The notes beneath the pieces are model-generated. The model was not told where the DNA came from. It saw only the letters and a list, made by a program, of their open reading frames with translations, and did not search any database. Source: Anaerolinea sp. (GTDB taxonomy: Bacteria > Chloroflexota > Dehalococcoidia > Tepidiformales > Tepidiformaceae). Taken from it: DNA of 64,000 bases. Shown piece after piece: positions 1 through 64,000 of this stretch. The DNA lies in NCBI GenBank assembly GCA_013822275.1, contig PNKC01000002.1, forward strand, positions 1 through 64,000, in the 5' to 3' direction. The translations under genes and the position numbers were made by a program. Numbering within the stretch: position 1 is the first letter of the stretch; each line of letters begins with the position of its first letter.

Positions 1-40
1 GTGTTGCCGGGGGCTTTCGATTCCAGCGCCGGAGAAGGGG

Positions 41-340
41 CTAGAAGATGTTTTTCTGGTGCTCCGTGGGCTGCTGAGCGGCGGGAGGCTGCTGGGCAGG
101 GGGAGGAGGCGTGTACTGCTGCTGCTGAGGCGGGGCGAGCTGCTGTGGCGGCTGCGGCTGCGCCTGGGCCTGCATCGGCGCCTGCTTGGACGGGTCGTCT
201 TCGTCCTTCACGGCCTTGCGGAACTCCTTGATGGAGCTGCCGAGGTCCTTGCCGAGGCCGCTAATCTTCCCCGCGCCGAAGAGCAGGATGACGATCAGGG
301 CGATGATTCCGATTTCCAGCGGGCCCAGTGAACCGAACAT
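41..340 (-). CDS. tatA: Twin-arginine translocase subunit TatA/E
   Basis: 99-residue inner-membrane protein that forms the Tat pore for folded, twin-arginine-tagged substrates. One N-terminal membrane helix (about residues 8-20) is followed by the family hallmark Phe-Gly (F21-G22), an amphipathic helix (about 23-47) and a long Gln/Pro-rich cytoplasmic tail. The start ATG at 340 has an AAAGAGAG ribosome site just upstream; an earlier in-frame start would only add non-conserved residues. TatB/TatC are not in view. A possible client here is the PhnD-like lipoprotein at 61980-62969, whose leader carries SRRRFLGG. Confidence 0.93.
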   Translation of the reverse strand: MFGSLGPLEIGIIALIVILLFGAGKISGLGKDLGSSIKEFRKAVKDEDDPSKQAPMQAQAQPQPPQQLAPPQQQQYTPPPPAQQPPAAQQPTEHQKNIF

Positions 341-488
341 AAACGTCTCTCTTTCGCCCAGCCTGGCCGGGCGGCGTCCCACTCATGGTACAGGATAGAG
401 CGCGGAAGCGAACGCGTCATTTACCGGGTCTGTCCCGGCTCTCGATCGCACTCATCGTGAGCGCCTACGCTCGCTGGCCGGGCAGACG

Positions 489-1268
489 TCACGGCTTCGC
501 CGTGCTGCTCGCAGTTGGCGACGTTGTTGCGGTTGTGGTTGTTGTCGTGCCAGATGTCGTTGGCGAGCCCCCAACCGTCGCCGCTGCCGTTGGCGAGCCC
601 GTACCCGTGGCGGCAGTGGCGGTCCCCGTGGCCGTGCCGGTGGGGGTTCCGCCCGGCGTTGCCGTCCCGGTGGCGGTGCCGGCCCTGGTTGAGGCGCCCG
701 TGGCCGTGGCCGTCGCTGTCCCTGCCGGCGTGGCTGTCCCCGTCGTGGTGGACGTGGTCCCGCCGGTGGCCGTGGCCGTACCCGTACCCGTGCTTGTAAT
801 CGGAGGAGTTGCAGTGCCGCTGGCGGAAGGCGTCGCGGTGCCCGTTGCCGTCCCCGTGGCAGAGGCGGTAACCGCGACCGCGGCGGCCTTCGCGGTGGCC
901 GTGGCCGTCGGCGTGGTTGTCGCGGTTGCGGTCGGCGTAGGCGTCGCAGCGGCCGCCGTGGGGGTGCTCGTTGGGGTTGGGGAAGGCGAAGGGCTGGGCT
1001 GACGCCAATCGCCCGTACCGACAACGCCGTTGCTGGACGACACGGGCGCCGGCCAGGCGCTGGCTCCCGTCAGCTCCATAAGCGCCACCAGCCCCACGCT
1101 TGAGATCCCCAGGGCAAGGACACTCACTCCGGCCGGGGTGAGCGCCTTCCGCAGCAGCAGAGCAGCTGCACGGGCGGCCGGAGCCGCTCCAGCAACGCCG
1201 CGCGCGCGGAGCGCCAGTGCCGCCCCCACGGCCAGCAGAGCGCTGCCGAGAAGTTCGAACCCGTTCAT
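489..1268 (-). CDS. Thr/Ala/Pro-rich membrane-anchored surface protein
   Basis: 259 residues. The first 65 contain two hydrophobic stretches (about 5-22 and 45-65), probably membrane helices; from about residue 90 to the end it is almost pure Thr, Ala, Gly, Pro and Ser in TATAT/TPTPT-like runs, as in extended, often glycosylated, cell-wall spacers. No globular domain is seen. It overlaps the end of the SipW-type peptidase gene by 4 bp, so it belongs to that operon. The repetitive DNA keeps several other frames open; this frame is chosen because it alone has the membrane helices and the operon overlap. Exact function unknown. Confidence 0.72.
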   Translation of the reverse strand: MNGFELLGSALLAVGAALALRARGVAGAAPAARAAALLLRKALTPAGVSVLALGISSVGLVALMELTGASAWPAPVSSSNGVVGTGDWRQPSPSPSPTPTSTPTAAAATPTPTATATTTPTATATAKAAAVAVTASATGTATGTATPSASGTATPPITSTGTGTATATGGTTSTTTGTATPAGTATATATGASTRAGTATGTATPGGTPTGTATGTATAATGTGSPTAAATVGGSPTTSGTTTTTTATTSPTASSTAKP

Positions 1269-1933
1269 CCCTGGCCACCACCCGGCGCCCGTGTCTTGCC
1301 TGTGCGCCTGTAGACCTCGTAGCTCACCCAGGCAACGCCAATCAGACCGGCGAAGAGCAGCAGGGCGCCTTGCAGCGGAAGCTCCGTGGCCCGCCCAATG
1401 CGCGGCACGGTGAACCAGACTTTCCCGTGGACAGCCGCCGCCGCCGCCGGCGCCTGGTCCGCTTCCAGCATGGCGTCGCCCTTCGTGATGTACTCAACGC
1501 GGGTGTCCGTGCGGACCAGTTCGCCTGTCTCAGCGTCGTTGAGGTTGGTGACAAAGCGACGAATGGCAACCACGCGGTGGACGACGGGGACGCGGTCCTT
1601 CCCACTGTCAAACAGGATGATGTCCTGTTCCTTGATGTCGCTGGCGGAAGTGGGCCGGATGATGACGACATCGCCGGGGTCGAGCGTGGGCTTCATGCTG
1701 CCCGTTTGCACCGTCAGGATCTCGTAGCCGAGGAAGCGGGTGGCGACGAAGAGGAGGACCGCCGCGCCCATGGCGAGGCCGAAGAAGATCCCTCCGAGCA
1801 ACGACCCGCCGACCCTGAGGAACCGCATTGCGGGACGGACCGGGACCGTGGAGTGCTCCATGACAGGGATGGCGACCATGGGATTACCCTCGTGTGGTTT
1901 TTGGGTTTCGCTGAGCTGGCTTTCGGCCGTCAT
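1265..1933 (-). CDS. Signal peptidase I, S26B (SipW/archaeal-ER) type
   Basis: 222-residue membrane protease that removes signal peptides at the outer face of the membrane. A helix at about 43-65 precedes the catalytic serine in TGSMKPT (S79); the second conserved block VPVVHRVV puts a histidine (H119) where classical bacterial enzymes have lysine, which marks the Ser-His S26B/SipW class. A second helix lies near the C terminus. The ATG at 1933 overlaps the stop of the preceding gene (ATGA), so the two are translationally coupled. In Bacillus, SipW processes the fibre proteins TasA and TapA; the two small exported proteins next door are the obvious clients. Confidence 0.9.
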   Translation of the reverse strand: MTAESQLSETQKPHEGNPMVAIPVMEHSTVPVRPAMRFLRVGGSLLGGIFFGLAMGAAVLLFVATRFLGYEILTVQTGSMKPTLDPGDVVIIRPTSASDIKEQDIILFDSGKDRVPVVHRVVAIRRFVTNLNDAETGELVRTDTRVEYITKGDAMLEADQAPAAAAAVHGKVWFTVPRIGRATELPLQGALLLFAGLIGVAWVSYEVYRRTGKTRAPGGGQG

Positions 1934-2478
1934 CGCGAGGTGTCCGCGTTGAGCGTCAGTTCGTAGGAGAGCTGCCGGTCCGCGCACGAGTCTGGCGCGT
2001 CGCGGCGGATGCGCATCTCCACCGTGACCATGCCAGTCATTCCAGGCTGGCGGGCAGGGACGAAGCCGGAGACAACCTGAATACGGCCTTCGAAGTCGCT
2101 CGCGAGGCATTCCGGGCCAGCACCAGCGGGGGGCTGGAAGTTCAGGCCGCTGATTGTGACGGCGCCCGAGCGGATGGTCAGGTCAAAGTCCCCGGTGTTG
2201 ACGATGGTGCCGCGGGCGACCGCGCGGAAGCGGCCATCGTTGGGCCCGGCTGTCGCATACTTCAAACAGGACTGCGGCGCATCAAGGGACATCGCTTCCG
2301 CCGCACCGGCCCCGGGCTTCTCGTCCAGGCAGATCCGGTCGAGCGTGACCGTGAACGACTGCTTGCCAACGCGGCTCTTGCCGGTGGCGGAGCCGGCTTC
2401 GCCCCATGCGAAGGCGCTTCCAAGCACATAAGCGAGGGAGAGGGCAAGGAGCATTGAGCCGGCGAAGAGTCTGCGCAT
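1930..2478 (-). CDS. Small exported protein with SipW-type leader (cargo 1)
   Basis: 182 residues. The leader MRRLFAGSMLLALSLAY...FAWGEAGS closely matches that of the neighbour at 2574-3086 (basic start, short hydrophobic core, FAWG, then Gly/Ser). The mature parts also match in order: GPNDG followed by Arg, a beta-rich middle, paired cysteines and a closing SY-x-x-TLNA. The two are therefore paralogues. Coupling to the S26B peptidase suggests a secreted structural protein processed by it, analogous to TasA/camelysin, but no sequence similarity to TasA can be claimed by eye. The start at 2478 is the first codon of the leader. Confidence 0.8.
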   Translation of the reverse strand: MRRLFAGSMLLALSLAYVLGSAFAWGEAGSATGKSRVGKQSFTVTLDRICLDEKPGAGAAEAMSLDAPQSCLKYATAGPNDGRFRAVARGTIVNTGDFDLTIRSGAVTISGLNFQPPAGAGPECLASDFEGRIQVVSGFVPARQPGMTGMVTVEMRIRRDAPDSCADRQLSYELTLNADTSR

Positions 2479-2573
2479 GGTGCGGTCCCGTTAGGGCGAT
2501 GAGGTGAGAAGGACTGGGGCGAGTGGGCCGGCGCATCGGACCGGCCCACTCGTCTGGGTGAAACGGGGGACTG

Positions 2574-3086
2574 CTAGGGCATCGCGACGATGTTCGCGTT
2601 CAGCGTGACCGTGTAGCTGATCTCGTTGCCCATGCAGGCCTCTGGGGCCTCCGGGAGGACCTTGATGTAGACGAGACCCTGGGCCGGGTCGTCATCGACG
2701 TCATCGTAGTTGCCCCCGGGGGTCTGCCCCGGCGGCTTGATGCCGGGGCTGAGGGCGCTGACCATGCCCTGGAAGTGCTCGACGCGGCAGAGGCCATCGT
2801 CGTCCAGTTCCTCTTCGGCGTCGGTAATCAGAACGTTGCCGCTGGTGAGCTGGATGCCAAAATCGGGGCCTGTGTTGTACATCTCCACGTGGCCGACGAG
2901 GCGGTAGACGCCGTCGTTCGGTCCGAGGACGGAGTCGTTGCCTTCGTAGAAGGTCTCCGTGTCGGACTCACCGACCGTGTTACTGCCGTCGCCGGAGCCG
3001 CTGGCGCCCCAGGCGAAGACTCCACCGAGGATGACGGCGCCGGTCAAGCTCATGACCATGGCGCCGCCGAAGATCTTGCGAATCAT
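2574..3086 (-). CDS. Small exported protein with SipW-type leader (cargo 2)
   Basis: 170-residue paralogue of the protein at 1930-2478. Leader MIRKIFGGAMVMSLTGAV...FAWGASGS; the mature chain is acidic with a GPNDG motif, two cysteines (DDGLCRVEH and EACMGNE) and SYTVTLNAN near the end. The ATG at 3086 has a GGAGAA site 7 nt upstream. It is the first gene of the cassette, about 350 nt downstream of a strong promoter, so it should be the most highly expressed member. Probable surface or matrix subunit; an extension of the frame upstream to 3671 is not coding. Confidence 0.8.
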   Translation of the reverse strand: MIRKIFGGAMVMSLTGAVILGGVFAWGASGSGDGSNTVGESDTETFYEGNDSVLGPNDGVYRLVGHVEMYNTGPDFGIQLTSGNVLITDAEEELDDDGLCRVEHFQGMVSALSPGIKPPGQTPGGNYDDVDDDPAQGLVYIKVLPEAPEACMGNEISYTVTLNANIVAMP

Positions 3087-3433
3087 CTGTGGTTCTCCAT
3101 TCGCGCAACACGCGCTATAGCTGGCCGCCGTCCTGAGGGGACAGCGGTAAGGAGGGCAGGCGAGGGCCCGCGTGTGTTGACTGGGGAAGTTGTGAACTTG
3201 AGGACCGATGCTCCCGGAAGTTGACTCCTTTCCGGGTCGCGAGGAGAAGAGGAAGATACGGGTGTTCACCCATATCAAGCCGGGCGTGGCCCGGTTAACA
3301 ATCGCCCAAATAGCCGGTAAGCTAACAGGGCAAGAAGCGCAGCTCTCCTTGCAACCCGGCCGTGGGGCAGTTTGCGCTGCTCCGCGGCCACCTTTCCGCA
3401 GTCTCGTCTCGTCCGCTCCGTGACGTGGGACAC
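3087..3433 (-). ncRNA. Candidate structured leader RNA of the SipW cassette
   Basis: About 345 nt of transcribed leader lies between the promoter at 3434-3461 and the first cassette gene. On the minus strand it can form several stem-loops: CCGGGC/GCCCGG (3285-3300 region), GATATGGGT/ACCCGTATC with a GAAC loop, CCCGGAA/TTCCGGG with an AGGAG-containing loop, and a nested GCCGG/CCGGC plus GCAAG/CTTGC fold nearer the 5' end. No known riboswitch consensus fits; the c-di-GMP class I core was compared and fails. It may be a regulatory leader of an unrecognised class. Confidence 0.4.
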
Positions 3434-3461
3434 AGTGTATGCGCGGTGGACGGCAAGTCAA
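3434..3461 (-). promoter_or_regulatory. Sigma-70 type promoter of the SipW cassette
   Basis: On the minus strand TTGACT (3461-3456), a 16-bp spacer and TACACT (3439-3434) make a near-consensus -35/-10 pair aimed at the secretion cassette. Transcription should start near 3427. Confidence 0.65.
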
Positions 3462-3558
3462 TACTTTGTGAATGCCCCGCGCGCCGCGGCAGCGTGCAAC
3501 TCTGCATAAGAAAAGCGTTAGAGTGAGTCGAGCGCGGCGCCTGCGCCAGGAAACCGGA

Positions 3559-3894
3559 TCAGACGCTGTCCGCGTCGCTCCCCTGGCCGATGCGCTCCAC
3601 GAAGACATCCATGACGCCACCACAGATCTTGTCGTCCCCATCCGTGGGCTGGGTGAGGTCCACGGTGACAATCCGCGGCTTGCCGTCCTCGAAGGCGGTC
3701 ATCGCTTCCTGCCACACTTCCGCTTCGCCGCAGCCGCCGCCGATGGTGCCAAAGAACGTGCCGTCCTGGCGGACAACCATCTTCGCCCCCGTCTTGCGCG
3801 GCGTTGAGCCGCGGGTCCGCGCCACCGTCGCGAGGACGATGGGCTCCCGGCGCTCAAGGGCGCCGGCTATTTCGCGGTAGATCTCGCCTTGCAT
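3559..3894 (-). CDS. XdhC/CoxI N-terminal-domain protein (short)
   Basis: 111 residues matching only the N-terminal domain of XdhC/CoxI proteins, which help insert or sulfurate molybdenum cofactor in xanthine or CO dehydrogenase-type enzymes. The diagnostic stretches are RTRGSTPRKTGAKM and GTIGGGCGEAEV, with the conserved Cys. The usual C-terminal Rossmann domain is missing and no molybdo-enzyme gene is in the window. Stand-alone N-terminal forms do exist in many genomes, so it need not be broken. The start ATG at 3894 is chosen because the extra upstream residues fall in a repeat arm. Confidence 0.78.
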   Translation of the reverse strand: MQGEIYREIAGALERREPIVLATVARTRGSTPRKTGAKMVVRQDGTFFGTIGGGCGEAEVWQEAMTAFEDGKPRIVTVDLTQPTDGDDKICGGVMDVFVERIGQGSDADSV

Positions 3895-3943
3895 CCTGCT
3901 GATCGTTGCAAGTCTGGCGGCGCGTGGCAAGCGGGGGTGGTTT

Positions 3944-3982
3944 GTTGGGGACACGAAGGCGCCAAAGCACAAAGCCGCACGA
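3944..3982. repeat. Half copy of fold-back repeat family A
   Basis: Contains GGGGACACGAAGGCGCCAAA and continues as one arm of the family; the opposite arm is absent. Confidence 0.55.
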
Positions 3983-4018
3983 CGGTTGTTGGGGACGCCG
4001 GTGATGATGCTCTTCGCT

Positions 4019-4048
4019 TTGCCCGGGCGGTAGCCCGGCGGCTATACT
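4019..4048 (+). promoter_or_regulatory. Probable purF promoter
   Basis: TTGCCC at 4019-4024, 18 bp, then TATACT at 4043-4048. The spacer carries a GCCCGGGC...GCCCGGC fold. Transcription would begin near 4055, giving a short leader. Confidence 0.5.
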
Positions 4049-4071
4049 GACAACGTCGATAACGTCACCAT

Positions 4072-5556
4072 GTGGAAGGCGACAGTCGCGTAGTGATTCC
4101 TGATTCCGACAATCCTCGCGAAGCCTGTGGCGTGTTTGGGGTGTACAGCCCCGGAGACGACGTAGCTCGGCTCACGTTCTACGGGCTCTACGCCCTCCAG
4201 CATCGAGGACAGGAAAGCGCCGGGATCGCAACCAGCAATGGCGAATCGTTCAACCTGCGGACGGGCATGGGCCTTGTTTCGCAGGTTTTTGACGAAGAAG
4301 ACCTGGCCTACCTGCGCGGCCACATCGCCATCGGCCACACGCGCTACAGCACTTCCGGCGGGTCGCTCGAGTGCAACGCCCAGCCAATCGTCGTGAAGGA
4401 TCACCAGAACGGCAGCCCCATCGCCCTCGCGCACAACGGCAACCTGACGAACGCGGACATCCTCCGCGACGACCTCGTGGCGCAGGGCATCGTGATGGAA
4501 TCGACCGCCGACTCCGAACTCATTGCCCACCTCCTAGCCCTGGCCCCAGGCACCGTCGAAGAGCGCTTCCACTACGTGATGCGGCGCATAGAAGGGGCTT
4601 ACAGCCTTGTCATCATGACCCCGGATGCACTGTTCGCCGTGCGCGACCCGATGGGAGTGCGGCCGCTCTGCATCGGGCACAACGGCAAGGGTTGGCTGGT
4701 TGCTTCCGAGTCCTGCGCCCTCGAACACCTTGGGGTGAGCATGGAGCGCGAGGTGCGTCCGGGCGAGGTCATCAAGATCGACGCTGCCGGGATGACGAGC
4801 TTCTTCCCCTTTTCACCGGCGGCGAAGCTTGCCTCGTGTACGTTCGAATACATCTACTTCGCCCGGCCCGATAGCCAGATCGGTGGGACGCTCCTTTACG
4901 AAGCACGCGAAGCGATGGGCGCGGCGCTTGCCCGCGAACACCCGATCGATGCGGATATGGTGATCGGCGTTCCCGATTCCGCCACCGCCGCCGCTATCGG
5001 GTACGCGCGCGAAGCCGGCATCCCCTTCCGCGAAGGCCTGGTCAAGAACCGCTACGTGGGCCGCACGTTCATTCAGCCCGACCAGCGCATCAGGGAGGCG
5101 GGCGTGAGCCTGAAGTTCAACGCCCTGGACGCCGTCCTGCGGGGCAAGCGTGTCATCGTCGTCGACGACACCATCGTCCGGGGGACGACCACGCCGCGAG
5201 TTCTGAACCTGATCCGGCAGGCCGGTGCGTCCGAAGTTCACATGCGCGTGACCGCACCGCCGATTGTTTCGCCCTGCTTCTTTGGCGTGGACATGGCTAC
5301 CAAGTCAGAACTCATCGCCGCGAACAAGAGTGTGGACGAGATTCGCCGCCACATCGGCGCCGACTCGCTCGGCTTCCTCAGTCTCGAAGGACTGAACGCC
5401 TCCACCCGCCAGGACCCGGCGACGCTCTGCAACGCCTGCTTCACCGGCAAGTATCCCGTCAACGTACAGATGCAACTGGACAACATGGACGCGGCGCGCA
5501 AGAGGGACCTTGTCCTCGTCGCCGCGGAAAGCCTGAACCGCGCCGGCGGGCCGTAG
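4072..5556 (+). CDS. purF: Amidophosphoribosyltransferase PurF
   Basis: 494 residues; first step of de novo purine synthesis, moving the amide nitrogen of glutamine onto PRPP. The N-terminal Ntn glutaminase domain begins at the catalytic cysteine of REACGVFGVY (C19), followed by LQHRGQESAG. The C-terminal PRPP-binding loop is VIVVDDTIVRGTT. Cysteines in CTFEYIYFARP and ATLCNACFTGKYP match the 4Fe-4S form of the Bacillus-type enzyme, whose propeptide is cleaved before the Cys. The start is a GTG; an alternative GTG at 4093 would leave an 11-residue propeptide, as in Bacillus, and lies downstream of GGAAGG. No other pur genes adjoin. Confidence 0.96.
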   Translation: MEGDSRVVIPDSDNPREACGVFGVYSPGDDVARLTFYGLYALQHRGQESAGIATSNGESFNLRTGMGLVSQVFDEEDLAYLRGHIAIGHTRYSTSGGSLECNAQPIVVKDHQNGSPIALAHNGNLTNADILRDDLVAQGIVMESTADSELIAHLLALAPGTVEERFHYVMRRIEGAYSLVIMTPDALFAVRDPMGVRPLCIGHNGKGWLVASESCALEHLGVSMEREVRPGEVIKIDAAGMTSFFPFSPAAKLASCTFEYIYFARPDSQIGGTLLYEAREAMGAALAREHPIDADMVIGVPDSATAAAIGYAREAGIPFREGLVKNRYVGRTFIQPDQRIREAGVSLKFNALDAVLRGKRVIVVDDTIVRGTTTPRVLNLIRQAGASEVHMRVTAPPIVSPCFFGVDMATKSELIAANKSVDEIRRHIGADSLGFLSLEGLNASTRQDPATLCNACFTGKYPVNVQMQLDNMDAARKRDLVLVAAESLNRAGGP

Positions 5557-5573
5557 GTTCGCGCGCGTTCTTC

Positions 5574-5690
5574 TTGAGGACACGAAGTCTCTAAGGCGCG
5601 AAGTTCCACGAAGCTTGTTTCAGTTACCGCGGGCCACCGTGGCCCTCTTGTTCGTGCCGCTTTGAGCCTTCGCGACTTGGTGTCCCCGAC
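5574..5690. repeat. Fold-back repeat family A, full copy
   Basis: Starts TTGAGGACACGAAGTC and ends ACTTGGTGTCCCC, so the ends are inverted repeats; the centre has its own GGGCCACCGTGGCCC hairpin. It lies between the convergent purF and radical SAM genes, where it could act as a bidirectional terminator. Confidence 0.7.
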
Positions 5691-6628
5691 TAATCCTCTT
5701 CCGTTGTGCCGTGTTTGCGATGCCAGTAGCCGTTGAACACGCCGTAGGCGCCGCAGCGGGTGCAGTCCACGTCGTTGCCGTAACAGCAGAAGGTGCGCTC
5801 GAAGTTGCCGCCTTCGCCCATGTAGAGGGGCAGCATGCGCCGCAGGCCGCAGGTTTCCCCGCGCTCGCCGGTCACTTCCAGGCAGTTTTCCGAAAGCATC
5901 AGTTCGAGCGCGCCGATGTTGGACTTCACGAGCTTCGGGTAGGCCCGCTTCACGGCGATCACGCGGTTCACCACTTCGTCGCGTTCGCGCAGGTCCTGCC
6001 AGGCGAGGTTGCTCTGGTCGTCCTGGGTGGGGACATAGAACGTGAAGGCGACACCGCTGATCGGCCAGTCCTTGACGGTCTCCACGAATTCTTCGATGCC
6101 GGGAGCGTTCTGCTTCGTGACGGTCATCTGGAGCATCACTGTCGTGCCGTCATTGGGGTCCCGTTCAAAGACGGCCTTTTTCACCTTCTGGAAGACGCCC
6201 TGGCCGCGGATGGCGTCGCTCAGCTCCTCGGGGCCGTCGAGCGAGACGGTGACGAGGTGGCCGGGCACGGAGGGGATGCCGTAGGTCCCATTGGTGACGA
6301 TCGACGAGCGCTCAAACAACGGCATCGCCTGAAGGACGAGGTCCTTGCGGATCATCGGTTCGCCGCCCATGAAGAGCATCGACCTGATGTGATGCCGGTC
6401 TCGCAGCGCCTCCAGCTGGTGGAGCATGGTCGCGTCGTCCATCTTGTCTTTGGGTTTGTTCGGGTTATCCGCCCGGAAGACGAAGCAGTGCGTGCAGGAG
6501 AGGTTGCAAACGTTCGTCACGTTGACGAGCGCGCCGTGGTATTCGACGTCGCCAAAGTCAGTGGGTTCACGAAGCTGGACAAGTTCCAAGGCTGCCTCCG
6601 CCGCCCGCGAATGCCGGTACGTTAGCAC
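5690..6628 (-). CDS. Radical SAM / SPASM-domain protein
   Basis: About 312 residues. The CNLSCTHC motif supplies the three cysteines of the SAM-cleaving 4Fe-4S cluster, and MGGEP is the glycine-rich SAM-binding block. The C-terminal part holds further cysteines (ETCGLRR, TFCCYGNDVDCTRCG) in the manner of SPASM auxiliary-cluster enzymes, which modify peptides or mature other proteins. No peptide substrate gene is visible nearby. The frame runs back to a GTG at 6655, but that lies in a repeat arm; the GTG at 6628 is preferred. The substrate cannot be named. Confidence 0.85.
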   Translation of the reverse strand: MLTYRHSRAAEAALELVQLREPTDFGDVEYHGALVNVTNVCNLSCTHCFVFRADNPNKPKDKMDDATMLHQLEALRDRHHIRSMLFMGGEPMIRKDLVLQAMPLFERSSIVTNGTYGIPSVPGHLVTVSLDGPEELSDAIRGQGVFQKVKKAVFERDPNDGTTVMLQMTVTKQNAPGIEEFVETVKDWPISGVAFTFYVPTQDDQSNLAWQDLRERDEVVNRVIAVKRAYPKLVKSNIGALELMLSENCLEVTGERGETCGLRRMLPLYMGEGGNFERTFCCYGNDVDCTRCGAYGVFNGYWHRKHGTTEED

Positions 6629-6640
6629 TTTCGGTCGGGT

Positions 6641-7222
6641 TCTGGTTGAGAACACGAAGGCACCAACGCACGAAGGAGCACAAATTCTGTGGGGCGAGTT
6701 CGCGGTGGGCCTTAGTTGATCACCCGGCGGATTCCCTGGGAAATGGACGCCACGTGGAAGTTCAGCAAGTACCCAAGCCGTCGGTTGGTGAGTCGCAGTT
6801 GGGACAACACCTGCGAAACATGAACCGGAAGTAGTTCCTCCACGACTTTCAGTTCGCAGATGACCAGATCCTCAACGAGGAGATCGAGTCGAAGCGCCTC
6901 ATCGAACGTCATGCCGTCGTAAACGATAGGAGCCTTCACTTGCCGCTGCGTCGTGTTGCCGCGCTTGGATAGTTCGTGGCCCAGGCAAACCTCATAGACG
7001 CTTTCAAGGAGGCCGGGGCCGAGGACGCGATGTACATCGTAGGCGGCCTGCACGATCCCCTTCCCCACCTCCTCCTCCCGCAGCGTTAAGGGTTCATGTC
7101 TCTTCCCTGAATCGCTCTTGGTCATGTGGACGGCTCTCTTGCCCGGAATCTCGTGGGCCCGACGATTCTATACTCAAACCTCGTGCGCTTCGTGCTTTCG
7201 AGTCTTCGTGTTCTCAACCAGA
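6641..7222. mobile_element. GxxExxY gene bounded by 19-bp perfect inverted repeats
   Basis: TCTGGTTGAGAACACGAAG at 6641-6659 is repeated exactly, inverted, at 7204-7222; weaker matching continues about 22 bp further inward on both sides. The arms are the same sequence as the ends of repeat family A. The enclosed 540 bp hold one gene (6712-7125, minus). No target-site duplication and no transposase are visible, so mobility is only inferred. Confidence 0.55.
6712..7125 (-). CDS. GxxExxY family protein (PD-(D/E)XK-like fold)
   Basis: 137 residues. GPGLLESVYE contains the family signature Gly-x-x-Glu-x-x-Tyr, and LRLDLLVEDLVICELKVVE resembles the D...(E)xK core of PD-(D/E)XK nucleases, which fits the usual fold assignment. 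The family often occurs in many paralogous copies and its role is unknown. The gene lies wholly between the two inverted arms of a repeat; a TATAGA -10-like box (7172-7167) just inside the right arm could drive it. The start ATG at 7125 precedes well-conserved charged residues. Confidence 0.85.
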   Translation of the reverse strand: MTKSDSGKRHEPLTLREEEVGKGIVQAAYDVHRVLGPGLLESVYEVCLGHELSKRGNTTQRQVKAPIVYDGMTFDEALRLDLLVEDLVICELKVVEELLPVHVSQVLSQLRLTNRRLGYLLNFHVASISQGIRRVIN

Positions 7223-7294
7223 CGCAGGGACGTGAGGCGACGGGCGGGGAGTGGAGGGGCCATAATGCGGCCACCATCACGACCGGGTATCGCC

Positions 7295-8449
7295 ATGCGC
7301 TTTCGCTTCACTCCCGAACAGCAAGCCTTCCGCCAGGAGGTGCTGGACTTCCTCGCCGAGAACCTGCCGCCCGAGCCCGAGGGCAAGCTGGACGACCGCC
7401 TGCGCGGGGAGATGGGCTGGTCCGGCGAGTTCAGCCTGAAGCTGGCGGCGAAGAACTGGGTCGCGCTGCCGTGGCCGAAGGAGTACGGCGGGCTGGGCGG
7501 CACGGCGATGCAGCAGGTCATCTTCAACGAAGAAATGTCGTACCACCGTGCGCCCATCGGGGCGCACCGCCGGGGCGTCTTCTACGTCGGGCCGATCCTC
7601 ATCCTCTACGGGACGGACGAGCAGAAGAAGAAGCATCTGAATGCCGTGACGAGCGGCACCGGCTATTACTGCCAGCTCTTCAGCGAACCCGGGGCCGGCT
7701 CGGACCTTGCCTCGTTGCAGACGCGCGCCATCCGCGATGGCGACGACTACGTGGTTTCCGGCCAGAAGATCTGGACCAGCGACGGCCACCGCGCGGACTA
7801 CGGCTGGCTGGTCGCGCGGACAGACCCGGATGCGCCCAAGCACAAGGGCATCAGCACGTTCATCCTGGACATGAAGTCGCCGGGCGTGACGGTGCGGCCT
7901 CTCGTGAACATGGCGGGCAGCCACAGCTTCAACGAGGTCTTCTTCGATAACGTGCGCGTACCGAAGGAGAATATGGTCGGCGAGGAGAACCGGGGTTGGT
8001 ACCACGCCGCCGCCACGCTGGACTTCGAACGGTCGAGCATCGCCGTCTTCGCCGGCACGAGGCGGTTCCTGGATGATCTTGCGGCCGTGCTGCGCGAGCG
8101 GCCACGCTCGAACTCCGTCCGCCACTCCATCGCGGACCTCTACACGACCGTGCTGGTCGGGCAGATGCTTTCGTACTCGATCGGCTCGATGCAGGAAGCA
8201 GGTCGGGTGCCGAACAAGGAAGCGTCGGCGGCGAAGCTGCTCAGCTCCGAGCTGCGCCAGAACGCCAGCATCGCGGCCATCAAGGCGCTCGGGCTCGAAG
8301 GCCAGGTGGAGGACGGGCCGGGGGCGGTACGCTACGGCCGCTACGCGCGGGACTACCTGGCCAACGTCTCTGCCACGATCGCGGGCGGCACCTCGGAGAT
8401 CCAGCGCAACGTCATCGCCACGCGCGGGCTGGGGCTGCCACGGGGGTAG
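7295..8449 (+). CDS. Acyl-CoA dehydrogenase
   Basis: 384-residue FAD flavoenzyme of the acyl-CoA dehydrogenase family, oxidising acyl-CoA thioesters at C2-C3 in fatty-acid or side-chain breakdown. It begins MRFRFTPEQQAFRQEV as in the family; the middle domain has CQLFSEPGAGSDLAS and SGQKIWTS, and the C-terminal helical bundle ends with the classical GGTSEIQRNVIATRGLGLP. The ATG at 7295 is preferred over an upstream frame running through a repeat arm. Substrate length cannot be judged. It stands alone on this strand, next to the GxxExxY element. Confidence 0.93.
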   Translation: MRFRFTPEQQAFRQEVLDFLAENLPPEPEGKLDDRLRGEMGWSGEFSLKLAAKNWVALPWPKEYGGLGGTAMQQVIFNEEMSYHRAPIGAHRRGVFYVGPILILYGTDEQKKKHLNAVTSGTGYYCQLFSEPGAGSDLASLQTRAIRDGDDYVVSGQKIWTSDGHRADYGWLVARTDPDAPKHKGISTFILDMKSPGVTVRPLVNMAGSHSFNEVFFDNVRVPKENMVGEENRGWYHAAATLDFERSSIAVFAGTRRFLDDLAAVLRERPRSNSVRHSIADLYTTVLVGQMLSYSIGSMQEAGRVPNKEASAAKLLSSELRQNASIAAIKALGLEGQVEDGPGAVRYGRYARDYLANVSATIAGGTSEIQRNVIATRGLGLPRG

Positions 8450-8455
8450 CGACAG

Positions 8456-8590
8456 GCGGAGCCGCGCTGTGAAAGGAGCGGTTGGTGACGCCGTAGCCGT
8501 GTGCTGCGAAGCGGGCAAAAGGTCCCGTCGCACGCCGGGCGTCCCGTACAAACGCCCGGCAACCGCTCCCTGGCGGTCGCGGCTCGGATT
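8456..8590. repeat. Palindromic repeat family B, copy 1
   Basis: The right arm (8560-8590, CAACCGCTCCCTGGCGGTCG followed by CGGCTCGGATT) pairs with a degenerate left arm at 8456-8486 containing GGAGCCGCG and GGAGCGGTTGG. The same arms occur at 51683-51822. It lies between convergent genes. Confidence 0.65.
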
Positions 8591-8601
8591 CGCGCCCGGC
8601 A

Positions 8602-9945
8602 CTACTTCCCGGCGTTCATCATCTGGCGGGCGATGCGTTCGGCGCCGGACCGGTCTCCGGGTTCCAGGTCGCCATCGAGGACCATTGAACCGAGGCGCTG
8701 CTTGATCACCTTGATCCATGGGCCCGGCTCCCGGTCGAACATCGTCACGAGGTCGTCCCCTGTCAGGGGGCTCTCGGCTTTCAGCCGCTCCCGGTCTTCC
8801 AGTTCCGCCTCTTCGCAGGCCGTTTCCAACTGGTTGTGGTACTCGTGGTCGTCGTAAGTGTGGCTGGCGTTGTCCGCCCGCTTCAGAGCGACAAGGTCCC
8901 GCCAGTGGCCCTCGCACTTCGTCATGAAGCGCCGCACGGAACGGCGGTCCGCCGGGTCGGGCCTGTCCATGTGCCGGCGAACCAGCAAGCGGATGGTCAA
9001 CGACTCGCGCCTGCCCAGCTTCAGCCGGTCCAGCAGCTCGGCCGCGAGGTCGGCGCCAACCGACTCGTGACGGTAGAAGCCCCATTCGCCGTTGGGCTTG
9101 ATGTGGCGCACGGCTGGCTTGCCCAGGTCGTGGAGCAGCGCCGTCCACCGGCGCAGGCGCGGGTCGTCGCCCGGCGCGATCGCCTGCACCGTCGCAACCG
9201 TGTGACCCCAGACGTCGAACTGGTGGAAGCGGTTCTGTTCGCAACCCACCATCGAGGCGAACTCCGGCAGCGCCACGCGCAGGGCGCCCGTCTCCTTCAT
9301 GGCCTGCAGCCCGCGCGCCGGGTTCTTCCCGCGCAGCAGCTTGTCCAGTTCCGCCGTCACGCGCTCCTGGGAAAGCGTCGTCAGCAGCGAAACCGTCTCC
9401 TCCATGCCCGCCGCTGTCGCGGAGTCGATCTCAAAGTCCAGCTGGCTGGCGAAGCGCAGCCCGCGCAGGATCCGCAGCGGGTCCTCGCGGAAGCGCGTGG
9501 CCGCATCACCTACCGCGCGGATTACGCCCGCGCGGATGTCCGCTTCGCCGCCGAAAAGGTCGAGTACGCGGCCGCTCTGGGCATCGCGGGCGAGTGCGTT
9601 GACGGTGAAGTCGCGCCGCGCCAGGTCCTCTTCGATGGAGCGGCCGAAGGTCACGTCCGGCCAGCGGCTCCCGGCGGTGTACGAATCGCCCCGGAAGGTG
9701 GTGATTTCGTACCAGTGCGGGTCGATGAAGACGCCGATGGTGCCGTACTTCTTGCCGACCGTGGTCACGCCCGCGCCGAGCTCCGCGGCGATCGCCTCCA
9801 CCTCGTCCGGCAGGGCGTCCGTGGTGAAGTCGAGGTCGCCATGGTCCTGGCCCATCAACTCGTCGCGCATGGCGCCGCCCACCAACCACAACTGACGATG
9901 ATGGGCCGCGAAGGCCGCTACCAGGTCATCGCGCGTCGGAGGCAT
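8602..9945 (-). CDS. CCA-adding/poly(A) polymerase family nucleotidyltransferase with HD domain
   Basis: 447 residues. The nucleotidyltransferase head carries LVGGAMRDELMG and DLDFTTDALP, giving the GG...R and DxD residues of the class II CCA-adding family; RRDFTVNALA follows, then the RNA-binding helical region. An HD phosphohydrolase-like domain (LLHDLGKPAVR) is present, as in many bacterial tRNA CCA enzymes. It most likely completes or repairs tRNA 3' ends. The ATG at 9945 has no Shine-Dalgarno but follows TACACT by 6 nt, suggesting a leaderless transcript. Confidence 0.9.
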   Translation of the reverse strand: MPPTRDDLVAAFAAHHRQLWLVGGAMRDELMGQDHGDLDFTTDALPDEVEAIAAELGAGVTTVGKKYGTIGVFIDPHWYEITTFRGDSYTAGSRWPDVTFGRSIEEDLARRDFTVNALARDAQSGRVLDLFGGEADIRAGVIRAVGDAATRFREDPLRILRGLRFASQLDFEIDSATAAGMEETVSLLTTLSQERVTAELDKLLRGKNPARGLQAMKETGALRVALPEFASMVGCEQNRFHQFDVWGHTVATVQAIAPGDDPRLRRWTALLHDLGKPAVRHIKPNGEWGFYRHESVGADLAAELLDRLKLGRRESLTIRLLVRRHMDRPDPADRRSVRRFMTKCEGHWRDLVALKRADNASHTYDDHEYHNQLETACEEAELEDRERLKAESPLTGDDLVTMFDREPGPWIKVIKQRLGSMVLDGDLEPGDRSGAERIARQMMNAGK

Positions 9946-9973
9946 GGGAGGAGTGTACCGGCTCGCGGGTGTT
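9946..9973 (-). promoter_or_regulatory. Probable leaderless promoter of the CCA-type gene
   Basis: On the minus strand TTGAAA, a 15-bp spacer and TACACT stand 6 nt before the ATG at 9945, placing the start of transcription at or next to the start codon. Confidence 0.4.
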
Positions 9974-9976
9974 TTC

Positions 9977-10072
9977 AAGGAGGACACGAAGACTCGAAAG
10001 CACGAAGTACCACGAAGTTCTTCTGAATTCGTTCGTGCAGCTTGCTGCCTTTGCGCCTTTGTGTCCTCAACC
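9977..10072. repeat. Fold-back repeat family A, full copy
   Basis: Opens GGAGGACACGAAGAC and closes CTTTGTGTCCTCAACC. It lies just upstream of the CCA-type gene and is the first of two side-by-side copies. Confidence 0.7.
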
Positions 10073-10094
10073 GAAAACGATCGCCCGCGCGGGA

Positions 10095-10122
10095 GGCATG
10101 GGAGGAGTGTACCGGCTCGCGT
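10095..10122. repeat. Duplicate of the promoter/start region of the CCA-type gene
   Basis: The segment around GGCATGGGAGGAGTGTACCG at 9941-9968 recurs here, 154 bp away, including the TACACT box and an ATG (minus strand) that opens only a ten-codon frame. The whole 154-bp unit, with one family A repeat in each, has been tandemly duplicated in the 320-bp gap at 9946-10265. Confidence 0.7.
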
Positions 10123-10130
10123 GCTGTTGT

Positions 10131-10225
10131 TAGGAGGGACACGAAGACGCGAAGGCAGCAAGCTGCACGAAGGACTTAAAAAAACTTCGTGGTACTTCGA
10201 GCCTTCCTGCCTTCGTGTCCCTTCA
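10131..10225. repeat. Fold-back repeat family A, full copy
   Basis: Opens TAGGAGGGACACGAAGAC and closes GCCTTCGTGTCCCTTC; second member of the tandem pair between the divergent CCA-type and HAD genes. Confidence 0.7.
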
Positions 10226-10265
10226 AGAAGCGACGGCATCGCCCCAAGCCGCTACGCTGGAAGTG

Positions 10266-10982
10266 ATGATCCCCCGCGCAGTCTTCTTCGATATGGACGA
10301 CACCCTCCTCAACACCTCGGGCGGCGTCGAAGCCTCCTGGGAGGTTGTCTGCCGCGAATTCGCGCCCGCGCTTGGCTGCGAATGGGACACGCTCCGCATG
10401 GCTATCCGCGAGGAGATGAAGCATTTCTGGGACGACGAGGCGGCCGTGGAGCGCGAATGGCGCACCCGCCTCGTGGAAGCGCGCGAGCACGTCATCGGCC
10501 TCGCCCTGAATGGCCAGGCTCTCGACAGCAGCCTCGCGTCCCGCATCTCAACGCGCTACTGGGAGGAAAACAGCTCCCGCATTCGCCTCTTCGACGACTC
10601 CCTGGAAACGCTCACGCTCCTGCGAGACGCGGGGTTCAACGTCGGCCTGATAACGAACGGGCCGTCGGACATGCAGCGCTGGAAACTCGCCCGCTTTGGC
10701 CTGGAGCCTTACTTCGACGTCCTGGTGATTGAGGGCGAATTCGGCCACGGCAAGCCGTCCCGGAAGGTGTTTGAACACGCCCTCGCCGCTGTCGGCGCCC
10801 ATTGTCACGAAGCCTGGCACGTCGGGGACAACCTCTACGCCGACATCGGTGGCGCGAAAGCGGCGGGAATCCACGCGGCCTGGATCCACCGCGACCGCCT
10901 CGAACTCGGCGAATCCCCCAAAGCCATCCCGGACCGCGTCATCGCCCACCTGCCGGAGCTGCGCGAAGCCCTCGGCCTGTAG
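10266..10982 (+). CDS. HAD-superfamily hydrolase, subfamily IA
   Basis: 238 residues. All four HAD motifs are visible: FFDMDDTLL (nucleophile Asp), LITNGPSD, the KPSRK lysine and HVGDNLYADIGGAKAAG. The helical cap between motifs I and II is of the type seen in pyrimidine-5'-nucleotidase (YjjG) and phosphoglycolate phosphatase relatives. It probably dephosphorylates a small phospho-metabolite or nucleotide; the substrate is not readable. The start ATG at 10266 follows GGAAG; the residues before it lie in the family A repeat. Confidence 0.88.
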   Translation: MIPRAVFFDMDDTLLNTSGGVEASWEVVCREFAPALGCEWDTLRMAIREEMKHFWDDEAAVEREWRTRLVEAREHVIGLALNGQALDSSLASRISTRYWEENSSRIRLFDDSLETLTLLRDAGFNVGLITNGPSDMQRWKLARFGLEPYFDVLVIEGEFGHGKPSRKVFEHALAAVGAHCHEAWHVGDNLYADIGGAKAAGIHAAWIHRDRLELGESPKAIPDRVIAHLPELREALGL

Positions 10983-10996
10983 CGGGCACGGGGCCC

Positions 10997-12307
10997 CTAC
11001 GAGGACAGCACCGTCCCGAAGAGGTCGTAATCCGCGGCTTCGTCAATGCGCACTAGGATGCGGCTGCCCGGTTGGGCAGTCCCCGTGGCAAAAACGAGGC
11101 CGTCAACTTCCGGGGCTTCGCGGTAGGTACGCCCGGCGACAACCGGGTTGCCGTCTTCGTCTTCGCCAAGCCCTTCGACGAGCATGGGCAACGTCTTGCC
11201 AACGAAGCGGCGCGCGCGTTTGGCGGCGATCTTCTGCTGCTGGCGCATGAAGCGGTCACGGCGCTCGTGCTTGACTTCGTCCGCCACCTGGTCCGCCATC
11301 TCGAAGGCGCCCGTCCACTGCTGGAGGGAGTAGGTGAAGCAGCCGGCGTGGTCGAAGTTCACGGTCCTGGCGAAGTCGAGCAGTTCCTTGAACTCAGCTT
11401 CGGTTTCGCCCGGGAAGCCGGCGATGAAGGACGTGCGGAGGACGATATCCGGCATCGCGGCGCGCAGCTCGGCGATGAAGGCGTGGACCTTCGCCACGTT
11501 GTGGGGGCGCTTCATGCGGCGGAGCGTGGCCTCGGAGCCGTGCTGGAGGGGGACATCCAGGTAGTGGACGACGTTCGGCAGCTGCGCCATGGTTTCGATG
11601 AGCTTCGATGACACGCGGCTGGGATAAGCGTACATCAGCCGCAGCCAGACCTCTTCGCCGACTGCTTCCGACAGCATTTCAAGCAGGCCGGAAAGGCCGG
11701 AAGCAACCGGCAGGCCCAGGTCTTCGCCCCAGGCGGTACTGTCCTGGGCAACGAGGACCAGTTCCTTCGCGCCGGCAGCGACGAGCCGCTGCGCCTCCTT
11801 CACCAGCATCCCCGCGGGGGCGGAGCGGAGCCGGCCCTTGATCTTCGGGATGACGCAGAAGGTGCAGGGAGCGTCGCAGCCGTCTGAAATCTTCAGGTAG
11901 GCGCTGGGGCCACTGACCTTCGCGTTGCTCTCGGGGATGTCGAAGATGGCGTCCACATCCACGCTGAGGAGGCGGGCGACATCCTGCCACTGGCCCACGC
12001 CGAAGACGTGGTCCACGGCGGGGGACTCTTCCTTCACCTGGCGGCCGTAGAGCTGGGTCATGCAGCCCGCGACGATGAGCGTCTGCCCTTCGCGCTTAGC
12101 GGCGGCGAGCGTCCGGACCGCCTCCATGGACTGTTCCTGGCTCTGTTCGATGAATCCGCAGGTGTTGACGATGATGGCGTCGGCGTCGCCGGGCTGGAGG
12201 ACGGGGAGGAGTTCGCCGCCGGTGAGCAGCCGCTCGAGGTGCTCGCTGTCAACGTCGTTCTTTGGGCAGCCAAGGGTGACCAGGTGGTAGGTCTTGGGTA
12301 CGGCCAA
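10997..12307 (-). CDS. rimO: Ribosomal protein S12 methylthiotransferase RimO
   Basis: 436-residue radical SAM enzyme that adds a methylthio group to the conserved aspartate of ribosomal protein S12. The N-terminal UPF0004 domain has LGCPKNDVDSE (typical of RimO rather than MiaB), the radical SAM cluster motif is CDAPCTFC followed by PKIKGRLRS, and a TRAM RNA-binding domain closes the chain. The start is a TTG immediately after the stop codon of the HTH/PASTA gene, so the two are probably coupled. Its length and motif order are normal for the family. Confidence 0.93.
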   Translation of the reverse strand: MAVPKTYHLVTLGCPKNDVDSEHLERLLTGGELLPVLQPGDADAIIVNTCGFIEQSQEQSMEAVRTLAAAKREGQTLIVAGCMTQLYGRQVKEESPAVDHVFGVGQWQDVARLLSVDVDAIFDIPESNAKVSGPSAYLKISDGCDAPCTFCVIPKIKGRLRSAPAGMLVKEAQRLVAAGAKELVLVAQDSTAWGEDLGLPVASGLSGLLEMLSEAVGEEVWLRLMYAYPSRVSSKLIETMAQLPNVVHYLDVPLQHGSEATLRRMKRPHNVAKVHAFIAELRAAMPDIVLRTSFIAGFPGETEAEFKELLDFARTVNFDHAGCFTYSLQQWTGAFEMADQVADEVKHERRDRFMRQQQKIAAKRARRFVGKTLPMLVEGLGEDEDGNPVVAGRTYREAPEVDGLVFATGTAQPGSRILVRIDEAADYDLFGTVLSS

Positions 12308-13201
12308 TCAGGGGCCCTCGCTGACGACGATGATGACATTGTCCCCTGCCCGCCAGGCGACATCGGCGGCGGGCGATTGGGTGATGACGGTGCCCTTCGG
12401 CGCGTTGCTCTTCTGCGTCTTTTCGACTGCCACGAAACCCGCTTCCTGGATTGCCGCGCGGGCGATAATGGCGGTCTTGCCCTCGACGGCTGGCACCACC
12501 CCCTGGGTGGTTTGGAGGCCGCTGGGCGGCAGTTGGCCCGCCTGCGTGGGAAGGGGCGTGGGGTTGCGGACGGTGCCCGAGTTGCTGCTCGTGGAACCTG
12601 GGGGCGTGCTTTCGCCGCCGAGGTTGGAGATCAGGAAGGCGATGAGCACGACCGCGACGATCGCGCCGACGGCGACGACCGCGATGACGAGCGAGCGGGT
12701 CTGGGCCGCCGGGTCTGTCTTCACGCGGTTCGTCGGTTTCGGCACGCCAATATCCACGCCGATCATCGGTTCCAGGGGCAGCGTGGGCTGCTGGCGCTGA
12801 TAGGCTCCTGGCGCCCGGCCTCCGGGAGCCGGGCGGCCCGGTTGGCGCGACGGGGGCTGCGGCTGCCGCCAGGTGGGGCGCGAGGCACCAACGGCGCTTA
12901 TGGGCTGCTGCCTGGTGGGGCGGGCGGGCGCCGATGCCGTCCTCGGGGCCACCGGCTCGCCGTACTCGGCGTCGTCCTCGCGCGGGAACAGGGAGAGCGC
13001 TTCCTGCGGGTCGATGCCGAGGTACTGGGAATAGGAGCGCAAGAAGCCACGCGCATAGACCGGCGCCGGGATGACCTCGAATTGCTCGGACTCGAGGGCT
13101 TGCAGGTATCGCCGGGAAATGCGGGTGTCGCGTTCTGCGTCTTCGAGGGTCAGGCCGCGCGCTTCGCGCGCACGGACCAGAAGGCTCCCGAGTTCACTCA
13201 T
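12308..13201 (-). CDS. RodZ-like HTH membrane protein with extracellular PASTA domain
   Basis: 297 residues. The N-terminal cytoplasmic helix-turn-helix (about 1-70; LRARE-like start, RRYLQALE, PAPVYARGFLRSY) is of the HTH_25 type found in the cell-shape protein RodZ. A Pro/Arg-rich linker leads to one membrane helix (about 195-217). The outer part includes one PASTA-like domain (VVPAVEGKTAIIARAAIQEAGF...GTVITQSPAADV), a fold that senses peptidoglycan fragments. It is plausibly a shape or cell-wall sensor. It heads a two-gene operon with rimO. Confidence 0.82.
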   Translation of the reverse strand: MSELGSLLVRAREARGLTLEDAERDTRISRRYLQALESEQFEVIPAPVYARGFLRSYSQYLGIDPQEALSLFPREDDAEYGEPVAPRTASAPARPTRQQPISAVGASRPTWRQPQPPSRQPGRPAPGGRAPGAYQRQQPTLPLEPMIGVDIGVPKPTNRVKTDPAAQTRSLVIAVVAVGAIVAVVLIAFLISNLGGESTPPGSTSSNSGTVRNPTPLPTQAGQLPPSGLQTTQGVVPAVEGKTAIIARAAIQEAGFVAVEKTQKSNAPKGTVITQSPAADVAWRAGDNVIIVVSEGP

Positions 13202-13291
13202 GACTACTCAGGTTAACCCGGAACGAGTCAGAGCGGGAGTTCGGATGATAGACGAGGGTGAATGGGAGGTAATCACGGGAGGGGATGGCGC

Positions 13292-14095
13292 TCACTCTCC
13301 AGAAAGCAGCCGCGTGATTGGCTCGACAGAGGCTGCCGCCGGGCTGAGCGAGACGCTGCCTGAATCGCGCAGCTCCCGGAGGATGGCTTCGAAGCCGGCG
13401 AAGTGGCGGAGCATGACGCCGAGCTGGATGAACAGGGCGAAGCCCATCCGGCGCGCCTCCTCGGTGGAGATGAGCCAGGTGCTGACGAGCTGCGGGACGC
13501 CCGCCAGGTCCCGCGCGGCGGCTTCGATCATCTCCCGTGTCTTAAGGCCATCGACGAACACCAGGTCAGCGCCGGCGGCGTGATAGGCGCGTGCGCGGGC
13601 GGTCGCGTCGTCCCAACCGTTGGGCTGGACAGCGTCAGTGCGGCCGATGATGACGAGGCCGGGGTCGCGGCGAGCGGCAACGGCGGCTCTGATCTTCAGG
13701 ACCATCTCGTCCTGCGGGATCACCTGTTTGCCTTCCAGGAAGCCGCAACGCTTGGGCGATTCCTGGTCCTCCAGGTGGAGGGCGGCGACGCCCGCGCGTT
13801 CGTAAACCTGCACCGTGCGGGCGACGTTGCTTTCGTTCCCATAGCCGGTGTCCGCATCGGCGATGACCGGGATCGTGACAGCGGCGGCGATGCGCGCGGC
13901 GTTCGCGGACATTTCGCCGAGCCCAATGAGGCCAAGGTCTGGCAGACCGTATGAAGCGGCGGTGCCGAACCCGCTCATGTAGACGGCCTCGAAGCCGGCG
14001 GCCTGGGCGAGCTTCGCCTGGACGCCGTCGAAGACAAACGGCGCGACCACGGTGCCCCCGGCCATCAACTGGCGCAGACGCGCTCCCGGCGTCAC
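13292..14095 (-). CDS. Isocitrate lyase / PEP mutase family enzyme
   Basis: 267-residue TIM-barrel protein. Characteristic pieces are MSGFGTAASYGLPDLG, IADADTGYGNESNV (metal site), HLEDQESPKRCGFLEGK and IGRTDA. This matches 2-methylisocitrate lyase, oxaloacetate decarboxylase and carboxy-PEP mutase relatives, which cleave or make a C-C or C-P bond next to a carboxylate. KRCGF has the conserved KRCGH-like loop with Phe replacing His, which argues against true isocitrate lyase. The GTG at 14095 overlaps the stop of the SnoaL gene (GTGA); a longer upstream frame is a shadow. Confidence 0.87.
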   Translation of the reverse strand: MTPGARLRQLMAGGTVVAPFVFDGVQAKLAQAAGFEAVYMSGFGTAASYGLPDLGLIGLGEMSANAARIAAAVTIPVIADADTGYGNESNVARTVQVYERAGVAALHLEDQESPKRCGFLEGKQVIPQDEMVLKIRAAVAARRDPGLVIIGRTDAVQPNGWDDATARARAYHAAGADLVFVDGLKTREMIEAAARDLAGVPQLVSTWLISTEEARRMGFALFIQLGVMLRHFAGFEAILRELRDSGSVSLSPAAASVEPITRLLSGE

Positions 14096-14466
14096 CGGCT
14101 CAGGACCGCCGTCTGGGCTGTATCCAGGTACTCTTCGAGCCGGGTGATCAGGCCGTCTTCGATTGTGCAGAAGACGGCCGCCGGGCAATCCAGCTGTTCG
14201 CCGTTGGGGGCGACGCCGCGGAGGACGTGCTGCTGGGCGAAGCCCGTGGGCGTCTCGATCCGCCGTACGTCTTCGTAGCGGCGGTCTTTCACCTTGCGCA
14301 CCATCCAGGCGAGCACGCGGAGGTTCTCTTCTGGCGTCTGGTCCAACTGGTCGAAGTTGTGCCAGATCCGGGCATCGGGGTGGTAGCTGGCGCGCACGGC
14401 GTCGAGGTCGCCGGCCTGGATGGCGGCGAAGAAGCGCTCCGCCACTTCCATCTTCGAATCGGACAT
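14092..14466 (-). CDS. SnoaL/NTF2-like small protein
   Basis: 124 residues with the cone-shaped SnoaL/NTF2 pattern: N-terminal helix VAERFFAAIQAGDLDAVRASYHPDARIWHN, central strands and a closing GLITRLEEYLD. Members are aldol-condensation cyclases, isomerases or ligand-binding proteins. It is coupled by a 4-bp overlap to the PEP-mutase family gene, so the two probably act on the same compound. The precise reaction cannot be inferred. Confidence 0.8.
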   Translation of the reverse strand: MSDSKMEVAERFFAAIQAGDLDAVRASYHPDARIWHNFDQLDQTPEENLRVLAWMVRKVKDRRYEDVRRIETPTGFAQQHVLRGVAPNGEQLDCPAAVFCTIEDGLITRLEEYLDTAQTAVLSR

Positions 14467-14552
14467 CGGGCACCTCCGGTTGGTGGGCCGAGGATAGGGG
14501 CGCCGGGCGGCAACCTCAACTGCTCAGGGGGGACGGGACTGTGCCGCTGGTC

Positions 14553-14921
14553 TCAGGCCGGCCGGTGCGGCGAAGCTGCCCAGGGAGACTCTCCCTCCGG
14601 CTGCCAACCATGCACAAGAGGCCGATACCGCCCCGCCAGTTCTTCAAACCTTTCAGCGTCGGGAATCCCGTCCCGGTCGGCCCGGATTATTTCGACGGTG
14701 GTCTGGCCCTCGATGCCCAGATGTTGCCGCACCCACCGCTCCGCGAGGGCGAGCAGCTCATCATGGAGAGTGATGCCGCCGCCCAGCCCGCGGACGATGA
14801 GCGCCCGAGCCTCTAACTCAACCGGCCGGCCGAGGATCCTCGCACGGCGTTCGAGCTGCTCGAACAGCTCGTCAGGCAAGCGCACGCTCATTTCGCGTAT
14901 CACGTCTTTGGTGTCGCTCAT
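14553..14921 (-). CDS. Ribbon-helix-helix (FitA/VapB-like) protein, orphan
   Basis: 122 residues. The N-terminal 45 residues, especially MSVRLPDELFEQLERRARILGRP, match Arc/MetJ-type ribbon-helix-helix DNA-binding domains of antitoxins. A longer C-terminal part (HDELLALAERWVRQHLG... VEIIRADRDGIPD) has no clear partner domain. No PIN-domain toxin gene lies on either side, so it is either an orphan antitoxin or a small free-standing repressor. The start ATG at 14921 is preceded by a GGGGGGAA stretch. Confidence 0.65.
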   Translation of the reverse strand: MSDTKDVIREMSVRLPDELFEQLERRARILGRPVELEARALIVRGLGGGITLHDELLALAERWVRQHLGIEGQTTVEIIRADRDGIPDAERFEELAGRYRPLVHGWQPEGESPWAASPHRPA

Positions 14922-15044
14922 TACGTTCCCCCCTCGCCTCGATCAGCTCAACGCTCGCGTCCTTGTTGAATGCGGAACTCCGGAGTCGAATCTGTCATGG
15001 CCGATAGTGTACTGCGCCAGTGGGCCGAAGCCTCTCGGAGCCGG

Positions 15045-15473
15045 CTACCCCCCCACCATCCCCTCCGCGCGCGCCTTCAAGCCGTTGCCCTCCAGGCCCA
15101 CGTTCCGCGTGGTGACCTTTTTGATCATGGGAGCGAAGAGTCTCGCCATGAAGCCTGACGTCTCAATGCTGAGGGTGAGCCTGGTACCGTCGCCCACGGG
15201 TTCGATGATGTGGTCACCGACGGAGTGGACGCCGCGCGCGGTCGTCTCCCAGGCGAAGCGGCGGCATGCTTCGAAACGCGTCACCGTCCAGGTCGAAGGT
15301 GGCGCGCCCTTGACCCAGAGCTTCACAGCGAGGCCCTTCGCCAGTGTCTTTCCTGCCGGGAACTCGACCTTCTGGAAGGCCGCGGCCCACTCCGGGTAAC
15401 GCTCTATGTCGCTGAGCACACCCCACACGGTTTCAACGGGCGCGGCGATCTGGAAGGTCTGTTCGAAACGCAT
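15045..15473 (-). CDS. SRPBCC (START/polyketide-cyclase) family protein
   Basis: 142 residues with the helix-grip pattern of the SRPBCC family: MRFEQTFQIAAPVETVWGVLSDIERYPEWAAAFQKVE at the N terminus, then alternating strands and a long C-terminal helix. These proteins bind hydrophobic ligands in a deep pocket and include cyclases and lipid carriers. No catalytic residues can be assigned. The neighbouring genes (VOC, hydrolase, acyl-CoA ligase) suggest a role in small-molecule catabolism. Confidence 0.82.
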   Translation of the reverse strand: MRFEQTFQIAAPVETVWGVLSDIERYPEWAAAFQKVEFPAGKTLAKGLAVKLWVKGAPPSTWTVTRFEACRRFAWETTARGVHSVGDHIIEPVGDGTRLTLSIETSGFMARLFAPMIKKVTTRNVGLEGNGLKARAEGMVGG

Positions 15474-15583
15474 TCCTCGCCTCCACGGCGGCAGAGCCGC
15501 GAACTACCTGATGACGTCCACCGTAGCCTGGCGAACCCCCCGTGTTCTGTGAAACCCGTCACAAACCGTGGGCGGCGCCCCGT

Positions 15584-15943
15584 TCAAACACGCTCACCGA
15601 TGGCGATCCGGTGGCCGTCCGGGTCCTCGACGACGAAGTCGCGCAACCCCCATGGCTCCACGGTAAGAGGGCTGATGAGGGTGCACCCCGCCTCCGTGCA
15701 GCGCGTGAGAAGCTGCTCGACTCCGGAGACGTACAGGTAGGCGCCCCCCGGCTGCGGCGCGGGGTGTTTGACGAGCGCCAGCTCGGCGCCGCCAGCGCGC
15801 ATGAGGGCGAAGCCCACGTCGTCCATGCGCGCCTCGACGCCGAAGCCGATGACATCGCGGTAAAAGGCAACCGCGCGCTCAAGGTCCGCCACGGGCAGGT
15901 TCGGGCGCATGGCGAGAAGCTGCACGCTGTCACCGGCCGTCAC
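15584..15943 (-). CDS. VOC-family (glyoxalase/dioxygenase fold) protein
   Basis: 119 residues, one vicinal-oxygen-chelate domain: MRPNLPVADLERAVAFYRDVIGF, then GAYLYVSGVEQLLTRCTEAG and DFVVEDPDGHRIAIGE. The GTG at 15943 overlaps the stop of the upstream hydrolase gene (GTGA), so it is translated together with it; ATG at 15910 is an alternative. The substrate is unknown. Confidence 0.8.
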   Translation of the reverse strand: MTAGDSVQLLAMRPNLPVADLERAVAFYRDVIGFGVEARMDDVGFALMRAGGAELALVKHPAPQPGGAYLYVSGVEQLLTRCTEAGCTLISPLTVEPWGLRDFVVEDPDGHRIAIGERV

Positions 15944-16839
15944 CCGAGATGCTTCCTGAACCACTCCGCTTCCAGCTCCACAGCCCGGGTGAACCAGGGC
16001 TCCGTGTCGTAGATGTCGAAGTGGCCGCAATCGAAGACGTGGAGGGCCTTCGGTTCGCCCGCGCGCTCGAACGCGTCGCGGACCTGCGCGATAGGAATCA
16101 GCGAGTCATGCTCCGCAGCCACGATCATGAGTGGGGTAGGGGAGATCAGTTCGATCGAGCCGCCCGGGTCGTAGGTGGAGGCGGCGTCAGTCGAGTCTAC
16201 GAGCACACGGTTGATCCAGGACGGCGCCCGTCCAGCCCCTTTCAAGAACCACTCGTAGGAATCGGGCGTGGCGAGCGCCGCCGGTTCACCTGGCGGAGCA
16301 ACCACCGGCCGGTAGACCGGCTCCGCGGACCCATACCGCGCGGTCCGCTCCTTTGCCCGTTCGTCCAGCATCTGCTGGAGCATCGGCTTCATGCCCGCCA
16401 TCACGGCGCCGCGCCAGCCGCTGATCGCCGGCACCTGGGCGACCGCCGCCTTGATCCGGCGGTCGAAGGCGGCAAGGAAGAGAGCGTGGCCGCCGCTGAA
16501 GGATGACCCCCAGATGCCTATCCGCTCCGGGTCGGCCTCGGGGCGTTGGGACACCCAGCTGATGGCGTTGCGGAAGTCTTCGTGCTGGTCGTAAGGGTTG
16601 ACCTGGCCGCGCGGTTCGCCGCTGCTGGCGCCGAGGAAGCGGAAATCAAACACCATGACCGCGAAGCCGTCCCGGCAGAAGCGCTCGGCGAACTTGTCGA
16701 GGTACATCTCCTTCACGGCCGAGAAGCCGTGGGCCATGACGATCGCCGCGTGGCGGTCACCGGGCGCGCGGCCATCCGGGAGATAGAGCCAGCCACGGCA
16801 GGTTTCGCCACGGCTCGGGAACTCGATATCGGTCCTCAT
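15940..16839 (-). CDS. Alpha/beta hydrolase (DLH/acyl-peptidase-like)
   Basis: 299 residues. The oxyanion region is IVMAHGFSAVKEMYLD, the nucleophile elbow GIWGSSFSGGHAL (Gly-x-Ser-x-Gly), and the acid and base lie in AAEHDSLIP and FDCGHFDIYD. Overall it resembles dienelactone-hydrolase-like and acetyl-xylan-esterase-like serine hydrolases. It has no signal peptide, so it is cytoplasmic. It lies directly downstream of the acyl-CoA ligase and overlaps the VOC gene, forming a three-gene operon 18433-15584. Confidence 0.85.
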   Translation of the reverse strand: MRTDIEFPSRGETCRGWLYLPDGRAPGDRHAAIVMAHGFSAVKEMYLDKFAERFCRDGFAVMVFDFRFLGASSGEPRGQVNPYDQHEDFRNAISWVSQRPEADPERIGIWGSSFSGGHALFLAAFDRRIKAAVAQVPAISGWRGAVMAGMKPMLQQMLDERAKERTARYGSAEPVYRPVVAPPGEPAALATPDSYEWFLKGAGRAPSWINRVLVDSTDAASTYDPGGSIELISPTPLMIVAAEHDSLIPIAQVRDAFERAGEPKALHVFDCGHFDIYDTEPWFTRAVELEAEWFRKHLG

Positions 16840-16846
16840 AGCTGCC

Positions 16847-18433
16847 TCAGTTCACGCGTCTGCTGACGCCCTGCCAGTATTTTTCGCGGATGACGAACTT
16901 CTGCAGCTTGCCCGTAACCGTGCGCGGGAGGGAGTCCACGAAGTCCACGGAGGTCGGGCAGCGGAAGTGCGCCAGGTGCTGGCGGCTGAATTCGATGATC
17001 TCCTGCTCCGTCGCGCTCGCCCCGTCGCGAAGGACGATGAGGGCCTTGGGGGTTTCGCCCCACTTCTCGCTGGGCACGCCGATGACAGCGCATTCGAGCA
17101 CCGCGGGATGCTTGTAGAGCGCGTCTTCGACTTCCGGCGAGGAGATGTTCTCGCCGCCGGAAATAATCACGTCCTTCTTGCGGTCGACGATGTTGACGCT
17201 CCCGAATTCGTCCCAGACGGCGAGGTCGCCGCTGTGGAAGTAGCCCCCGTAGATCGCCCTGTCTGTCTCTTCCGGCTGCTCCCAGTAGCCCTTGAGGACG
17301 ACGTTTGAGCGGGCGCAGACTTCGCCGATGGTCTTGTTATCCATCGGCACGGGATTGCCGTCGTCATCCAGGAGGGCGATCTCAACGCCGATGGCCTCGA
17401 CCCCGGCGCGGGCGCGGCGGGTGTAGTCCTGGCCGTCGGGGTTCTGGTAGTCCGGGACGGAGACGGTGAGGATCGGGGCCGTCTCCGTGAGGCCGTAGAT
17501 CTGGATGAACTCCCAGCCCAGTTCATGTTCCAGGCGCTGGATGAACGCGGCCGGCGGCGGCGCCCCGGCGACGACGAAGCGGGGCTTCGTCTTGATCTGG
17601 TGCTTCGCCTTGTCCGGATAGTTGAGGATCGTGCTCAGCACGGCCGGGGCCATGCAGGCGAAGGTCACGTTTTCCTCTTCGATCAGGCGGTAGATCTCCG
17701 ACCCAATCACCGCGCGGAGGACGACGTGGGTGGCGCCCATGGCCGTCAGCGCGAATGGGCCGCCCCAACCGTTGGCGTGGAACATCGGCAGCGTCCACAG
17801 CTCGATGTCTTCGTGGTGGATGCGGAGGTGGGCGATGAAGTTGTAGGCGTTGATGTAGCAGTTGCGGTGCGTCAGCATCACGCCCTTCGGCCGCGCCGTC
17901 GTGCCGGAGGTGTAGTTGATGGAGGTTGTGTCGTTCTCGTCCTGCTCCACGTGAGGCGTGGCGGTGGTGGGCTCGCCAGCGATGAGCCGGTCCCAGTCCG
18001 TCCAGCCGCTGGGCGTCGCCGGGCTGGGGGAAGGGTCGGCAACGACCCAGTTCTTCACCTTCTTGAGATTCGGCCGGATCTCATCGACCACCTTCGTGTA
18101 CTCGTAATCGACGAGCACCGTCGTCACGCCCGCGTGGTTGATGATGTATTCGTGGTCGCTCGCGACCAGGCGGTAGTTAAGCGGCACAAGGATGGCGCCG
18201 ATCTGCGTCACGCCGTAGTAGCTTTCGAGGAAGTAGTGCGAGTTCGGGCTGAGGATGCAGACCCGGTCGCCCTTTTTCACGCCAAGCCTGTTGAGGGCGT
18301 GCCCGAGCTGGTTCACGCGCTCCTGGAACTGGCGGTACGTATACCGGTTGCTCCCATCGACGATTGCCGTCTTGTTCGGGTAGAGCCTGGCGGCGCGGCG
18401 CAGAAAGTCGTTGATCAGCAGTGGTACTTCCAC
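16847..18433 (-). CDS. Acyl-CoA synthetase (AMP-binding)
   Basis: 528 residues of the ANL superfamily: activates a carboxylic acid as acyl-AMP and then transfers it to CoA. The phosphate-binding loop is YTSGTTARPKGVMLTHRN, the A5 region IYGLTETAP, the hinge region FHSGDLAVWDE...IVDRKKDVIISGGENIS and the C-terminal catalytic lysine lies in PRTVTGKLQKF. It resembles medium/long-chain fatty acyl-CoA ligases of the FadD3/AlkK kind. It leads the operon with the hydrolase and VOC genes. Confidence 0.93.
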   Translation of the reverse strand: MEVPLLINDFLRRAARLYPNKTAIVDGSNRYTYRQFQERVNQLGHALNRLGVKKGDRVCILSPNSHYFLESYYGVTQIGAILVPLNYRLVASDHEYIINHAGVTTVLVDYEYTKVVDEIRPNLKKVKNWVVADPSPSPATPSGWTDWDRLIAGEPTTATPHVEQDENDTTSINYTSGTTARPKGVMLTHRNCYINAYNFIAHLRIHHEDIELWTLPMFHANGWGGPFALTAMGATHVVLRAVIGSEIYRLIEEENVTFACMAPAVLSTILNYPDKAKHQIKTKPRFVVAGAPPPAAFIQRLEHELGWEFIQIYGLTETAPILTVSVPDYQNPDGQDYTRRARAGVEAIGVEIALLDDDGNPVPMDNKTIGEVCARSNVVLKGYWEQPEETDRAIYGGYFHSGDLAVWDEFGSVNIVDRKKDVIISGGENISSPEVEDALYKHPAVLECAVIGVPSEKWGETPKALIVLRDGASATEQEIIEFSRQHLAHFRCPTSVDFVDSLPRTVTGKLQKFVIREKYWQGVSRRVN

Positions 18434-18528
18434 GAAGATTCCCCTCCACGGGCACGGTGAAAATGCGTCGCAGATTCTAGCAGGATGCCGGCCACAGGGT
18501 GCCAGCCAGCGCCGGGAGGAGTCGTTCC

Positions 18529-18732
18529 ATGTGCAGAAGCATCAAGACCCTGCGAGGCGCCGAGCCGCCCGCAACGGAGGACGAAGTCCAGGCGGCGGCG
18601 CTGCAGTACGTGCGCAAGATCAGCGGCTACCGCATCCCCTCGAAGAAAAACGCGGCGGCCTTCGAGGCGGCGGTGGAGGAGATCGCCGCCGCGACGGAGC
18701 GGTTGCTGGCGGGGCTGGCTCTAGCCCAATGA
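18529..18732 (+). CDS. DUF2277 family small protein
   Basis: 67 residues starting MCRSIKTLRG, the invariant opening of DUF2277. The rest is predicted helical and rich in Ala, Glu and Lys (QYVRKISGYRIPSKKN). The function is unknown; members are soluble and conserved in several phyla. A strong GGGAGGA ribosome site lies 7-8 nt upstream of the ATG. Confidence 0.87.
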   Translation: MCRSIKTLRGAEPPATEDEVQAAALQYVRKISGYRIPSKKNAAAFEAAVEEIAAATERLLAGLALAQ

Positions 18733-18750
18733 GCAACCGCACCACCGTCC

Positions 18751-18785
18751 GAATCGGCAATCGCCAATCGTGAATCGTGAATCGC
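18751..18785. repeat. Heptanucleotide tandem repeat, 5 units
   Basis: GAATCGG CAATCGC CAATCGT GAATCGT GAATCGC: five 7-bp units just upstream of the HicB-like gene. Confidence 0.75.
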
Positions 18786-18821
18786 TGCGGAGCAGCGTAA
18801 CCTGACGTTGGAGGACGGCGA

Positions 18822-19043
18822 ATGAAGGACTATCACATCAATATCTTCTGGAGCGAAGACGACGGCCGCTACATCGCCGACATCCCGGACCTGCGCTACT
18901 GCTCGGCGTTCGGGGACACGCCCGAAGAGGCACTTGCCGAACTCAAGATCGCTCGCGAACTGTGGCTGCAAGTGGCCCGCGAAGAGGGCGGCGAGATCCC
19001 GCCGCCGTCGTATCGCCCGGCGATCTACCAGTCCGTCGCCTGA
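18822..19043 (+). CDS. HicB-like antitoxin domain protein, orphan
   Basis: 73 residues with the HicB/UPF0150 fold pattern: INIFWSEDDGRYIADIPDLRYCSAFGDTPEEALAELKIA. HicB proteins neutralise HicA mRNA interferases. This copy has no HicA of its own; it runs convergently into a complete HicA/HicB pair at 19057-19485. A GGAGG site precedes the ATG. It may be a solitary antitoxin able to counter the neighbouring or another HicA. Confidence 0.8.
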   Translation: MKDYHINIFWSEDDGRYIADIPDLRYCSAFGDTPEEALAELKIARELWLQVAREEGGEIPPPSYRPAIYQSVA

Positions 19044-19056
19044 ATCGGCTCAGCCA

Positions 19057-19269
19057 CTACAGCAGAGTCATGAACTCGTCGATTGTGAGACCCGCCTGCA
19101 GCACTATCCCGGCCATGGTGTAGGAGTTCACGGGATCATTTCGCGGGATCACGATGGTGAGTTGGCTGTTCGACATCACGATGTGTTTGCCTTCGCGAAT
19201 CACCCGGAACCCGCCTCGCTCGAACGCCCGAACGGCCCGGCGGTGATTGACCCCCGGTATCGGCGGCAC
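19057..19269 (-). CDS. hicA: HicA-family mRNA interferase toxin
   Basis: 70 residues with the double-stranded-RNA-binding-like HicA fold: RRAVRAFERGGFRVIREGKHIVMS contains the conserved catalytic histidine (GKH), followed by strands TIVIPRNDPVNSYTMAGI and a helix. The GTG start follows directly on the stop of the HicB gene. The toxin is expected to cleave mRNA when its antitoxin is lost. The antitoxin-first order is a common alternative in this family. Confidence 0.85.
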   Translation of the reverse strand: MPPIPGVNHRRAVRAFERGGFRVIREGKHIVMSNSQLTIVIPRNDPVNSYTMAGIVLQAGLTIDEFMTLL

Positions 19270-19485
19270 TTACACGGCCACCTCAACCTCGCGGATGTCC
19301 TCGCCCTGGTGCATGTCTTCGAGCGCGGCGAGGTATTCCTTGATGGCGTCCGCGATGTTTTCCAGCGCCTCCGCATCATCGGCGCCCTGGGACCAGCATC
19401 CCGGGAGCGCGGGGCACGAAATGCTCACGCCCTCTTCCGAATGGGTCAGCACAACCTTGTATCGAAGCACGCGCATCACCAACAC
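19270..19485 (-). CDS. hicB: HicB-family antitoxin
   Basis: 71 residues: RYKVVLTHSEEGVSISCPALPGCWSQGADDAEALENIADAI is the typical HicB (UPF0150) core. It lacks a C-terminal DNA-binding extension, so it probably does not itself repress. It is immediately upstream of and coupled to the HicA gene. Confidence 0.86.
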   Translation of the reverse strand: MLVMRVLRYKVVLTHSEEGVSISCPALPGCWSQGADDAEALENIADAIKEYLAALEDMHQGEDIREVEVAV

Positions 19486-19510
19486 ATCCTACATCGCGCG
19501 CAGCCGTCCC

Positions 19511-19545
19511 AATCCAAAATCCCCAATCCAAAATCCAAAATCGCT
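19511..19545. repeat. Heptanucleotide tandem repeat, 5 units
   Basis: AATCCAA AATCCCC AATCCAA AATCCAA AATCGCT; sits 16 bp from a second array of a different heptamer. Confidence 0.75.
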
Positions 19546-19560
19546 ACCTCGCCGCAGCCG

Positions 19561-19595
<35 letters not shown>

Positions 19596-19596
19596 C

Positions 19597-21153
19597 CTAC
19601 GGCCTGAACCCCCGCGCCCGCGGCCCCAGCTGCGTCGCTTCGATTTCGTACGCCTGGTGGACCCACTCGCAGAGGATCGGCCGCGTGTCGCGCGGGTCGA
19701 TCATGTGTTCGACGCCGAAGGCGTGCGCGGTCCGCAGCGGCGAGCGCACCGCGCCCAGCTTCTCTTCGAGTTCCTTCCTCAGGGCGTCCGGGTCGGGGGA
19801 CGCCGCCAGGTCGCGCTTGTAGGCCGCTTCGATGCCGCCTTCAAGCGGCAGGCTGCCCCAGTCGCCGCTCGGCCAGGCGTAGCGCAGGTTGAGCCGCGCC
19901 GTGTTCGCGTGCGCCGCCCCTGCCACCCCGAACGCCCGCCGCATGATGATCGTCACCCACGGCACCTTCGCCTGGAAGACGGCCGTCATCGCGGTGGCCC
20001 CGCGGCGGATGGTCGCGGCCTTCTCCCCCTGCGTGCCGATGACGAAGCCCGGCTGGTCGAGGAAGTTCACGGCCGGGATGTGAAAGGTGTCGCAGAGGTC
20101 GACGAAGCGGGTCATCTTGTCGCTGCCGTCGGCAGTGAGGCCGCCGCCGTACTGGAGGGGGTCATTGGTGATGACGCCGACGGGGAAACCATCGAGGCGG
20201 CCGAAACCGGTGACCACGCTCGTGCCCCAACCAGCGCCGATTTCGAAGAAGGAATCCTTATCAAGGACGGCGGCGAGGATCTGGCGCACCTTGTAGGGCC
20301 GGCGCCGGTTTCGCGGGATAGCCGAGATTAGCATCTCTTCGCGGCGCTGGGGGTCGTCCGTTGGCTCCTGGCGGGCCGGTTGTTGCCAGACGTTCTGCGG
20401 CAGGTAGGAGAGGAACTGGCGGATCTGGCGGAAGGCGTCCGCTTCGTCCTCCGCCAGGTTGTCGCAGACGCCGTTGTGGTAGTGGATGTAGTGGCCGCCC
20501 AGTTCTTCCTTCGTGACCTGCTCGCCCATGCCACTGGCCACCACCGGCGGCCCGGCGACGAACACCTGGGACGTATCCTTGACCATGATCGCCCAGTGCG
20601 AGGTGACGACGCGCGCGGCGCCGAGCCCGGCCACGCTGCCCATGGCGGCGGAAACCACCGGCACCTCGCTCAGCATCTCGACAACAGTGTCCCAGCCGGG
20701 GTTGGCCGGGACGTAGGTGTGGCCCTGGTTGCCCTGGGTGCGGACGCTGCCGCCGCCGCCCGTGCCATCGACCAGCCGCACGATCGGCATCCGCAGTTCG
20801 CGCGCCATCTTCTCGGCGTAGACCTGCTTGCCGCCGATCGAAGCGTCAGCCGCGCCGCCGCGCACGCTGAAGTCGTCCCCGCCGATGACCACGCGCCGGC
20901 CGTTGATCCGGGCGAAGCCCATGACGAAGTTGGAGGCGCGAAGGCTGAGGAGGTTGCCCTCGCCGTCGTACTCCGGCTTCCCTGCAAGGGCGCCCGTCTC
21001 CGCGAAGCTGCCGGGGTCAACGAGGCCATCGATGCGTTCGCGGACGGTGAGCTTGCCGCCGTCGTGCTGGCGCTTGACGTTCTCTTGACCGCCCATCTGG
21101 CGGATAAGGGCCTCGCGGCGGCGCATTTCAAGGACTTCTGGTTCCCAGCTCAT
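19597..21153 (-). CDS. Acyl-CoA carboxylase carboxyltransferase (beta) subunit
   Basis: 518 residues with two crotonase-type halves, as in propionyl-, methylcrotonyl- and geranyl-CoA carboxylase beta chains. It moves CO2 from biotin to an acyl-CoA. Visible motifs: GGQENVKRQHDGGKLTVRERID, VIGGDDFSVRGGAADA (acyl-CoA pocket), MGSVAGLGAARVV, LDQPGFVIGTQGE and MRRAFGVAGAA. An ATG at 21153 is 6 nt after GGAG, better than the in-frame ATG at 21165. No biotin carboxylase or biotin carrier gene is nearby. It is unlikely to be the acetyl-CoA-specific AccD because that needs a separate zinc domain. Confidence 0.9.
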   Translation of the reverse strand: MSWEPEVLEMRRREALIRQMGGQENVKRQHDGGKLTVRERIDGLVDPGSFAETGALAGKPEYDGEGNLLSLRASNFVMGFARINGRRVVIGGDDFSVRGGAADASIGGKQVYAEKMARELRMPIVRLVDGTGGGGSVRTQGNQGHTYVPANPGWDTVVEMLSEVPVVSAAMGSVAGLGAARVVTSHWAIMVKDTSQVFVAGPPVVASGMGEQVTKEELGGHYIHYHNGVCDNLAEDEADAFRQIRQFLSYLPQNVWQQPARQEPTDDPQRREEMLISAIPRNRRRPYKVRQILAAVLDKDSFFEIGAGWGTSVVTGFGRLDGFPVGVITNDPLQYGGGLTADGSDKMTRFVDLCDTFHIPAVNFLDQPGFVIGTQGEKAATIRRGATAMTAVFQAKVPWVTIIMRRAFGVAGAAHANTARLNLRYAWPSGDWGSLPLEGGIEAAYKRDLAASPDPDALRKELEEKLGAVRSPLRTAHAFGVEHMIDPRDTRPILCEWVHQAYEIEATQLGPRARGFRP

Positions 21154-21343
21154 CGGTGGCTCCATGAGAGATGGTGTGTACCGCGAATCGTACGCGAGAT
21201 GGGGCGGCCAGGTGGTGCGGGGGCAGAGCGGGCCCTTCTGTTGGGGACGAAAGGCCGTCGAAACGCGCCCGCTACTCGCGTATGTAACGGAGGGACTTCA
21301 ACGGTCCTCGCCATTTGAATGACATAACTTTGCAGCAAGATTC

Positions 21344-21370
21344 TTGACAGAACTAGTAGAGTGCTAGGAC
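21344..21370 (+). promoter_or_regulatory. Possible promoter of the Calx-beta protein gene
   Basis: A perfect TTGACA at 21344-21349 with a weak TAGGAC at 21365-21370 (15-bp spacer), about 65 nt before the start codon. The -10 is poor. The rest of the 21154-21433 gap holds nothing recognisable. Confidence 0.35.
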
Positions 21371-21433
21371 TGTATGCATACGGGGAACTTATCGCGTCGA
21401 GCGAACGTTGGAGTAGTCACGGAGGACTGAACT

Positions 21434-24076
21434 GTGAAAACACGAAGCGGCGAACGGACAGGGAAGTGGACGCGGTACGTCCTGGCGCTGGCAGCGATGG
21501 TCGCCGCGGCGGGCCTCGTGGTGGCGGGGGGCGCAACGGAAGCGAAGGCGGCAACAGGCACGATTGGTTTCGCCACCGGCAGCTCGACGGTCGTCGAGGG
21601 CCAGAACGCCACGATCGTGCTCAACCGCACCGGTGGGACATCCGGCACGATTAACGTCGATTACACCATCTCCTTTACACCTCCGGCGACCTCGGCGGAT
21701 CTGAACGGGTTGACCGGGCCGAGCCAGGTAACCTTCACCGACGGCGTTTCCAGCCGGACGCTTCCGGGCCTTGCGAACGGACCCCTCTCTACGTTTGACG
21801 ATGGGGCGAACCAAGGGTCGCGAAATATCACGTTTACCCTCACAGCCGCAGATAACGGCGGGTTCCTCGGCGGCACAACGACTCACGTGCTGACGATCAC
21901 CGACAACGACGGGCCGCCGAAGTACACGTTTACAGCGAATACCATGAGCGTGAACGAGTCCGCCGGGACGATCAACGTGCCGATTGTTCGAGACGGAGCG
22001 ACAGCCGCGAACAACGACACCGTTCAGTGCACGGACGCCGGAACCGGGACCGCAACGCCCGGGGGTGGCAACGACTACACTTTCGCCCTGCAAAACATCG
22101 TCTTCACCACCGGCACGACCACGCAGAACTGTCAAGTGACGATCCTCCAAGATGTGGCCACGGAGCCCAGTCAAACCATTGTGTTGAACATCGCGGCGAC
22201 CGTAGGCTTCGGTGGCGGCCCCGGAACCTACACGCAGATCACGATTACCATCGTCGATGACGACGGCACCGGCACCATCCAGTTCTCGGCGGCGACCTAC
22301 ACCGTGAGCGAGGGCGTCGGTACGGCGAACATCGCCGTGACCCGGACCAACGGAACCACCGGGGCGGCGAGCATTCAATGCAGCACCACCGGCGGCGGCT
22401 CCGCTACAGCCAGCCCGGCGGCTGGCTTCGACTACACGACACAGACCAACCAGCCCCTCAACTGGGGGAACGGTGTCGGGGGGACCCAGAACTGCTCCAT
22501 CCCGATCACGGGCGACTCCACCGTCGAGGGCACCGAGACGATCACGCTCGCGCTCACCGGCGTGACGGGGGCGACCGCGGGCGCGCAATCGACCGCAACG
22601 GTGAACATCACCGATGACGACGGCACGGGGACGATCAGCTTCACAGCCACCAACTACACCGTCGCCGAGAACGGCACGAGTGTGACGATCAGCGCCAACC
22701 GCACGGGCGGCAGCTCGGGCGCGGCAACGGTCGATTTCGCCACCAGCAACGGCACCGCCACGCTCGCGGGCAGCGACTACCTGGCGAATTCGGGGACGCT
22801 CTCCTGGAACAACGGCGAGACCGGTAACCGGACCTTCGCCGTCACCATCCTTGATGACTCTCTGGTTGAAGGTGCGGAGACTATCAACCTGACCTTGAGC
22901 AACGTGACGGGCGGGGCTGTACTGGCTTCACCATCCACCGCGACGATCACGATTTCGGACAACGAATCGGCGCTCCCCACCATCAGCAGCCTCAGCCCCA
23001 CGGCCGGGCCGCTCGCTGGCGGAAATACGGTGACGATCACAGGCACCAACTTCCTCAACGCCACGAGCGTGACGTTCGGCGGCTCGCTAGCCACCAACCT
23101 GAACGTATTCACTGCCAACACCATCACCGTGACGGCCCCCGTGTCGCCCGGGCTGATTACGCAAACCGTGAACGTGGTCGTTACGACGACGAGCGGGTCG
23201 AGTTCGACCGTCGGCACCGCCGATGACTACACCTATACGACCGGCCCCACCGTCACGCTGGTTTCGCCGAACACGGGCCCATCGACCGGGACGACATTCG
23301 TCAGCATCACCGGCACCAACTTCACGTCGAGCGGGATGACCGTGACCTTCGGCGGCACACAGGCGACGTTTGCCTACGTCAGTTCGACTTCGCTCACCGC
23401 CGTCAGCCCGGCGCACACCGCCGGCACGTTCGACATCATCGTCACCACGCCCGCCGGGAGCAGCCCGAACACCGTGTTGGATGACTTCACCTACACCGGG
23501 ACCATCGCCCCCGCGATCACGAGCATCAGCCCCACCAGCGGCCCGGTTGGGACGGTGGTCACCGTTACCGGGTCCGGGTTCACGGGCTCATCCGTGGTGA
23601 CGGTGGGCGGCGTTTCGGCCAGCTTCACCGTCAGCACGGACTCATCGCTCACCGTCACCGTCCCCGCATCAACGCCTGGCGGCACGGTGGACATCCGCGT
23701 CACGAACTCGGGCGGGACGAGCCCGAACACCGCCGCGGACAACTTCAACAACACCAGCAGCAGCGGCGCGACGACGACCTACGTCCTCTACTTCCGCTGG
23801 ACCCTCATCGCCTGGACGGGCATCGACAATCTGACCGTCTACAACGCGGTGCGCGGCATCGAAACGGGCACGGCCAACCCGAACACCAACGACGTATCCG
23901 GCCAGGTCACCGCCCTCTGGTACTGGGACGCCGCCAGCCAGACCTACAAGGGCTACTTCGTCGGCTTCGAAAACGTCCCCGGCGCGAACGACTTCACGAC
24001 CATGCGTCGCGGCATTTCGTACTGGGTGGCGGTAACAAGCACCACGACCAACTGGACGGTGCTCGTCGGCCAGTAG
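21434..24076 (+). CDS. Secreted Calx-beta / IPT-TIG surface protein
   Basis: 880 residues. A signal peptide (about 1-40, cleavage near AKA-ATG) is followed by four Calx-beta-like repeats (starting about 42, 162, 280 and 399; each with a TIxF...YTVxEG strand and an ITDDDG-type end, Asp-rich for calcium) and three IPT/TIG Ig-like domains (about 514, 605, 692; ISSLSPTAGPLAGGNTVTITG pattern split over conserved Gly/Pro). A distinct aromatic C-terminal domain of about 100 residues (from 782) contains FRWTLIAWTG, LWYWDAASQTYKGYF and YWVAV. It probably acts as an adhesin or extracellular matrix protein. GTG start, GGAGGA 7 nt upstream; an intrinsic terminator follows. Confidence 0.88.
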   Translation: MKTRSGERTGKWTRYVLALAAMVAAAGLVVAGGATEAKAATGTIGFATGSSTVVEGQNATIVLNRTGGTSGTINVDYTISFTPPATSADLNGLTGPSQVTFTDGVSSRTLPGLANGPLSTFDDGANQGSRNITFTLTAADNGGFLGGTTTHVLTITDNDGPPKYTFTANTMSVNESAGTINVPIVRDGATAANNDTVQCTDAGTGTATPGGGNDYTFALQNIVFTTGTTTQNCQVTILQDVATEPSQTIVLNIAATVGFGGGPGTYTQITITIVDDDGTGTIQFSAATYTVSEGVGTANIAVTRTNGTTGAASIQCSTTGGGSATASPAAGFDYTTQTNQPLNWGNGVGGTQNCSIPITGDSTVEGTETITLALTGVTGATAGAQSTATVNITDDDGTGTISFTATNYTVAENGTSVTISANRTGGSSGAATVDFATSNGTATLAGSDYLANSGTLSWNNGETGNRTFAVTILDDSLVEGAETINLTLSNVTGGAVLASPSTATITISDNESALPTISSLSPTAGPLAGGNTVTITGTNFLNATSVTFGGSLATNLNVFTANTITVTAPVSPGLITQTVNVVVTTTSGSSSTVGTADDYTYTTGPTVTLVSPNTGPSTGTTFVSITGTNFTSSGMTVTFGGTQATFAYVSSTSLTAVSPAHTAGTFDIIVTTPAGSSPNTVLDDFTYTGTIAPAITSISPTSGPVGTVVTVTGSGFTGSSVVTVGGVSASFTVSTDSSLTVTVPASTPGGTVDIRVTNSGGTSPNTAADNFNNTSSSGATTTYVLYFRWTLIAWTGIDNLTVYNAVRGIETGTANPNTNDVSGQVTALWYWDAASQTYKGYFVGFENVPGANDFTTMRRGISYWVAVTSTTTNWTVLVGQ

Positions 24077-24077
24077 G

Positions 24078-24105
24078 GCCGCCGGCCACCGGCCATCAGC
24101 CATCG
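24078..24105. repeat. Degenerate heptanucleotide repeat, 4 units
   Basis: GCCGCCG GCCACCG GCCATCA GCCATCG between the surface-protein stop codon and its terminator. Confidence 0.5.
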
Positions 24106-24111
24106 GCAAGC

Positions 24112-24146
24112 GAAGGCCCGCTCTCTTGAGCGGGCCTTCTGTTTGA
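24112..24146 (+). terminator. Intrinsic terminator after the Calx-beta gene
   Basis: An 11-bp stem GAAGGCCCGCT/AGCGGGCCTTC with a CTCTTG loop (24112-24139) followed by TGTTTG. Its right arm is repeated downstream as part of the 166-bp units. Confidence 0.75.
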
Positions 24147-24605
24147 GGGACACGAAGGCACCAAAACACAAAGGGTCACGAAGATATGAAGGGGTTCAAC
24201 CCCAATCCTTAGTGCAACTTCGTGCTTTCGCGGCTTCGTGTCCTCAACCGGAAACCGCGGCCCGCGACATCCGCGCCCTGGGGCCGATCGAGAGAGCGGG
24301 CCTTCTGTTCGAGGGACACAAAGGCGCCAAAACACCAAGGGTCACCAAGATCTGAAGGGATTCAACCCCAATCCTTCGTGCCGCTTCGTGCCTTCGCGGC
24401 TTCGTGTCCTCAACCAGAAACCACGGACCGCGACATCCGCGCCCTGGGGCCGATCGAGAGAGCGGGCCTTCTGTTCGAGGGATACAAAGCCACCAAAACA
24501 CAAAGGGTCACCAAGATCTGAAGGGATTCAACCCCAATCCTTCGCGCCGCTTCGTGCCCTGGTGGCTTCGTGTCCTCAACCGGAAACGACGGGCCGCGAC
24601 ATCCC
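24131..24605. repeat. Three tandem 166-bp units, each with a family A fold-back
   Basis: CGGGCCTTCTGTT recurs at 24131, 24297 and 24463, exactly 166 bp apart. Each unit has a family A repeat (24143-24250, 24309-24415, 24474-24581), with GAGGGACAC at one end and GTGTCCTCAACC at the other, and a linker containing GCGACATCCGCGCCCTGGGG; the last copy is cut short in the linker. Copies differ by several substitutions. Together they fill most of the 585-bp gap 24077-24661. Confidence 0.85.
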
Positions 24606-24630
24606 CGCCACCAGCAGCCCCGCCCCGGGG

Positions 24631-24660
24631 CTCTTTGCTCTTTGCTCTTTGCTCTTTGCT
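24631..24660. repeat. Heptanucleotide tandem repeat CTCTTTG x4
   Basis: Four perfect CTCTTTG units run into the end of the kinase gene. Confidence 0.85.
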
Positions 24661-24661
24661 C

Positions 24662-26281
24662 CTACGCGTATGCGAGCCGCCCCAGGACCCGGTTCGCCTG
24701 TTCCATCTGCCCGAGGGCGGTGGGCAGGACCATGGAATCGGCACGCTCTGGTCCGGCGAGCGGTTCGAACGAGGCCTGCTGCGAGCGGTACGTCTCCCAC
24801 GTCCCATCCGACCAGGGGTCGCCTCCGCGCGCCTCCCTGCCGGCCAGCCGCGCGCGCACAACCTCCTCGGGGGCGGTGCACTCAACGAAGAGGAACCTCG
24901 CGCCGAGCCGCCGGGCCAGCTCACGCAACGCTTCGCGGTCGGCCCGCCGCCGGTAGGTCGCATCGAGGATAGCCCACTCGCCCCGGCGGAGCGCGGCCTC
25001 CGCCCGCTCGGCAAGCCGCCGGTAGACGGCCCGGTTCATCTCCGCCGAGTACAGCCCTTCGCCGGCGGGCAGGTAGCGGTGTTCGTCTGGACCAAGGCCC
25101 GCGAGCCGTTTTCGCGTCTCGTCCGCGCTCACCACGCCCGCCGGCAGGACGGCCGAAAGCAGGCGCGCCGCGGTGGTCTTGCCACTGCCCGTGAGGCCCC
25201 CAACCGCGACCAACCAGGGCGTTTCATCGCCCCGGCTGAAGCGAAGCGCGGCGTAGAGATACCGTGCCGCTTCCAGGCAGGCAGACCCCTGTCCCGCCAC
25301 CCCGAACTCCGGCTCACCCGCCCGCACGAGCGCCACCTTGGACCGCACCGTCGCCCGGTACGACATGCAGAAGGGCATCAACGCGGCGAGGCCGTCCCCG
25401 CTGGCAAGCTCGTACTCTTCGACGAGGGCGCGGGCCAGGCGCGGGCAGCCCGCCACCGCCAGGTCCATCGCCAGGAAGGCGAGGTCGAGCGCGACATCGC
25501 CGAAGCGGAAGCGCGAGCAGAACTCGATGCAGTCGATGATCTGGATCGCGTCACCCTCGAAATAGACGTGTTCACAACGCAGGTCCCCGTGGCCGTCCTT
25601 GACCTTCCCCGCGGCCACCCGCGCCGCGAGCGCCTCCTTCCGGCTGTGAAGGAAGTCCCGCAAGAAGGCGCCAACCTCCTCGCCCATCGGTCGAGCCAGC
25701 AGGCGGCCCGCGGGAGAATCAAGGCTGGCAAGATTCTCCGAGGCGTTGCGCCACAGCAGTGCCCCACTGCCGTAGCGGGCCGGGCCTGGCGCCGCGGCTG
25801 CATGGAACGCGGCAATGCGCCGCGCCACACGCCTGACGTCCGCCTCGCTGGCCTCGGCGGAGGCCACCCGGGCAGCCAGGGAGCTCTGGTCCGGAAGCCG
25901 CCGCATGTGCACCAGATAGTCGACTGCGGGTCCGCGGTCACTGAAACCGAGGCTGCCGTCAGGCGCCCGCACCAGCCGTTTCACCCCAAGGTAAACCGAA
26001 GGCGCCAACCGCCGGTTGAGGTCGACCTCTCGCCTGGCCATGAGGGCTCGCCTGCGGAGAGTCGAGTAGTCCAGGAATCCGAGGTTCACAGGTTTCTTGA
26101 GCTTGTAGACATCGCTGGGCGTGAGGAAGACAACCGATGCGTGCGTCTGTCGCACCTCGATGAGACGCGGACCGCATCCAAAGAGCCCCGAGTCTCTCAA
26201 TTCGGTCACCAGGTGCGACACGTCCTGAATGTGCTCGACGCGGGATTCTGCGCTACCCATCTCCCCGTCACGGTGCAGCAT
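24662..26281 (-). CDS. Fused aminoglycoside-phosphotransferase-like / P-loop kinase protein
   Basis: 539 residues in two modules. Residues about 1-340 are of the APH/ChoK-like kinase fold, with DGHGDLRCEHVYF (catalytic loop) and IIDCIEFCSRFRFGDVALDLA (metal-binding segment). Residues about 350-539 form a P-loop kinase with Walker A VGGLTGSGKTTAARLL and a lid containing LDATYRRRADRE. This COG2187-COG0645 arrangement is common but uncharacterised; resistance should not be assumed. The start ATG at 26281 has GAGG upstream; ATG 26260 is an alternative. Confidence 0.85.
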   Translation of the reverse strand: MLHRDGEMGSAESRVEHIQDVSHLVTELRDSGLFGCGPRLIEVRQTHASVVFLTPSDVYKLKKPVNLGFLDYSTLRRRALMARREVDLNRRLAPSVYLGVKRLVRAPDGSLGFSDRGPAVDYLVHMRRLPDQSSLAARVASAEASEADVRRVARRIAAFHAAAAPGPARYGSGALLWRNASENLASLDSPAGRLLARPMGEEVGAFLRDFLHSRKEALAARVAAGKVKDGHGDLRCEHVYFEGDAIQIIDCIEFCSRFRFGDVALDLAFLAMDLAVAGCPRLARALVEEYELASGDGLAALMPFCMSYRATVRSKVALVRAGEPEFGVAGQGSACLEAARYLYAALRFSRGDETPWLVAVGGLTGSGKTTAARLLSAVLPAGVVSADETRKRLAGLGPDEHRYLPAGEGLYSAEMNRAVYRRLAERAEAALRRGEWAILDATYRRRADREALRELARRLGARFLFVECTAPEEVVRARLAGREARGGDPWSDGTWETYRSQQASFEPLAGPERADSMVLPTALGQMEQANRVLGRLAYA

Positions 26282-26379
26282 GCGTCCTCGCGTGGGCAAG
26301 TACGCCCGGCCCGCTGTGCCGCGTCCTTGGGCCCTGAACCGGTGGCTGGTCGAGGGCGAGCTGGGGAGGGGAGCGGCGT

Positions 26380-26667
26380 TCAGGCGTGGATGAGTCCGGT
26401 CGTTATCTCCAGGACTTCCGCATCCAGGCGCCACTCCGCGACCGCCCGCGCGATGGCCGCGGCTTGCTCCTCGGCGTGGCCGCTCTCGTTCGAAAGGCAG
26501 GCCGCGGCGATCGTCGCGAGGCCAACGTCATCCAGGTCGTCCACTTCGGCGACGCTGGCGTTGAAGCGGTTGCGCAGCCGCTCGACGGTGGACTTTACGA
26601 TGGCGCGCTTCTCCTTCAGCGTCCGGGAAGGCAGGCGCAGGCGGATGCGGACGACGGCGATGGTCAT
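26380..26667 (-). CDS. DUF503 family protein
   Basis: 95 residues. VVRIRLRLPSRTLKEKRAIVKS and RLRNRFNASVAEVDDLD are the conserved core of DUF503 (YlxP-like), a ferredoxin-like fold often encoded beside rbfA and infB. Here it is away from those genes. The function is unknown, though a ribosome- or RNA-related role is suspected for YlxP. Full family length. Confidence 0.88.
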   Translation of the reverse strand: MTIAVVRIRLRLPSRTLKEKRAIVKSTVERLRNRFNASVAEVDDLDDVGLATIAAACLSNESGHAEEQAAAIARAVAEWRLDAEVLEITTGLIHA

Positions 26668-26724
26668 GCGCCGCGACGATAGCGGGCCGCAGCGCGGCGC
26701 TCAACCCACGGTCCGGTGGGTTAT

Positions 26725-26832
26725 TGGTTGAGGACACGAAGACGCGAAGACACGAAGCTGCACGAAGGATTGGGTGGAATCCCTTCCTTCAAACTTCGTG
26801 ACCCTTCGAGCCTTGCTGACTTTGTGTCCCTC
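26725..26832. repeat. Fold-back repeat family A, full copy
   Basis: Opens GGTTGAGGACACGAAGACGC and closes ACTTTGTGTCCCTC; first of two neighbouring copies in the 303-bp gap 26668-26970. Confidence 0.75.
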
Positions 26833-26853
26833 AGGGAATTGGCGGCTGCTCCT

Positions 26854-26960
26854 GTTGAGGACACGAAGGCTCGAAGGCACGAAGCGGCACAAAGGATTGG
26901 GGTTGAATTTCCTTCCAACCTTCGTGCCCCTTCGTGCCTTGGCGACTTTGTGTCCCTCGA
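26854..26960. repeat. Fold-back repeat family A, full copy
   Basis: Opens GTTGAGGACACGAAGGCTCG and closes GACTTTGTGTCCCTCG, just beyond the end of prmA. Spacing to the preceding copy is about 129 bp. Confidence 0.75.
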
Positions 26961-26970
26961 AAAAGGCTCG

Positions 26971-27870
26971 TTACTCGCGCTGGAACTGGAGCTGGCACCA
27001 GTCGCGCTCGTGGCGGACGGCAGTCACCGTGAAGCCGTTGACGGCCATTGCCGCCTCCGCGCGGCGTGCGTCCGTCGAAAGGATGCCGCTGAGGATGGCG
27101 AAGCCGCCGGGCTTCACGACACGGCCGAAGATCGGCGCCAGGCCGAGGTTGGCGTCCGTGGAGATGTTCGAGAGGACGAGGTCGTAGCGGCCGGGGTGGT
27201 CTTCCGCCAGGACGCCGGCGGTGACCCGGACTTCGCCGCCGATGCCGTTGGCGTCGCAGTTCTTGCGCGCGACCTCCGCGGCGATGGGGTCGATGTCGAT
27301 GGCGTCAACCGTCCTGGCGCCGAGCAGGATGGCGGCGATGGCAAGCACGCCGGAGCCGGTGCCGGCGTCCAGGACTTCCATCCCCGGCTGGACCAGTTCG
27401 TCCAGCGCGGTGAGGCAGAGCCGGGTGGTCTCGTGGTGGCCGGTGCCGAAGGCCTGGCCGGGGTCCAGGCGGATGGCGACGCGGCCCGGCTCCACTTCGT
27501 GCTCAATCCACGTGGGGACGATAACCACCCGGCCGCCGGTATCAACCACGCCGAAGAACTCGCGCCAGCTCACGGCCCAGTCCTCTTCGTAGATCGGGCG
27601 GGCCGTCAGCTGCACCGAGGGGTAGCTCTCCATGGCGCGGCGCAGGTCCTCCGTGAGGACCGCGCCGAGCTCGCTGCTCGGGAGGTAGGCGCGGACGAGC
27701 ACGGGCTCTCCACCACGCACGCGAAAGCCCATCTCCGGCCCGAGGATGTCCACGGGCTCTTCGACCGTGATCCCGCCCGGCGCGACGGCGCGCATCAGCT
27801 CGGAGACTTCCTCAACGAGGGCAGGCGGGGTCTGGGCGGTGATTTCGAACCAGAGAGACACGGGATTCAC
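26971..27870 (-). CDS. prmA: Ribosomal protein L11 methyltransferase
   Basis: 299 residues; SAM-dependent trimethylation of ribosomal protein L11. The N-terminal substrate-recognition domain (about 1-110) is followed by DWAVSWREFF, RLDPGQAFGTGHHETTRLCL (PrmA hallmark), the SAM motif VLDAGTGSGVLAIAA and LVLSNIS. The gene follows dnaJ in the same direction, a frequent arrangement. The start is uncertain: GTG at 27870 or 27861; both lie in a heptamer-repeat stretch with no clear ribosome site. Confidence 0.92.
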   Translation of the reverse strand: MNPVSLWFEITAQTPPALVEEVSELMRAVAPGGITVEEPVDILGPEMGFRVRGGEPVLVRAYLPSSELGAVLTEDLRRAMESYPSVQLTARPIYEEDWAVSWREFFGVVDTGGRVVIVPTWIEHEVEPGRVAIRLDPGQAFGTGHHETTRLCLTALDELVQPGMEVLDAGTGSGVLAIAAILLGARTVDAIDIDPIAAEVARKNCDANGIGGEVRVTAGVLAEDHPGRYDLVLSNISTDANLGLAPIFGRVVKPGGFAILSGILSTDARRAEAAMAVNGFTVTAVRHERDWCQLQFQRE

Positions 27871-27919
27871 GATTGCCGATTCGACCCGAACCCCTCGATC
27901 GCGAATCGCGTATCGCGGA
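27864..27919. repeat. Degenerate heptanucleotide repeat in the dnaJ-prmA junction
   Basis: GATTCAC GATTGCC GATTCGA, then GCGAATC GCGTATC GCGGATC, all 7 bp long, fill the space between dnaJ and prmA and reach into the prmA start region. Confidence 0.5.
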
Positions 27920-29053
27920 TCACCCGGCGACCGCGTCGCGGAGGCGTTCGAAGAAGCCCTTGCTGTGCTTCGGGAGGACTGGGGTGCCCATGGTCTCGGC
28001 GAGCTGCTGGAGGAGGGCGCGCTGCTCGTCCGACAGTTCCTCCGGGATGACGGCGGTGACGCGGACGACCATGTCCCCCCGGCCGGCGGCGCGCAGATGG
28101 GGGACGCCCTTGCCGCGGAGGACGAAGTCCTCGCCGCTCTGCGTCCCAGCGGGGATATCGAACTGCATCTCGCCATCAAGCGTGGGGATCGTCACGGTGG
28201 CGCCGAGGGCGGCCTGAGCGATGTTGATCGGCAGCTCGTAGAGGATGTGGTCCTCGACGCGCTCGAAGGTAGGGTGTTCGGCCACGGAGAGGACGACGTA
28301 GAGGTTGCCGGCTTCGCCACCGCGGGCGCCAGCTTCACCCTCGTTGGTAAGCCGGATCTGGGCGCCGTTATCGACGCCGGCCGGCACCTTCACGCTGATC
28401 CTGCGGGTAGCCTTTTCCCGGCCAGTGCCGCGGCACTTCGTGCAGGGGTTGGGGACAATCCGGCCTTCGCCCTGGCAGCGGCCACAGGTGGCGACGTTGA
28501 CGAACTGGCCGAAGATGCTCTGCTGGGCGCGGCGGATTTCGCCGGCGCCGTTGCATTCGGGGCAGGTCGCGAGCTCGGAGCCGGGTTCGGCGCCCTTGCC
28601 GCCACAGGCTTCGCAGCGTTCGAGGCGCTGGTATTCGATCTCTTTCTCCACGCCGAAGACGGCTTCTTCGAAGGTGAGGCGCATGTTGTAGCGGAGGTCG
28701 GCGCCTTTGGCGGGGCCGCGGCGGCGGCGGCCTCGCTGGTTACCGCCGAAGAAGGCATCGAAGATGTCGCCGAAGCCTTCGAAGTTATGGAAACCTTCGA
28801 ACCCGCCGCCGGCGCCCGCCGAGCCATCGACGCCGGCATGGCCGAAGCGGTCGTACATCTGGCGCTTTTCGGGGTCCGAAAGGACCTCGTAGGCGCGGTT
28901 GATCTCCTTGAACTTCTCGGCCGCGTCCTCGGAGGCGTTGCGGTCCGGGTGGAAGTCCATCGCGAGCTTGCGGTACGCCTTTTTCAGCTCGGCGGCGGCG
29001 GCGCCCTTCGCCAGGCCGAGCACTTCGTAGTAGTCGCGTTGTCCTGTTGCCAT
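27920..29053 (-). CDS. dnaJ: Chaperone protein DnaJ
   Basis: 377-residue Hsp40 co-chaperone of DnaK. The J-domain has HPD in [13 protein letters not shown]; a Gly/Phe-rich region ([14 protein letters not shown]) follows; then four zinc-binding repeats [24 protein letters not shown] and CTKCRGTG; then the client-binding C-terminal domains. It is a complete type I DnaJ. dnaK and grpE are not in the window. Confidence 0.96.
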
Positions 29054-29094
29054 CCCATTAGCAGTGTATCAGAGCGACTGCCAACGGCGGTTTT

Positions 29095-29145
29095 GAACCA
29101 CCAAGGCACAAAGGATAGAACCACCGAGGCACCGAGGTTCCTGTG
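29095..29145. repeat. Repeat arm, GAACCACCAAGGCACAAAGG type
   Basis: GAACCACCAAGGCACAAAGG at 29095-29114, with a second partial unit after it. It is matched inverted (17 of 20 bases) at 29831-29850 on the other side of the DinB gene. Confidence 0.6.
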
Positions 29146-29275
29146 AGGCGCCGTCGTGCAGCAATTGAGACAATTGTCCCCGCACCTCCCGAAGCCGAGG
29201 CTCGGTTGAGTGGGCGGAGCGCATGGATGCCCCCGTGGTTTTCCGTGGAGCGGCACGACTTGCTAGGCTGGCGCC

Positions 29276-29743
29276 ATGCCGAAAGTCCCGCCGGCGTTGC
29301 AGCCCGTCTTTCTCCAGTTCACGGAGGGGCCCACATTCATCGCGCGGGCGATCGAAGGGATAGAGGCCGGCCTGCTCAACCGCCCGGGCCGCGAAGGCTG
29401 GTCCGTGCGCGACGTGCTGGTACACCTTTCGGACGCGGAGCTCGTCGGGGCGTTGCGTTTCCGGATGGTCCTCGCGGAAGAGCGGCCAACCCTGCCAGTC
29501 TACGAACCGGAAGTCTGGAAGAAGCGCCTGCACTACCTCTGGCGCTCACCGGAAGCAGCGCTCTCGCTCTTCCAGCAGACCCGCTTCGGGTCGGCGGAAC
29601 TGCTGGCGCAGTGTGCCCTGGCGGACTGGGAGCGCGTCGGCGTCCACCCGGCGCGTGGCGAAATGAGCGTTGGCGACCTGCTCCAGCTCTATTCAGAGCA
29701 CGCGATGGAGCACGCCGCGCAGATCGGGGGCCTGCGGTCGTAA
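29276..29743 (+). CDS. DinB-family protein
   Basis: 155 residues of the DinB/YfiT four-helix-bundle type: REGWSVRDVLVHLSDAELVGALRFRMVLAEE holds the first metal-ligand histidine, and HAMEHAAQIGGL the C-terminal histidine pair. Such proteins are metal-dependent, often thiol transferases or stress proteins. It begins ATGCCG close to a weak purine-rich site and stands between two inverted repeat arms. Confidence 0.83.
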   Translation: MPKVPPALQPVFLQFTEGPTFIARAIEGIEAGLLNRPGREGWSVRDVLVHLSDAELVGALRFRMVLAEERPTLPVYEPEVWKKRLHYLWRSPEAALSLFQQTRFGSAELLAQCALADWERVGVHPARGEMSVGDLLQLYSEHAMEHAAQIGGLRS

Positions 29744-29830
29744 CCCCTCAGTACCGGGCGCGACAGGCAAGCGGCGGGCTGCGTCGCCCGTGATGGCCGT
29801 CCGGCGCAAAACCCACCATCCCAAACACAC

Positions 29831-29850
29831 CCTTCGTGTCTTGGTGGTTC
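29831..29850. repeat. Repeat arm, inverted partner of 29095-29114
   Basis: CCTTCGTGTCTTGGTGGTTC is the inverse of the arm at 29095 with three mismatches. Confidence 0.6.
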
Positions 29851-29855
29851 CACAA

Positions 29856-30764
29856 TCAGCCGAAGATGGGCGCGAGGGCGCCGGCGGGGACGCTAACCCG
29901 GAGGGCAGCCGGGTCCACCGCGAAGGTCATCGGCGTTTCGCCGGCGAAGTCGCCGTCGAGCTGCACGGCCAGGCCGGGCGTTTGGATGCGGACCTCGGGC
30001 ACCTGGCCTTCGATGACGTGGCGGTCGCCGTGGGCACGGCCGACCGCGAGCCGGACGGCGATGCGGGCGCCGTCCCAGACCCTCGCCGGACAGAGGGCGA
30101 TCATGTCGAGCAGCCCGTCGGTGATAGTCGCCGCGGGAGTGAGGCGGATGCGGCCTCCGTACAGGCGCGTGTTGCCCAGCACCATCCAGGCAAGGGGCGC
30201 TTCTAGCTCGTCGCCGTTGATGCTCCAGCGGGCGAGGCGAGGGCGGAGGCCCGGGAGCATGCGCAGCGTCTGGACGGCGTAGGCGAGGTCGCCAATGCGC
30301 TTTTTCAGGGGGAGCGAGACCCGGCGCGCGATCTCCGCGTCCCAGCCGATGCCGGCCATGAGCATGAAGCAGCGGTCTCCCGCGAGGCCCAGATCCATGG
30401 ACGCCACCTGGCCGCCGATGTGCGAATCAAGGGCGGCGCGGAGGCCCTGAGGGATGCCCGCTTCCTTCGCCCAGATGTTCACGGTACCCGCGGGGATTGC
30501 CGCAAGGGCTGTCTTCGAGCCCCTAAGCCCGAGGGCAACGTCGCGGACGGTGCCATCGCCGCCAACCGCGAAGAACAGGTTGTCGCCCCGCTGCGCGGCG
30601 GCTTCGGCGGAGCGGGTAGCTTCGAGCGGCGATTCCGGCACCACGAGGCGGGCCTCGACCTGCTGGCGTGCCAGGTAGGCGACGATGCGCTGCCCGTCGA
30701 ACCCGCGCTGCACGCCGCGCGCGGCGGGGTTCACCAGTACGGTCGCCGTCCTTCGTCCAGTCAT
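29856..30764 (-). CDS. Diacylglycerol/lipid kinase family protein
   Basis: 302 residues with the DAGK catalytic fold: VLVNPAARG at the start, FAVGGDGTVRDVALGL (nucleotide-binding GGDGT) and IPAGTVNIWAKEAGIP, followed by a beta-sandwich C-terminal domain. Relatives phosphorylate diacylglycerol, ceramide or other lipids; IPAGT(V/A)N with a Trp is a mild variant of the usual PxGTxND. The start ATG at 30764 is chosen because the family begins only residues before VLVNPAA. Confidence 0.87.
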   Translation of the reverse strand: MTGRRTATVLVNPAARGVQRGFDGQRIVAYLARQQVEARLVVPESPLEATRSAEAAAQRGDNLFFAVGGDGTVRDVALGLRGSKTALAAIPAGTVNIWAKEAGIPQGLRAALDSHIGGQVASMDLGLAGDRCFMLMAGIGWDAEIARRVSLPLKKRIGDLAYAVQTLRMLPGLRPRLARWSINGDELEAPLAWMVLGNTRLYGGRIRLTPAATITDGLLDMIALCPARVWDGARIAVRLAVGRAHGDRHVIEGQVPEVRIQTPGLAVQLDGDFAGETPMTFAVDPAALRVSVPAGALAPIFG

Positions 30765-30826
30765 TGCGGCCACTCCGGCGCGAACCGTACCATAGCCGCA
30801 CACCCTTCGCCCCGGAGCAATAACGC

Positions 30827-31681
30827 GTGATTCCTCTCAAGCGGATCGATCACATCAGCATGGGCGCGCCCAGCTGGAAGGCGCAGGCGGACCTCCTCGA
30901 GCGCCTGCTCGGCTTCAAATTCCTTCACAGCTTCCAGGCCGGGCCCCATTCGGACTTCAGCGGCTCTGTCAGTCAGGTGCGTGGGACGGGGATTGAGTTC
31001 GAGATCATCGAGCCTGCGGGCCCGAAGAGCTTTGTCCAGAAGTTCCTGGACGAACAGGGGCCGGGCCTTCACCACATCACGGCGGAGGTGCACGACCTCC
31101 AGGCCACCTGCGACGCGCTCGAAGAGATGGGGATCAAGCCTTTCGGCGGGATCCAGGACGACGGGCTCTGGAAGCTGACGTACATCCACCCCAGGGACAG
31201 CGGCGGCATCCTCTGGCAGCTCTTCGTGCCCTACAGGTTCCCGGACGAAGTGGACCGCGACGCCGGCGGCGGCATCGTTGGCCTGAAGCGCATGGACCAC
31301 GTCTCCCTGGCGACGACCGGCCTGAAGAAGCAGCTCGAATGGCAGACCAAAGTCTTCGGCATGGTGCAGTATTCCGAGTGGACAGATGACAGTCTCGGGT
31401 ACACGGGCGCGGAGATGAGCATCCCCGGGAGCCTGCTCAACTTCGAAATCATCCAGCCCACCCGCGCGGACAGCTTCGTCCAGAAGTTCATCGATACGCG
31501 CCGTCCGGGCATGCACCACGTCTGCTGCGAAGTGGAATCCGTGGAAGCGGCCGCGGCCGCCCTCCGCGCGGAGGGCATTGAGCCTTTTGGCGGCGTCATC
31601 GAAAGCAACTGGCGAAGGCACACCTTCGTCCACCCGAAGGACAGCGGCGGGGTGTTGTTCCAGCTCTTCGAAGAAGGGTAG
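30827..31681 (+). CDS. Two-domain VOC protein (methylmalonyl-CoA epimerase-like)
   Basis: 284 residues made of two similar VOC modules: module 1 has RIDHISMGAP...GPGLHHITAEV...YIHPRDSGGILWQLF and module 2 has RMDHVSLATT...RPGMHHVCCEV...FVHPKDSGGVLFQLF. The repeated His...His...(Q/E) metal ligands and HPKDSGGxxxQL ends resemble methylmalonyl-CoA epimerase subunits fused head to tail. GTG start with GGAG about 10 nt upstream. Epimerase activity is an inference; a dioxygenase is the alternative. Confidence 0.82.
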   Translation: MIPLKRIDHISMGAPSWKAQADLLERLLGFKFLHSFQAGPHSDFSGSVSQVRGTGIEFEIIEPAGPKSFVQKFLDEQGPGLHHITAEVHDLQATCDALEEMGIKPFGGIQDDGLWKLTYIHPRDSGGILWQLFVPYRFPDEVDRDAGGGIVGLKRMDHVSLATTGLKKQLEWQTKVFGMVQYSEWTDDSLGYTGAEMSIPGSLLNFEIIQPTRADSFVQKFIDTRRPGMHHVCCEVESVEAAAAALRAEGIEPFGGVIESNWRRHTFVHPKDSGGVLFQLFEEG

Positions 31682-31686
31682 GAGGC

Positions 31687-31707
31687 GAGGCACGAGGCGC
31701 GAGGCGC
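31687..31707. repeat. Heptanucleotide tandem repeat GAGGCRC x3
   Basis: GAGGCAC GAGGCGC GAGGCGC just past a stop codon; the same unit recurs at 43754-43774. The rest of the 31682-31965 gap has only a CCACCC...GGGTGG hairpin. Confidence 0.6.
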
Positions 31708-31965
31708 GGGAATCAGGGCCGCGCCCGCAAGGAAGAGCGGTTGCCACGCGCCAGCGCCCACCCGGCGGATGGGTGGCGTGCTGCCCCCACCGAAGCAATG
31801 CTCGCCGTCTTGCTGGCGGTGGTGGATGAGACCCGTCGCTTGATCGCGCCGGGCTCTGATTGGCGGCTGAAAGCCGGCGACAAGGCGCCAGCCCTGCTTT
31901 ACGCTGCTTTGTGGGCCGAACCGTCAACGTGTAGCGGATACACGGGACGACCGGGGGCTTTTGCA

Positions 31966-33018
31966 GTGGACGAACGTTACAACGAGGCGCGCGCCACCTT
32001 TGAAACGGCGATGTTCGAAATCAAGCGGGTCATCGTCGGGCAGGATGCGATGCTGGAGCGGGTGCTGGTGGCGCTGCTTTCGGGGGGACACCTGTTGATC
32101 GAGGGTGTGCCGGGCCTGGCGAAGACGCTGACCGTGAAGACGGTGGCCGATGTCCTCGGCGGGACGTTCCAGCGCATCCAGTTCACGCCGGACCTGGTGC
32201 CGAGTGACCTCATCGGCACGCGCATTTACCGCCCGGACACGGCGACCTTCGATACCGAGCCGGGGCCGGTGTTCTGCAACATCCTGTTGGCGGACGAAAT
32301 CAACCGCGCGCCGGCGAAGGTCCAGTCAGCGCTCCTGGAAGTGATGCAGGAGCGGCAGGTGACGATTGGGCGCCAGACCTTCCCGGTGCCCGACCCGTTC
32401 CTCGTGATGGCGACGCAGAACCCGATCGAGTCAGAGGGGACGTACCCGCTGCCCGAGGCGCAGGTCGACCGCTTCATGATGAAGGTGCTGGTGGATTACC
32501 CGGAGCCGCTGGAGGAGCTGACGGTTGTGCAGCGGTCCCTGGGCGCCGCCGCGGCGGTCGAGAAAGTGCTGCCGATTGAGACGCTGCACGCCTACCAGGC
32601 GTTGACGCGCGAAGTGTACGTCGATAGCGCGGTGTCGGATTACGCCGTCCGGCTGGTAGCGGCGACGCGCCACCCGGAGATGGTGGGCTTGCGGCGGCAC
32701 CAAGCGCACATCGCCTTTGGGGCAAGCCCGCGCGGGTCGATCAACCTTATCCACGGGGCGCGGGCGATTGCCCTCCTGCGGGGCCGCAAGTACGTGTTGC
32801 CGCACGACGTGTTCGATATCGCGAAGGACGTGCTGCGGCACCGGATGGTGTTGACCTACCAGGCGCTGGCGGAGTCGGTGACACCGGACAAGATCCTTGA
32901 CGCGGTGCTGACGGCGGTGTTGGCGCCGCAAATTGATTTGACGAAAGAACCGGCGAAGCAGCCGGCTGGCCCGGCGGTGTTGGCGGTCCAGGATGACCTG
33001 CGCGAGGCGAGCGCGTGA
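31966..33018 (+). CDS. MoxR-family AAA+ ATPase
   Basis: 350 residues. Walker A GVPGLAKT (about 47-54), Walker B LLADEINRAPAKVQSALLEVMQE, sensor VMATQNPIESEGTYPLPEAQVDRF, and the C-terminal lid with RRHQAHIAFGASPRGSINL. MoxR ATPases act as chaperones that activate VWA-domain partners, here encoded directly downstream with 4-bp overlaps. The GTG at 31966 is taken as the start because MoxR proteins begin shortly before the FEIKRVIVGQD helix; the upstream open frame is not conserved in character. Confidence 0.92.
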   Translation: MDERYNEARATFETAMFEIKRVIVGQDAMLERVLVALLSGGHLLIEGVPGLAKTLTVKTVADVLGGTFQRIQFTPDLVPSDLIGTRIYRPDTATFDTEPGPVFCNILLADEINRAPAKVQSALLEVMQERQVTIGRQTFPVPDPFLVMATQNPIESEGTYPLPEAQVDRFMMKVLVDYPEPLEELTVVQRSLGAAAAVEKVLPIETLHAYQALTREVYVDSAVSDYAVRLVAATRHPEMVGLRRHQAHIAFGASPRGSINLIHGARAIALLRGRKYVLPHDVFDIAKDVLRHRMVLTYQALAESVTPDKILDAVLTAVLAPQIDLTKEPAKQPAGPAVLAVQDDLREASA

Positions 33019-33941
33019 GCAGAGCGCAGCTTTCGATCGTGCGGACGCCGGACCGCCCAGGCCCGGGGCCTATGCCGGATGCGCTCCTGCGCGCGCTGGA
33101 CCTGACGCTTGGGCGGCGCATCCAGGGGTTGCTTGCAGGTGACTTCCGCTCGAAGGCACTCGGCCAGGGGACGGAGCTGGCGCAGATGCGGGTCTATGAG
33201 CCGGGCGACGATGTCCGCCAGATCGACTGGAACCTGACGGCGCGCACAGGGCAGCCGCACATCCGCATGCAGGTCGCGGAGCGGATGCTGACGACCTGGC
33301 TGCTGCTGGATACGTCGCCTTCCATGCGTTTTGGAACCGCGGACCGGCGAAAGGCGGATGTGGCGGAGGGCGTGGCGATCGCGACGGCGCATATCGCGAC
33401 GCGGCGGGGGAACGCGCTCGGAGTCCTGACGTTTGGCGATGCGCAGCCGCGGACGTTGATGCCCGCGCAGGGCCGGCGCGGGATGCTCGGGATGCTGACA
33501 GCGCTCCGCCAGGAAGAGGCGGAGGCCGCCGGGGCGACTTCGCTCAGTTCGGTGCTGACGCGGATGAACGGGATGGGACGCCGGGGGAACCTGGTGGTGA
33601 TCGTATCTGACTTCCGTGGCGAGGCGGGCTGGAAGCTGCCCATGCTCGAGCTGACCGCGCGCCACAACGTTAACGCCGTTGAGATCCGGGACCCGCGGGA
33701 ACAGGAGCTGCCGGATGTGGGTGAGGTGTGGATGGCGGACCCGGAGACGGGGCGCACGCTGCGGGTGGACACGGGCCGGCGCGAGCTGCGAGAGCGCTTC
33801 GCCGAGGCGGCGGCGCGGGAGCGGACGGAGCTGGCGGCCACGCTCACCGGTGCGGGAGCGCGGCACGTGGCCCTTTCGACGGCAGGTGAGTGGCTGCGCC
33901 CGTTCGCGGGCTTCCTCTTGCGCAAGGATGGGTACCGATGA
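33015..33941 (+). CDS. DUF58 (degenerate VWA) protein
   Basis: 308 residues. The DUF58 signature YEPGDDVRQIDWNLTARTGQPHIR is present, followed by a VWA-like fold with DTSPSM (degenerate MIDAS) and VVIVSDFRG. No N-terminal membrane helices. The start overlaps the MoxR stop by 4 bp and the stop overlaps the next gene (ATGA), so the three are one coupled operon. Confidence 0.9.
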   Translation: MSRAQLSIVRTPDRPGPGPMPDALLRALDLTLGRRIQGLLAGDFRSKALGQGTELAQMRVYEPGDDVRQIDWNLTARTGQPHIRMQVAERMLTTWLLLDTSPSMRFGTADRRKADVAEGVAIATAHIATRRGNALGVLTFGDAQPRTLMPAQGRRGMLGMLTALRQEEAEAAGATSLSSVLTRMNGMGRRGNLVVIVSDFRGEAGWKLPMLELTARHNVNAVEIRDPREQELPDVGEVWMADPETGRTLRVDTGRRELRERFAEAAARERTELAATLTGAGARHVALSTAGEWLRPFAGFLLRKDGYR

Positions 33942-34978
33942 GCTTCGCTTCGCCATGGTGGTTGGTGTTCCTGGCGGTTATCCCGGTGGCCCTGGGCGCG
34001 TATTTCGCGGTGCAGCATCGCCGTTCGAAGTACGCCGTGCGGTTCACGAACCTGGACCTGCTCGCGAATGTGGTGGATGCGAGCCCCGGCTGGCGACGGC
34101 ATCTCCCCCCGGTGCTTTCGCTGCTGGCGCTGGCGCTGCTCGTGCTGGCGATAGCGCGGCCGGAGACGACGACGAAGGTGCCAAAGGAAGAGGCGACGGT
34201 CGTCCTCGTGACGGACGTCTCGGGTTCGATGAACGCGACGGACGTGGAACCGACACGGCTGGCGGCGGCGCAGGAATCGGCGCGCATCCTGCTGGATAAG
34301 CTGCCGAAGAAGGTGCAGGTTTCGCTGATCAGCTTCTCCAGCAGCGTGACCGTGCTGGTGCAGCCGACAACCGACCGGGAGGAAGTGAAGCTGGCGCTGG
34401 ACCGGCTGCGGCCCCGCGGCGGGACAGCGATGGGCGACGCCCTCCAGACCGCGCTGGAAGTGGTGCGCCCGCCGGAGGCGCCAGCCCCGGTGACGAACGG
34501 CGGTACGGGGGCCGCACCGCCCGCGCCCACGCCGCGGGCGGTGGCGGACGCAGCGGGCGGCGATACGGGCGTGGTGCCGGCGTTCATCATCCTCCTTTCC
34601 GACGGCGCGCAGACGCTGGGGAACATCCAGCCCCTGGACGCGGCTGACGCGGCGAAGGAACTCGATGTCCCAATCTTCGCGATCGCGCTGGGGACGCAGA
34701 ATGGCGTGGCCCAGGTGGAGGATAACCAGGGCCGCACCCGCACGGTCCGTGTCCCCCCGGATGAAGAGACGCTGACCGAGATCGCCGAAATCACGGGCGG
34801 CAAGTTCTTCAGCGCGCCCACGAAGGACGACCTGGACACGATCTACAAGGATCTGGGGTCAAAGATCGGCTATACGGAAGAGCAACGTGAGGTGACCTGG
34901 GCGTTCGCGGGCCTGGGGGCGTTGCTGGTCGCGGTCTCCGGCGGGCTTTCGCTGCTCTGGTTCAACCGCTTCCCGTAG
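33938..34978 (+). CDS. VWA-domain membrane protein (BatA-like)
   Basis: 346 residues. Two N-terminal membrane helices (about 7-24 and 57-73), a VWA domain with intact MIDAS (DVSGSM at 93-98, then T and D further on: GGTAMGDAL, LLSDGAQT), and a C-terminal membrane helix (about 323-342). This is the architecture of BatA/BatB-type proteins that work with MoxR in envelope stress or assembly of large metallo-enzymes. A Pro/Ala-rich insert lies before LLSDGA. Confidence 0.9.
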   Translation: MSFASPWWLVFLAVIPVALGAYFAVQHRRSKYAVRFTNLDLLANVVDASPGWRRHLPPVLSLLALALLVLAIARPETTTKVPKEEATVVLVTDVSGSMNATDVEPTRLAAAQESARILLDKLPKKVQVSLISFSSSVTVLVQPTTDREEVKLALDRLRPRGGTAMGDALQTALEVVRPPEAPAPVTNGGTGAAPPAPTPRAVADAAGGDTGVVPAFIILLSDGAQTLGNIQPLDAADAAKELDVPIFAIALGTQNGVAQVEDNQGRTRTVRVPPDEETLTEIAEITGGKFFSAPTKDDLDTIYKDLGSKIGYTEEQREVTWAFAGLGALLVAVSGGLSLLWFNRFP

Positions 34979-35177
34979 GCGCGAGGCTCCAGGTGGACGG
35001 CAGCCACGCGGTGTCCACCGTTGGGCGAGTGTGCCTCTCAAGGCGCAGGCGGATTCAGGGTTGACGGGTCCGAGCGCCCTGGGGGATGTCCCGGCGGCAC
35101 AAGGGCGCCCCTTCAAGGACTGATGGGCAGTTTCATGTATTGGCGGTGAGAAGTAGGTGGCCGCCGCCCTGTGCCCT

Positions 35178-35252
35178 GCGCTGCTCCTTCGGATGGCCGT
35201 AGTTGAATGCGAAGGAGTGCGCCTATTCGAAGGAATCAAGGATGGGATTCCT
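35178..35252 (+). promoter_or_regulatory. Two stem-loops in the leader of the TadG-like gene
   Basis: GCGC-TG-CTCCTTCG pairs with CGAAGGAG-T-GCGC (35178-35222), and AGGAATC pairs with GATTCCT (35231-35252). They end 40 nt before the start codon. The rest of the 34979-35291 gap shows nothing recognisable. Confidence 0.45.
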
Positions 35253-35291
35253 CAGGCATTTAACGACCACATAGCGTGAGGAGAAGAGACG

Positions 35292-36809
35292 ATGCTGCGG
35301 CGCATCTTCCGATCCAGTCATGCGTCTGCGCATGGGCAGGCGCTGGTCCTGTTTGCGGCGGGACTTATCGGTTTTCTTGGCCTGGTTGGCATGAGCGTTG
35401 ACGTGGGCCGATACGTATGGGCCCGGACACAGATGCAGGCGGCTGTGGATGCGGCGGCACTGGCCGCCGCCCAGAGCATGCCCGACACTTCCATGGCGAC
35501 GAGCAAGGCGGGAGAGTACTGGACGGACAACAGCTCGTTCATCCAGGCCGCGGGCGAGAACGTGGCCTTCAGCGTGACGTTTCCGCCCGGCAACAAGGCC
35601 CTTCGCGTGGAAGGGCAGGCCGACATCCCGACGTTCTTCCTGAGGTTTGTCGGGATCGCCCGCTGGCACGTGACGGCGGAGGGCGAGGCCGCGTCCCAGG
35701 TGCTGGACATCGGCCTGGTGCTGGATATCTCCGGGTCCATGTGCTGGGGCAACTACACGCCAGCGGACAGGGTCTCGGCAACCGGCCCGTTCGGCCCCCA
35801 GGTTGGTCCCGGGCGTACAGCGGACGCGGTCCAGTTGACGGCTGCCGTCCCGGCGGGTGGCACGAGCATCACCATCACGGTGAACAGCACGGCGATCTTC
35901 AACAGCACCTCAGCAACGCAGAATCAGGCGAAATTCGGCTGGAACATGGGCACCCAGCGGTACTTCCAGTACCTGCCGGGCAACGGCCGGCGGGGGCTGA
36001 TCAAGATCGACGGCGAGTACTTCTTGATCACAGCCATCCCATCGGCCACCACGATGACGGTGACGCGCGCCCAGCGGGACAACTTCCTGGGGGTGAACAC
36101 GGTGGCGGCAGCGCATGCGGTGGGGGCGGGAGTCTGGTCGCAGCACGCGAACTGCTCGCTTTCCGGCCCATCGGTCAACGGGCCATACGAGCCATACGAC
36201 GGGTCCATGGTTGACGCGCAGTACTTCACAACGTTGTTCAACCCGGCCTACGACAAGATCGGGCTGGCGTCCTTCTCCGGCGCGGGCAACATCCGGCGAG
36301 GGCTCACAAGCAACTTCAGCCAGGTGCGGGGCGACATGGACGCGATCAGCAACCCGGACGGTGGCACGAACTCCGCCTTTGGCCTCGCGCTCGGCAGGCA
36401 AGTGCTGGACGGTGCCGGCAAGCGCGCGAACGCTGTCCGGGTGATGGTCTTCCTGACGGACGGCCTGGCGAACTCGTATTGCGGCTCCGCGTACAGCGCG
36501 GCGAACTACAACGCGCCAAGCTGCCCGGGCCAGGGCGGCGGGAGCGACGGCAACGCCTCGGCGGTGAATGCGGCCTACGCGGAGGCGCAGCGGGCCGTCT
36601 CGGGAGAGATCCAGATCTACACGATCGGCCTTGGGCCGTTCGCCAACGACGCGTTTCTCAAGCGCCTGGCGGACGGCGGCGTGGCGGGGGTTGGCCCATG
36701 TCAGCAAAACCAGCAGGGCTGCCGCTTCTTTAAGGCGCCGAGTGTGGCCGACCTGGACGGGGCGTTCAAGTCGATCGCCGAGCAGACCCACATTGCCCTC
36801 ACGCGGTGA
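35292..36809 (+). CDS. TadG-like pilus/secretion protein with VWA domain
   Basis: 505 residues. The N terminus GQALVLFAAGLIGFLGLVGMSVDVGRYVWARTQMQ AAVDAAALAAAQ is the TadE/TadG-type membrane anchor. A VWA domain follows with DISGSMCWG (145-152), interrupted by a Ser/Thr-rich insert of about 120 residues (180-300), and continuing with GTNSAFGLALG and VFLTDGLANSYCG. Several cysteines in the outer part (CWG, NCSL, YCGS, PSCPG, PCQQNQQGC) suggest disulfides. No other tad genes are in view. GAGGAGAAGAG precedes the ATG. Confidence 0.83.
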   Translation: MLRRIFRSSHASAHGQALVLFAAGLIGFLGLVGMSVDVGRYVWARTQMQAAVDAAALAAAQSMPDTSMATSKAGEYWTDNSSFIQAAGENVAFSVTFPPGNKALRVEGQADIPTFFLRFVGIARWHVTAEGEAASQVLDIGLVLDISGSMCWGNYTPADRVSATGPFGPQVGPGRTADAVQLTAAVPAGGTSITITVNSTAIFNSTSATQNQAKFGWNMGTQRYFQYLPGNGRRGLIKIDGEYFLITAIPSATTMTVTRAQRDNFLGVNTVAAAHAVGAGVWSQHANCSLSGPSVNGPYEPYDGSMVDAQYFTTLFNPAYDKIGLASFSGAGNIRRGLTSNFSQVRGDMDAISNPDGGTNSAFGLALGRQVLDGAGKRANAVRVMVFLTDGLANSYCGSAYSAANYNAPSCPGQGGGSDGNASAVNAAYAEAQRAVSGEIQIYTIGLGPFANDAFLKRLADGGVAGVGPCQQNQQGCRFFKAPSVADLDGAFKSIAEQTHIALTR

Positions 36810-37014
36810 GTGGCGCCCCTTCGAGGACGATGGGGCCAGGCGGGGGATCGCGCCCTGGCGCGCGAATCCCCGCCGCCCGCCGGTGGTGCAGGCATCGGGA
36901 GTATCCCGAGCGCTTGTTCGGGAATTGCCCTCATAGGCAAGCGGCTCGGCGTGGTCGAACCTTTACCCGCCGGATAGCGCCGGCGATTCTTGGACGCCCC
37001 CCAAGGAGACCCAG

Positions 37015-37263
37015 ATGAAGCCCAACGAGATGACGGACGCCGAGTACAACGAGCTGATCCTCCGCCTGCTGGACCTCAAGGAAGAGGACTGGAAGGATTT
37101 CGACCGCCGCGTGATGGCGGCGAAGATCCTCCGCCTCCACGAGCAGGTCCGCGCGTTGGAGGCGCACCATCGCGAAACGCACTCCCGCTGTGGGCCCCGC
37201 GGCAACAGCGAGAGCAACGTGATCGACGGGGCCGAAGCGGCCGGGAAGTTCCTCGCAGCTTGA
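37015..37263 (+). CDS. Small hypothetical protein
   Basis: 82 residues, charged and predicted helical: MTDAEYNELILRLLDLKEEDWKDFDRRVMAAKILRLHEQVRALEAHH, with a heptad-like spacing suggesting a short coiled coil. No family recognised. AAGGAG lies 6 nt before the ATG, so it is very likely translated. It sits between the TadG-like and matrixin genes on the same strand. Confidence 0.65.
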   Translation: MKPNEMTDAEYNELILRLLDLKEEDWKDFDRRVMAAKILRLHEQVRALEAHHRETHSRCGPRGNSESNVIDGAEAAGKFLAA

Positions 37264-37336
37264 GCGTAGCCGGGTTCCCGGCAGCGTGGCTCTTCAGCTA
37301 ACGTGGTCTGCGGAGCGGCGCCGGGAGGAGCTTGTT

Positions 37337-38320
37337 GTGCTGAGCGTCCCATCGCGGAGGCGGACAGGAGTTGGTGTGGCCGTCGCCGGGCTGGTGCTAG
37401 GGCTCGCGCTCCTGGTGGGGGGCGTGAAGGCAGCGGGCGTGGCACCACCGGACGACGGGGGGTTGCCGCGGCTGCGCGAATACGTGATGACCATGGTTTT
37501 CCCTTCCCAGCCCGAATTAGGGACGCTCACGGTGGTGATGTTTCTGCCGCAGGACCTGGATGACCCCGCGCTGGCGGCTGCCGGGCGCGAGGCGATGCTG
37601 GCACGGTTCCCGGGCGCGGTGGATCTGGAGCCGGGCGAGGTGAGGGCGCAGTACCGGCTGGATAACGTCCGCTGGCCGCAACCGTCCGCGACCTGGCGCT
37701 ACAACCCTTACGAGGCATCCACGCGGATTGGCGCGGATGCCGCCCTTGCCGCTATCAGCGCTGGCGCGGCCGGCTGGACAAACGCGGGTGGCAGCGGTTT
37801 CGCCTACAGCTTCGAGGGCTACACGGGGACGCCGCCGGGCTGTGATGGCCGGCTCGGCGTCCTGCCGAAGGACGGCGAGAACGTCGTCGGCTGGGGCCAT
37901 GTCGAGGGAGGATTCTGGGGGTTCACCTGCTGGTGGAGCTCCGCCGCGAACGTCCCGGAGACGAGTTACAAGACGTTGACGGAGTTCGACATCGTCTTCG
38001 AATCGAGCAGTACGGTGCCGTACACACCGGGGGTGTTGAAGGCGCTGGCGCTGCACGAGTTCGGCCACGCGCTCGGGCTGGCGCATACGCAGGATACGTC
38101 CTGCCCGGGCGTTGTGATGTGCGGCGGGTCGGCGGCCACGATCCAGCAGACGATCACGCCCGATGACGTGGCCGGGGTGCTCGCGCTGTACGGGGTGGCG
38201 CCGACACCCACGCCGTCCTCGTCGCCGAAGCCCGCGTTCACGGCGACGCCCACCCCGACGGTGTTTCCGCCGGGCTCCAAGAAGCACATGAATTGGGTGC
38301 CGGCGGTCGCGCGGGACTGA
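37337..38320 (+). CDS. Exported matrixin-type zinc metalloprotease
   Basis: 327 residues. An N-terminal signal/anchor (about 10-38, VAVAGLVLGLALLVGG) leads to a domain with LHEFGHALGLAH (about 237-248), the HExxHxxGxxH zinc site of metzincins, followed by a short turn (VVMCGG, replacing the usual Ser-x-Met with VVMC) and a short Pro/Thr-rich tail. The GTG at 37337 has a perfect GGAGGA site 8 nt upstream. It may degrade extracellular protein or process surface proteins. Confidence 0.83.
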   Translation: MLSVPSRRRTGVGVAVAGLVLGLALLVGGVKAAGVAPPDDGGLPRLREYVMTMVFPSQPELGTLTVVMFLPQDLDDPALAAAGREAMLARFPGAVDLEPGEVRAQYRLDNVRWPQPSATWRYNPYEASTRIGADAALAAISAGAAGWTNAGGSGFAYSFEGYTGTPPGCDGRLGVLPKDGENVVGWGHVEGGFWGFTCWWSSAANVPETSYKTLTEFDIVFESSSTVPYTPGVLKALALHEFGHALGLAHTQDTSCPGVVMCGGSAATIQQTITPDDVAGVLALYGVAPTPTPSSSPKPAFTATPTPTVFPPGSKKHMNWVPAVARD

Positions 38321-38336
38321 GGGCGCGGGACTTCGC

Positions 38337-38380
38337 CAGGGACACCAGGACGCGAAGGCCCGAAGCGGCACGAAGCGCCA
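38337..38380. repeat. Half copy of fold-back repeat family A
   Basis: GGACACCAGGACGCGAAGGC and CGAAGCGGCACGAAGCG: one arm only, between the convergent matrixin and radC genes. Confidence 0.6.
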
Positions 38381-38402
38381 GAGGAAGTCCGGACAGCCTG
38401 CG

Positions 38403-39131
38403 TCAGCGCTTCTTGCGGAAGGCGTAGCCTTCGCGGCTCATGCTGACGAAGCTGTTGTGGCCGAGGATGACGTGGTCCTGGAGCTGGATATCGAGGAGGT
38501 CGCCGGCGGCGATGAGTTCCGTGGTGACGGCGATGTCCTGGGGGCTTGGTTTGGGGTCGCCGCTGGGGTGGTTGTGGGCGAGGATGACGGAGACGGCTTC
38601 GACGATCATCGCTTCCCGGAAGACTTCCGCGGGGCGGACGCCCACGGCGTTCACGCCGCCACCCGTCACGGGCACGACGGAGCCGAGCAGCCTGCCTTTC
38701 ATGTCGAGCGCGAGGACGAAGAGTTCCTCCTTTGTCTTCCCCAGGACGCGGGGACCGAGAAGCGCGGCAACGGATTCGGGCGTGCGCAGGGTGGGGCGGG
38801 AGTCAGGGTCGATCTGCTGGACGCGGCGGCCGAGTTCGATGGCGGCGGCGAGCTGGGTGGCTTTGGCCGGCCCGAGCCCTTTTGTGCGCATCAGCGACTT
38901 CGCGTCCGCGCGGGCGAGCCCGCTGAGGCCTCCGACCGTCTCGACCAAACCGCGCGCCATATCGACGACGTTTTCGCCGGCCATACCGGAGCGGAGGATG
39001 ATAGCGATGAGCTCGGCGTCGGAGAGGACCTGGGCGCCGTGTTCGAGGAGGCGCTCGCGCGGCCGCTCGTCGTCCGCGAGTTCACGGATTGTGCGGTAGC
39101 CGTTGCGGGGCGCGGGCGCTTCGGGGTCCAC
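38403..39131 (-). CDS. radC: RadC / JAB-domain protein
   Basis: 242 residues. The N-terminal helix-hairpin-helix part includes ERLLEHGAQVLSDAELIAIILRSG and KGLGPAKATQLAAAIELGRR; the C-terminal JAB/MPN domain has AHNHPSGDPKPSPQD, the metal-binding motif. Despite its name a DNA-repair role has been doubted; the family is widely conserved. The length is normal. The start is an ATG in the last bases before the gap to the neighbouring membrane-protein gene. Confidence 0.93.
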   Translation of the reverse strand: MDPEAPAPRNGYRTIRELADDERPRERLLEHGAQVLSDAELIAIILRSGMAGENVVDMARGLVETVGGLSGLARADAKSLMRTKGLGPAKATQLAAAIELGRRVQQIDPDSRPTLRTPESVAALLGPRVLGKTKEELFVLALDMKGRLLGSVVPVTGGGVNAVGVRPAEVFREAMIVEAVSVILAHNHPSGDPKPSPQDIAVTTELIAAGDLLDIQLQDHVILGHNSFVSMSREGYAFRKKR

Positions 39132-39181
39132 GGGTGGGGATTGTAGGGCACGGGGTCAAGCGGGGTTGAAGGCCAGAACGT

Positions 39182-39736
39182 TCAATCCCGGGAGCGGGTA
39201 GGGGCCGTCTGCCGGAGCGCGGGGCTGGCCTTATCGGAGTCCAGGTAGCGGAAGACCAGGAAGACCAGGGCGAGGTCCAGGACGGCGATGGCCGCCATCA
39301 GGCCAAACATCTCCCAGATGCCCTTCCAGAGGCCAAAGGAGACAAGTTCGAGGATAACGAGGGCGGTGGCCACGGCAAACAGTCTAAGGATCACGCTGCA
39401 TTCGCTGGAGCGGTCAACAGCAGTTATCGAGGAATCGAGTGCGTGAAGACCCGCGGACGCGACGACGACGATGAGCATGGCCAGGGGGACGATGGCGGTG
39501 AACTCCACGAACATCCCCATGTGCTCCCAGGTGGCCGCGTCCACTCTCGGATCCGGGCGGTGATCGCGGACAACCGTCACGAGCGCCAGAAGGGCGAACA
39601 ACTGAATCAGGGTCATGAGCGCTACGGGAAGACGGTCTCTTTCCCCTGGAAGTTGAAAGATGCTCGTTAGGACGTTCATCCCGGTACCCAGAACCCGCGC
39701 GCGGCCCACTTGATTGACCGCACGCATAGCAGCCAT
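39182..39736 (-). CDS. Hypothetical four-helix membrane protein
   Basis: 184 residues with about four hydrophobic helices (LPVALMTLIQLFALLALVTVV, FTAIVPLAMLIVVVASAGL, LFAVATALVILELVSFGLW and IAVLDLALVFLVF) and a polar C terminus. No family recognised. The start could be ATG 39736, an ATG four codons in, or ATG 39679, which lies just before the first conserved-looking region. It stands alone between radC and the GGDEF gene. Confidence 0.6.
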   Translation of the reverse strand: MAAMRAVNQVGRARVLGTGMNVLTSIFQLPGERDRLPVALMTLIQLFALLALVTVVRDHRPDPRVDAATWEHMGMFVEFTAIVPLAMLIVVVASAGLHALDSSITAVDRSSECSVILRLFAVATALVILELVSFGLWKGIWEMFGLMAAIAVLDLALVFLVFRYLDSDKASPALRQTAPTRSRD

Positions 39737-39904
39737 TGGACGCAGCCGGGACTCTACTCCAGATCCGCGGGCTTCGGTTGGGTCGATGGGGCCGGATTTT
39801 GGGCCCGGATGGACCTGTCTCGTTGGATCGCGGCCCCGCGGCTGCGCCGGCTTCCTATGCTCGCCGAAGGCAGGTACGTGCAGCGCGGGAGGAAGGACAT
39901 CGCA

Positions 39905-40684
39905 TCAGGAGGCTTGACGGCGGTCGCCGAGCCTGGCCAGGGCGCGCTTGTTGGCATAGAGCGCGGTATCCGCCTGGCGGAGCAGGCTTCCCGCTTCGCT
40001 GGACTCGTCAACGGAGGCCAGGCCGACGGCTGCGCTGAGGCGAGGCACCGGCCCGTGGGCCCCGTCAAACGGCAACGGTTCGTTGTCGAGCAGACTTTGG
40101 AAGGCCGCAACCTGGTTGGCGGCCTCAAACGGTGGGACACCGGGAAAGATAACGGCGAACTCGTCGCCGCCGGTGCGCGCGGTGACTGTCTCGCTGCCGA
40201 CGGCGCGGGTGATGCACGAGGCGACGGCCTTGAGGGCGGCGTCGCCGGCCTGGTGGCCCTGGGTGTCGTTGATGGACTTCAAGCCGTCCATGTCGATGAG
40301 GGCGACGGTGAGTGGGCGGTGAGTGGCCTGGCAGACGCCGATGAGCTGGGCGAGCTGGGCGTTGAAGTGGCGGCGGTTGTAAAGGCCGGTAAGCTCGTCG
40401 CGGATGGCGAGTTCGTGGAAGCGGCGCGCCCACTCCCGGTCCAGGCGCTTCTGTTTGCCCCGGGGAATGGTCGTGAGGAACCCCATCACGGAAAAGGAAA
40501 CCACCGAGTAGGAGACGTAAGCAATCAGCCAGCCAAGGTCGCCTGTGGCCCAGGCGACCACACTGAGCGTGACGCCACCAAGGACGACCGAAAGGCCAGC
40601 GAGGCGCACGGCGAATACCGCCTGCGAAACGGAGGGCTGGTTCTCGCCAAGGTCGCCTGAAAGCGTGTCGCCCGTGAACCCCAT
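39905..40684 (-). CDS. Membrane diguanylate cyclase (GGDEF)
   Basis: 259 residues. Two membrane helices (about 22-45 and 50-70) precede a GGDEF domain starting at RDELTGLYNRRHF; the catalytic motif is intact (RTGGDEFAV) and DMDGLKSINDTQGHQAGD binds metal and GTP. No clear inhibitory RxxD site is seen. It should make cyclic di-GMP. The short N-terminal part is too small for a sensory domain outside the membrane. Confidence 0.9.
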   Translation of the reverse strand: MGFTGDTLSGDLGENQPSVSQAVFAVRLAGLSVVLGGVTLSVVAWATGDLGWLIAYVSYSVVSFSVMGFLTTIPRGKQKRLDREWARRFHELAIRDELTGLYNRRHFNAQLAQLIGVCQATHRPLTVALIDMDGLKSINDTQGHQAGDAALKAVASCITRAVGSETVTARTGGDEFAVIFPGVPPFEAANQVAAFQSLLDNEPLPFDGAHGPVPRLSAAVGLASVDESSEAGSLLRQADTALYANKRALARLGDRRQAS

Positions 40685-40829
40685 AGCGAATACTTCGGCA
40701 ACAAAGGCGGGAACTGGAGGGGACGCCTACGGGTAACCCCTGAGCCGAGGTCGCTACGACATCCTGAACTGGACATCCGCCTGCTGATCCGCTCAACTTC
40801 GCGCACTACTTGTTGGGGTTTGGGAAACG

Positions 40830-41627
40830 GTGAGTTACGAAAACCTGGTGCTCGAAGTCGCGGACGATGTCGCGACCGTGACGTTGAACCGGCCGGAGAA
40901 GCTGAACGCGCTGAGCCGGGCGCTGCAACTGGAGATGCTCGACGTGTGCGCGGAGCTCAAGGGCAGGGACGACGTGCGGGCGGTCGTCTGGACGGGGGCC
41001 GGGCGCGGGTTCTGTTCGGGGGCGGACCTCACGGGGCCGCGGCCGGCGGCTGAGCAGGAGCCGGGCTGGCAACAGATGATGGACGAGGACAGCTGGGTTG
41101 GGCGGCAGGCACGGGCGGTGTACTTCATCGACAAGCCAAGCATCGCGGCCGTCAACGGCGTTGCGGCGGGCGCGGGGATGTCGCTGGCGCTGGCCTGCGA
41201 CATCCGCGTGGGGAGCGAGAACACGCGTTTCAAGACGGTGTTCATCGAACGGGCATTGGCGCCGGATGCGGGGATGACGTACTTCCTGCCGCGCATCGTT
41301 GGGACCGGCAACGCGCTGGACATGATCTTGACGAGCCGCACTGTGGGCGCGGACGAGGCGCTGCGGATGGGACTGCTCCAGCGGCTGGTGCCGCACGACA
41401 GCCTGGTGGCGGAAGCGCAGGCGCTCGCCAGCCAGATCGCGGCCTTCCCGCCGCTGGCCGCGATGATGTCCAAGCGCTCCGTGCAACGCAGCCTGGACCA
41501 CGGCATCGACGATCAGTTGCGCTACGAGATCCGGGCGATCGAAATCGGGCGCAGGGCCGCGAACGATGCGAAGGAATCGGCCTCCGCCTTCGTCGAAAAG
41601 CGGGCGCCGCGCTACACGGGGCATTAA
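40830..41627 (+). CDS. Enoyl-CoA hydratase/isomerase family protein
   Basis: 265-residue crotonase. Visible signatures: VTLNRPEKLNALSRALQLEM, GAGRGFCSGADLTG (oxyanion hole), AAVNGVAAGAGMSLALACDIRVGSENTRF and an active-site region ALAPDAGMTYFLPRIVG. The segment after GAGMS carries Ala rather than the second catalytic Glu found in classical hydratases, so it could be an isomerase or other crotonase. Start chosen at the first conserved residues (MSYENLVLEV). Confidence 0.88.
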   Translation: MSYENLVLEVADDVATVTLNRPEKLNALSRALQLEMLDVCAELKGRDDVRAVVWTGAGRGFCSGADLTGPRPAAEQEPGWQQMMDEDSWVGRQARAVYFIDKPSIAAVNGVAAGAGMSLALACDIRVGSENTRFKTVFIERALAPDAGMTYFLPRIVGTGNALDMILTSRTVGADEALRMGLLQRLVPHDSLVAEAQALASQIAAFPPLAAMMSKRSVQRSLDHGIDDQLRYEIRAIEIGRRAANDAKESASAFVEKRAPRYTGH

Positions 41628-41650
41628 CCAGACATGCTTCATCGGTTCTG
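41628..41650. other. Start of repeat-filled gap 41628-41974
   Basis: The 347-bp gap up to the F420-type gene holds two tandem family A copies (period about 139 bp) and no other feature was seen. Confidence 0.5.
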
Positions 41651-41757
41651 TTGAGGACACGAAGGCCGAAAGCACGAAGCGGCACGAAGGATTGGAGATA
41701 GGGTCCGTTCAACTTCGTGACCCTTTGAGCCTTCCTGCCTTTGTGTCCCTTAAGAAG
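41651..41757. repeat. Fold-back repeat family A, full copy
   Basis: Opens TTGAGGACACGAAGGCCGAA and closes TGCCTTTGTGTCCCTTAAG. Confidence 0.78.
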
Positions 41758-41789
41758 CCGGCCATCACGTGTATGCTTCCACGATCGCG

Positions 41790-41896
41790 TTGAGGACACG
41801 AAAGCCCGAAAGCACGGAGCGGCACGAAGGATTGAGATAGGGGTTCGTTCAACTTCGTGACCGTTTGAGCCTTCCTGCCTTTGTGTGCCTTAAGAA
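41790..41896. repeat. Fold-back repeat family A, full copy
   Basis: Opens TTGAGGACACGAAAGCCCGA and closes TGCCTTTGTGTGCCTTAAG; about 139 bp after the preceding copy and nearly identical to it, so a local tandem duplication. Confidence 0.78.
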
Positions 41897-41974
41897 GCCG
41901 ACCGAGGCCCGGCCGGGATATTGCTGGGGCCGGGATAGTCTATGATTTGCGGCACGCTCACCTGAGGTCCCGCT

Positions 41975-42817
41975 ATGAAGTTTGGCATCCAGATGTTCCC
42001 CACGGACTACGCAATCCCCGTCACCGAACTGGGCAAGGCGTGCGAGGACCTCGGGTTCGAATCGCTCTTCTTCCCCGAACACACGCACATCCCCACCAGC
42101 CGGCGGACGCCGTGGCCGGGTGGCGCGCCGCTGCCGCTGGAGTATTCGCACACGCTGGACCCGTTCGTGGCGATGGGTGCCGTGGCGGCGGTGACGAAGA
42201 CCCTGCTCATCGGCACCGGCGTCTGCCTCGTGATGGAGCGGGACCCGATCACGCTGGCCAAGGAAGTGGCGAGCGTGGACTTCCTTTCCCGCGGGCGGGT
42301 GCTGTTTGGAATCGGCGGGGGCTGGAACGAAGAGGAGATGGAGAACCACGGCACGAAGCCGTCCCTGCGCTGGAAGATACTGCGCGAGCGCATCCTGGCG
42401 ATGAAGGAGATCTGGACGAAGGACGAGGCGGAATACCACGGGCAGTTCGTGGACTTCGACCCGATCTGGTCGTGGCCGAAGCCGGCGCGGAAGCCTCACC
42501 CGCCAATCCTCATCGGCGGCGCGGGGCCGCGCACGCTCGAGCGGGTCATCGAGTATGGCGACGAGTGGATGCCGATCGGGGGGCGCACCGGGGCACTGCT
42601 GGCGGCGAAGATCGAGGAGTTGCAGGGGATGGCGAAGGCGGCCGGGCGCGGGCCGATCGCGGTTTCCATCTTCGGACTGGGGCCGAGCCCGGAACTCATC
42701 GAGAGCTACATCGGCATGGGTGTCCAGCGCGTCATCTTTGGGTTGCGTCCCGAGGCGGCAGAGCGTGCCATCCCGGCGCTGAAGAACTACGCCGAGGTCG
42801 CGAAGCGCTACAGCTGA
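41975..42817 (+). CDS. LLM-class F420-dependent oxidoreductase
   Basis: 280-residue luciferase-like TIM barrel. MKFGIQMFPTDYAIPVTELGKACEDLGFESLFFPEHTHIP is the typical N terminus, LIGTGVCLVMERDP the flavin-phosphate region, and FGIGGGWNEEEMENHG the conserved loop. These enzymes use reduced F420 or FMN to reduce or oxygenate small molecules. F420-dependence is a family inference. Next comes an alpha/beta hydrolase gene on the same strand. Confidence 0.88.
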   Translation: MKFGIQMFPTDYAIPVTELGKACEDLGFESLFFPEHTHIPTSRRTPWPGGAPLPLEYSHTLDPFVAMGAVAAVTKTLLIGTGVCLVMERDPITLAKEVASVDFLSRGRVLFGIGGGWNEEEMENHGTKPSLRWKILRERILAMKEIWTKDEAEYHGQFVDFDPIWSWPKPARKPHPPILIGGAGPRTLERVIEYGDEWMPIGGRTGALLAAKIEELQGMAKAAGRGPIAVSIFGLGPSPELIESYIGMGVQRVIFGLRPEAAERAIPALKNYAEVAKRYS

Positions 42818-42894
42818 CGGCCCTCAACGCCCATCCCATCTCTCCTCCTTCCGCGGAAGGACGAAGCGAGGGAGCCTGACCGGAGGATTGCCCC

Positions 42895-43749
42895 ATGCCG
42901 CACGTTGAGCGCCCGGATGGCGCGCGGATCTACTACGAAGTCCGGGGGAACGGGTTCCCGTTGCTGTTGTTCGCGCCTGGCGGGATTAACAGCCAGGTCA
43001 GTTTCTGGTCACGCAGCATCATCAACCCGTTCGACTTCGCCGACGAGTTTACGGTCATTGGCATGGACCAGCGGAACGCGGAGCACTCGCCGGGGCCGCT
43101 GAAGGCGCCGACGTGGGAGGAGCATGCCGCTGACCAGCGCGCGGTGCTGGAAGCGCTGGGTGTGACCCGGACGCTGCTCTACGGAGGGTGCATCGGGGTG
43201 GCGTTCGTCCTGCGGTTCATCCGCGAGGCGCCGGAGATGGTGGCGGCGGCGGGCGGGCAGGACCCGGTTGGCTTCGCCGAGGGCGTGAACACGCGGGAGA
43301 CCTTCTTCGCCATGATGAAGCCGACGATCGACCTCGTCCGCCAGGGCGGGACCCAGGCCGTCGTGGAGTCCGCGATCAACAACCCCGTGTTCGTGATGAA
43401 CAACGCGGGCGGGCCGTTCGCGGCGCGGATAGCGGCGGATGAGGCATTTCGCCGGGAGGTGCTGGCGCTTTCGCCCGAGGCGTACGAGAAGATCGTGCGT
43501 GACTACGACGACGGCCTCTGGGGCCGGTATCACCCTTTCTGCAGCGTGGAGGAGGAGTTCGTGGCGAGGTGCCCCACGCCGCTGTTCATCATCCCCGGGA
43601 ATGACCCGTTCCACCCCACCGCGATTTCGGAGCGGATCTGCCGGGAAGCGCCGGACGCGACCTGCCTGGAGGTGGATTGCCGCGCGCCCGAGAAGCTGCA
43701 CGACACGACGCGCAAGTTGCGGCAGTTCTTCCGGGCGCACGCAAGGTAG
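42895..43749 (+). CDS. Alpha/beta hydrolase with Cys at the nucleophile position
   Basis: 284 residues. N terminus HVERPDGARIYYEVRGNGFPLLLFAPGG is a normal alpha/beta hydrolase opening. The nucleophile elbow reads LLYGGCIGVAF, i.e. Gly-Cys-Ile-Gly where Ser is usual, as in dienelactone hydrolases. The acid and base would lie in IIPGNDPFHPT and around EKLHDTTR. Same strand as the F420-type gene 80 bp upstream. The substrate is unknown. Confidence 0.82.
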   Translation: MPHVERPDGARIYYEVRGNGFPLLLFAPGGINSQVSFWSRSIINPFDFADEFTVIGMDQRNAEHSPGPLKAPTWEEHAADQRAVLEALGVTRTLLYGGCIGVAFVLRFIREAPEMVAAAGGQDPVGFAEGVNTRETFFAMMKPTIDLVRQGGTQAVVESAINNPVFVMNNAGGPFAARIAADEAFRREVLALSPEAYEKIVRDYDDGLWGRYHPFCSVEEEFVARCPTPLFIIPGNDPFHPTAISERICREAPDATCLEVDCRAPEKLHDTTRKLRQFFRAHAR

Positions 43750-43753
43750 GGAT

Positions 43754-43774
43754 GAGGCGCGAGGCCCGAGGCAC
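43754..43774. repeat. Heptanucleotide tandem repeat GAGGCNC x3
   Basis: GAGGCGC GAGGCCC GAGGCAC after the hydrolase stop codon; the same motif as 31687-31707. Confidence 0.6.
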
Positions 43775-43862
43775 GAGTCCTCACTGCGCGTGCTGGCTGG
43801 CTGGCAGCGCGGATGGCATCATGGGAACCAGTGGGGAAGCATTTAGTGGGGGGCAGGATTCG

Positions 43863-45365
43863 ATGACATCAACCGACACGTTGGCCGGGCCGGGCGCGAC
43901 GCAGACCGACCATTTTGACGTCCTGATCGTCGGGGCGGGGATATCGGGGGTGGGCGCGGCTTATCACCTGACGGAGCAGCGTCCGGGCACGAGCTTCGTC
44001 GTACTCGAAGCACTTGACAGCTTCGGCGGCACGTGGTGGACGCACCGCTACCCCGGCATCCGCTCCGACAGCGACCTCTACACGTTCGGCTACCGCTTTA
44101 AGCCGTGGACGAGCGCGCCGATCGCGAGCGCGGAAGAGATCCTCAAATACATGGGCGAGGTGATAGAGGAGAACGATCTCGCCCGCCACATCCGCTACAA
44201 CCACCGGATCGCGTCCGCGCAGTGGTCCAGCAAGGACAATCGCTGGACTATCGAAGCCACCCGCTCGGACACGGGCGAAACGCGGCGCTTCACGGCGAAT
44301 TTCCTCTGGATGTGCCAGGGTTACTACCGCCATTCGGAAGGCTACACGCCGGAATGGCCCGGGATGGACCGGTATGGGGGCGAGATCGTGCACCCGCAGT
44401 CCTGGCCGGAAGACCTGAACTACGCCGGCAAGAATGTCGTCGTTATCGGCTCGGGGGCGACGGCGGCCACGCTGGTGCCAGCGATCGCGGCGGATTGCGG
44501 CCATGTCACGGTGCTGCAGCGCTCGCCGACTTACTTCATCCCCGGCCGCAACCAGAACGACCTTGCCGACACTCTGCGCGAGCTGCAGATCGATGAGTCA
44601 TGGATCCACGAGATCGTGCGGCGGAAGATCCTGCATGATCAGGACGCCTTCACGAAGCGAGCATTCGAGGAACCGGAGGCGGTGAAACGGGAGTTGCTCG
44701 GCGGCGTGCGCGCCTACCTGGGCGACAACTTCGACATCGAGACGCACTTTACGCCGCGCTACCGGCCGTGGCGCCAGCGCATCGCCTTCGTGCCGGACGG
44801 CGACCTCTTCAAGGGCATCACCGCGGGCAAGGCCTCGATCGTCACCGATGAGATTGAGACGTTCACCGAGAGGGGCATCCTGCTGAAGTCTGGCGAGGAA
44901 CTTCAAGCCGACATCATCGTCACGGCCACCGGCTTCAACCTCAACGTCCTCGGCGACATCGACTTCGTTATCGACGGCAAGCCGCTCGTCTTTTCGGACA
45001 CGGTCACCTATCGCGGCATGATGTTCACGGGCGTGCCGAACATGCTCTGGGTGTTCGGCTACTTCCGCGCCAGTTGGACGTTGCGCGCCGACCTTTTGGC
45101 CGACTTCGTCTGCCGCCTCCTCGCGCACATGGAGAAGAAGGGCGCGAAACGCGTGGAAGTGGCGCTGCGGCCGGAAGACAAGGACATGGATCTCCTGCCC
45201 TGGATGGACCCGGAAAACTTCAACCCCGGCTACCTCATGCGCGCGATGGACCTCCTGCCGAAGCGCGGGGCGAAGCCGGAATGGCAGCACTCGCAGGACT
45301 ACTGGCGCGAGAAAGATGAACTGCCCCTGGTCGACCTGGATGGCCCGGAGTTCGTCTACGGGTAG
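43863..45365 (+). CDS. Flavin-containing / Baeyer-Villiger-type monooxygenase
   Basis: 500 residues. The FAD-binding GAGISGVGA (about 24-32) and a second Rossmann loop VVIGSGATAATL frame the sequence YGGEIVHPQSWPEDL, which fits the FxGxxxHxxxWP fingerprint of class B monooxygenases. These use NADPH and O2 to convert ketones to esters or oxygenate heteroatoms. The start ATG at 43863 follows GGGGGGCAGG. It is a long-chain relative of the CzcO/cyclohexanone monooxygenase group. Confidence 0.9.
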   Translation: MTSTDTLAGPGATQTDHFDVLIVGAGISGVGAAYHLTEQRPGTSFVVLEALDSFGGTWWTHRYPGIRSDSDLYTFGYRFKPWTSAPIASAEEILKYMGEVIEENDLARHIRYNHRIASAQWSSKDNRWTIEATRSDTGETRRFTANFLWMCQGYYRHSEGYTPEWPGMDRYGGEIVHPQSWPEDLNYAGKNVVVIGSGATAATLVPAIAADCGHVTVLQRSPTYFIPGRNQNDLADTLRELQIDESWIHEIVRRKILHDQDAFTKRAFEEPEAVKRELLGGVRAYLGDNFDIETHFTPRYRPWRQRIAFVPDGDLFKGITAGKASIVTDEIETFTERGILLKSGEELQADIIVTATGFNLNVLGDIDFVIDGKPLVFSDTVTYRGMMFTGVPNMLWVFGYFRASWTLRADLLADFVCRLLAHMEKKGAKRVEVALRPEDKDMDLLPWMDPENFNPGYLMRAMDLLPKRGAKPEWQHSQDYWREKDELPLVDLDGPEFVYG

Positions 45366-45455
45366 GCAGGGAATCGAGACCGGCGAGGGGAACCATCTTG
45401 TGCTCGCCGGCGTTCTCCCCGGTATGAGCTGCCGCCACACAGAAAGGCGCGACGC

Positions 45456-46115
45456 ATGAGGCTCCCGATAGCGGCGTTGGGCTTCGCCGTCGGCGTGCTG
45501 GCGCCGCTGGCCGCGGTCGCCACCCCTGCGCGTGAGGTTCATGCCTGTTCGCTTGTGGGTTTCAGCTACGCGCTGCTGCCCTTTGCGGTGGAAAGCTCCT
45601 CGACGATCGCGGTCGGTCGGCTCGTCAGCGCGAAGCCCGACGTCATCACGCTTGAGGTGGAAGAAGGCCTCAAGGGGGCCAGGGCGGGAGAGCGGCTGAC
45701 GGTGAACAACGCCACGCTCGGCCTCGGCCTCGGCTGCCAGGTCTATCTCGAACCGAACGGCAAGGGGTTCGCGCTGCCGGAGGGCGCGCGCGTCCTCGCC
45801 TTCCTGGAGACGAACGAACTCGGCGGCCCCGCGAAGCTTCGCTCCGCTCTGTACGGCTACGGAATCTTTACGCTCGATGGCGAGTACATCCGGGATGGCC
45901 GCCCCCCGGGTGCAAGCTTCGGCCGCGTGCGCGAGGCGGTCCGAAACCTGGCGCGCGAACCAGTGGACCTCAACATCGAAACCGTCGGCCCGTGCAACCC
46001 GGACCTGGACCTTAGAAACGACGCGAACCTCCGGCGCAACGTCCGCATGTCGCAAGTCATCGCGGTTGGGAGCTACCGTTCCGTGGGCGACGGCATCGCG
46101 GAACTCGACGTCTAG
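45456..46115 (+). CDS. Exported two-repeat protein, N-terminal part (ends at in-frame TAG)
   Basis: 219 residues: signal peptide (about 1-30, ending near VHACS), then a first domain IAVGRLVSAKPDVITLEVEEGLKG...RVREAVRNLAR and the start of a second, similar domain (IAVGSYRSVGDGIAELDV). The frame then meets TAG at 46113-46115, but continues open to 46568 with the rest of the second domain. In the first repeat the aligned codon is GAG (Glu). The single change GAG to TAG would explain the stop. No family recognised. Confidence 0.75.
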   Translation: MRLPIAALGFAVGVLAPLAAVATPAREVHACSLVGFSYALLPFAVESSSTIAVGRLVSAKPDVITLEVEEGLKGARAGERLTVNNATLGLGLGCQVYLEPNGKGFALPEGARVLAFLETNELGGPAKLRSALYGYGIFTLDGEYIRDGRPPGASFGRVREAVRNLAREPVDLNIETVGPCNPDLDLRNDANLRRNVRMSQVIAVGSYRSVGDGIAELDV

Positions 46116-46118
46116 GAG

Positions 46119-46568
46119 GTGCTTCGCGGAGACACAGGCGGGAGCAAGACCCTGCGGATTAACGCACACAACTTTTCCCTGGGCACCACCTGCCGAGCGA
46201 CCATGGAGGAGAGTTCGCTTCCTCTTCCCTTGAACTTCCAGGCGCTGGTCTTCCTCCGGCCAGACGACTACGGCGTTACCGACTGGCGCGGGGCGATCTG
46301 GGGATACGCCGCGTTTGTCGTCGTGGGAGATGAACTCCAGGGCCCTCTTGGCCTGCCCACGCTCGATCAGGTGCGCGAGGTCGTGCGCGCGGTGAGTCCC
46401 CCGGCCGGTTCCCCTGCTTCGCCTTCTGGCGTGGCGACGCCAGGTTCCACAGAGAAGGGGCGAGAGAATCTCTGGTGGGGTATTGCGGTCGTTGCTGGAC
46501 TCGGGGCCTGCGCGGCGGGGGCTTCGTTGATCCTCGCGCGCCGCCGAGACCGCTCCCGGCGCCTCTGA
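46119..46568 (+). pseudogene. C-terminal part of the two-repeat exported protein, after the amber stop
   Basis: 149 codons in the same frame as 45456-46115: VLRGDTGGSKTLRINAHNF...VFLRPDDYGVTDWRGAIWGYAAF...LDQVREVVRAV completes the second domain, then a Pro/Ser linker, a membrane helix (WGIAVVAGLGACAAGASLIL) and ARRRDRSRRL. This gives the full gene a signal peptide, two domains and a C-terminal anchor. Translation would need readthrough or an internal GTG at 46119 whose ribosome site is poor. Real mutation, strain variant or sequence error cannot be told apart. Confidence 0.6.
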
Positions 46569-46620
46569 GATTGGACCGCTCCCGCGCCCGCTGAGGGGCG
46601 CGACTCCTATACTGTTCGGC

Positions 46621-48042
46621 ATGCCGGTTGATTCTTCCGCCATGCTTCGCGACATCGCCCGGGATGGGTTGGGGGCTGCCAGCGCGCCGCAGCGGGTGGT
46701 GGTGGTGGGCGCCGGGATGGCCGGACTGGTGGCGGCAACCGAGCTGAGGAGGGCTGGCCACCAGGTGACCGTGTTGGAGGGGCGTGAGCGCGTTGGTGGC
46801 CGCATCTACACGATGCGCGAGCCGTTCACCCATGGCCTGAGGGCCGAGGCGGGCGCCATGCGCATCCCCAAAACGCACGACCTGACGCTGCACTATGTTG
46901 ACCGGTACGGCCTGCAGACCACGCCCTTCACGATGAACAACCCGCAGGCGTATCTGTACCTGGGCGGCACGCGAATGCGCGCGCACGAGTTGGCTTCACA
47001 GCCCTACACGCTGGGGTTCGACCTGGAGGAGCACGAACGGATGACGCCCATCGGGCAGCTCTGGGAACAGACCGTCGCCTCGGTCGTGGGCCACGTTGCG
47101 GCCGAAGGCGAGGCTGCCTGGGAAGCCATCTCCCGCGAACACGACCAGTTCTCGCTGCGCGAGTTCCTTGAGGCGAAGGGCTGGTCCGAAGGCGCGATCG
47201 AGCTCTACGGGATGGCCTTCCACATGGAGTCGATGATGAGCACCGGCGTCATCGAGATCCTGCGCGAAGAAGCCGGGCGCTGGTTCGAAGACCTCTGTTC
47301 GATCGAGGGCGGCATGGACCGGCTGCCCAACGCCTTCCTCGCGGAGCTGGGCGGGAGCATCCGCTTCGGTGCGCGCATGACGGCGCTCGCGCAGGGCACC
47401 GAAGGCGTGGTGGTGTACTACCAGACAGCGGCGGGGAGGTTCGCCGTCGAGGCGGACAGGGCGATCGTCACCGTGCCGTTCCCGGTGTTGCGACACGTGG
47501 AGGTGCTGCAGCCGTTCTCACGGGGGAAGCAGCGCGCCATCCGGCAGCTTCACTACGACGCTTCGGCGAAGGTGTTCTTGCAATCCCGCCGGCGGTTCTG
47601 GGAGGAGGACGACGGGATCTTCGGCGGAGGGACCGTCACAGACCTGCCGATTCGCGCGCTCTACTACCCGGATCACGGCCGCGAAACGGGACGAGGCGTG
47701 CTGTTGGCCAGTTACACCTGGGCGGAGGATGCGCAGCGCTGGGGGTCGCTTTCGCCGGGCGACCGGATTGTGCAGGCGATCGAGAACGTCTCGCAGATCC
47801 ACCCGCAGATCAGGGAGGAGTTCGAAGTGGGCGCGAGCAAGATGTGGCACGACGACGAGTTCGCTGGTGGCGCCTTCGCCCTCTTCGAACCCGGCCAGCA
47901 GACGTCGCTCTACCAGCACATCGTGGCGCCCGAGGGCCGATTCCACTTCGCCGGTGAACACGCCTCGCTGGGGCACGCCTGGATCCAGGGGGCAATTGAA
48001 TCGGGGTTGCGTGCGGCGCTGGAAGTGCATGCAGCTCGATAG
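46621..48042 (+). CDS. Flavin monoamine-oxidase family protein
   Basis: 473 residues. The FAD dinucleotide site VVVVGAGMAGLVAATELRRAGHQVTVLEGRERVGGR is textbook for the amine-oxidase family; the C-terminal flavin-binding block is FHFAGEHASLGHAWIQGAIESGLRAALEV. It is nearer to L-amino-acid/polyamine oxidase-like enzymes than to phytoene desaturases. Substrate unknown; no signal peptide or Tat motif. Confidence 0.9.
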   Translation: MPVDSSAMLRDIARDGLGAASAPQRVVVVGAGMAGLVAATELRRAGHQVTVLEGRERVGGRIYTMREPFTHGLRAEAGAMRIPKTHDLTLHYVDRYGLQTTPFTMNNPQAYLYLGGTRMRAHELASQPYTLGFDLEEHERMTPIGQLWEQTVASVVGHVAAEGEAAWEAISREHDQFSLREFLEAKGWSEGAIELYGMAFHMESMMSTGVIEILREEAGRWFEDLCSIEGGMDRLPNAFLAELGGSIRFGARMTALAQGTEGVVVYYQTAAGRFAVEADRAIVTVPFPVLRHVEVLQPFSRGKQRAIRQLHYDASAKVFLQSRRRFWEEDDGIFGGGTVTDLPIRALYYPDHGRETGRGVLLASYTWAEDAQRWGSLSPGDRIVQAIENVSQIHPQIREEFEVGASKMWHDDEFAGGAFALFEPGQQTSLYQHIVAPEGRFHFAGEHASLGHAWIQGAIESGLRAALEVHAAR

Positions 48043-48058
48043 GCGCTCCGCTTGAACC

Positions 48059-48146
48059 GGGGACACGAAGGCCCAAAGTCACGAAGTGGCACGAAGGATT
48101 GGAGAGATTTCGTGGCGCTTCGTGCTTTTGCGGCTTTGTGTCTAAC
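48059..48146. repeat. Fold-back repeat family A, full copy
   Basis: Opens GGGGACACGAAGGCCCAAAG and closes TGCTTTTGCGGCTTTGTGTC, between the convergent amine oxidase and dienelactone hydrolase genes. Confidence 0.72.
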
Positions 48147-48169
48147 AAGAAACGGCGGAAGTCGGGAGT

Positions 48170-48889
48170 TTAACGGGCGGCGGTGAGGTGTTCGGCGAAG
48201 AAGGCTTCGACGCGGCGCCAGCTGTCTTCGGCCGCCTCGGGGTTGAAGCCGACGCGCATGGGGCCATGGGCGCTGGCTTTGGTCAGCAGGCCTTTGTGGT
48301 CCGACATGTAGCTGTGGCCGGCGTCTTGGTAGATGAGGATGTCGTTGGGGATGTCACGGGTGGCGAGGGCAGTCCTGAGGCGGCGGCCCTGCTTGCGGAA
48401 GATCGTGTCGCGCCCGCCGTAACCGCCGACCACGGGACAGACGGTATCGAGCAGCGTTTCGTCCTTCGGCACAGCGCCGTAGAAGACCGCCGCAGCGCCA
48501 AGTTCAGCCTTCGAAGCATAGAGCAAGGCGAATCCCCCGCCGAGGCAGAAGCCGACAACCCCGAGGCGCGAAGCGTCGACTTCGGGGCGTGAGGCGAGAT
48601 GCGCGCGGGCCATTTCGAGGTCGGCGATGGCATCGCCGCCGCCGTGGGAGAGCGAGCGCATGGTGCGGAGGACGCAGAGGAAGCGGTTGCCGCGGCCGTC
48701 GTAGAGGTCTGGCGCGAGGGCGACGTAGCCCATCCTCGCCAGGCGCGCGGCCTTCTCACGAATGTCGTCGTTGAGACCGAAGATTTCGTGGATGACGATA
48801 ACGGCGGGCCAGGGACCTGCGCCCTCCGGCAATGCCAGGAATGCACGCATGGTGGTGCCGCTGGGACGGGCGAGGCGGATGTCGGGCAT
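48170..48889 (-). CDS. Dienelactone hydrolase family protein
   Basis: 239 residues of the DLH fold. IVIHEIFGLNDDIREKAARLARMGYVALAPDLYDG is diagnostic, the nucleophile is Cys in VVGFCLGGGFALLY, and the triad closes with Asp/His in ...DAGHSY. DLH opens the dienelactone ring in chloro-aromatic breakdown, but many homologues have other esters as substrates. It lies next to an F420-type oxidoreductase gene on the same strand. Confidence 0.9.
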   Translation of the reverse strand: MPDIRLARPSGTTMRAFLALPEGAGPWPAVIVIHEIFGLNDDIREKAARLARMGYVALAPDLYDGRGNRFLCVLRTMRSLSHGGGDAIADLEMARAHLASRPEVDASRLGVVGFCLGGGFALLYASKAELGAAAVFYGAVPKDETLLDTVCPVVGGYGGRDTIFRKQGRRLRTALATRDIPNDILIYQDAGHSYMSDHKGLLTKASAHGPMRVGFNPEAAEDSWRRVEAFFAEHLTAAR

Positions 48890-48945
48890 GGCGGGAGTAT
48901 AGCGGAGGCGGCGAGGGCCGCCCGGGAAACCCGGTGCACTCCGCG

Positions 48946-49869
48946 TTAGCTGATGCCTTCGCGGGCGAGGCGACTGAGGAGTTCGCTGGTGGCTTCGGCG
49001 TTGCCGCCGGGGCCGGGGGTCAGGGCCACGCTGAGGTCGGTGACGCCAGCTCGGGCGTACTCGTGGAGCTGTTCCACTACCTGGTCCGCGTTGCCGATGA
49101 TGGCGACGTCCGCCGGGTTCTCGGCGCCGCCACGGTCAAGGGCTGCACGGTAGGAGGGGAGTTGCCCGTACATGCGGTACGTCTTGTTGAGTGTTTCGCG
49201 CGCCGCGGCGACGTCGTCCGTGAGGCAGATGGGGACCATCGCGACGATGCGTGGCGTTGGGCGGCCCGCTTCGGCGGCCGATGCCGAGATGATGGGGACG
49301 GCGACATCGCGCAGGTAGGGAAGTCCGCCCATCCAGGTGATCGTGCCATCGGCGAGGCGGCCGCAGAGCTTGAGCATGGCCGGGCCGAGCGCGGCAACGA
49401 CCACCGGGGGTTTCGTGGCCTGGGGCACGTTCACCTGGACATGGACGCGGTAGAGGTCGCCATCGAAGTTCACCGGTTCGCCCGTGAGAAGGCCGTTGAG
49501 GACGGTGAGGTATTCGCGCATGTGAGGGACGGGCTTGCTGTAATCCAGGCCAAGGGCGTTCTCGATCACGACCTTGTGGCTTAGCCCGATGCCGAGGGTG
49601 AGCCTCCCGCCGGTGGCCGCGTTAACAGTGAGCGCCTGCCCGGCAAGGACCGAAGGGTGGCGCGGGTAGGTCGGGACAACGGCGGTGCCGAGATGAATGC
49701 GGCTGGTCTGGGCACCGGCGAGGGCGAGGACGGTGAGGGCGTCCACGCCCATCACCTGGGGCAGCCAGGCGGAGGCGAAGCCGTCGGCTTCCGCCTGGCG
49801 GGCGCGTTCGACGAGGCCAGCGACTGTGGTGGTGTCGCCGGGCATGGAGAGCATGATTCCGAGTCGCAT
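48946..49869 (-). CDS. LLM-class F420-dependent oxidoreductase
   Basis: 307 residues. MRLGIMLSMPGDTTTVAGLVERARQAEADGFASAWLPQ begins the barrel; IHLGTAVVPTYPRHP and LTLGIGLSHK(V) are the flavin-binding loops of the F420-type subgroup (compare coenzyme F420-dependent TIGR03564-like proteins). The start ATG at 49869 is at the first barrel strand. Its partner gene is the DLH at 48170. Reaction unknown. Confidence 0.88.
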   Translation of the reverse strand: MRLGIMLSMPGDTTTVAGLVERARQAEADGFASAWLPQVMGVDALTVLALAGAQTSRIHLGTAVVPTYPRHPSVLAGQALTVNAATGGRLTLGIGLSHKVVIENALGLDYSKPVPHMREYLTVLNGLLTGEPVNFDGDLYRVHVQVNVPQATKPPVVVAALGPAMLKLCGRLADGTITWMGGLPYLRDVAVPIISASAAEAGRPTPRIVAMVPICLTDDVAAARETLNKTYRMYGQLPSYRAALDRGGAENPADVAIIGNADQVVEQLHEYARAGVTDLSVALTPGPGGNAEATSELLSRLAREGIS

Positions 49870-49950
49870 GAGTGGTGCTCCGAAGGATGAGAGGTGTGCT
49901 GGGGAGTATAGCGGGGCGGGTTCAGAGACGATGCCCGGCACCGCGCGGTG

Positions 49951-50217
49951 TTATTCGTAGTGGGTCCACATCCGGATGACTCTGACCAACCGCTCCTCGA
50001 CGTCTACTTCGTAGACAAGGCGGTGTTGAATCGTGATTCGCCGCGAGTATGCCCCGGCCATGTCACCGATGAGCTTCTCGAACAGGGGCGGAGACTGGAA
50101 AGGGTCGTCACGGAGGATTGAAAGGAGCCGTTCGACCCGAGGCTTCAATCCAGCATCGGCAACACGGCGGGCGTCTTTGGCAGCCTGGCGGGTGAACTCG
50201 ACCCGCCACGGGTTCAC
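49951..50217 (-). CDS. yoeB: YoeB/Txe-family toxin
   Basis: 88 residues of the RelE/YoeB ribosome-dependent mRNA-interferase fold: RRVADAGLKPRVERLLSILRDDPFQSPPLFEKL and the C-terminal YSRRITIQHRLVYEV...VIRMWTHYE, which contains the catalytic Arg, Glu and His/Tyr region of YoeB. Its start overlaps the antitoxin stop by 4 bp, so they form a coupled pair. Confidence 0.9.
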   Translation of the reverse strand: MNPWRVEFTRQAAKDARRVADAGLKPRVERLLSILRDDPFQSPPLFEKLIGDMAGAYSRRITIQHRLVYEVDVEERLVRVIRMWTHYE

Positions 50218-50456
50218 CAGTCCAATTCCTCAACGCACTCACTGGAAGGCGCGGCCATCCCTTCAAGGATTGACTCGCGCATCCCCGGGATGCTGAGCAG
50301 GTAGAGCGTTTCCTGAATGGAGCGCCAGTCGTCCGCAGAAACGAGCACTGCTTCGGAGCGGGGGCCGGAGATCTGGACTGGCTCGCTGTTCTGAACCACT
50401 TCGTCGATCAGCCGGTAGAGGTTGGCGCGAGCCCGGGTTGCGGGAATGGTCTTCAT
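50214..50456 (-). CDS. yefM: YefM/Phd-family antitoxin
   Basis: 80 residues: MKTIPATRARANLYRLIDEVVQNSEPVQISGPRSEAVLVSADDWRSIQETLYLL is the full YefM (PhdYeFM) domain that both binds DNA and, through the C-terminal tail (PGMRESILEGMA...), the toxin. It is followed by the toxin with a 4-bp overlap. No Shine-Dalgarno is seen before the ATG; the transcript may be nearly leaderless. Confidence 0.9.
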   Translation of the reverse strand: MKTIPATRARANLYRLIDEVVQNSEPVQISGPRSEAVLVSADDWRSIQETLYLLSIPGMRESILEGMAAPSSECVEELDW

Positions 50457-50464
50457 GTTCTAAG

Positions 50465-50482
50465 CGTACGTACTATCGTACG
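50465..50482 (-). promoter_or_regulatory. Candidate YefM operator/promoter palindrome
   Basis: CGTACG-TACTAT-CGTACG, 9 bp before the antitoxin start. On the minus strand the inner part reads CGTAC-GATA-GTACG, with GATAGT placed as a possible -10. YefM classically binds short palindromes of similar size. Confidence 0.5.
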
Positions 50483-50523
50483 GATCCACAATGGCATCCC
50501 CCCGAAGTTGCTTCGCCGCTTGC

Positions 50524-50997
50524 CTACTCGTACGGCTGGATGACCAGCGTCTGCCACTGGGCCGGGTCCGGGACCGAACCGGGGTCGGTCAGGTAGACCT
50601 CGCGGATCGGCTCGGACGGGCTTTTGGCGTTTTCGGCGAGCCAGGCAGTGATGGCGTCGTAGACAGGCATCAGGGAGTCGTAGGGGCCGGTGTGGAGGAC
50701 CTGGACCGCTGGTCCGCCTGAGAGGCTGACGGGCTGCATGGGGCCGCTGCCTTCGATCGGCGAAGCCAGGGGGAAGACGGCTTCGACGTCAACGGCCGCC
50801 GGCGTGACGGAGTGGTATTGAGCGAAGGGCGGTCCCGCAAACCCGGCGCCGTGCTGGGAGATGTAGGCGCCGAGTTCGGCGAAGGCGCGGCCGAAGAAGG
50901 CCGGCAGCGCGTCCATGGGGACGGTTTCGCGTATAGCGAGGCCGTCTTGCGGCTGGAGGGTGATGTGTTCGACCTTGAAGGTTGTCTGCGTGCTCAT
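50524..50997 (-). CDS. GyrI-like effector-binding (AraC E-domain) protein
   Basis: 157 residues with the duplicated beta-alpha-beta-beta layout of GyrI/SbmC and the effector domain of AraC-family regulators: KVEHITLQPQDGLAIRETVPMDALPAFFGRAFAELGAYI at the N terminus and GGPAVQVLHTGPYDSLMPVYDAITAWLAENA in the second half. No DNA-binding domain, so it is a stand-alone small-molecule-binding protein. Confidence 0.83.
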   Translation of the reverse strand: MSTQTTFKVEHITLQPQDGLAIRETVPMDALPAFFGRAFAELGAYISQHGAGFAGPPFAQYHSVTPAAVDVEAVFPLASPIEGSGPMQPVSLSGGPAVQVLHTGPYDSLMPVYDAITAWLAENAKSPSEPIREVYLTDPGSVPDPAQWQTLVIQPYE

Positions 50998-51143
50998 GAT
51001 CCCAGTGGACGCCGCTCCGGGCTTGCGTTGGAGGAACGAAAGGGCCGGGATCGGGGTTCGAACGGGCCGGATGCAAAAAGCTGCGAAACGTGTCGCGGAA
51101 ATTTACAGCGAGTTAACACGCGGTTGCCATGAGGTGTGGTACA

Positions 51144-51277
51144 ACACGCATGCCGAGTTCGCCGCAAGGCGAAACGGGGGAACCAAACTCCTGGGGTGTA
51201 TTCCCACGCAAGTGGGATAGGCGACTCCCTTCGCCGAACCCGTCAGCTAACCCCGTAGGCAAGAGGGAGAGGCGTGG
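51144..51277 (+). ncRNA. Cyclic di-AMP riboswitch (ydaO/yuaA type)
   Basis: The conserved blocks appear in the right order and spacing: GGGGGAACCA, CTGGGGTGTATTCCCA (GGGGTGAATCC-like), GGGATAGG, CGCCGAACCCGTCAGCTAAC, CCCGTAGGCA and GGGAGAGG. The outer helix can form between CACGC at 51145-51149 and GCGTG at 51272-51276. This RNA class binds c-di-AMP and normally switches off genes for wall turnover or osmolyte/potassium uptake. A TG-extended TACAAC box just upstream (51140-51145) is a possible promoter -10, though it overlaps the RNA start. Confidence 0.92.
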
Positions 51278-51299
51278 CAGCCGCTCAGCCTGCCGCAAA

Positions 51300-51376
51300 G
51301 CCTCTCATCGTCCCTGGTGCGAATGCGCCCGCCCTCACGGCGGGGCGGCTTCGTTACCTCCGATGAGTCTGGAGGC
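51300..51376 (+). promoter_or_regulatory. Candidate expression platform masking the ribosome site
   Basis: CTCATCG (51304-51310) can pair with CGATGAG (51361-51367), and GCCT (51300-51303) with AGGC (51373-51376), enclosing part of the GGAGG Shine-Dalgarno at 51371-51375; between them lies a CCCGCC/GGCGGG hairpin. This fits translational control by the riboswitch. Confidence 0.45.
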
Positions 51377-51384
51377 GACCACAG

Positions 51385-51567
51385 ATGCTTCGACCCGAAT
51401 CGGCTCCCTGGTGGCGGCGGTTGTTCACCAACGCCATGACCCCGGCGTACGTGGTGGTGCGCGATGACTCGCAGCGGCGCTGTCCGGAATGCCGGGCGGC
51501 CTACGACCTGCGGGATGCGTATTGCCCTTCCTGCCATGTGGCCACGCCCGAGTGGCGTTTCGGCTAA
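51385..51567 (+). CDS. 60-residue zinc-ribbon protein under c-di-AMP riboswitch
   Basis: The C-terminal half has CPECRAAYDLRDAYCPSC, two CxxC pairs 11 residues apart, a zinc-ribbon knuckle; the N-terminal half is WWRRLFTNAMTPAYVVVRDD, basic then hydrophobic. No family recognised. The start ATG follows GGAGG by 9 nt and the gene is the only one between the riboswitch and a strong terminator at 51638-51668, so it is the sole apparent target. Role unknown; a regulatory or adaptor protein is possible. Confidence 0.75.
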   Translation: MLRPESAPWWRRLFTNAMTPAYVVVRDDSQRRCPECRAAYDLRDAYCPSCHVATPEWRFG

Positions 51568-51601
51568 GGCGCGATTACAGACGGGCCAGTTCCCTCCTCT
51601 T

Positions 51602-51669
51602 GTGCGCCGTTTTCCTGGCGGCGCACGCCCCTCCAAGCAGGCCACCCGAAAGGGTGGCCTGTTTGGTTG
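51602..51669 (+). terminator. Intrinsic terminator after the zinc-ribbon gene
   Basis: A 10-bp stem CAGGCCACCC/GGGTGGCCTG with a GAAA loop (51638-51661) followed by TTTGGTTGT. A GTGCGCC/GGCGCAC hairpin (51602-51626) precedes it. Confidence 0.8.
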
Positions 51670-51682
51670 TGAAAGCGACAGG

Positions 51683-51822
51683 CAATTCCGAGCCGCGACC
51701 GCCAGGGAGCGGTTGGTGCGCCCATGCACGGAGCACCTGAATCCGCCGACCGGTCCCATTCGATTCCGAAGACCCGCTGCAGAGCCCGGCGACCGCTCCC
51801 TCGCGGTCGCGGCTCGGAATTG
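51683..51822. repeat. Palindromic repeat family B, copy 2
   Basis: The left arm (51683-51715) contains AATTCCGAGCCGCGACCG then AGGGAGCGGTTGG, and the right arm (51790-51822) carries its inverse with one or two mismatches. This is a strong 33-bp inverted repeat around a 74-bp centre. A degenerate copy is at 8456-8590. Confidence 0.78.
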
Positions 51823-51837
51823 CGGCGCGCGGCCCCC

Positions 51838-52380
51838 TCAGCCCGCGGCGCGGCGCGGTTGGCTGGTCTGCGGGACGATGCGGCGGCCGAGGACGGACTG
51901 CAGCCAGGCGATATCCGCCTGGAGGTGGGCGACCTGGCGTACGCGGGTGGTGCGCGCCCAGCTTTCGGGGCTGCCAGGCTCGGTGCGGAGCGAGCGTTCT
52001 TCTTCCGTGAGACGGCGGGCGGCGCCGGACATGCGCTGGCGGAGGATTCCTTCGATGGCCTCCCCTTCGCAAACGCCGGCCCTGGCCAGGGCGAGGGAGA
52101 AGCGAGGCGAATCGAACGCCTCTTCGCGGAGGACGGTGGTGACTGCCGTGGCGAGGCGCTTCTTGCCGGCGCCCGTGAGGCTGAGGGCGCGGCGCATGTG
52201 GCCACTGGGGCCGCGCCCGTCCTCGGCTCGGAGGAGCCCTTCTTCGATGAGGGCGTCGACCCGGCGGTAGAGGGTGCTGCGCGTCGCCCTGACCCCGGCG
52301 GCGGCGAGGTGGTCCAACACCTGGTAGGGGTGCGTTGGGCTGGCGGAAACCGAGGCGAGGATGGGAAAGTCGTCGTTCAT
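51838..52380 (-). CDS. PadR-family transcriptional regulator
   Basis: 180 residues. The N-terminal winged helix has SPTHPYQVLDHLAAAGVRATRSTLYRRVDALIEEGLL, the PadR pattern, followed by RRALSLTGAGKKRLA and a long C-terminal helical half with a second PadR-C-like helix set (HLQADIAWLQSVLG). These are usually repressors of detoxification or stress genes. The divergent target nearest is the dipeptidase gene. Confidence 0.85.
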   Translation of the reverse strand: MNDDFPILASVSASPTHPYQVLDHLAAAGVRATRSTLYRRVDALIEEGLLRAEDGRGPSGHMRRALSLTGAGKKRLATAVTTVLREEAFDSPRFSLALARAGVCEGEAIEGILRQRMSGAARRLTEEERSLRTEPGSPESWARTTRVRQVAHLQADIAWLQSVLGRRIVPQTSQPRRAAG

Positions 52381-52661
52381 GCGGTTGAGGATGCCCTCGC
52401 TTCGGCGGCGTGGGGATAGGGAGATTCCCGAATGGGACGTGAGAGTTTCCTGATTGGGAAGGGTGTGGACGGGAAGATTCGGGGGAAGATTCGCGGTTCA
52501 GGAACGCCGGCACATCAGGCGATACGGTTCGGCGAGTGACAGCCGCTCCTTTTGCAGTCGCGGATCCGCTTGAGTCGCGGTACGGATTCGTGGCTGGGAT
52601 TGTTCCCGTGTGGGAGTGGGAAGCTTCCCTGTCCGGTAGACTGCGGCGGTTGGAGGCGCCG

Positions 52662-53675
52662 ATGTACCCCGAGATGAACCGCGAGTTTCCGCCCGTGTTC
52701 GACGGACACGAGGACTTCATCACGCAGGTGAAGGAGAAGAAGGCGGGCTTCCCGCCGCCGGCGCCTCGCGACCTGCTGGCGGAATCGGAGACGGGGCACG
52801 TGGACCTGCCGCGCGCCTTGAAGGGCGGGCTTGGCGGCTGCTTCACTTCCATCTTCCTCGAAACCCAGTGGGCCGAGATGAACGCGGTGGGCTACGCGAT
52901 GGAGGAGATGGACGATGTCTTCGCCGTGGCCGACCGCTCAGAAGGGCGGTTCCGGGTGTGCCGGACGGTGGCGGAAGTGCGGGCGGCGTTCGAAGCCGGG
53001 GCGTTCGCGTCGGTCTTCATGTTCGAAGGGGCGGACCCGATTTCGTGGTCGCTGAAGGAGCTGCGCGTCTTCTATGAAGCCGGGTTGCGTGTCCTGGCGC
53101 CGACGTGGAGCCGCTCGACGATCTTCGCGCACGGCGTAGCGTTTTCCGGACATCTGCCTCAGACGGGCCTGACGGACCTGGGGCGAAAGCTGGTGAGCGA
53201 GTGCAACCGGCTGGGGATCGTCCTGGACGTTTCCCACATTAACCCGGCCGGGTTCTGGGACCTGCTGGCGGAGTCGAAAAAGCCAGTCATCGCCACGCAT
53301 TCGAGCGTGAAGGCGATTTCGCCGCACGTGCGCAACCTGGATGACGAGCAGATCAAGGCACTCGCGAAGAAGGGCGGGACGATCGGGATCAACTTCGCGA
53401 CCATGTTCCTGCGGCCGGACATGCAACGCGGGACGGACGTGCCCCTGGAGACGATCGTCAGCCACTTTGAGCACGTCATTGACCTCGTGGGCGACGAACA
53501 CGTCTCGTTCGGGACGGACTTCGACGGCGCGGACATGCCGGACTGCGTGAAGGACGCGGCCGGGCTGCCGGTTGTGCTGCGGGAGTTCAAGCGGCGCGGC
53601 TGGAGCGATGCGCGCCTGGAGCGGGTGTGCAACGGCAACTTCCTGCGGGTGGCTGCGGAGGTTTGGGGTTGCTGA
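52662..53675 (+). CDS. Peptidase M19 (membrane dipeptidase-like)
   Basis: 337 residues, amidohydrolase-type barrel. Zinc ligands appear in VFDGHEDFIT (HxD), then Glu in the TSIFLETQ region, VLDVSHINPAGF, VIATHSSVKAI and FGTDFDGAD, the M19 order. It hydrolyses dipeptides, including unusual ones. ATG at 52662 has GGAGG 6 nt upstream, better than a frame running back to 52536. It appears cytoplasmic here, with no signal peptide. Confidence 0.9.
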   Translation: MYPEMNREFPPVFDGHEDFITQVKEKKAGFPPPAPRDLLAESETGHVDLPRALKGGLGGCFTSIFLETQWAEMNAVGYAMEEMDDVFAVADRSEGRFRVCRTVAEVRAAFEAGAFASVFMFEGADPISWSLKELRVFYEAGLRVLAPTWSRSTIFAHGVAFSGHLPQTGLTDLGRKLVSECNRLGIVLDVSHINPAGFWDLLAESKKPVIATHSSVKAISPHVRNLDDEQIKALAKKGGTIGINFATMFLRPDMQRGTDVPLETIVSHFEHVIDLVGDEHVSFGTDFDGADMPDCVKDAAGLPVVLREFKRRGWSDARLERVCNGNFLRVAAEVWGC

Positions 53676-53805
53676 GGGGGGTTTGAACCACCACGGCGCC
53701 GGGAAAGGCGTTTGGGTGGCTACCGCTTGGCTACATGGCACATGGCCGGGGAGTGCCGCGAAACAGGGCCGTTGGGCCTTGGCGCGCCCCGGCGGGCGGG
53801 CGAGA

Positions 53806-54840
53806 ATGGGCGACATGGCGAGCTGGCTGGACTGGCTGAACGGCGACCCGCGGACGTGGCTGCTGGAAGAGCGCGATGGCGCCGTGCGGGCACAGGCGCT
53901 GCGGGCGCTGTATGGGGGGGCGGTTGATGACCCCGAAGTGCGCACCGCGCGGGCGCTGGGGATGGAGCAGGAACCGATCGCCTCGATCCTGGCGGCGCAG
54001 GCGAAGGAAGGGTACTGGGACAGGCCGGGGGCCGGCTATGGACCGAAATACAGCGGCACCGTCTGGAACCTCACGTTCCTCAACCAGCTCGGGGCGGACG
54101 GCGGCGACCTGCGGATTGAGAAGGCGTGTGAGTACGTGTTGGCGCATTCGCCCGCGGCGAACGGCGGCTTCGGCATGTCCAGCAGCCGGGAACTCCGGCT
54201 GCCCCCGCCTTCGGCAGTGTTGCACTGCCTGAACGGGAACCTCCTCCGGGCCCTGATCCGGTTCGGCTGGCTGGACGACCCGCGAGTCCAGCGGGCGATT
54301 GACTGGGAGGCGCGGGCGATAACGGGTGAGGGGTTCGACGGCTACTACAAATCGGGCACTTCAGGGCCAGGGTTCTGCTGCGCGGCCAACGAGAAGCAGC
54401 CGTGCGCCTGGGGCGCGGTGAAGGCGCTCCTTGGGCTGGCCGCCATCCCGGAGGGGCGGCGCGCGCCTCATGTCCAACGGGCGATTGCAACGGGTGTTGA
54501 GTTTCTTCTGAGCAAGGACCCGGCTGTCGCGGACTACCCGATACCTTCGTACGCGACGAAACCGAACAGCTCGTGGTTCAAATTCGGCTTCCCTTCGGCG
54601 TACGTCACCGACATGCTTCAGAACCTTGAGGTGCTCTGTGAGCTGGGCCACGGGCGGGATGGGCGCCTGGTCAACGCCCGCGAGAGGCTGCTTTCGAAGC
54701 AGGATGCGCAGGGGCGCTGGAAGAACGAGTACGCCTACAACGGGAAGACCACGGTGGATATCGAACGGCAAGGACAGCCTTCGAAGCGCGTAACCTTGCG
54801 CGCCTGCCGGGTGCTCGCGGCCATGGGCGGGCCTGATTGA
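53806..54840 (+). CDS. Alpha/alpha-toroid (prenyltransferase/squalene-cyclase-like) protein
   Basis: 344 residues, largely helical with repeated QW-like segments (EGYWDRPGAGYGPKYSGTVWNLTFLNQLGADG, NGGFGMSSS..., QGRWKNEY). No DxDD catalytic motif of cyclases is seen, so catalysis is doubtful; similar proteins are labelled squalene/prenyltransferase-like or nitrogen-fixation-like without proof. ATG at 53806 is the best-placed start, with 53815 as the alternative. A CC pair (GFCCAANEK) and CAW lie centrally. Confidence 0.65.
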   Translation: MGDMASWLDWLNGDPRTWLLEERDGAVRAQALRALYGGAVDDPEVRTARALGMEQEPIASILAAQAKEGYWDRPGAGYGPKYSGTVWNLTFLNQLGADGGDLRIEKACEYVLAHSPAANGGFGMSSSRELRLPPPSAVLHCLNGNLLRALIRFGWLDDPRVQRAIDWEARAITGEGFDGYYKSGTSGPGFCCAANEKQPCAWGAVKALLGLAAIPEGRRAPHVQRAIATGVEFLLSKDPAVADYPIPSYATKPNSSWFKFGFPSAYVTDMLQNLEVLCELGHGRDGRLVNARERLLSKQDAQGRWKNEYAYNGKTTVDIERQGQPSKRVTLRACRVLAAMGGPD

Positions 54841-54982
54841 GCCACCGCCGGGAACTTCGTGCCGGGGACATTCGTTGAAAGATCCGTGCACGTCATTAGG
54901 CGCGTGTGTTGCATACTGAGGGCGGATACGGCTTCGGAGCCGTGGTGACGACAGCCTGGACACCCTGTACGAGGAGACGACT

Positions 54983-55549
54983 ATGACAAGGACTGTGACA
55001 AACCGGGTAGCGATGGGTCTTGTGGCTCTGGTGATGAGCGCGGCGGCGGCGATGTCCGTGAGCGGGGCGCTGGCCCAATCTCCGCCCAACCCGCCTTCCC
55101 GGTTTGCCGGGACGGTGAAGGTGAACGGCCAGAACGCGGCGCCGGGCACGGTTGTTGAAGCGCGCGTGGGGAGCGCCAGCTGTGGCGTGACTTCGGTGTT
55201 CATGAGCGGCGGTGAGGCTCGCTACGTCCTCGACAGCCCCGAAGGCAACACCCAGTCGGCCCCCGGTTGTGGCAGCGACGGAGCGCTTGTGACTTTCCTG
55301 GTGGGTGGCGTCCAGGCTGCGGAGAGCGGCCCCTGGCGCAACTACACGCTGAACCTGCTCAACCTCAGCACATCGACGGCCACGGCCACACCCACTCCCA
55401 CAAAGCCAGCCACGCCTTCGGCGCCTGACGCGGGGACGGGCCCGGCGACGGAGGGTGGCAGCGGCGCTCCCTGGCTGGTCATTTCCGGCCTGGCAGTCCT
55501 CGCGGGCGCGGGCGCGGTTGGTGTGCGGGGCGGTCTTCGCCGCCGGTAG
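54983..55549 (+). CDS. Exported protein with C-terminal membrane anchor
   Basis: 188 residues: signal peptide (about 1-32, ending GALA-QS), a beta-rich domain (FAGTVKVNGQNAAPGTVVEARVGSASCGVTSVF) like the carboxypeptidase-regulatory/transthyretin fold, a Thr/Pro spacer (STATATPTPTKPATPSAP), a membrane helix and RRR end. This is the tripartite pattern of Gram-positive-style wall or membrane surface proteins, but without LPxTG. A GAGGAGA site precedes the ATG. Confidence 0.75.
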   Translation: MTRTVTNRVAMGLVALVMSAAAAMSVSGALAQSPPNPPSRFAGTVKVNGQNAAPGTVVEARVGSASCGVTSVFMSGGEARYVLDSPEGNTQSAPGCGSDGALVTFLVGGVQAAESGPWRNYTLNLLNLSTSTATATPTPTKPATPSAPDAGTGPATEGGSGAPWLVISGLAVLAGAGAVGVRGGLRRR

Positions 55550-55632
55550 CAACCGGGACCGGTGCGCAAACCTCCGCGCCGACGGCTGAGGGGGGCCGGG
55601 ACTTGCGTCTCCTGATGCGGTAGCGTGCGCGC

Positions 55633-56796
55633 GTGAATGAGTCGCAAACCGGGCGCGGAAGCGTGGGTGAGGTAGCGCGCTACTTCTTCCGCCTTGGGTG
55701 CATCGCCTTTGGCGGGCCGGCGGCTCACCTGGCGCTGATGCGCCGCGAACTGGTGCGTGAAAGGGGCTGGGTGAGCGACGCGGAGTTGATGGACCTGCTG
55801 GGCGCGGCCAGCCTGATCCCGGGGCCGAACTCCACCGAACTCTCGATGCACATCGGCGCCAAGCGGGCGGGCTGGTGGGGGCTCTGGCTCGCCGGGGCCG
55901 CGTTCATCGTCCCGGCGGTGGCGATCGTGCTGGCGATCGCCTGGGCTTATGTGGAGTATGGCGACACGCCGGCGGGCGAAGGCATCATCCTCGGGGTCCA
56001 GCCCTTCATCCTCGCGATAATCGTGCAAGCGATCTGGGGCCTTCGCGGGGCCGTCGTCAAGGGCTGGATGACGTTTGTCATCGTCCTGGCGACCACCGCC
56101 CTCGCGCTCCGCGGCGCGAACGAAATCCTGCTCATCCTGGGCGCCGGTGGGGTCGCGCTGCTCGCGGGCCTGGCGGGTGGCGGGCGGCGTCCGCCCTCCC
56201 TCCGCGGCTTCGCGCGGAGGCTGCCACGCCCTAGCATGGGGATGCTGGCGGTGGCCCCCGTGGGCGGAGTCCCGGCCTGGGACCTGTTCCTGGTGTTCCT
56301 GAAGATCGGGTCCGTGCTCTACGGCAGCGGCTACGTGCTCGCCGCCTTCCTCCAATCGGAACTCGTGGACCAGCGCGGCTGGCTGACCGAGAAGGAGGTT
56401 GTGGACGCGATTGCGGCCGGCCAGTTCACGCCCGGCCCGCTTTTCAGTTCGGCGACTTTCGCGGGCTATGTGGCGGGCGGGTTGGACGGCGCGCTGGCCG
56501 CGACGGCGGGCATCTTTCTGCCTTCGTTTGTATTCGTTGCCCTGACGCATCCTCTGATCCCGAAGCTCCGGGGTTCACGATGGGCGGCGCCGTTCCTGGA
56601 CGGGGTTAACGCGGCCGCGCTGGCGCTCATGGCGGTGGTCACCCTGACATTGGCGCGGGAGGCGCTGGACTCGATGTTCGCGGCAGCGCTGTTCTCGGTC
56701 GCCGCGGTGGTGCTCATCCGCTGGAGCCCGAACAGCGTCTGGCTCGTGGCGGCGGGCGCGGCGCTGGGGCTGGGGCACGCGGCGTTCACCCGGTAG
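55633..56796 (+). CDS. chrA: Chromate transporter ChrA (two-domain)
   Basis: 387-residue membrane protein of the CHR family, with two homologous halves: RLGCIAFGGPAAHLALMRRELVRERGWVSDAELMDLLGAASLIPGPN in the first and LKIGSVLYGSGYVLAAFLQSELVDQRGWLTEKEVVDAIAAGQFTPGPLF in the second. ChrA exports chromate; in many genomes the substrate is unproven. GTG start. It lies upstream of a lipoprotein gene on the same strand with a 67-bp gap. Confidence 0.92.
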   Translation: MNESQTGRGSVGEVARYFFRLGCIAFGGPAAHLALMRRELVRERGWVSDAELMDLLGAASLIPGPNSTELSMHIGAKRAGWWGLWLAGAAFIVPAVAIVLAIAWAYVEYGDTPAGEGIILGVQPFILAIIVQAIWGLRGAVVKGWMTFVIVLATTALALRGANEILLILGAGGVALLAGLAGGGRRPPSLRGFARRLPRPSMGMLAVAPVGGVPAWDLFLVFLKIGSVLYGSGYVLAAFLQSELVDQRGWLTEKEVVDAIAAGQFTPGPLFSSATFAGYVAGGLDGALAATAGIFLPSFVFVALTHPLIPKLRGSRWAAPFLDGVNAAALALMAVVTLTLAREALDSMFAAALFSVAAVVLIRWSPNSVWLVAAGAALGLGHAAFTR

Positions 56797-56863
56797 TGGC
56801 CGCTGGACACGCTTGGTAGGATGCAGCGAATACAGGCGCCGAAAGGTGTCACGGGAGGGCGCG

Positions 56864-57595
56864 ATGGCACATTTACGGGTAGCGATCTGGCCGCTGTTGT
56901 TGCTTGCGATGGCGGCGGTCTCCGTCGCTTGCGGCGGTGACGACGATGGGGGTTCCGGGGGCCTGACCGCGCCGGGAGGCGCGGGCGGGGAGAGGGAGGC
57001 CGCCACCAAAGGTACGGGCGGTCCCGGCGGGGGCCCCGCGGTTGGCGGCAGCAGCAACGGAAGTTGCGAAGTGAACGTGAACGGGGATGTGACCGCGAGC
57101 TGGAAGGGGCGGGGTGGGGCGAGCGCCGTCGGCAGCGACTACTGGTTCGGCGACGAGGAGATGAAGAAGATACTCGGTTCGCTGAAGTCCGCGGGTGAGA
57201 CGGTGGACGAGGCGATGAAGAAAGACCCGCGCCTCTACATCCTCATTGTGAACTGCCTTCCGTCCGGGACCGGTGGGAACAACGCCCTGTCGCTTATCCC
57301 GGGCGGCGATTCGAAGTACAAGGACATACCGTTCAAGGCCGGTGAGTATGTGATTGCGAAGCCGGATGCGCAGGACCAGCCCGGGGAGTTTTCGGTAATG
57401 CTCACCGTTGGCGAGGTGTTCTTCAGCGTCACGGAGCCGGGGAAGCTGACGATCGCGAAGTTCGACCAGACGGGCATCGCCGGCAGCTTCAGCTTCAAGG
57501 GCGAAGAGGCATTCGGGGAGGGCGCCGCGAAGAAGGTCAACGTGGACGGGAAGTTTGATTTCGCCTGCCCGGCCGGGGAGAAGTGCAAGAGGTAA
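56864..57595 (+). CDS. Lipoprotein of unknown function
   Basis: 243 residues. The leader WPLLLLAMAAVSVACGGDDDGGSGG has a lipobox-like VSVAC, so the Cys becomes lipid-modified; a Gly-rich stretch follows and then a soluble domain with CEVNVNGDVTASWKGRGG at its start and a Cys (VNCLPS, DFACPAGEKC) near the end. No known domain. The ATG at 56864 follows GGGAGGG. It is a plausible periplasmic/exterior binding protein. Confidence 0.75.
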   Translation: MAHLRVAIWPLLLLAMAAVSVACGGDDDGGSGGLTAPGGAGGEREAATKGTGGPGGGPAVGGSSNGSCEVNVNGDVTASWKGRGGASAVGSDYWFGDEEMKKILGSLKSAGETVDEAMKKDPRLYILIVNCLPSGTGGNNALSLIPGGDSKYKDIPFKAGEYVIAKPDAQDQPGEFSVMLTVGEVFFSVTEPGKLTIAKFDQTGIAGSFSFKGEEAFGEGAAKKVNVDGKFDFACPAGEKCKR

Positions 57596-57612
57596 CCGCG
57601 GCGAGCGGGGCT

Positions 57613-58641
57613 TCAGGGCACGGCCGCGGCGAGCGGCTGGAGGACGATCCCGGTTGTCCGGTGGAAGCGCCGCGTGAGCCGGGATACCGTGGCAGGATCG
57701 GCCCAGGCGTAGCCGCTCGCATTGGCGGCGCGCCCTTCAGCTTCGGCCAGGCGGCGCTGCGAGAGGTGACTGATCGCCCGGAAACAGCGCATGGCTTCGT
57801 AGTACCGGACGGCCGCCATGTCCAGCGGGTGGTGGGCGCGATAGGCGCGGGTGTAGCGCCAGGCCATCCAGCGGCGCAGCGCGGTGACAGTTGGCCCCGG
57901 CAGACCTGGCACGCTCACCGGCGGCACCGTGAGCAGGATACGCGTGACGGCTACATCCGCGGCGGGGTCGCCGAAGGCTGCGTTTGACCAGTCGATGACG
58001 CCGCTCACTTCGCCCTTGAGGACAAGGATGTTGAGCGGATGGAAATCGAGGTGGCAGAGGACCTCCGCCGTGTCAGGAGGCTGGTTGGCGGCGAACCACT
58101 CGAAGGCGGGCCGGAACGGCTCCATCCCGGGCTGGCGGAGTTCGCGCGCGACCGCCTCCAGCCACGCGGAAATGCCGGACGGCGGTTCAGGGATGCCGGC
58201 TTTGCGGAGTGAGTCCCGGATCGGAGACGGATCGAGGGCGTGGAGCCGCGCCTGGCTGCTGGCGAGGGTGCCGGGGATGTGGAAGAGGCCGCTCTGCAAC
58301 ATCGTCTTTCCGGGCACCCGCGGCATCAGGACGTAGGGCTGGCCGAGGGCGCCGCCCGTTTCGCAGGCGTGAAGCGCGGCTGGCGCCGGATACCCCTGGG
58401 CGGCGACGGCTGACTGGAGGGCGGCATCCCAGCGCGCCCGGTGGCCCTGGCCGGGCCCGAACACACGCGCCACGAGCGGGCCGGCGAACGGCGGCGGTGC
58501 GCCGGCCAGGCGGAAGGCCCAGATCGCCGTATCGAACCCGCCCGTAAGCCGGGAAGGTGGCTCGGCATACGCGACTCCCTTGTCCTCCAGGAGCGCCTGG
58601 AGGTCCGCCAGGAGTGGCCCCGCGATGTCGCCATTCGCCAT
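57613..58641 (-). CDS. Aminoglycoside-phosphotransferase-family kinase
   Basis: 342 residues with the APH/ChoK fold: LLCHLDFHPLNILVLKGEVSGVIDWSNAAFGDPAADVA holds the catalytic HxDxxxxN and IDWxxA...GDP metal site; YVLMPRVPGKTML is the ATP hinge. Such enzymes phosphorylate small metabolites, sugars or antibiotics; no resistance role is implied. The ATG at 58641 is used; the longer upstream frame is not conserved in character. Confidence 0.85.
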   Translation of the reverse strand: MANGDIAGPLLADLQALLEDKGVAYAEPPSRLTGGFDTAIWAFRLAGAPPPFAGPLVARVFGPGQGHRARWDAALQSAVAAQGYPAPAALHACETGGALGQPYVLMPRVPGKTMLQSGLFHIPGTLASSQARLHALDPSPIRDSLRKAGIPEPPSGISAWLEAVARELRQPGMEPFRPAFEWFAANQPPDTAEVLCHLDFHPLNILVLKGEVSGVIDWSNAAFGDPAADVAVTRILLTVPPVSVPGLPGPTVTALRRWMAWRYTRAYRAHHPLDMAAVRYYEAMRCFRAISHLSQRRLAEAEGRAANASGYAWADPATVSRLTRRFHRTTGIVLQPLAAAVP

Positions 58642-58689
58642 TGCCGCGTAGTAAGCACTGGCCGGAGGGAAGGGGCAAGCAGGGAACGC

Positions 58690-58721
58690 GAAAGGCCCTC
58701 GCCACACGGCGAGGGCCTTTC
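58690..58721 (-). terminator. Strong intrinsic terminator between yceI and the kinase gene
   Basis: A 14-bp perfect stem GAAAGGCCCTCGCC/GGCGAGGGCCTTTC with an ACAC loop and TTCG flank. It ends transcription of the yceI-type gene (minus). Confidence 0.78.
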
Positions 58722-58744
58722 GTTGGGGTGCACGCAGGCGTGCC

Positions 58745-59266
58745 CTAGCTGCGGACGAGTTCGGTTTCGATGTTGAGCTTGACGTCGTTCCCAACGAGGA
58801 GCCCGCCGAACTCGAGAGGTGCATTCCAGGTGAGACCGAAGTCTTCGCGGTTGAGCTTGCCGGTGGCGCTTATGCCGACGCGAGTGCCGCCCCACGGGTC
58901 CTTCACGGGGCCGCTGACTTCGCCGTCGAGCGCGACTTCGCGGGTGACGCCGCGGATGGTGAGGTCGCCGATGAGCTTGTAGTCACTGGCGCCCTTCGGT
59001 TCGAGGCGCTTGCTGGTGAACGTGATGGCGGGGTGATTCTCTGCGTCGAAGAAGTCTCCCGAGCGGAGGTGGGCGTCACGCTTCGCGTCGCGGGTATCAA
59101 TGCTGGCCACGTTGATGCGGACGGTGGCGCTGGACCGGGCCAAGTTGGCTTCATCGATGTCCGCCTCGACGGCGTAGTCGGTGAAGCGGCCCTTTGTGCT
59201 GGCGATCACCATGTGCTTGACGGCAAATTCTACGGAGCTGTGGGTGGGGTCGAGGTTCCAGGGCAA
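58745..59266 (-). CDS. yceI: YceI-like lipid-binding protein
   Basis: 173 residues, the polyisoprenoid-binding beta barrel: LPWNLDPTHSSVEFAVKHMVIASTKGRF, ATVRINVASIDTRDAKRDAHLRSGDFFDAENHPAITFTSK and LIGDLTIRGVTREVALDGEV. The start is a TTG at 59266 preceded by GGAGAAG; the longer frame above has no ribosome site. It has no signal peptide, so it appears cytoplasmic. It is divergent from an HxlR regulator. Confidence 0.9.
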   Translation of the reverse strand: MPWNLDPTHSSVEFAVKHMVIASTKGRFTDYAVEADIDEANLARSSATVRINVASIDTRDAKRDAHLRSGDFFDAENHPAITFTSKRLEPKGASDYKLIGDLTIRGVTREVALDGEVSGPVKDPWGGTRVGISATGKLNREDFGLTWNAPLEFGGLLVGNDVKLNIETELVRS

Positions 59267-59283
59267 GGTTCTTCTCCATTTTG

Positions 59284-59307
59284 TGGCTACGGAGTATAAG
59301 TTAGCCA
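59284..59307 (-). promoter_or_regulatory. Probable HxlR operator over the yceI promoter
   Basis: TGGCTA-N12-TAGCCA; the centre contains TATACT on the minus strand (59298-59293), a good -10 box for yceI. A TAGGCTACC half-site occurs again at 59351-59359. Confidence 0.6.
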
Positions 59308-59393
59308 CCTGATGGAAGCAGAGTACCGCAGGTCGCTAAAAGATGTCAAGTAGGCTACCCAAAGGAAGTTGCCCGTGATACGATGCCTGGGCA

Positions 59394-59753
59394 ATGGAAA
59401 CCAAACTCACCTTTGACAGCTCCTATTGTCCGAAGTTCCAGGCCGCTGTGGAGCTCCTCGGGCGGCGGTGGACGGGCGCGATCGTGCGGACGCTGCTCGG
59501 CGGCTCGGTCCGCTTTGGCGATATCCTTCATCGCGTGCCCGGCCTTTCCGACCGGCTCCTGAGCGAACGGCTGCGGGAGCTGGAGGGCGAAGGCATCGTC
59601 AGCCGCACGGTCTTCCCGGAAGTCCCGGTGCGAATCGAGTACCGCTTGACGGAGAAGGGCCGGGAGTTGCAACGGATCATCGAAGCGGTGGATACCTGGG
59701 CCGGGAAATGGACCGAGGCCTCCGCCACGGCGGACGTTGCCAGCGGCCACTGA
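59394..59753 (+). CDS. HxlR-family winged-helix regulator
   Basis: 119 residues: CPKFQAAVELLGRRWTGAIVRTLLGGSVRFGDILHRVPGLSDRLLSERLRELEGEGIVSRTVFPEVPVRIEYRLTEKG is the full HxlR DNA-binding domain; C12 stands at the position that senses thiols or oxidants in HypR/YodB-type members. An extended TGATACGAT -10 (59379-59384) lies about 10 nt before the ATG. It likely regulates the divergent yceI gene. Confidence 0.9.
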   Translation: METKLTFDSSYCPKFQAAVELLGRRWTGAIVRTLLGGSVRFGDILHRVPGLSDRLLSERLRELEGEGIVSRTVFPEVPVRIEYRLTEKGRELQRIIEAVDTWAGKWTEASATADVASGH

Positions 59754-59755
59754 CA

Positions 59756-59782
59756 TAGGCGGTAGGCGGTAGGCGGTAGGCG
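59756..59782. repeat. Heptanucleotide tandem repeat TAGGCGG x4
   Basis: Three perfect and one near-complete TAGGCGG units just after the HxlR stop codon. Confidence 0.8.
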
Positions 59783-59796
59783 TGACAGGCAGAAAG

Positions 59797-59826
59797 CCCG
59801 GCGTCTATCGCCCGGCCGGGTTCCTT
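59797..59826 (+). terminator. Weak terminator-like hairpin after the HxlR gene
   Basis: CCCGGC/GCCGGG with a 12-nt loop and TTCCTT; low strength. Confidence 0.35.
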
Positions 59827-59870
59827 GGGCGGGTGGCAGCGCCCTCATCAGCACAGGAAGAGGAGGACCC

Positions 59871-60407
59871 GTGGCGAAGACTTTGCGTATCTCACACCCC
59901 GCCATCTCAGGCGCGAACGCGAGGGAAACGCTCCGCTTCTACACGGAGACGCTCGGGATGGAGCTGGTGTTGCGCCAGCCGAACCTGGACTATCCCTCCG
60001 AAGAGCACCTCTTCTTCCACGTTGGCGACGACAACTTCATCGCCTACTTCGTGCCCAAGGAAGGCGTGGACCCCGCGACTTACGAGCAGGCGCGCCCCGG
60101 CTCCGGCCACATGGACCACCTGGCGATCGACATCCGGATGGCGGATCTGGAGGCGTTTCAGGTGCGCCTGAAGGAAGCCGGCGTAACGGTGCAAGGGCCC
60201 GTGGACCGGGGTTACGAGCGGTCGATCTACTTCCCGGACCCGAACGGCGTGACAATCGAGTTGCTGGCCTGGATCACGGAGCCACCGGCCGGGATGAGCC
60301 AGGCGGCGATCATCCGGCGCGCGCAGCAGCTGCGGGAAGCCCGTGGCGCGGCGTTCATTGAAGACGATGACGTGCGTGCCGCGATTGGGGAGCTTCGCAA
60401 AGGTTAG
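59871..60407 (+). CDS. VOC-family protein with C-terminal extension
   Basis: 178 residues: HPAISGANARETLRFYTETLGMELVLRQPN begins the VOC domain, HLFFHVGDDNFIAYF, GSGHMDHLAIDIR and YFPDPNGVTIELLAW supply the putative metal ligands. About 45 extra residues follow (VEDDD-like tail). GTG start with GGAGGA upstream. It overlaps the PhnE-like gene end by 4 bp tail to tail. Confidence 0.82.
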   Translation: MAKTLRISHPAISGANARETLRFYTETLGMELVLRQPNLDYPSEEHLFFHVGDDNFIAYFVPKEGVDPATYEQARPGSGHMDHLAIDIRMADLEAFQVRLKEAGVTVQGPVDRGYERSIYFPDPNGVTIELLAWITEPPAGMSQAAIIRRAQQLREARGAAFIEDDDVRAAIGELRKG

Positions 60408-61165
60408 CGGAGCGCCGCGCGGACGAAGGAACTCGCCCTGTCGATGACGAGCACGGCGGCGAGGGTGACGAGCACGGCCATCAGCAGGCTCTGGTATTCG
60501 AGCGTCTGGACGTAGCCGAGGAGGTAGTAGCCGATGCCGCCCGCGCCGACGAAGCCCATGATCGAAGACGCGCGGACGTTGTATTCGAACATGAAGAGGA
60601 GCTGGGAGACGATGCCGTTCGAGGCTTCCGGGAGGACGGCGTGGCGGGCAAGCTGGAGGCGGCCGCAGCCGACACCACGGACCGCCTCCATCACTTCCGG
60701 GTCCGTGCCTTCGAACAGTTCGTAGAAGATCTTCCCCAGGTAGCCCACCGAGTAGAGGGCGACGCCGAGTGTGCCGGCGGCTGGTCCAAGGCCGACCATC
60801 ACCACGAAGACGATCGCCCAGAGGATTGCCGGGACTGTGCGGACGAAGGCGAGGAGGAGCTTGACCGGCAGGGTCACCCAGTAGGGGACGAGGCTGGCGC
60901 TGGCCAGGAGCGCCAGGGGGAGCGCGACCACGAAGCCCACCATGGTGCCCGCGAACGCGATCTGGATGGTTTCGATGAGCGCCCGGCTGACTTCCGGCAG
61001 CACGGAAGTGTCGGGCGGGACCATGTCCGCGAAGAAGATCCCGGCATTGTCGAGGCCCCGCTGGATCCGCGCGCCATCAAGCAGCCCGACATCGTTCAGG
61101 GCCACCAGGAGGAACGCCCCGAGGACCAGCGTGACGGCCAGGGGGACGTTGAGGCGGGCTTTCAC
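60404..61165 (-). CDS. phnE: Phosphonate-type ABC transporter permease
   Basis: 253 residues of the PhnE family with several membrane helices and the cytoplasmic loop EVMEAVRGVGCGRLQLARHAVLPEASNGIVSQLLFMFEYNVRASSIMGFVGAGGIGYYL, the EAA-like contact with the ATPase. The GTG start overlaps the PhnC stop (GTGA). Substrate range cannot be read from the sequence: phosphonate, phosphite or related oxyanion. Confidence 0.88.
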   Translation of the reverse strand: MKARLNVPLAVTLVLGAFLLVALNDVGLLDGARIQRGLDNAGIFFADMVPPDTSVLPEVSRALIETIQIAFAGTMVGFVVALPLALLASASLVPYWVTLPVKLLLAFVRTVPAILWAIVFVVMVGLGPAAGTLGVALYSVGYLGKIFYELFEGTDPEVMEAVRGVGCGRLQLARHAVLPEASNGIVSQLLFMFEYNVRASSIMGFVGAGGIGYYLLGYVQTLEYQSLLMAVLVTLAAVLVIDRASSFVRAALR

Positions 61166-61980
61166 GGCTTCATCATCGCCGCGAGTTCGCTCGTGCGGAC
61201 TTCGGAGGCGGGGCAGTCAAGCAGCTTCGTGCCGTCTCGGAGGACGACAACCCACTCAGCGAACCGCTCAACGACGTCCAACTCATGGGTCGTCATGACC
61301 ACGGTGACGCCGCTGTTCGCCACACCGCGGACGAGTTGCATGATCTCCATTGTGGTCGCCGGGTCCAACTGGGAGATGAATTCATCGGCCAGGAGGATGC
61401 GCGGGCGTTGGACGAGGGCCCGTGCGATGGCGACGCGCTGGCGTTCGCCGCCACTGAGCGAGCGGACCCTTTCCGCGGACTTGTGGCCGATCCCGAGGGT
61501 ATCGAGGGCCTGGCGGGCGTCGCGGACGGTTGCGGCGGGGAACAGGCCAAGCAAGCCGCGCCAGGAGGGGACCCGCCCGAGCGCGCCCATGAGGGCGTTT
61601 TCGAGCGTGGTCCGGCTGCGGACGAGCCCGAGCTGCTGCGGTATGTAGGCGATATCGGGCGAAAGGCGCCCGCGCGTGCCCCGGCGCCGTACGGGGCTGC
61701 CGAAGAGTCTCACCTCCCCGGACCGCGGCAGGAGGAGGCCCTTGATCAGCTTCAGAAGCGTAGTCTTACCGCTGCCGCTCGCGCCCAGGACCATGACGAG
61801 GCGGCCCGCCGGGACGGTCATGGAAAAGGAGTCGAGCACCCGCGGCGAGCCCCGGAAGCTAAACACCAGGTCCTTCAGTTCGACAGCCAGGACTTCGCCC
61901 ACCGCGCCGCCGGCGAACGGGGACGCCGGGTCGCTGGAGACGGCAAGGGCGCGCCCTTCCGCGGCCTCCGTGACGGCCAC
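61162..61980 (-). CDS. phnC: Phosphonate-type ABC transporter ATP-binding protein
   Basis: 272 residues. Walker A GASGSGKTTLLKLIKG, signature LSGGERQRVAIARALV, Walker B ILLADEFISQLD and the H-loop MTTHELDV. PhnC-type order with an N-terminal extension of about 35 residues. The GTG at 61980 shares one base with the phnD stop (TAGTG). Gene order is D-C-E on the minus strand; no C-P lyase genes follow. Confidence 0.9.
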   Translation of the reverse strand: MAVTEAAEGRALAVSSDPASPFAGGAVGEVLAVELKDLVFSFRGSPRVLDSFSMTVPAGRLVMVLGASGSGKTTLLKLIKGLLLPRSGEVRLFGSPVRRRGTRGRLSPDIAYIPQQLGLVRSRTTLENALMGALGRVPSWRGLLGLFPAATVRDARQALDTLGIGHKSAERVRSLSGGERQRVAIARALVQRPRILLADEFISQLDPATTMEIMQLVRGVANSGVTVVMTTHELDVVERFAEWVVVLRDGTKLLDCPASEVRTSELAAMMKP

Positions 61981-62969
61981 TACTGGAGGCGCTCGGTGAA
62001 CTTCGCCTGGGTCTTTTCCAGGTAGGCGTTCAGCGTCGCGAGGTGTTCGTTGGTGGTCGTCGGGATGAACGAAACGAAGATCCCGGAGATGAACTTGCGC
62101 ATCAACTCGCGGTATTCCGGCTTCCCCAGTTCCAGGAACGCGTCCTTCAGGCGGGCACGCGCCGGGTCTTCGAGTTGCTTTGCGAAGACGACGGCGTGCG
62201 AGGGGACCGGCCCCTGCTTTTCGATGACCGTGGTCCCTTCGAGGACTTCCCGGTAGAGCTTCTCGGCGACGTCTCCGGCGATGACCGAGACATCGACCTG
62301 GCCGGCCTTGAGGGCCTCCCATGACTGGGCGTAGCCGCCGGAGTAGATGACCTGGCCGAAGAACTTCGCGGGGTCGGCTTCCTTTCCATCGCTGGGTAGA
62401 TAGCCGAGCTCAACGAGGCGGGCGACCGGGGCGACATAGCCGGAGGTGGAGAGCTGGCTCGGCAGGCTGGCCTTCTTCCCGCGGAGCTGTTCGAGGCTGG
62501 TGTACGGGCTATCGCGCCGCACCACCCAGTAGGAGTAGTAGTACGGCGCCTCGGTCTTCTGGCCGTCGATGACAACTTCGCGGACTTCAGCGAGGACAAC
62601 TTCGGCGGAGGCGAGTTTCTGGGCGAGGGAGGCCGGCCAGGCGCTCATGAAGGCTGCCTGGGCGTGGCCGAAGCGGAGGGACTCGATCACCCCCGCGAAG
62701 CTGGTCGGGAAGACGAGATCGACGCTGCCGTTCACCCGCTCCGAGAGGAACTTCTCGATGTCCTTCGCGTCCGCGGTAAGCTTTTCCGGCGTGCTGGTTG
62801 GCTGGACGGCGATCGTGAGCTTGCCGATGGGCTGCGAGGATGCGCCCTCGGCCGAGGGTTTTTCGCCGTCACCGCCACAGGCGAGGGAGATTGGGAACGC
62901 GGCGGCGCCGAGGCCGGCGACGGCCATGCCCCCGAGGAAGCGCCGGCGGGAAGCCGTTCGGATGGACAT
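61980..62969 (-). CDS. phnD: Phosphonate/phosphite-type ABC binding lipoprotein
   Basis: 329 residues. The leader has a twin-arginine SRRRFLGG (7-14) and a lipobox SLAC with Cys31, so it is probably Tat-exported and lipidated. The mature domain has PhnD-type sequences (IAVQPTSTPEKLTADAKDIEKFLSERVNGSVDLVF, FMSAWPASLAQKL, VIYSGGYAQSWEALKAGQVDVSVIAGDVAEKLY). The ATG at 62969 has GAGGTG upstream. It heads the D-C-E operon. Confidence 0.9.
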   Translation of the reverse strand: MSIRTASRRRFLGGMAVAGLGAAAFPISLACGGDGEKPSAEGASSQPIGKLTIAVQPTSTPEKLTADAKDIEKFLSERVNGSVDLVFPTSFAGVIESLRFGHAQAAFMSAWPASLAQKLASAEVVLAEVREVVIDGQKTEAPYYYSYWVVRRDSPYTSLEQLRGKKASLPSQLSTSGYVAPVARLVELGYLPSDGKEADPAKFFGQVIYSGGYAQSWEALKAGQVDVSVIAGDVAEKLYREVLEGTTVIEKQGPVPSHAVVFAKQLEDPARARLKDAFLELGKPEYRELMRKFISGIFVSFIPTTTNEHLATLNAYLEKTQAKFTERLQ

Positions 62970-63189
62970 GTGGAACACCTCTGGGCCGGCCGATCTGGAA
63001 GGCAGGCCACCCATCATGAATTAGGTGCTACTAGCATAGGAGCTTAGGGCACACTAATGCAAGTGGAAAGCCTTGGCCCGAAACAGGACAGAGCCAGATT
63101 GTAATCCGGATGCGCCCGCCCTGCTCGGCCGGGCTCGGCCTGGCCCCGCCGAAGTGCCTGGCCTCCCTCCGGGGGCAGGGATTGCGTCG

Positions 63190-64000
63190 TTACGCCGGCT
63201 TGATCGAGCGCGCGAGGATGACCGGCAGGCGCGACTGCGCAACGACCCCGAGGGCGGTGCTGCCGCCAAAGAGGTGGTAGGCGGCGCTATGGCCGTGGGT
63301 CGCCATCGCGATGGCGGAGGCGCCGAGTTCCTGGGCCACGGCGACGACGGCTGGCGCGGCGCCGCTCACGAGCGCCATCTCGCGGACCTCCTCCGTCACC
63401 CGCGCGGCGGCGGGAAGGCCCTGGCGGAAGGCCCGGAGCTGCGCTGCACAGTCCGCGGCGCTGTGCTCCGCGGTGCCGGGCCAGCAGAGCCTCAGGAGGG
63501 TCACATCCACGGCTGCGCTCTCGAGGATTGGGCCGAGCGCGCGGACGATGGCGAGTGAGGCTGGCGAACCGTCCGTAGTCGCCACGATGCGGTAGCCGTC
63601 GCCCTTCGCCGGCGGTTGGATGGCCGGGCCGGTGACCATGACCGGCAGGAGCGTGTGGCCAACGAGCCCCATGGCGACGCTGCCCACGAGCGCGTGGCGC
63701 AGCGCGCCTGTACCGCGAGAGTCCATCGCGATGAGCGTGGCGCCCTCGCTGGTGGCGACGCGGAGGATGGTGTCCCAGATGTCTTCGCCGTGCGCTTTTG
63801 TCACGACGAGGGCGTCGCCGCTGATGCCGGAAGCCGCCAACCTCCCGGCCAGGTCCCGCTGCCATTTCACGGTGGTCTTCTCAACGGCTTCGTCCACATG
63901 GAGCGCCAACTGGCTGCCCACGTCGAGGAGGGGGTCGAGGACGCGGAGGAGGGCAAGCTGCGAGCCCGTTGCCCGCGCAAAGGCCGCAGCGTGGGGGATC
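63190..64000 (-). CDS. Universal stress protein with two USP domains (cut by window end)
   Basis: Open to the window edge; the part seen begins ...PHAAAFARATGSQLALLRVLDP, the middle of a USP domain, so the true start is outside. Each domain has the nucleotide-binding end G-x2-G-x9-G(S/T): SRGTGALRHALVGSVAMGLVGH in the first and THGHSAAYHLFGGSTALGVVAQ in the second. The second domain starts around YRIVATTDGSPASLAIV. USPs bind ATP and aid survival in stress. A GTG at 63921 exists but is internal to the fold. Confidence 0.88.
   Translation of the reverse strand, partial: IPHAAAFARATGSQLALLRVLDPLLDVGSQLALHVDEAVEKTTVKWQRDLAGRLAASGISGDALVVTKAHGEDIWDTILRVATSEGATLIAMDSRGTGALRHALVGSVAMGLVGHTLLPVMVTGPAIQPPAKGDGYRIVATTDGSPASLAIVRALGPILESAAVDVTLLRLCWPGTAEHSAADCAAQLRAFRQGLPAAARVTEEVREMALVSGAAPAVVAVAQELGASAIAMATHGHSAAYHLFGGSTALGVVAQSRLPVILARSIKPA

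Follow-up and report, generated by a model that had tools for sequence, protein, structure and literature searches.

The 64-kb stretch of DNA analysed here, termed the window, contains a small GxxExxY gene placed between two inverted arms, and the same arm sequence recurs in the window as short palindromes without the gene. This raises the question of whether the gene and the dispersed repeats belong together and, if so, what part the encoded protein has in the spread of the repeats.

The element of the window and its gene-less relatives

The 19-mer TCTGGTTGAGAACACGAAG at window positions 6641–6659 was said in the preliminary description to have an exact inverted match at 7204–7222, and this is correct. 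The arm pair reaches further, to 6641–6675/7188–7222 (35 bp at 89%, the first 19 bp being perfect), with a distance of 512 nt between the arms (Table 1). Each arm is an array of degenerate 8–10-nt units (CACGAAG plus spacer) and not one fixed palindrome. The enclosed open reading frame at 6712–7125 is assigned to GxxExxY by TIGR04256 (E=1.3e-37, 128.7 bits against a curated cut-off of 35) and by Pfam PDDEXK_3 (PF13366; E=6e-37, 127 bits against a cut-off of 22). A Pfam scan of its product to E=1 gives PDDEXK_3 alone, with no Y1 or other transposase domain and no match to Rpn/Transposase_31 (PF04754). PADLOC anti-phage defence models are unmatched up to E=0.1. A defence or phage family was considered as the identity of the gene, and the searches gave no match. 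A known RNA family was also considered as an explanation; the one match in the window is an unrelated c-di-AMP riboswitch (Rfam RF00379, 97 bits) at 51141–51276.

Table 1. Positions in the window of the GxxExxY element and of fold-backs with the same type of arm
Feature	Position	Strand
Half element, left-type arm without partner	3947..3985	+
Gene-less fold-back	5576..5684	
Left arm of the inverted pair, TCTGGTTGAGAACACGAAGGCACCAACGCACGAAG, made of tandem CACGAAG-type units	6641..6675	+
GxxExxY protein gene, 137 aa, predicted PD-(D/E)XK nuclease fold (D81, E91-x-K93, Q105 kept)	6712..7125	-
Right inverted arm, reverse complement TCTGGTTGAGAACACGAAGACTCGAAAGCACGAAG	7188..7222	-
Gene-less fold-back, 30-bp direct repeat on each side	9980..10066	
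Gene-less fold-back	10135..10222	
Gene-less fold-back, first of three in 166-bp tandem array	24148..24245	
Gene-less fold-back, second of 166-bp tandem array	24314..24411	
Gene-less fold-back, third of 166-bp tandem array	24480..24577	
Gene-less fold-back	26730..26830	
Gene-less fold-back	26857..26957	
Gene-less fold-back	41651..41750	
Gene-less fold-back	41790..41890	
Gene-less fold-back	48059..48142	

The arm sequence had also been described as making up more than ten palindromes without the gene, and 11 gene-less fold-backs of about 85–105 bp each, together with one half element, were read out in the 64 kb. With at most one mismatch allowed, the arm core GAGGACACGAAG has 16 sites in the window, whereas dinucleotide shuffles predict 0.34. 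Folding of six of the window fold-backs as single-stranded DNA gives z values of -2.3 to -7.2. A gapless census finds few fold-backs because the arms are only about 80% complementary, and a unit-based count was used in its place.

Inverted arms flank all three GxxExxY genes of the genome to which the window belongs (3.28 Mb in 288 contigs; completeness 77%). Two sets of arms are of the CACGAAG type and the third (locus L003) is of the type ACCACCGAGGCACTGAG/CTCGGTGTCTCGGTGG; a gene-less fold-back with this third arm type is also found in the genome (L192:4442–4484). Exact GGACACGAAGNCNCGAAG sites number 24 in the genome, and the reversed pattern is absent (0 sites).

Two regions of the window display additional repeat structure. 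At 24112–24590 a 166-bp unit is present three times in tandem, each with one fold-back and a terminator-like arm, GAGCGGGCC. At 9938–10230 the 30-bp direct repeat GGAGGCATGGGAGGAGTGTACCGGCTCGCG brackets one CACGAAG fold-back and also stands before the next. It is possibly a target duplication or a tandem amplification, and it is the one possible case of a target duplication at gene-less copies. A different dispersed fold-back family, GAGCCGCGACCGCCAGGGAGCGGT, has no GxxExxY link and is found at 51682–51823 and 8459–8585 of the window and at L186:11738–11867.

Arms and dispersed repeats in other genomes

In relatives, arms bracket nearly every GxxExxY gene; the letters differ, and the build, tandem degenerate units of 8–10 nt (C[AG]C.[AG]A[GTA] plus a 1–3-nt spacer), is common to all. 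As a measure, each gene received the score of the best pair of inverted sequences found across its flanks, one from either side. For 76 GxxExxY genes from at least 15 phyla, archaea included (Planctomycetota, Acidobacteriota, Chloroflexota, Bacteroidota, Pseudomonadota, Verrucomicrobiota, Cyanobacteriota, Chlamydiae, Methanosarcinales and others), the median score is 36, against 18 for controls in which the same geometry was moved by 1.1 kb (95% level 24, maximum 32). The 95% control level is exceeded by 58 of the 76 genes and the control maximum by 41; the remaining 18 have no recognisable arms, their scores lying within the 95% level. For 60 further GxxExxY genes from the phylum of the window the median is 36; flanks taken from different genomes give 17, and 42 of the 60 genes are above this stricter control. 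The flanks of acyl-carrier-protein genes give a median of 19 and a maximum of 26. Chance was considered as the origin of the arms and repeats and is rejected on the shuffled, shifted, cross-genome and acyl-carrier-protein controls.

The preliminary description proposed to look for GAGGACACGAAGG-type arms around other GxxExxY genes. The presence of inverted arms is indeed general, but arm vocabularies are many and GAGGACACGAAGG is only one of them. A comparison of left with right arm in 108 elements gives an agreement of 93% within unit cores and 79% outside, values that are inflated because they come from best local alignments. The periods of 8–9 nt match neither the B-DNA turn nor any obvious binding mode.

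GxxExxY protein subtypes and arm letters form cognate pairs. When arm class is defined by the last three letters of the unit and placed on the protein tree, it changes 24 times, against 46 times when shuffled (none of 300 shuffles is as low). Of 106 genes compared with their nearest GxxExxY relative from a different genus, 73 agree with it in arm class, where shuffling predicts 42; for genomes with several copies the agreement is 22 of 38, against 7.6 predicted. GxxExxY copies inside one genome share an arm class in just 4 of 38 pairs; therefore, the arms follow the protein and not the host. Joint descent of arms and gene would also yield part of this signal.

The dispersed repeats track the gene as well. 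A run of three period-9 units, CACRRAGNNCACRRAGNNCACRRAG, is present in 23 of the 42 genomes of the phylum that have GxxExxY and in 2 of the 159 that lack it, 25 of 201 in all (p=1.1e-16, kinship ignored). The short repeats could have proved to be far more widespread than the gene; they do not outspread it. Up to 168 dispersed copies per genome are found beside two or three GxxExxY genes, and the reversed pattern, used as a control, is near zero. The exact pattern covers one set of unit letters and is missing in 19 of the 42 GxxExxY genomes. In a set of 49 GxxExxY genomes drawn mainly from other phyla, 32 have a wider form of the pattern, with forward and reverse sites about equal; in several the copy number is above 60. 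A Methanosarcinales genome (2.3 Mb) contains 73 sites, and many of these form forward/reverse pairs separated by 12–20 nt. The co-occurrence of gene and repeats comes partly from shared ancestry, with two families (f38 and f54) supplying many of the repeat-rich genomes. Arms and scattered gene-less copies beside GxxExxY genes in more than a dozen phyla point to a self-spreading repeat system that has not been described.

Proposed mode of spread and alternatives

The PD-(D/E)XK-like core that the preliminary description ascribed to GxxExxY proteins is confirmed in an AlphaFold2 model (pLDDT 93; 57 family members). In structure the model comes closest to Cas4 SSO0001 (Z 9.6), further PD-(D/E)XK proteins and Hjc, a Holliday-junction resolvase (Z 7.6). 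GxxExxY is accordingly predicted to fold like a nuclease of the RecB/Cas4/Hjc type. Across the 57 proteins D81 does not vary, and E91, K93 and Q105 hardly do. All four residues are kept in the window protein, which has Gln in place of Tyr109.

The element of the window may well be the gene-bearing member of a widespread system, composed of a nuclease and its cognate fold-backs, that works like REPIN/RAYT with a non-homologous enzyme. The arms would form a hairpin or cruciform once the DNA becomes single-stranded during replication or transcription. A nuclease of matching subtype would recognise the unit array and cut at or near the hairpin, and host repair or replication would then copy the fold-back into other intergenic sites. 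We infer that DNA is the substrate, and that cut and copying are owed to the nuclease. The gene-less copies, about 60–150 bp in length, would be the numerous non-autonomous form, and the gene-bearing copy a rare autonomous or domesticated form. An autonomous element with small deletion derivatives had been suggested earlier. The relation of a master to its derivatives is supported, but the gene-less copies contain no remnant of the gene.

A sister architecture is found at genes of the four-helix-bundle (S23/IVS) type. All five such genes (TIGR02436; L028–L032) in the genome of the window and most of the 32 TIGR02436 loci tested are bracketed by tandem arms of period 7. At L028–L032 and at the loci L049–L076 of the phylum the arms are inverted tandem heptads such as TTTTGGA, GCCGATT, GTGCTGA and ATCAGCT. 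Of the 30 genomes with a heptad pattern (at least five copies), 27 also carry four-helix-bundle genes (p=3e-13); the reversed heptad pattern is no clean null here because it, too, belongs to the heptad vocabulary. The two systems, GxxExxY with nonads and four-helix-bundle genes with heptads, dissociate. Where GxxExxY is present alone, 3 of 9 genomes have nonads and none of 9 has heptads; where four-helix-bundle genes are present alone, nonads are found in 0 of 29 and heptads in 9 of 29; and where both genes are missing, nonads are found in 2 and heptads in 3 of 130. It is plausible, though we put this forward tentatively, that both belong to an undescribed selfish class of bacteria and archaea, in which GxxExxY and, in parallel, four-helix-bundle proteins recognise inverted tandem-unit arrays (periods of 8–10 and 7, respectively) and thereby copy fold-backs. 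Each protein lineage would have its own vocabulary, so that several orthogonal systems could be present per cell.

The occurrence of four-helix-bundle elements with tandem heptad arms in the same genomes also lends some weight to a different explanation, at the RNA level. The arms would pair in a transcript as in a 23S rRNA intervening sequence (IVS), RNase III or GxxExxY would process the stem, and spread would proceed via RNA or reverse transcription, with the DNA fold-backs as by-products. The IVS of Coxiella 23S rRNA, in which an S23p open reading frame is preceded by tandem GACAGAT heptamers and which RNase III excises (PMC4990558), provides a precedent, and tRNA splicing endonucleases are also among the Foldseek matches of the GxxExxY model. 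The elements, however, lie in intergenic DNA outside rRNA, the top structural neighbours are DNA nucleases and the fold-backs are found in both orientations, and we regard this explanation as unlikely.

The fold-backs might otherwise be sites used by the host, such as terminators or landmarks of replication or repair, with the nuclease a housekeeping or defence enzyme and no selfish spread. In keeping with this, the GxxExxY gene is under strong purifying selection (dN/dS about 0.04, from dN of 0.02–0.04 at dS of 0.4–1.0), is nearly absent from mobile replicons (0 among 50,697 phage records and 7 among 72,556 plasmids), and the fold-backs are often situated between convergent genes. Turnover of the elements argues against it. 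In one genus (g79), species at 92–95% identity differ in the fold-backs, often nested, that occupy a given intergenic site; gene and arms are patchily distributed among close relatives, and some GxxExxY copies are broken. A purely host-related role is thus improbable.

One insertion site exists in filled and empty versions. Between nifS and acpP, a site occupied by another copy than that of the window, a GxxExxY element is present in five genomes of the family; elsewhere, including in one genome of the same genus, the nifS and acpP stop codons are adjacent or overlapping or there is a short spacer. The elements at this site differ in arm letters (GACACAGAG, GCCAAGAG and CACCGAGG), and each is self-complementary. 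Empty sites, which had been proposed as a sign of mobility, do therefore occur; the genus of the window was represented by one genome among those searched. Target duplications, proposed along with them, are not borne out at gene-bearing copies, where 10 of 93 are above the 95% cross-control with about 5 expected.

Several other loci were recorded in the comparison of sister genomes. Fold-backs of the CCCTCACCCCCTAGCCCCCTCTCCC type are inserted with a 23-bp direct duplication at L260 (G166:968711–969032) and with a 19-bp direct duplication at L271 (G136 C17, about 77805–77968), each relative to an empty sister site. A CACGAAG fold-back is at a rearrangement breakpoint between the sisters G166, G256, G136 and G158 (L242:9597–9743; G166:909597–909743). 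An IS-like element with a transposase-like open reading frame lies within a CCCTCACCCC-type repeat at L259 (G166:957081–958520), and the sister G256 does not have it.

Non-autonomous repeats may also be moved by another transposase (Y1/RAYT or that of an IS), with GxxExxY as an inserted passenger. Taken alone, Y1_Tnp is associated with the repeats, which are found in 21 of 79 genomes with Y1 and 4 of 122 without (p=1e-6). This link is gone once GxxExxY is known: among GxxExxY genomes neither Y1 (p=0.47) nor four-helix-bundle genes (p=0.26) add to the association with repeats, and the GxxExxY link persists within genomes with Y1 (p=5e-8), without Y1 (p=2e-5) and with four-helix-bundle genes (p=6e-8). 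In addition, two genomes rich in repeats (G093 and G102, 156 and 166 copies) have no Y1 match, the sole Y1 matches of G158 and G166 are broken, and the arm letters track the GxxExxY subtype. Mobilisation by Y1/RAYT is rejected, since the association is accounted for by GxxExxY, and transposase-driven movement in general is quite improbable. Homing of GxxExxY genes into the loops of existing fold-backs, which would make the repeats target and not product, is very unlikely: gene-bearing and gene-less forms do have outer arms in common, and elements are nested within the loops of others, but few genomes that lack the gene have the repeats (the 2 of 159 above), which therefore do not seem to persist on their own.

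In open-licence PMC full texts, GxxExxY is mentioned only incidentally, in two papers, six typical arm strings do not occur, and nothing ties GxxExxY or four-helix-bundle families to repeats. The nuclease and fold-back system proposed here would give a testable role to GxxExxY, a family of no known function that annotations list in many genomes of bacteria and archaea, and a candidate enzyme to common intergenic repeats (CACAGAG/CACGAAG-type strings). The code between gene and arms is open to direct testing in vitro.

Relation to known systems

The element of the window resembles the 23S rRNA IVS with an S23p open reading frame in that a small open reading frame is present in an element with inverted repeats, which are discussed as a trait of 23S intervening sequences (PMC4990558). 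The dispersed four-helix-bundle elements share this architecture. The GxxExxY element differs from the IVS in its protein, its period (8–10 versus 7) and its site. A search for rRNA gave no match in the 64-kb window, and the element is intergenic and encodes GxxExxY in place of S23p, so it does not qualify as a 23S rRNA IVS.

GxxExxY is similar to Cas4/RecB-like and Hjc-like nucleases in predicted fold and in the D..ExK..Q motifs. It differs from them in that it stands alone, as a protein of 137 aa with its own family (TIGR04256), and has no tie to a CRISPR or recombination operon in the loci read.

MITEs of DDE insertion sequences have short inverted-repeat copies without a gene beside a gene-bearing copy, as do the GxxExxY elements. 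The latter, however, are without a known kind of transposase and without target duplication at gene-bearing copies, and their arms vary strongly between genes.

The proposed mode of action is parallel to that of REP/REPIN sequences. Two papers (PMC8266576, PMC3116915) describe TnpA-REP (RAYT) and palindromic repeats as coevolving cognate pairs, the RAYT gene being conserved and of low copy number and its repeats being present in many gene-less intergenic copies. The GxxExxY system is alike in having an enzyme gene framed by dispersed repeats, with cognate pairing. However, RAYTs are HUH tyrosine enzymes, whereas GxxExxY lacks a Y1 domain and is a predicted PD-(D/E)XK nuclease, and REP is one short palindrome, whereas the GxxExxY arm is an array of degenerate 8–10-nt units with many vocabularies. 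The system is not a member of REP/RAYT because its enzyme is not of the HUH type and its arms are unit arrays. Perhaps the logic of REP/RAYT evolved again, with an unrelated nuclease.

Follow-up and report, generated by a model that had tools for sequence, protein, structure and literature searches.

What does a c-di-AMP riboswitch control when the only gene behind it encodes a 60-residue protein? The described targets of this riboswitch class are mostly K+ and amino-acid transporters, osmotic genes and cell-wall genes (PMC7266159, PMC10117811, PMC3766115). The gene at the locus studied here encodes neither a transporter nor a wall enzyme, unlike the classical c-di-AMP regulon of K+/osmolyte transport and cell-wall hydrolase genes. 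We analyzed this locus within a stretch of 64,000 nucleotides (the window) and compared it with its counterparts in Tepidiforma and relatives (Dehalococcoidia, Chloroflexota), a little-studied family represented by 38 genomes. The explanation that best accounts for the locus as a whole, and that we consider probable, is a c-di-AMP-controlled single-gene mRNA, working as an OFF switch, for a small zinc-ribbon protein. The coordinates of its features are collected in Table 1.

Table 1 Features of the riboswitch-protein unit, its flanking genes and a second riboswitch-linked gene of the source genome
Feature	Coordinates	Strand	Evidence or remark
c-di-AMP (ydaO/yuaA) riboswitch aptamer, RF00379	51141..51276	+	cmscan, 97.2 bits, E 8.9e-22
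P5-loop strand CUCCCU, aptamer pseudoknot	51225..51230	+	complementary to 51264-51269; loop/tail covariation
3'-tail strand AGGGAG, aptamer pseudoknot	51264..51269	+	overlaps, and so competes with, the anti-sequestering helix
GAGAGGC, 5' strand of the anti-sequestering helix	51267..51273	+	motif in 21 homologous leaders; altered but paired forms elsewhere
Small hairpin GGCAG...CTGCC within the anti-sequestering helix	51276..51294	+	kept in the leader alignment
GCCTCTCATCG, partner of 51267-51273 or of 51361-51376	51300..51310	+	
CGATGAGTCTGGAGGC, Shine-Dalgarno region, sequestrable by 51300-51310	51361..51376	+	covariation; MFE and centroid folds
Gene for the 60-aa zinc-ribbon-like protein (CPEC...CPSC, C-terminal PEWRFG)	51385..51567	+	21 family members; pN below pS
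CCCTCCTC, conserved anti-Shine-Dalgarno-like stretch of the 3' UTR	51592..51599	+	CCTCC count against shuffles
3' UTR hairpin 1	51601..51627	+	folding and covariation
3' UTR hairpin 2, probable intrinsic terminator, 15 bp	51633..51666	+	folding; 5/12 pairs changed on both sides
GyrI-like gene, left flank	50524-50997	opposite to the unit	
PadR-like gene, right flank	51838-52380	opposite to the unit	
72-aa zinc-ribbon protein gene	source genome, C19:34014-34229		downstream of an RF00379 riboswitch

The c-di-AMP riboswitch of the original prediction is borne out by the covariance search, which is strongly significant. The RF00379 match covers the full length of the model (positions 1-134) and, at 97.2 bits, lies far above the model's gathering score of 38; it is the sole Rfam match within the window. 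The P5 loop and the 3' tail of the aptamer are complementary to each other, and across 66 riboswitches of the family the two strands covary (ACUCCC/GGGAG, UCCGA/UCGGA and CCUUCC/GGAAGG). The cognate run in this set has a mean of 5.48, compared with 4.23 for permuted partners, and none of 200 permutations reaches it. A pseudoknot is described in the ydaO RNA (PMC5393176), and the same complementarity between P5 loop and 3' tail can be read in the crystallized ydaO sequence printed in that paper. The DAC domain of c-di-AMP synthase occurs in 33 of the 38 family genomes and in all 22 of those of good quality; on the basis of this domain, the host family makes c-di-AMP. No DAC gene was found in the source assembly, which is 77% complete. 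Binding of c-di-AMP by the aptamer and a response of expression to it are predicted from the sequence.

Small open reading frames arise easily in G+C-rich DNA, and the window holds many spurious frames. The 60-aa frame could in that case be a chance frame or a leader peptide, with the riboswitch controlling a larger neighboring gene. Several results make this reading extremely improbable. The gene starts with ATG, preceded 8 nt upstream by the Shine-Dalgarno sequence GGAGGC. A six-frame search of 99 genomes recovered full-length homologs with 51-64% identity in 20 further genomes, all from the same family. R31, C33, P34, C36, Y40, Y46, C47, C50, P55, E56 and W57 are invariant in the 21 sequences, and among them are the two CxxC pairs (C33/C36 and C47/C50, CPEC and CPSC) that had been seen in the protein at the outset. 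In the codon comparison of the 21 genes, the nonsynonymous proportion is below the synonymous one in 208 of 210 pairs; dN/dS is about 0.05-0.5 in most close pairs and 0.89 in a single pair that is very close and differs at few sites. By this measure, the protein is under purifying selection. A GGAGG Shine-Dalgarno sequence and a start are likewise kept in 21/21 genes, about 5-9 nt separating it from the ATG or TTG once the start had been corrected in four of the loci. A lack of conservation in relatives, which would have counted against the original prediction, is not seen: the gene is present in 21 of the 38 family genomes and absent from the remaining 17, including all of genus g12.

In a profile search across 294 genomes of the class, matches within the family scored at least 92 bits, and nothing else exceeded 31.5 bits. 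These other matches are just generic zinc ribbons and were rejected as homologs. Given this gap in score, the protein family is lineage-restricted; no full-length homolog was found outside the family, and none on plasmids.

For a gene of unknown function, few clues are as good as its pairing with a riboswitch. At this locus the pairing is invariant. All 21 loci encoding the 60-aa protein have an RF00379 riboswitch on the strand of the gene, 75-133 nt upstream of it (cmscan of 20 loci gave 20 matches, and the 21st, L054, was linked via its coordinates), and the gene is thus always preceded by the riboswitch, a point that the original prediction had proposed to check. The unit of riboswitch and protein holds together while its neighbors change, and this variation from genome to genome again argues against a larger target, as do the strong double hairpin that comes next and the location of the following genes on the other strand. 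The small gene had also been called the only target. This stands for the transcript, which has no further gene between riboswitch and terminator and is flanked on both sides by genes of the opposite strand, but not for the genome: the source genome contains at least four RF00379 riboswitches, and the 60-aa protein is therefore the sole target of the transcript and not of cellular c-di-AMP. The invariant pairing suggests that control by c-di-AMP extends past the genes of salt balance and the cell wall for which it is known.

Two neighbors of the unit in other genomes were considered as partners and rejected. In eight relatives (L066, L068-L073 and L076), a prs-like gene stands directly upstream of the unit on the same strand, and in HR29 it stands on the unit's other side; in our own reading of its sequence, it probably encodes a ribose-phosphate pyrophosphokinase. 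This gene is not near the unit in the source genome, which argues against an operon with it. A conserved downstream gene on the other strand, found in several relatives, is not near the unit in the source genome either.

The leader contains two helices that use the same strand in different ways. Both strands of the anti-sequestering helix, GAGAGGC::GCCTCTC, are present in essentially all 21 leaders, and at other riboswitches of the family the helix is changed yet still paired (GGGAGAGAC::GTCTCTC and GGAGGC::GCCTCC). The sequestering helix, GCCTC::GAGGC, covers the Shine-Dalgarno sequence and is lengthened in the source genome by TCATCG::CGATGA. Its core is invariant, so no covariation is possible there. 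Its flank covaries (extension 44 versus 31.2, permutation p 0.003; p 0.01 after dereplication), with pairs 5-9 not significant individually, and locus G015 carries a two-sided G-C to U-A change. When the RNA of the window is folded, the minimum-free-energy structure contains the sequestering helix and the centroid structure contains the GAGAGGC::GCCTCTC helix. A scan for sigma-70-like promoters found none. Together with the pseudoknot, these helices make three competing pairings, and in light of the known behavior of the riboswitch class we read the leader as a probable OFF switch of translation.

We propose a model for this control. At high c-di-AMP, the aptamer and its pseudoknot would form. 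The pseudoknot would take bases from the GAGAGGC::GCCTCTC helix and release GCCTC (51300-51304), which would then pair with GAGGC of the Shine-Dalgarno region (51372-51376) and turn translation off. At low c-di-AMP, GAGAGGC would trap GCCTCTC, leaving the Shine-Dalgarno sequence free and allowing the protein to be made. In Bacillus thuringiensis, c-di-AMP drops on K+ limitation (PMC6488665).

The reverse direction is that c-di-AMP binding frees the Shine-Dalgarno sequence, so that the protein is made at high c-di-AMP. Such an ON switch appears unlikely to us. It would draw on the ligand-free minimum-free-energy fold, which already sequesters the Shine-Dalgarno sequence and from which release could in principle need the ligand. 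However, the pseudoknot of the bound aptamer and the anti-sequestering helix share bases (51267-51269), and ligand binding should therefore favor sequestration. Moreover, the characterized c-di-AMP riboswitches, those of kdpFABC and rpfA, are OFF switches that act by termination (PMC6488665, PMC10117811). The OFF switch proposed here differs from them in that its control looks translational, whereas kdpFABC and rpfA are described with terminators.

The strong terminator claimed after the single small gene corresponds to the second of two 3' hairpins, a probable intrinsic terminator. The pair of hairpins is very stable (-50.9 kcal/mol, z -9.2), and both covary in relatives, where two-sided changes affect 8 of the 20 pairs, a result reached in 0 of 500 shuffles. 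The U-tract of the terminator is weak (GUUUGGUU), and a simple terminator scan did not call it.

Upstream of these hairpins, the 3' UTR raises the question of whether the RNA itself is the product. CCTCC, mostly in the form TTCCCTCCTC, occurs within 50 nt past the stop codon in 18 of the 21 loci, compared with a mean of 5.6 and a maximum of 12 in shuffles. A covariance model of the 3' UTR element (CCCUCCUC followed by both hairpins) gives strong matches at this locus alone in each genome. With the covariation of the two hairpins, these results would fit a c-di-AMP-controlled small RNA, consisting of a single-stranded CCCUCCUC and two hairpins, as the functional product, with the frame secondary; its targets would be Shine-Dalgarno sequences in trans or its own mRNA. 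We rate this reading as quite improbable, since the protein is under purifying selection with its cysteines and the PEW residues invariant. Genomes without the protein gave at most weak matches to the element, namely 35-bit matches in four genomes of one genus. A pairing of the 3' UTR CCCUCCUC with its own Shine-Dalgarno sequence or with the P1 tail was rejected, as cognate partners do no better than permuted ones. The 3' end might act as an anti-Shine-Dalgarno regulatory RNA.

We then asked what the protein resembles. The statement that it fits no family agrees with the model searches, in which all Pfam and NCBIfam models stay below their cut-offs (best Pfam score 20.9 bits against 28.9; best NCBIfam score 13.1 against 80). 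It shares with Zn_ribbon_15, DZR and bL32 the two CxxC pairs ten residues apart and a rubredoxin-like knuckle. The matches are weak (Pfam E 7e-4, bL32 E about 0.05) and partial, mostly over residues 22-51, and the PWWRR N-terminus and the PEWRFG C-terminus belong to none of these families. Assignment to a known zinc-ribbon family is not supported, all scores lying under the curated cut-offs. Comparison with PDB sequences gave no significant match, bL32 being marginal (E 0.048, residues 30-51 only), and a bL32 paralog is not supported, given this short match and the lack of a significant fold match.

The AlphaFold model of the protein is mediocre (pLDDT 69.8, pTM 0.41), with a helix near the N-terminus (residues 9-15) and a zinc-ribbon region of moderate confidence. 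Foldseek comparison of this model with solved folds returned no match at E 0.001; at the top of its list are RanBP2-type knuckles, and lower down are L40e-like ribosomal proteins (E about 0.2-2). Most likely, the protein forms a small zinc ribbon in its C-terminal part, preceded by an aromatic and basic helix at the N-terminus (PWWRR), and it presumably binds zinc. Our guess is that it may serve as an adaptor that binds to RNA, to the ribosome, to RNA polymerase or to a partner in the membrane. Under the OFF-switch model, this zinc-ribbon adaptor would be made when c-di-AMP is low.

The source genome holds another such arrangement. At G000:C19:33807-34229 (L002, L139), a c-di-AMP riboswitch stands directly before the gene of a 72-aa protein (MPALQEAPPKSCPKCRG...). 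Like the 60-aa protein, this one is small, has two CxxC pairs and lies directly downstream of an RF00379 riboswitch; outside the cysteine motifs, the two have no evident sequence relation as judged by eye. The 72-aa protein is weakly like TFIIB/RPC10-type ribbons. It is far more conserved than the 60-aa protein: most genera of the family show 99-100% identity, and the others 81-96%. Its leader is different and, in several genomes, carries a hairpin resembling a terminator. Of 20 family loci tested, 19 have the gene linked to the riboswitch, and in other families of the class it is found under an RF00379 riboswitch at six loci or more. Thus, the theme of a riboswitch before a small zinc-ribbon protein recurs.

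A wider scheme would be that c-di-AMP controls both zinc-ribbon proteins as small regulators by riboswitch and so reaches the transcription or translation machinery, while the 3' end of the mRNA doubles as an anti-Shine-Dalgarno RNA. We regard this combined scheme as doubtful. Should the two proteins prove to be regulators, c-di-AMP would work via a second layer.

The locus resembles the RF00379 class in its full-model aptamer, in the pseudoknot it shares with crystallized ydaO and in an expression platform of competing helices, but it differs in its target, a single downstream gene whose 60-aa product belongs to no known family. Judged by the papers searched, the 60-aa gene is an undescribed kind of target for a known riboswitch class, and a zinc-ribbon target would represent the new kind of c-di-AMP output that had been envisaged for it. 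None of these papers mentions a c-di-AMP riboswitch together with a zinc ribbon. The invariant pairing links an undescribed protein family, and separately the very conserved 72-aa one, to c-di-AMP. Cultured members of Tepidiforma exist (PMC10284905), which makes tests of binding, of expression and with reporters feasible.

Other genes behind riboswitches of the family encode an MFS transporter, a SulP permease and a cytidylate-kinase-like protein. In several relatives, at loci including L100 (G031:C20), L088 and L092, the gene behind the riboswitch is a KamA-like radical SAM gene that scores below NCBIfam cut-offs and possibly serves a beta-amino-acid osmolyte. In the source genome, a divergent riboswitch (64 bits; G000:C4:31889-32047, L004) stands before a gene of a membrane glycosyltransferase family.

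Just past the terminator of the 60-aa gene lies a 32-nt inverted repeat (51682-51713 and 51792-51823), whose arms are 97% complementary and 78 nt apart. Its core, GAGCCGCGACCG..AGGGAGCGG, is found again at 8563-8585, where 0.04 occurrences would be expected by chance in the window, and it looks like a dispersed REP-like repeat.
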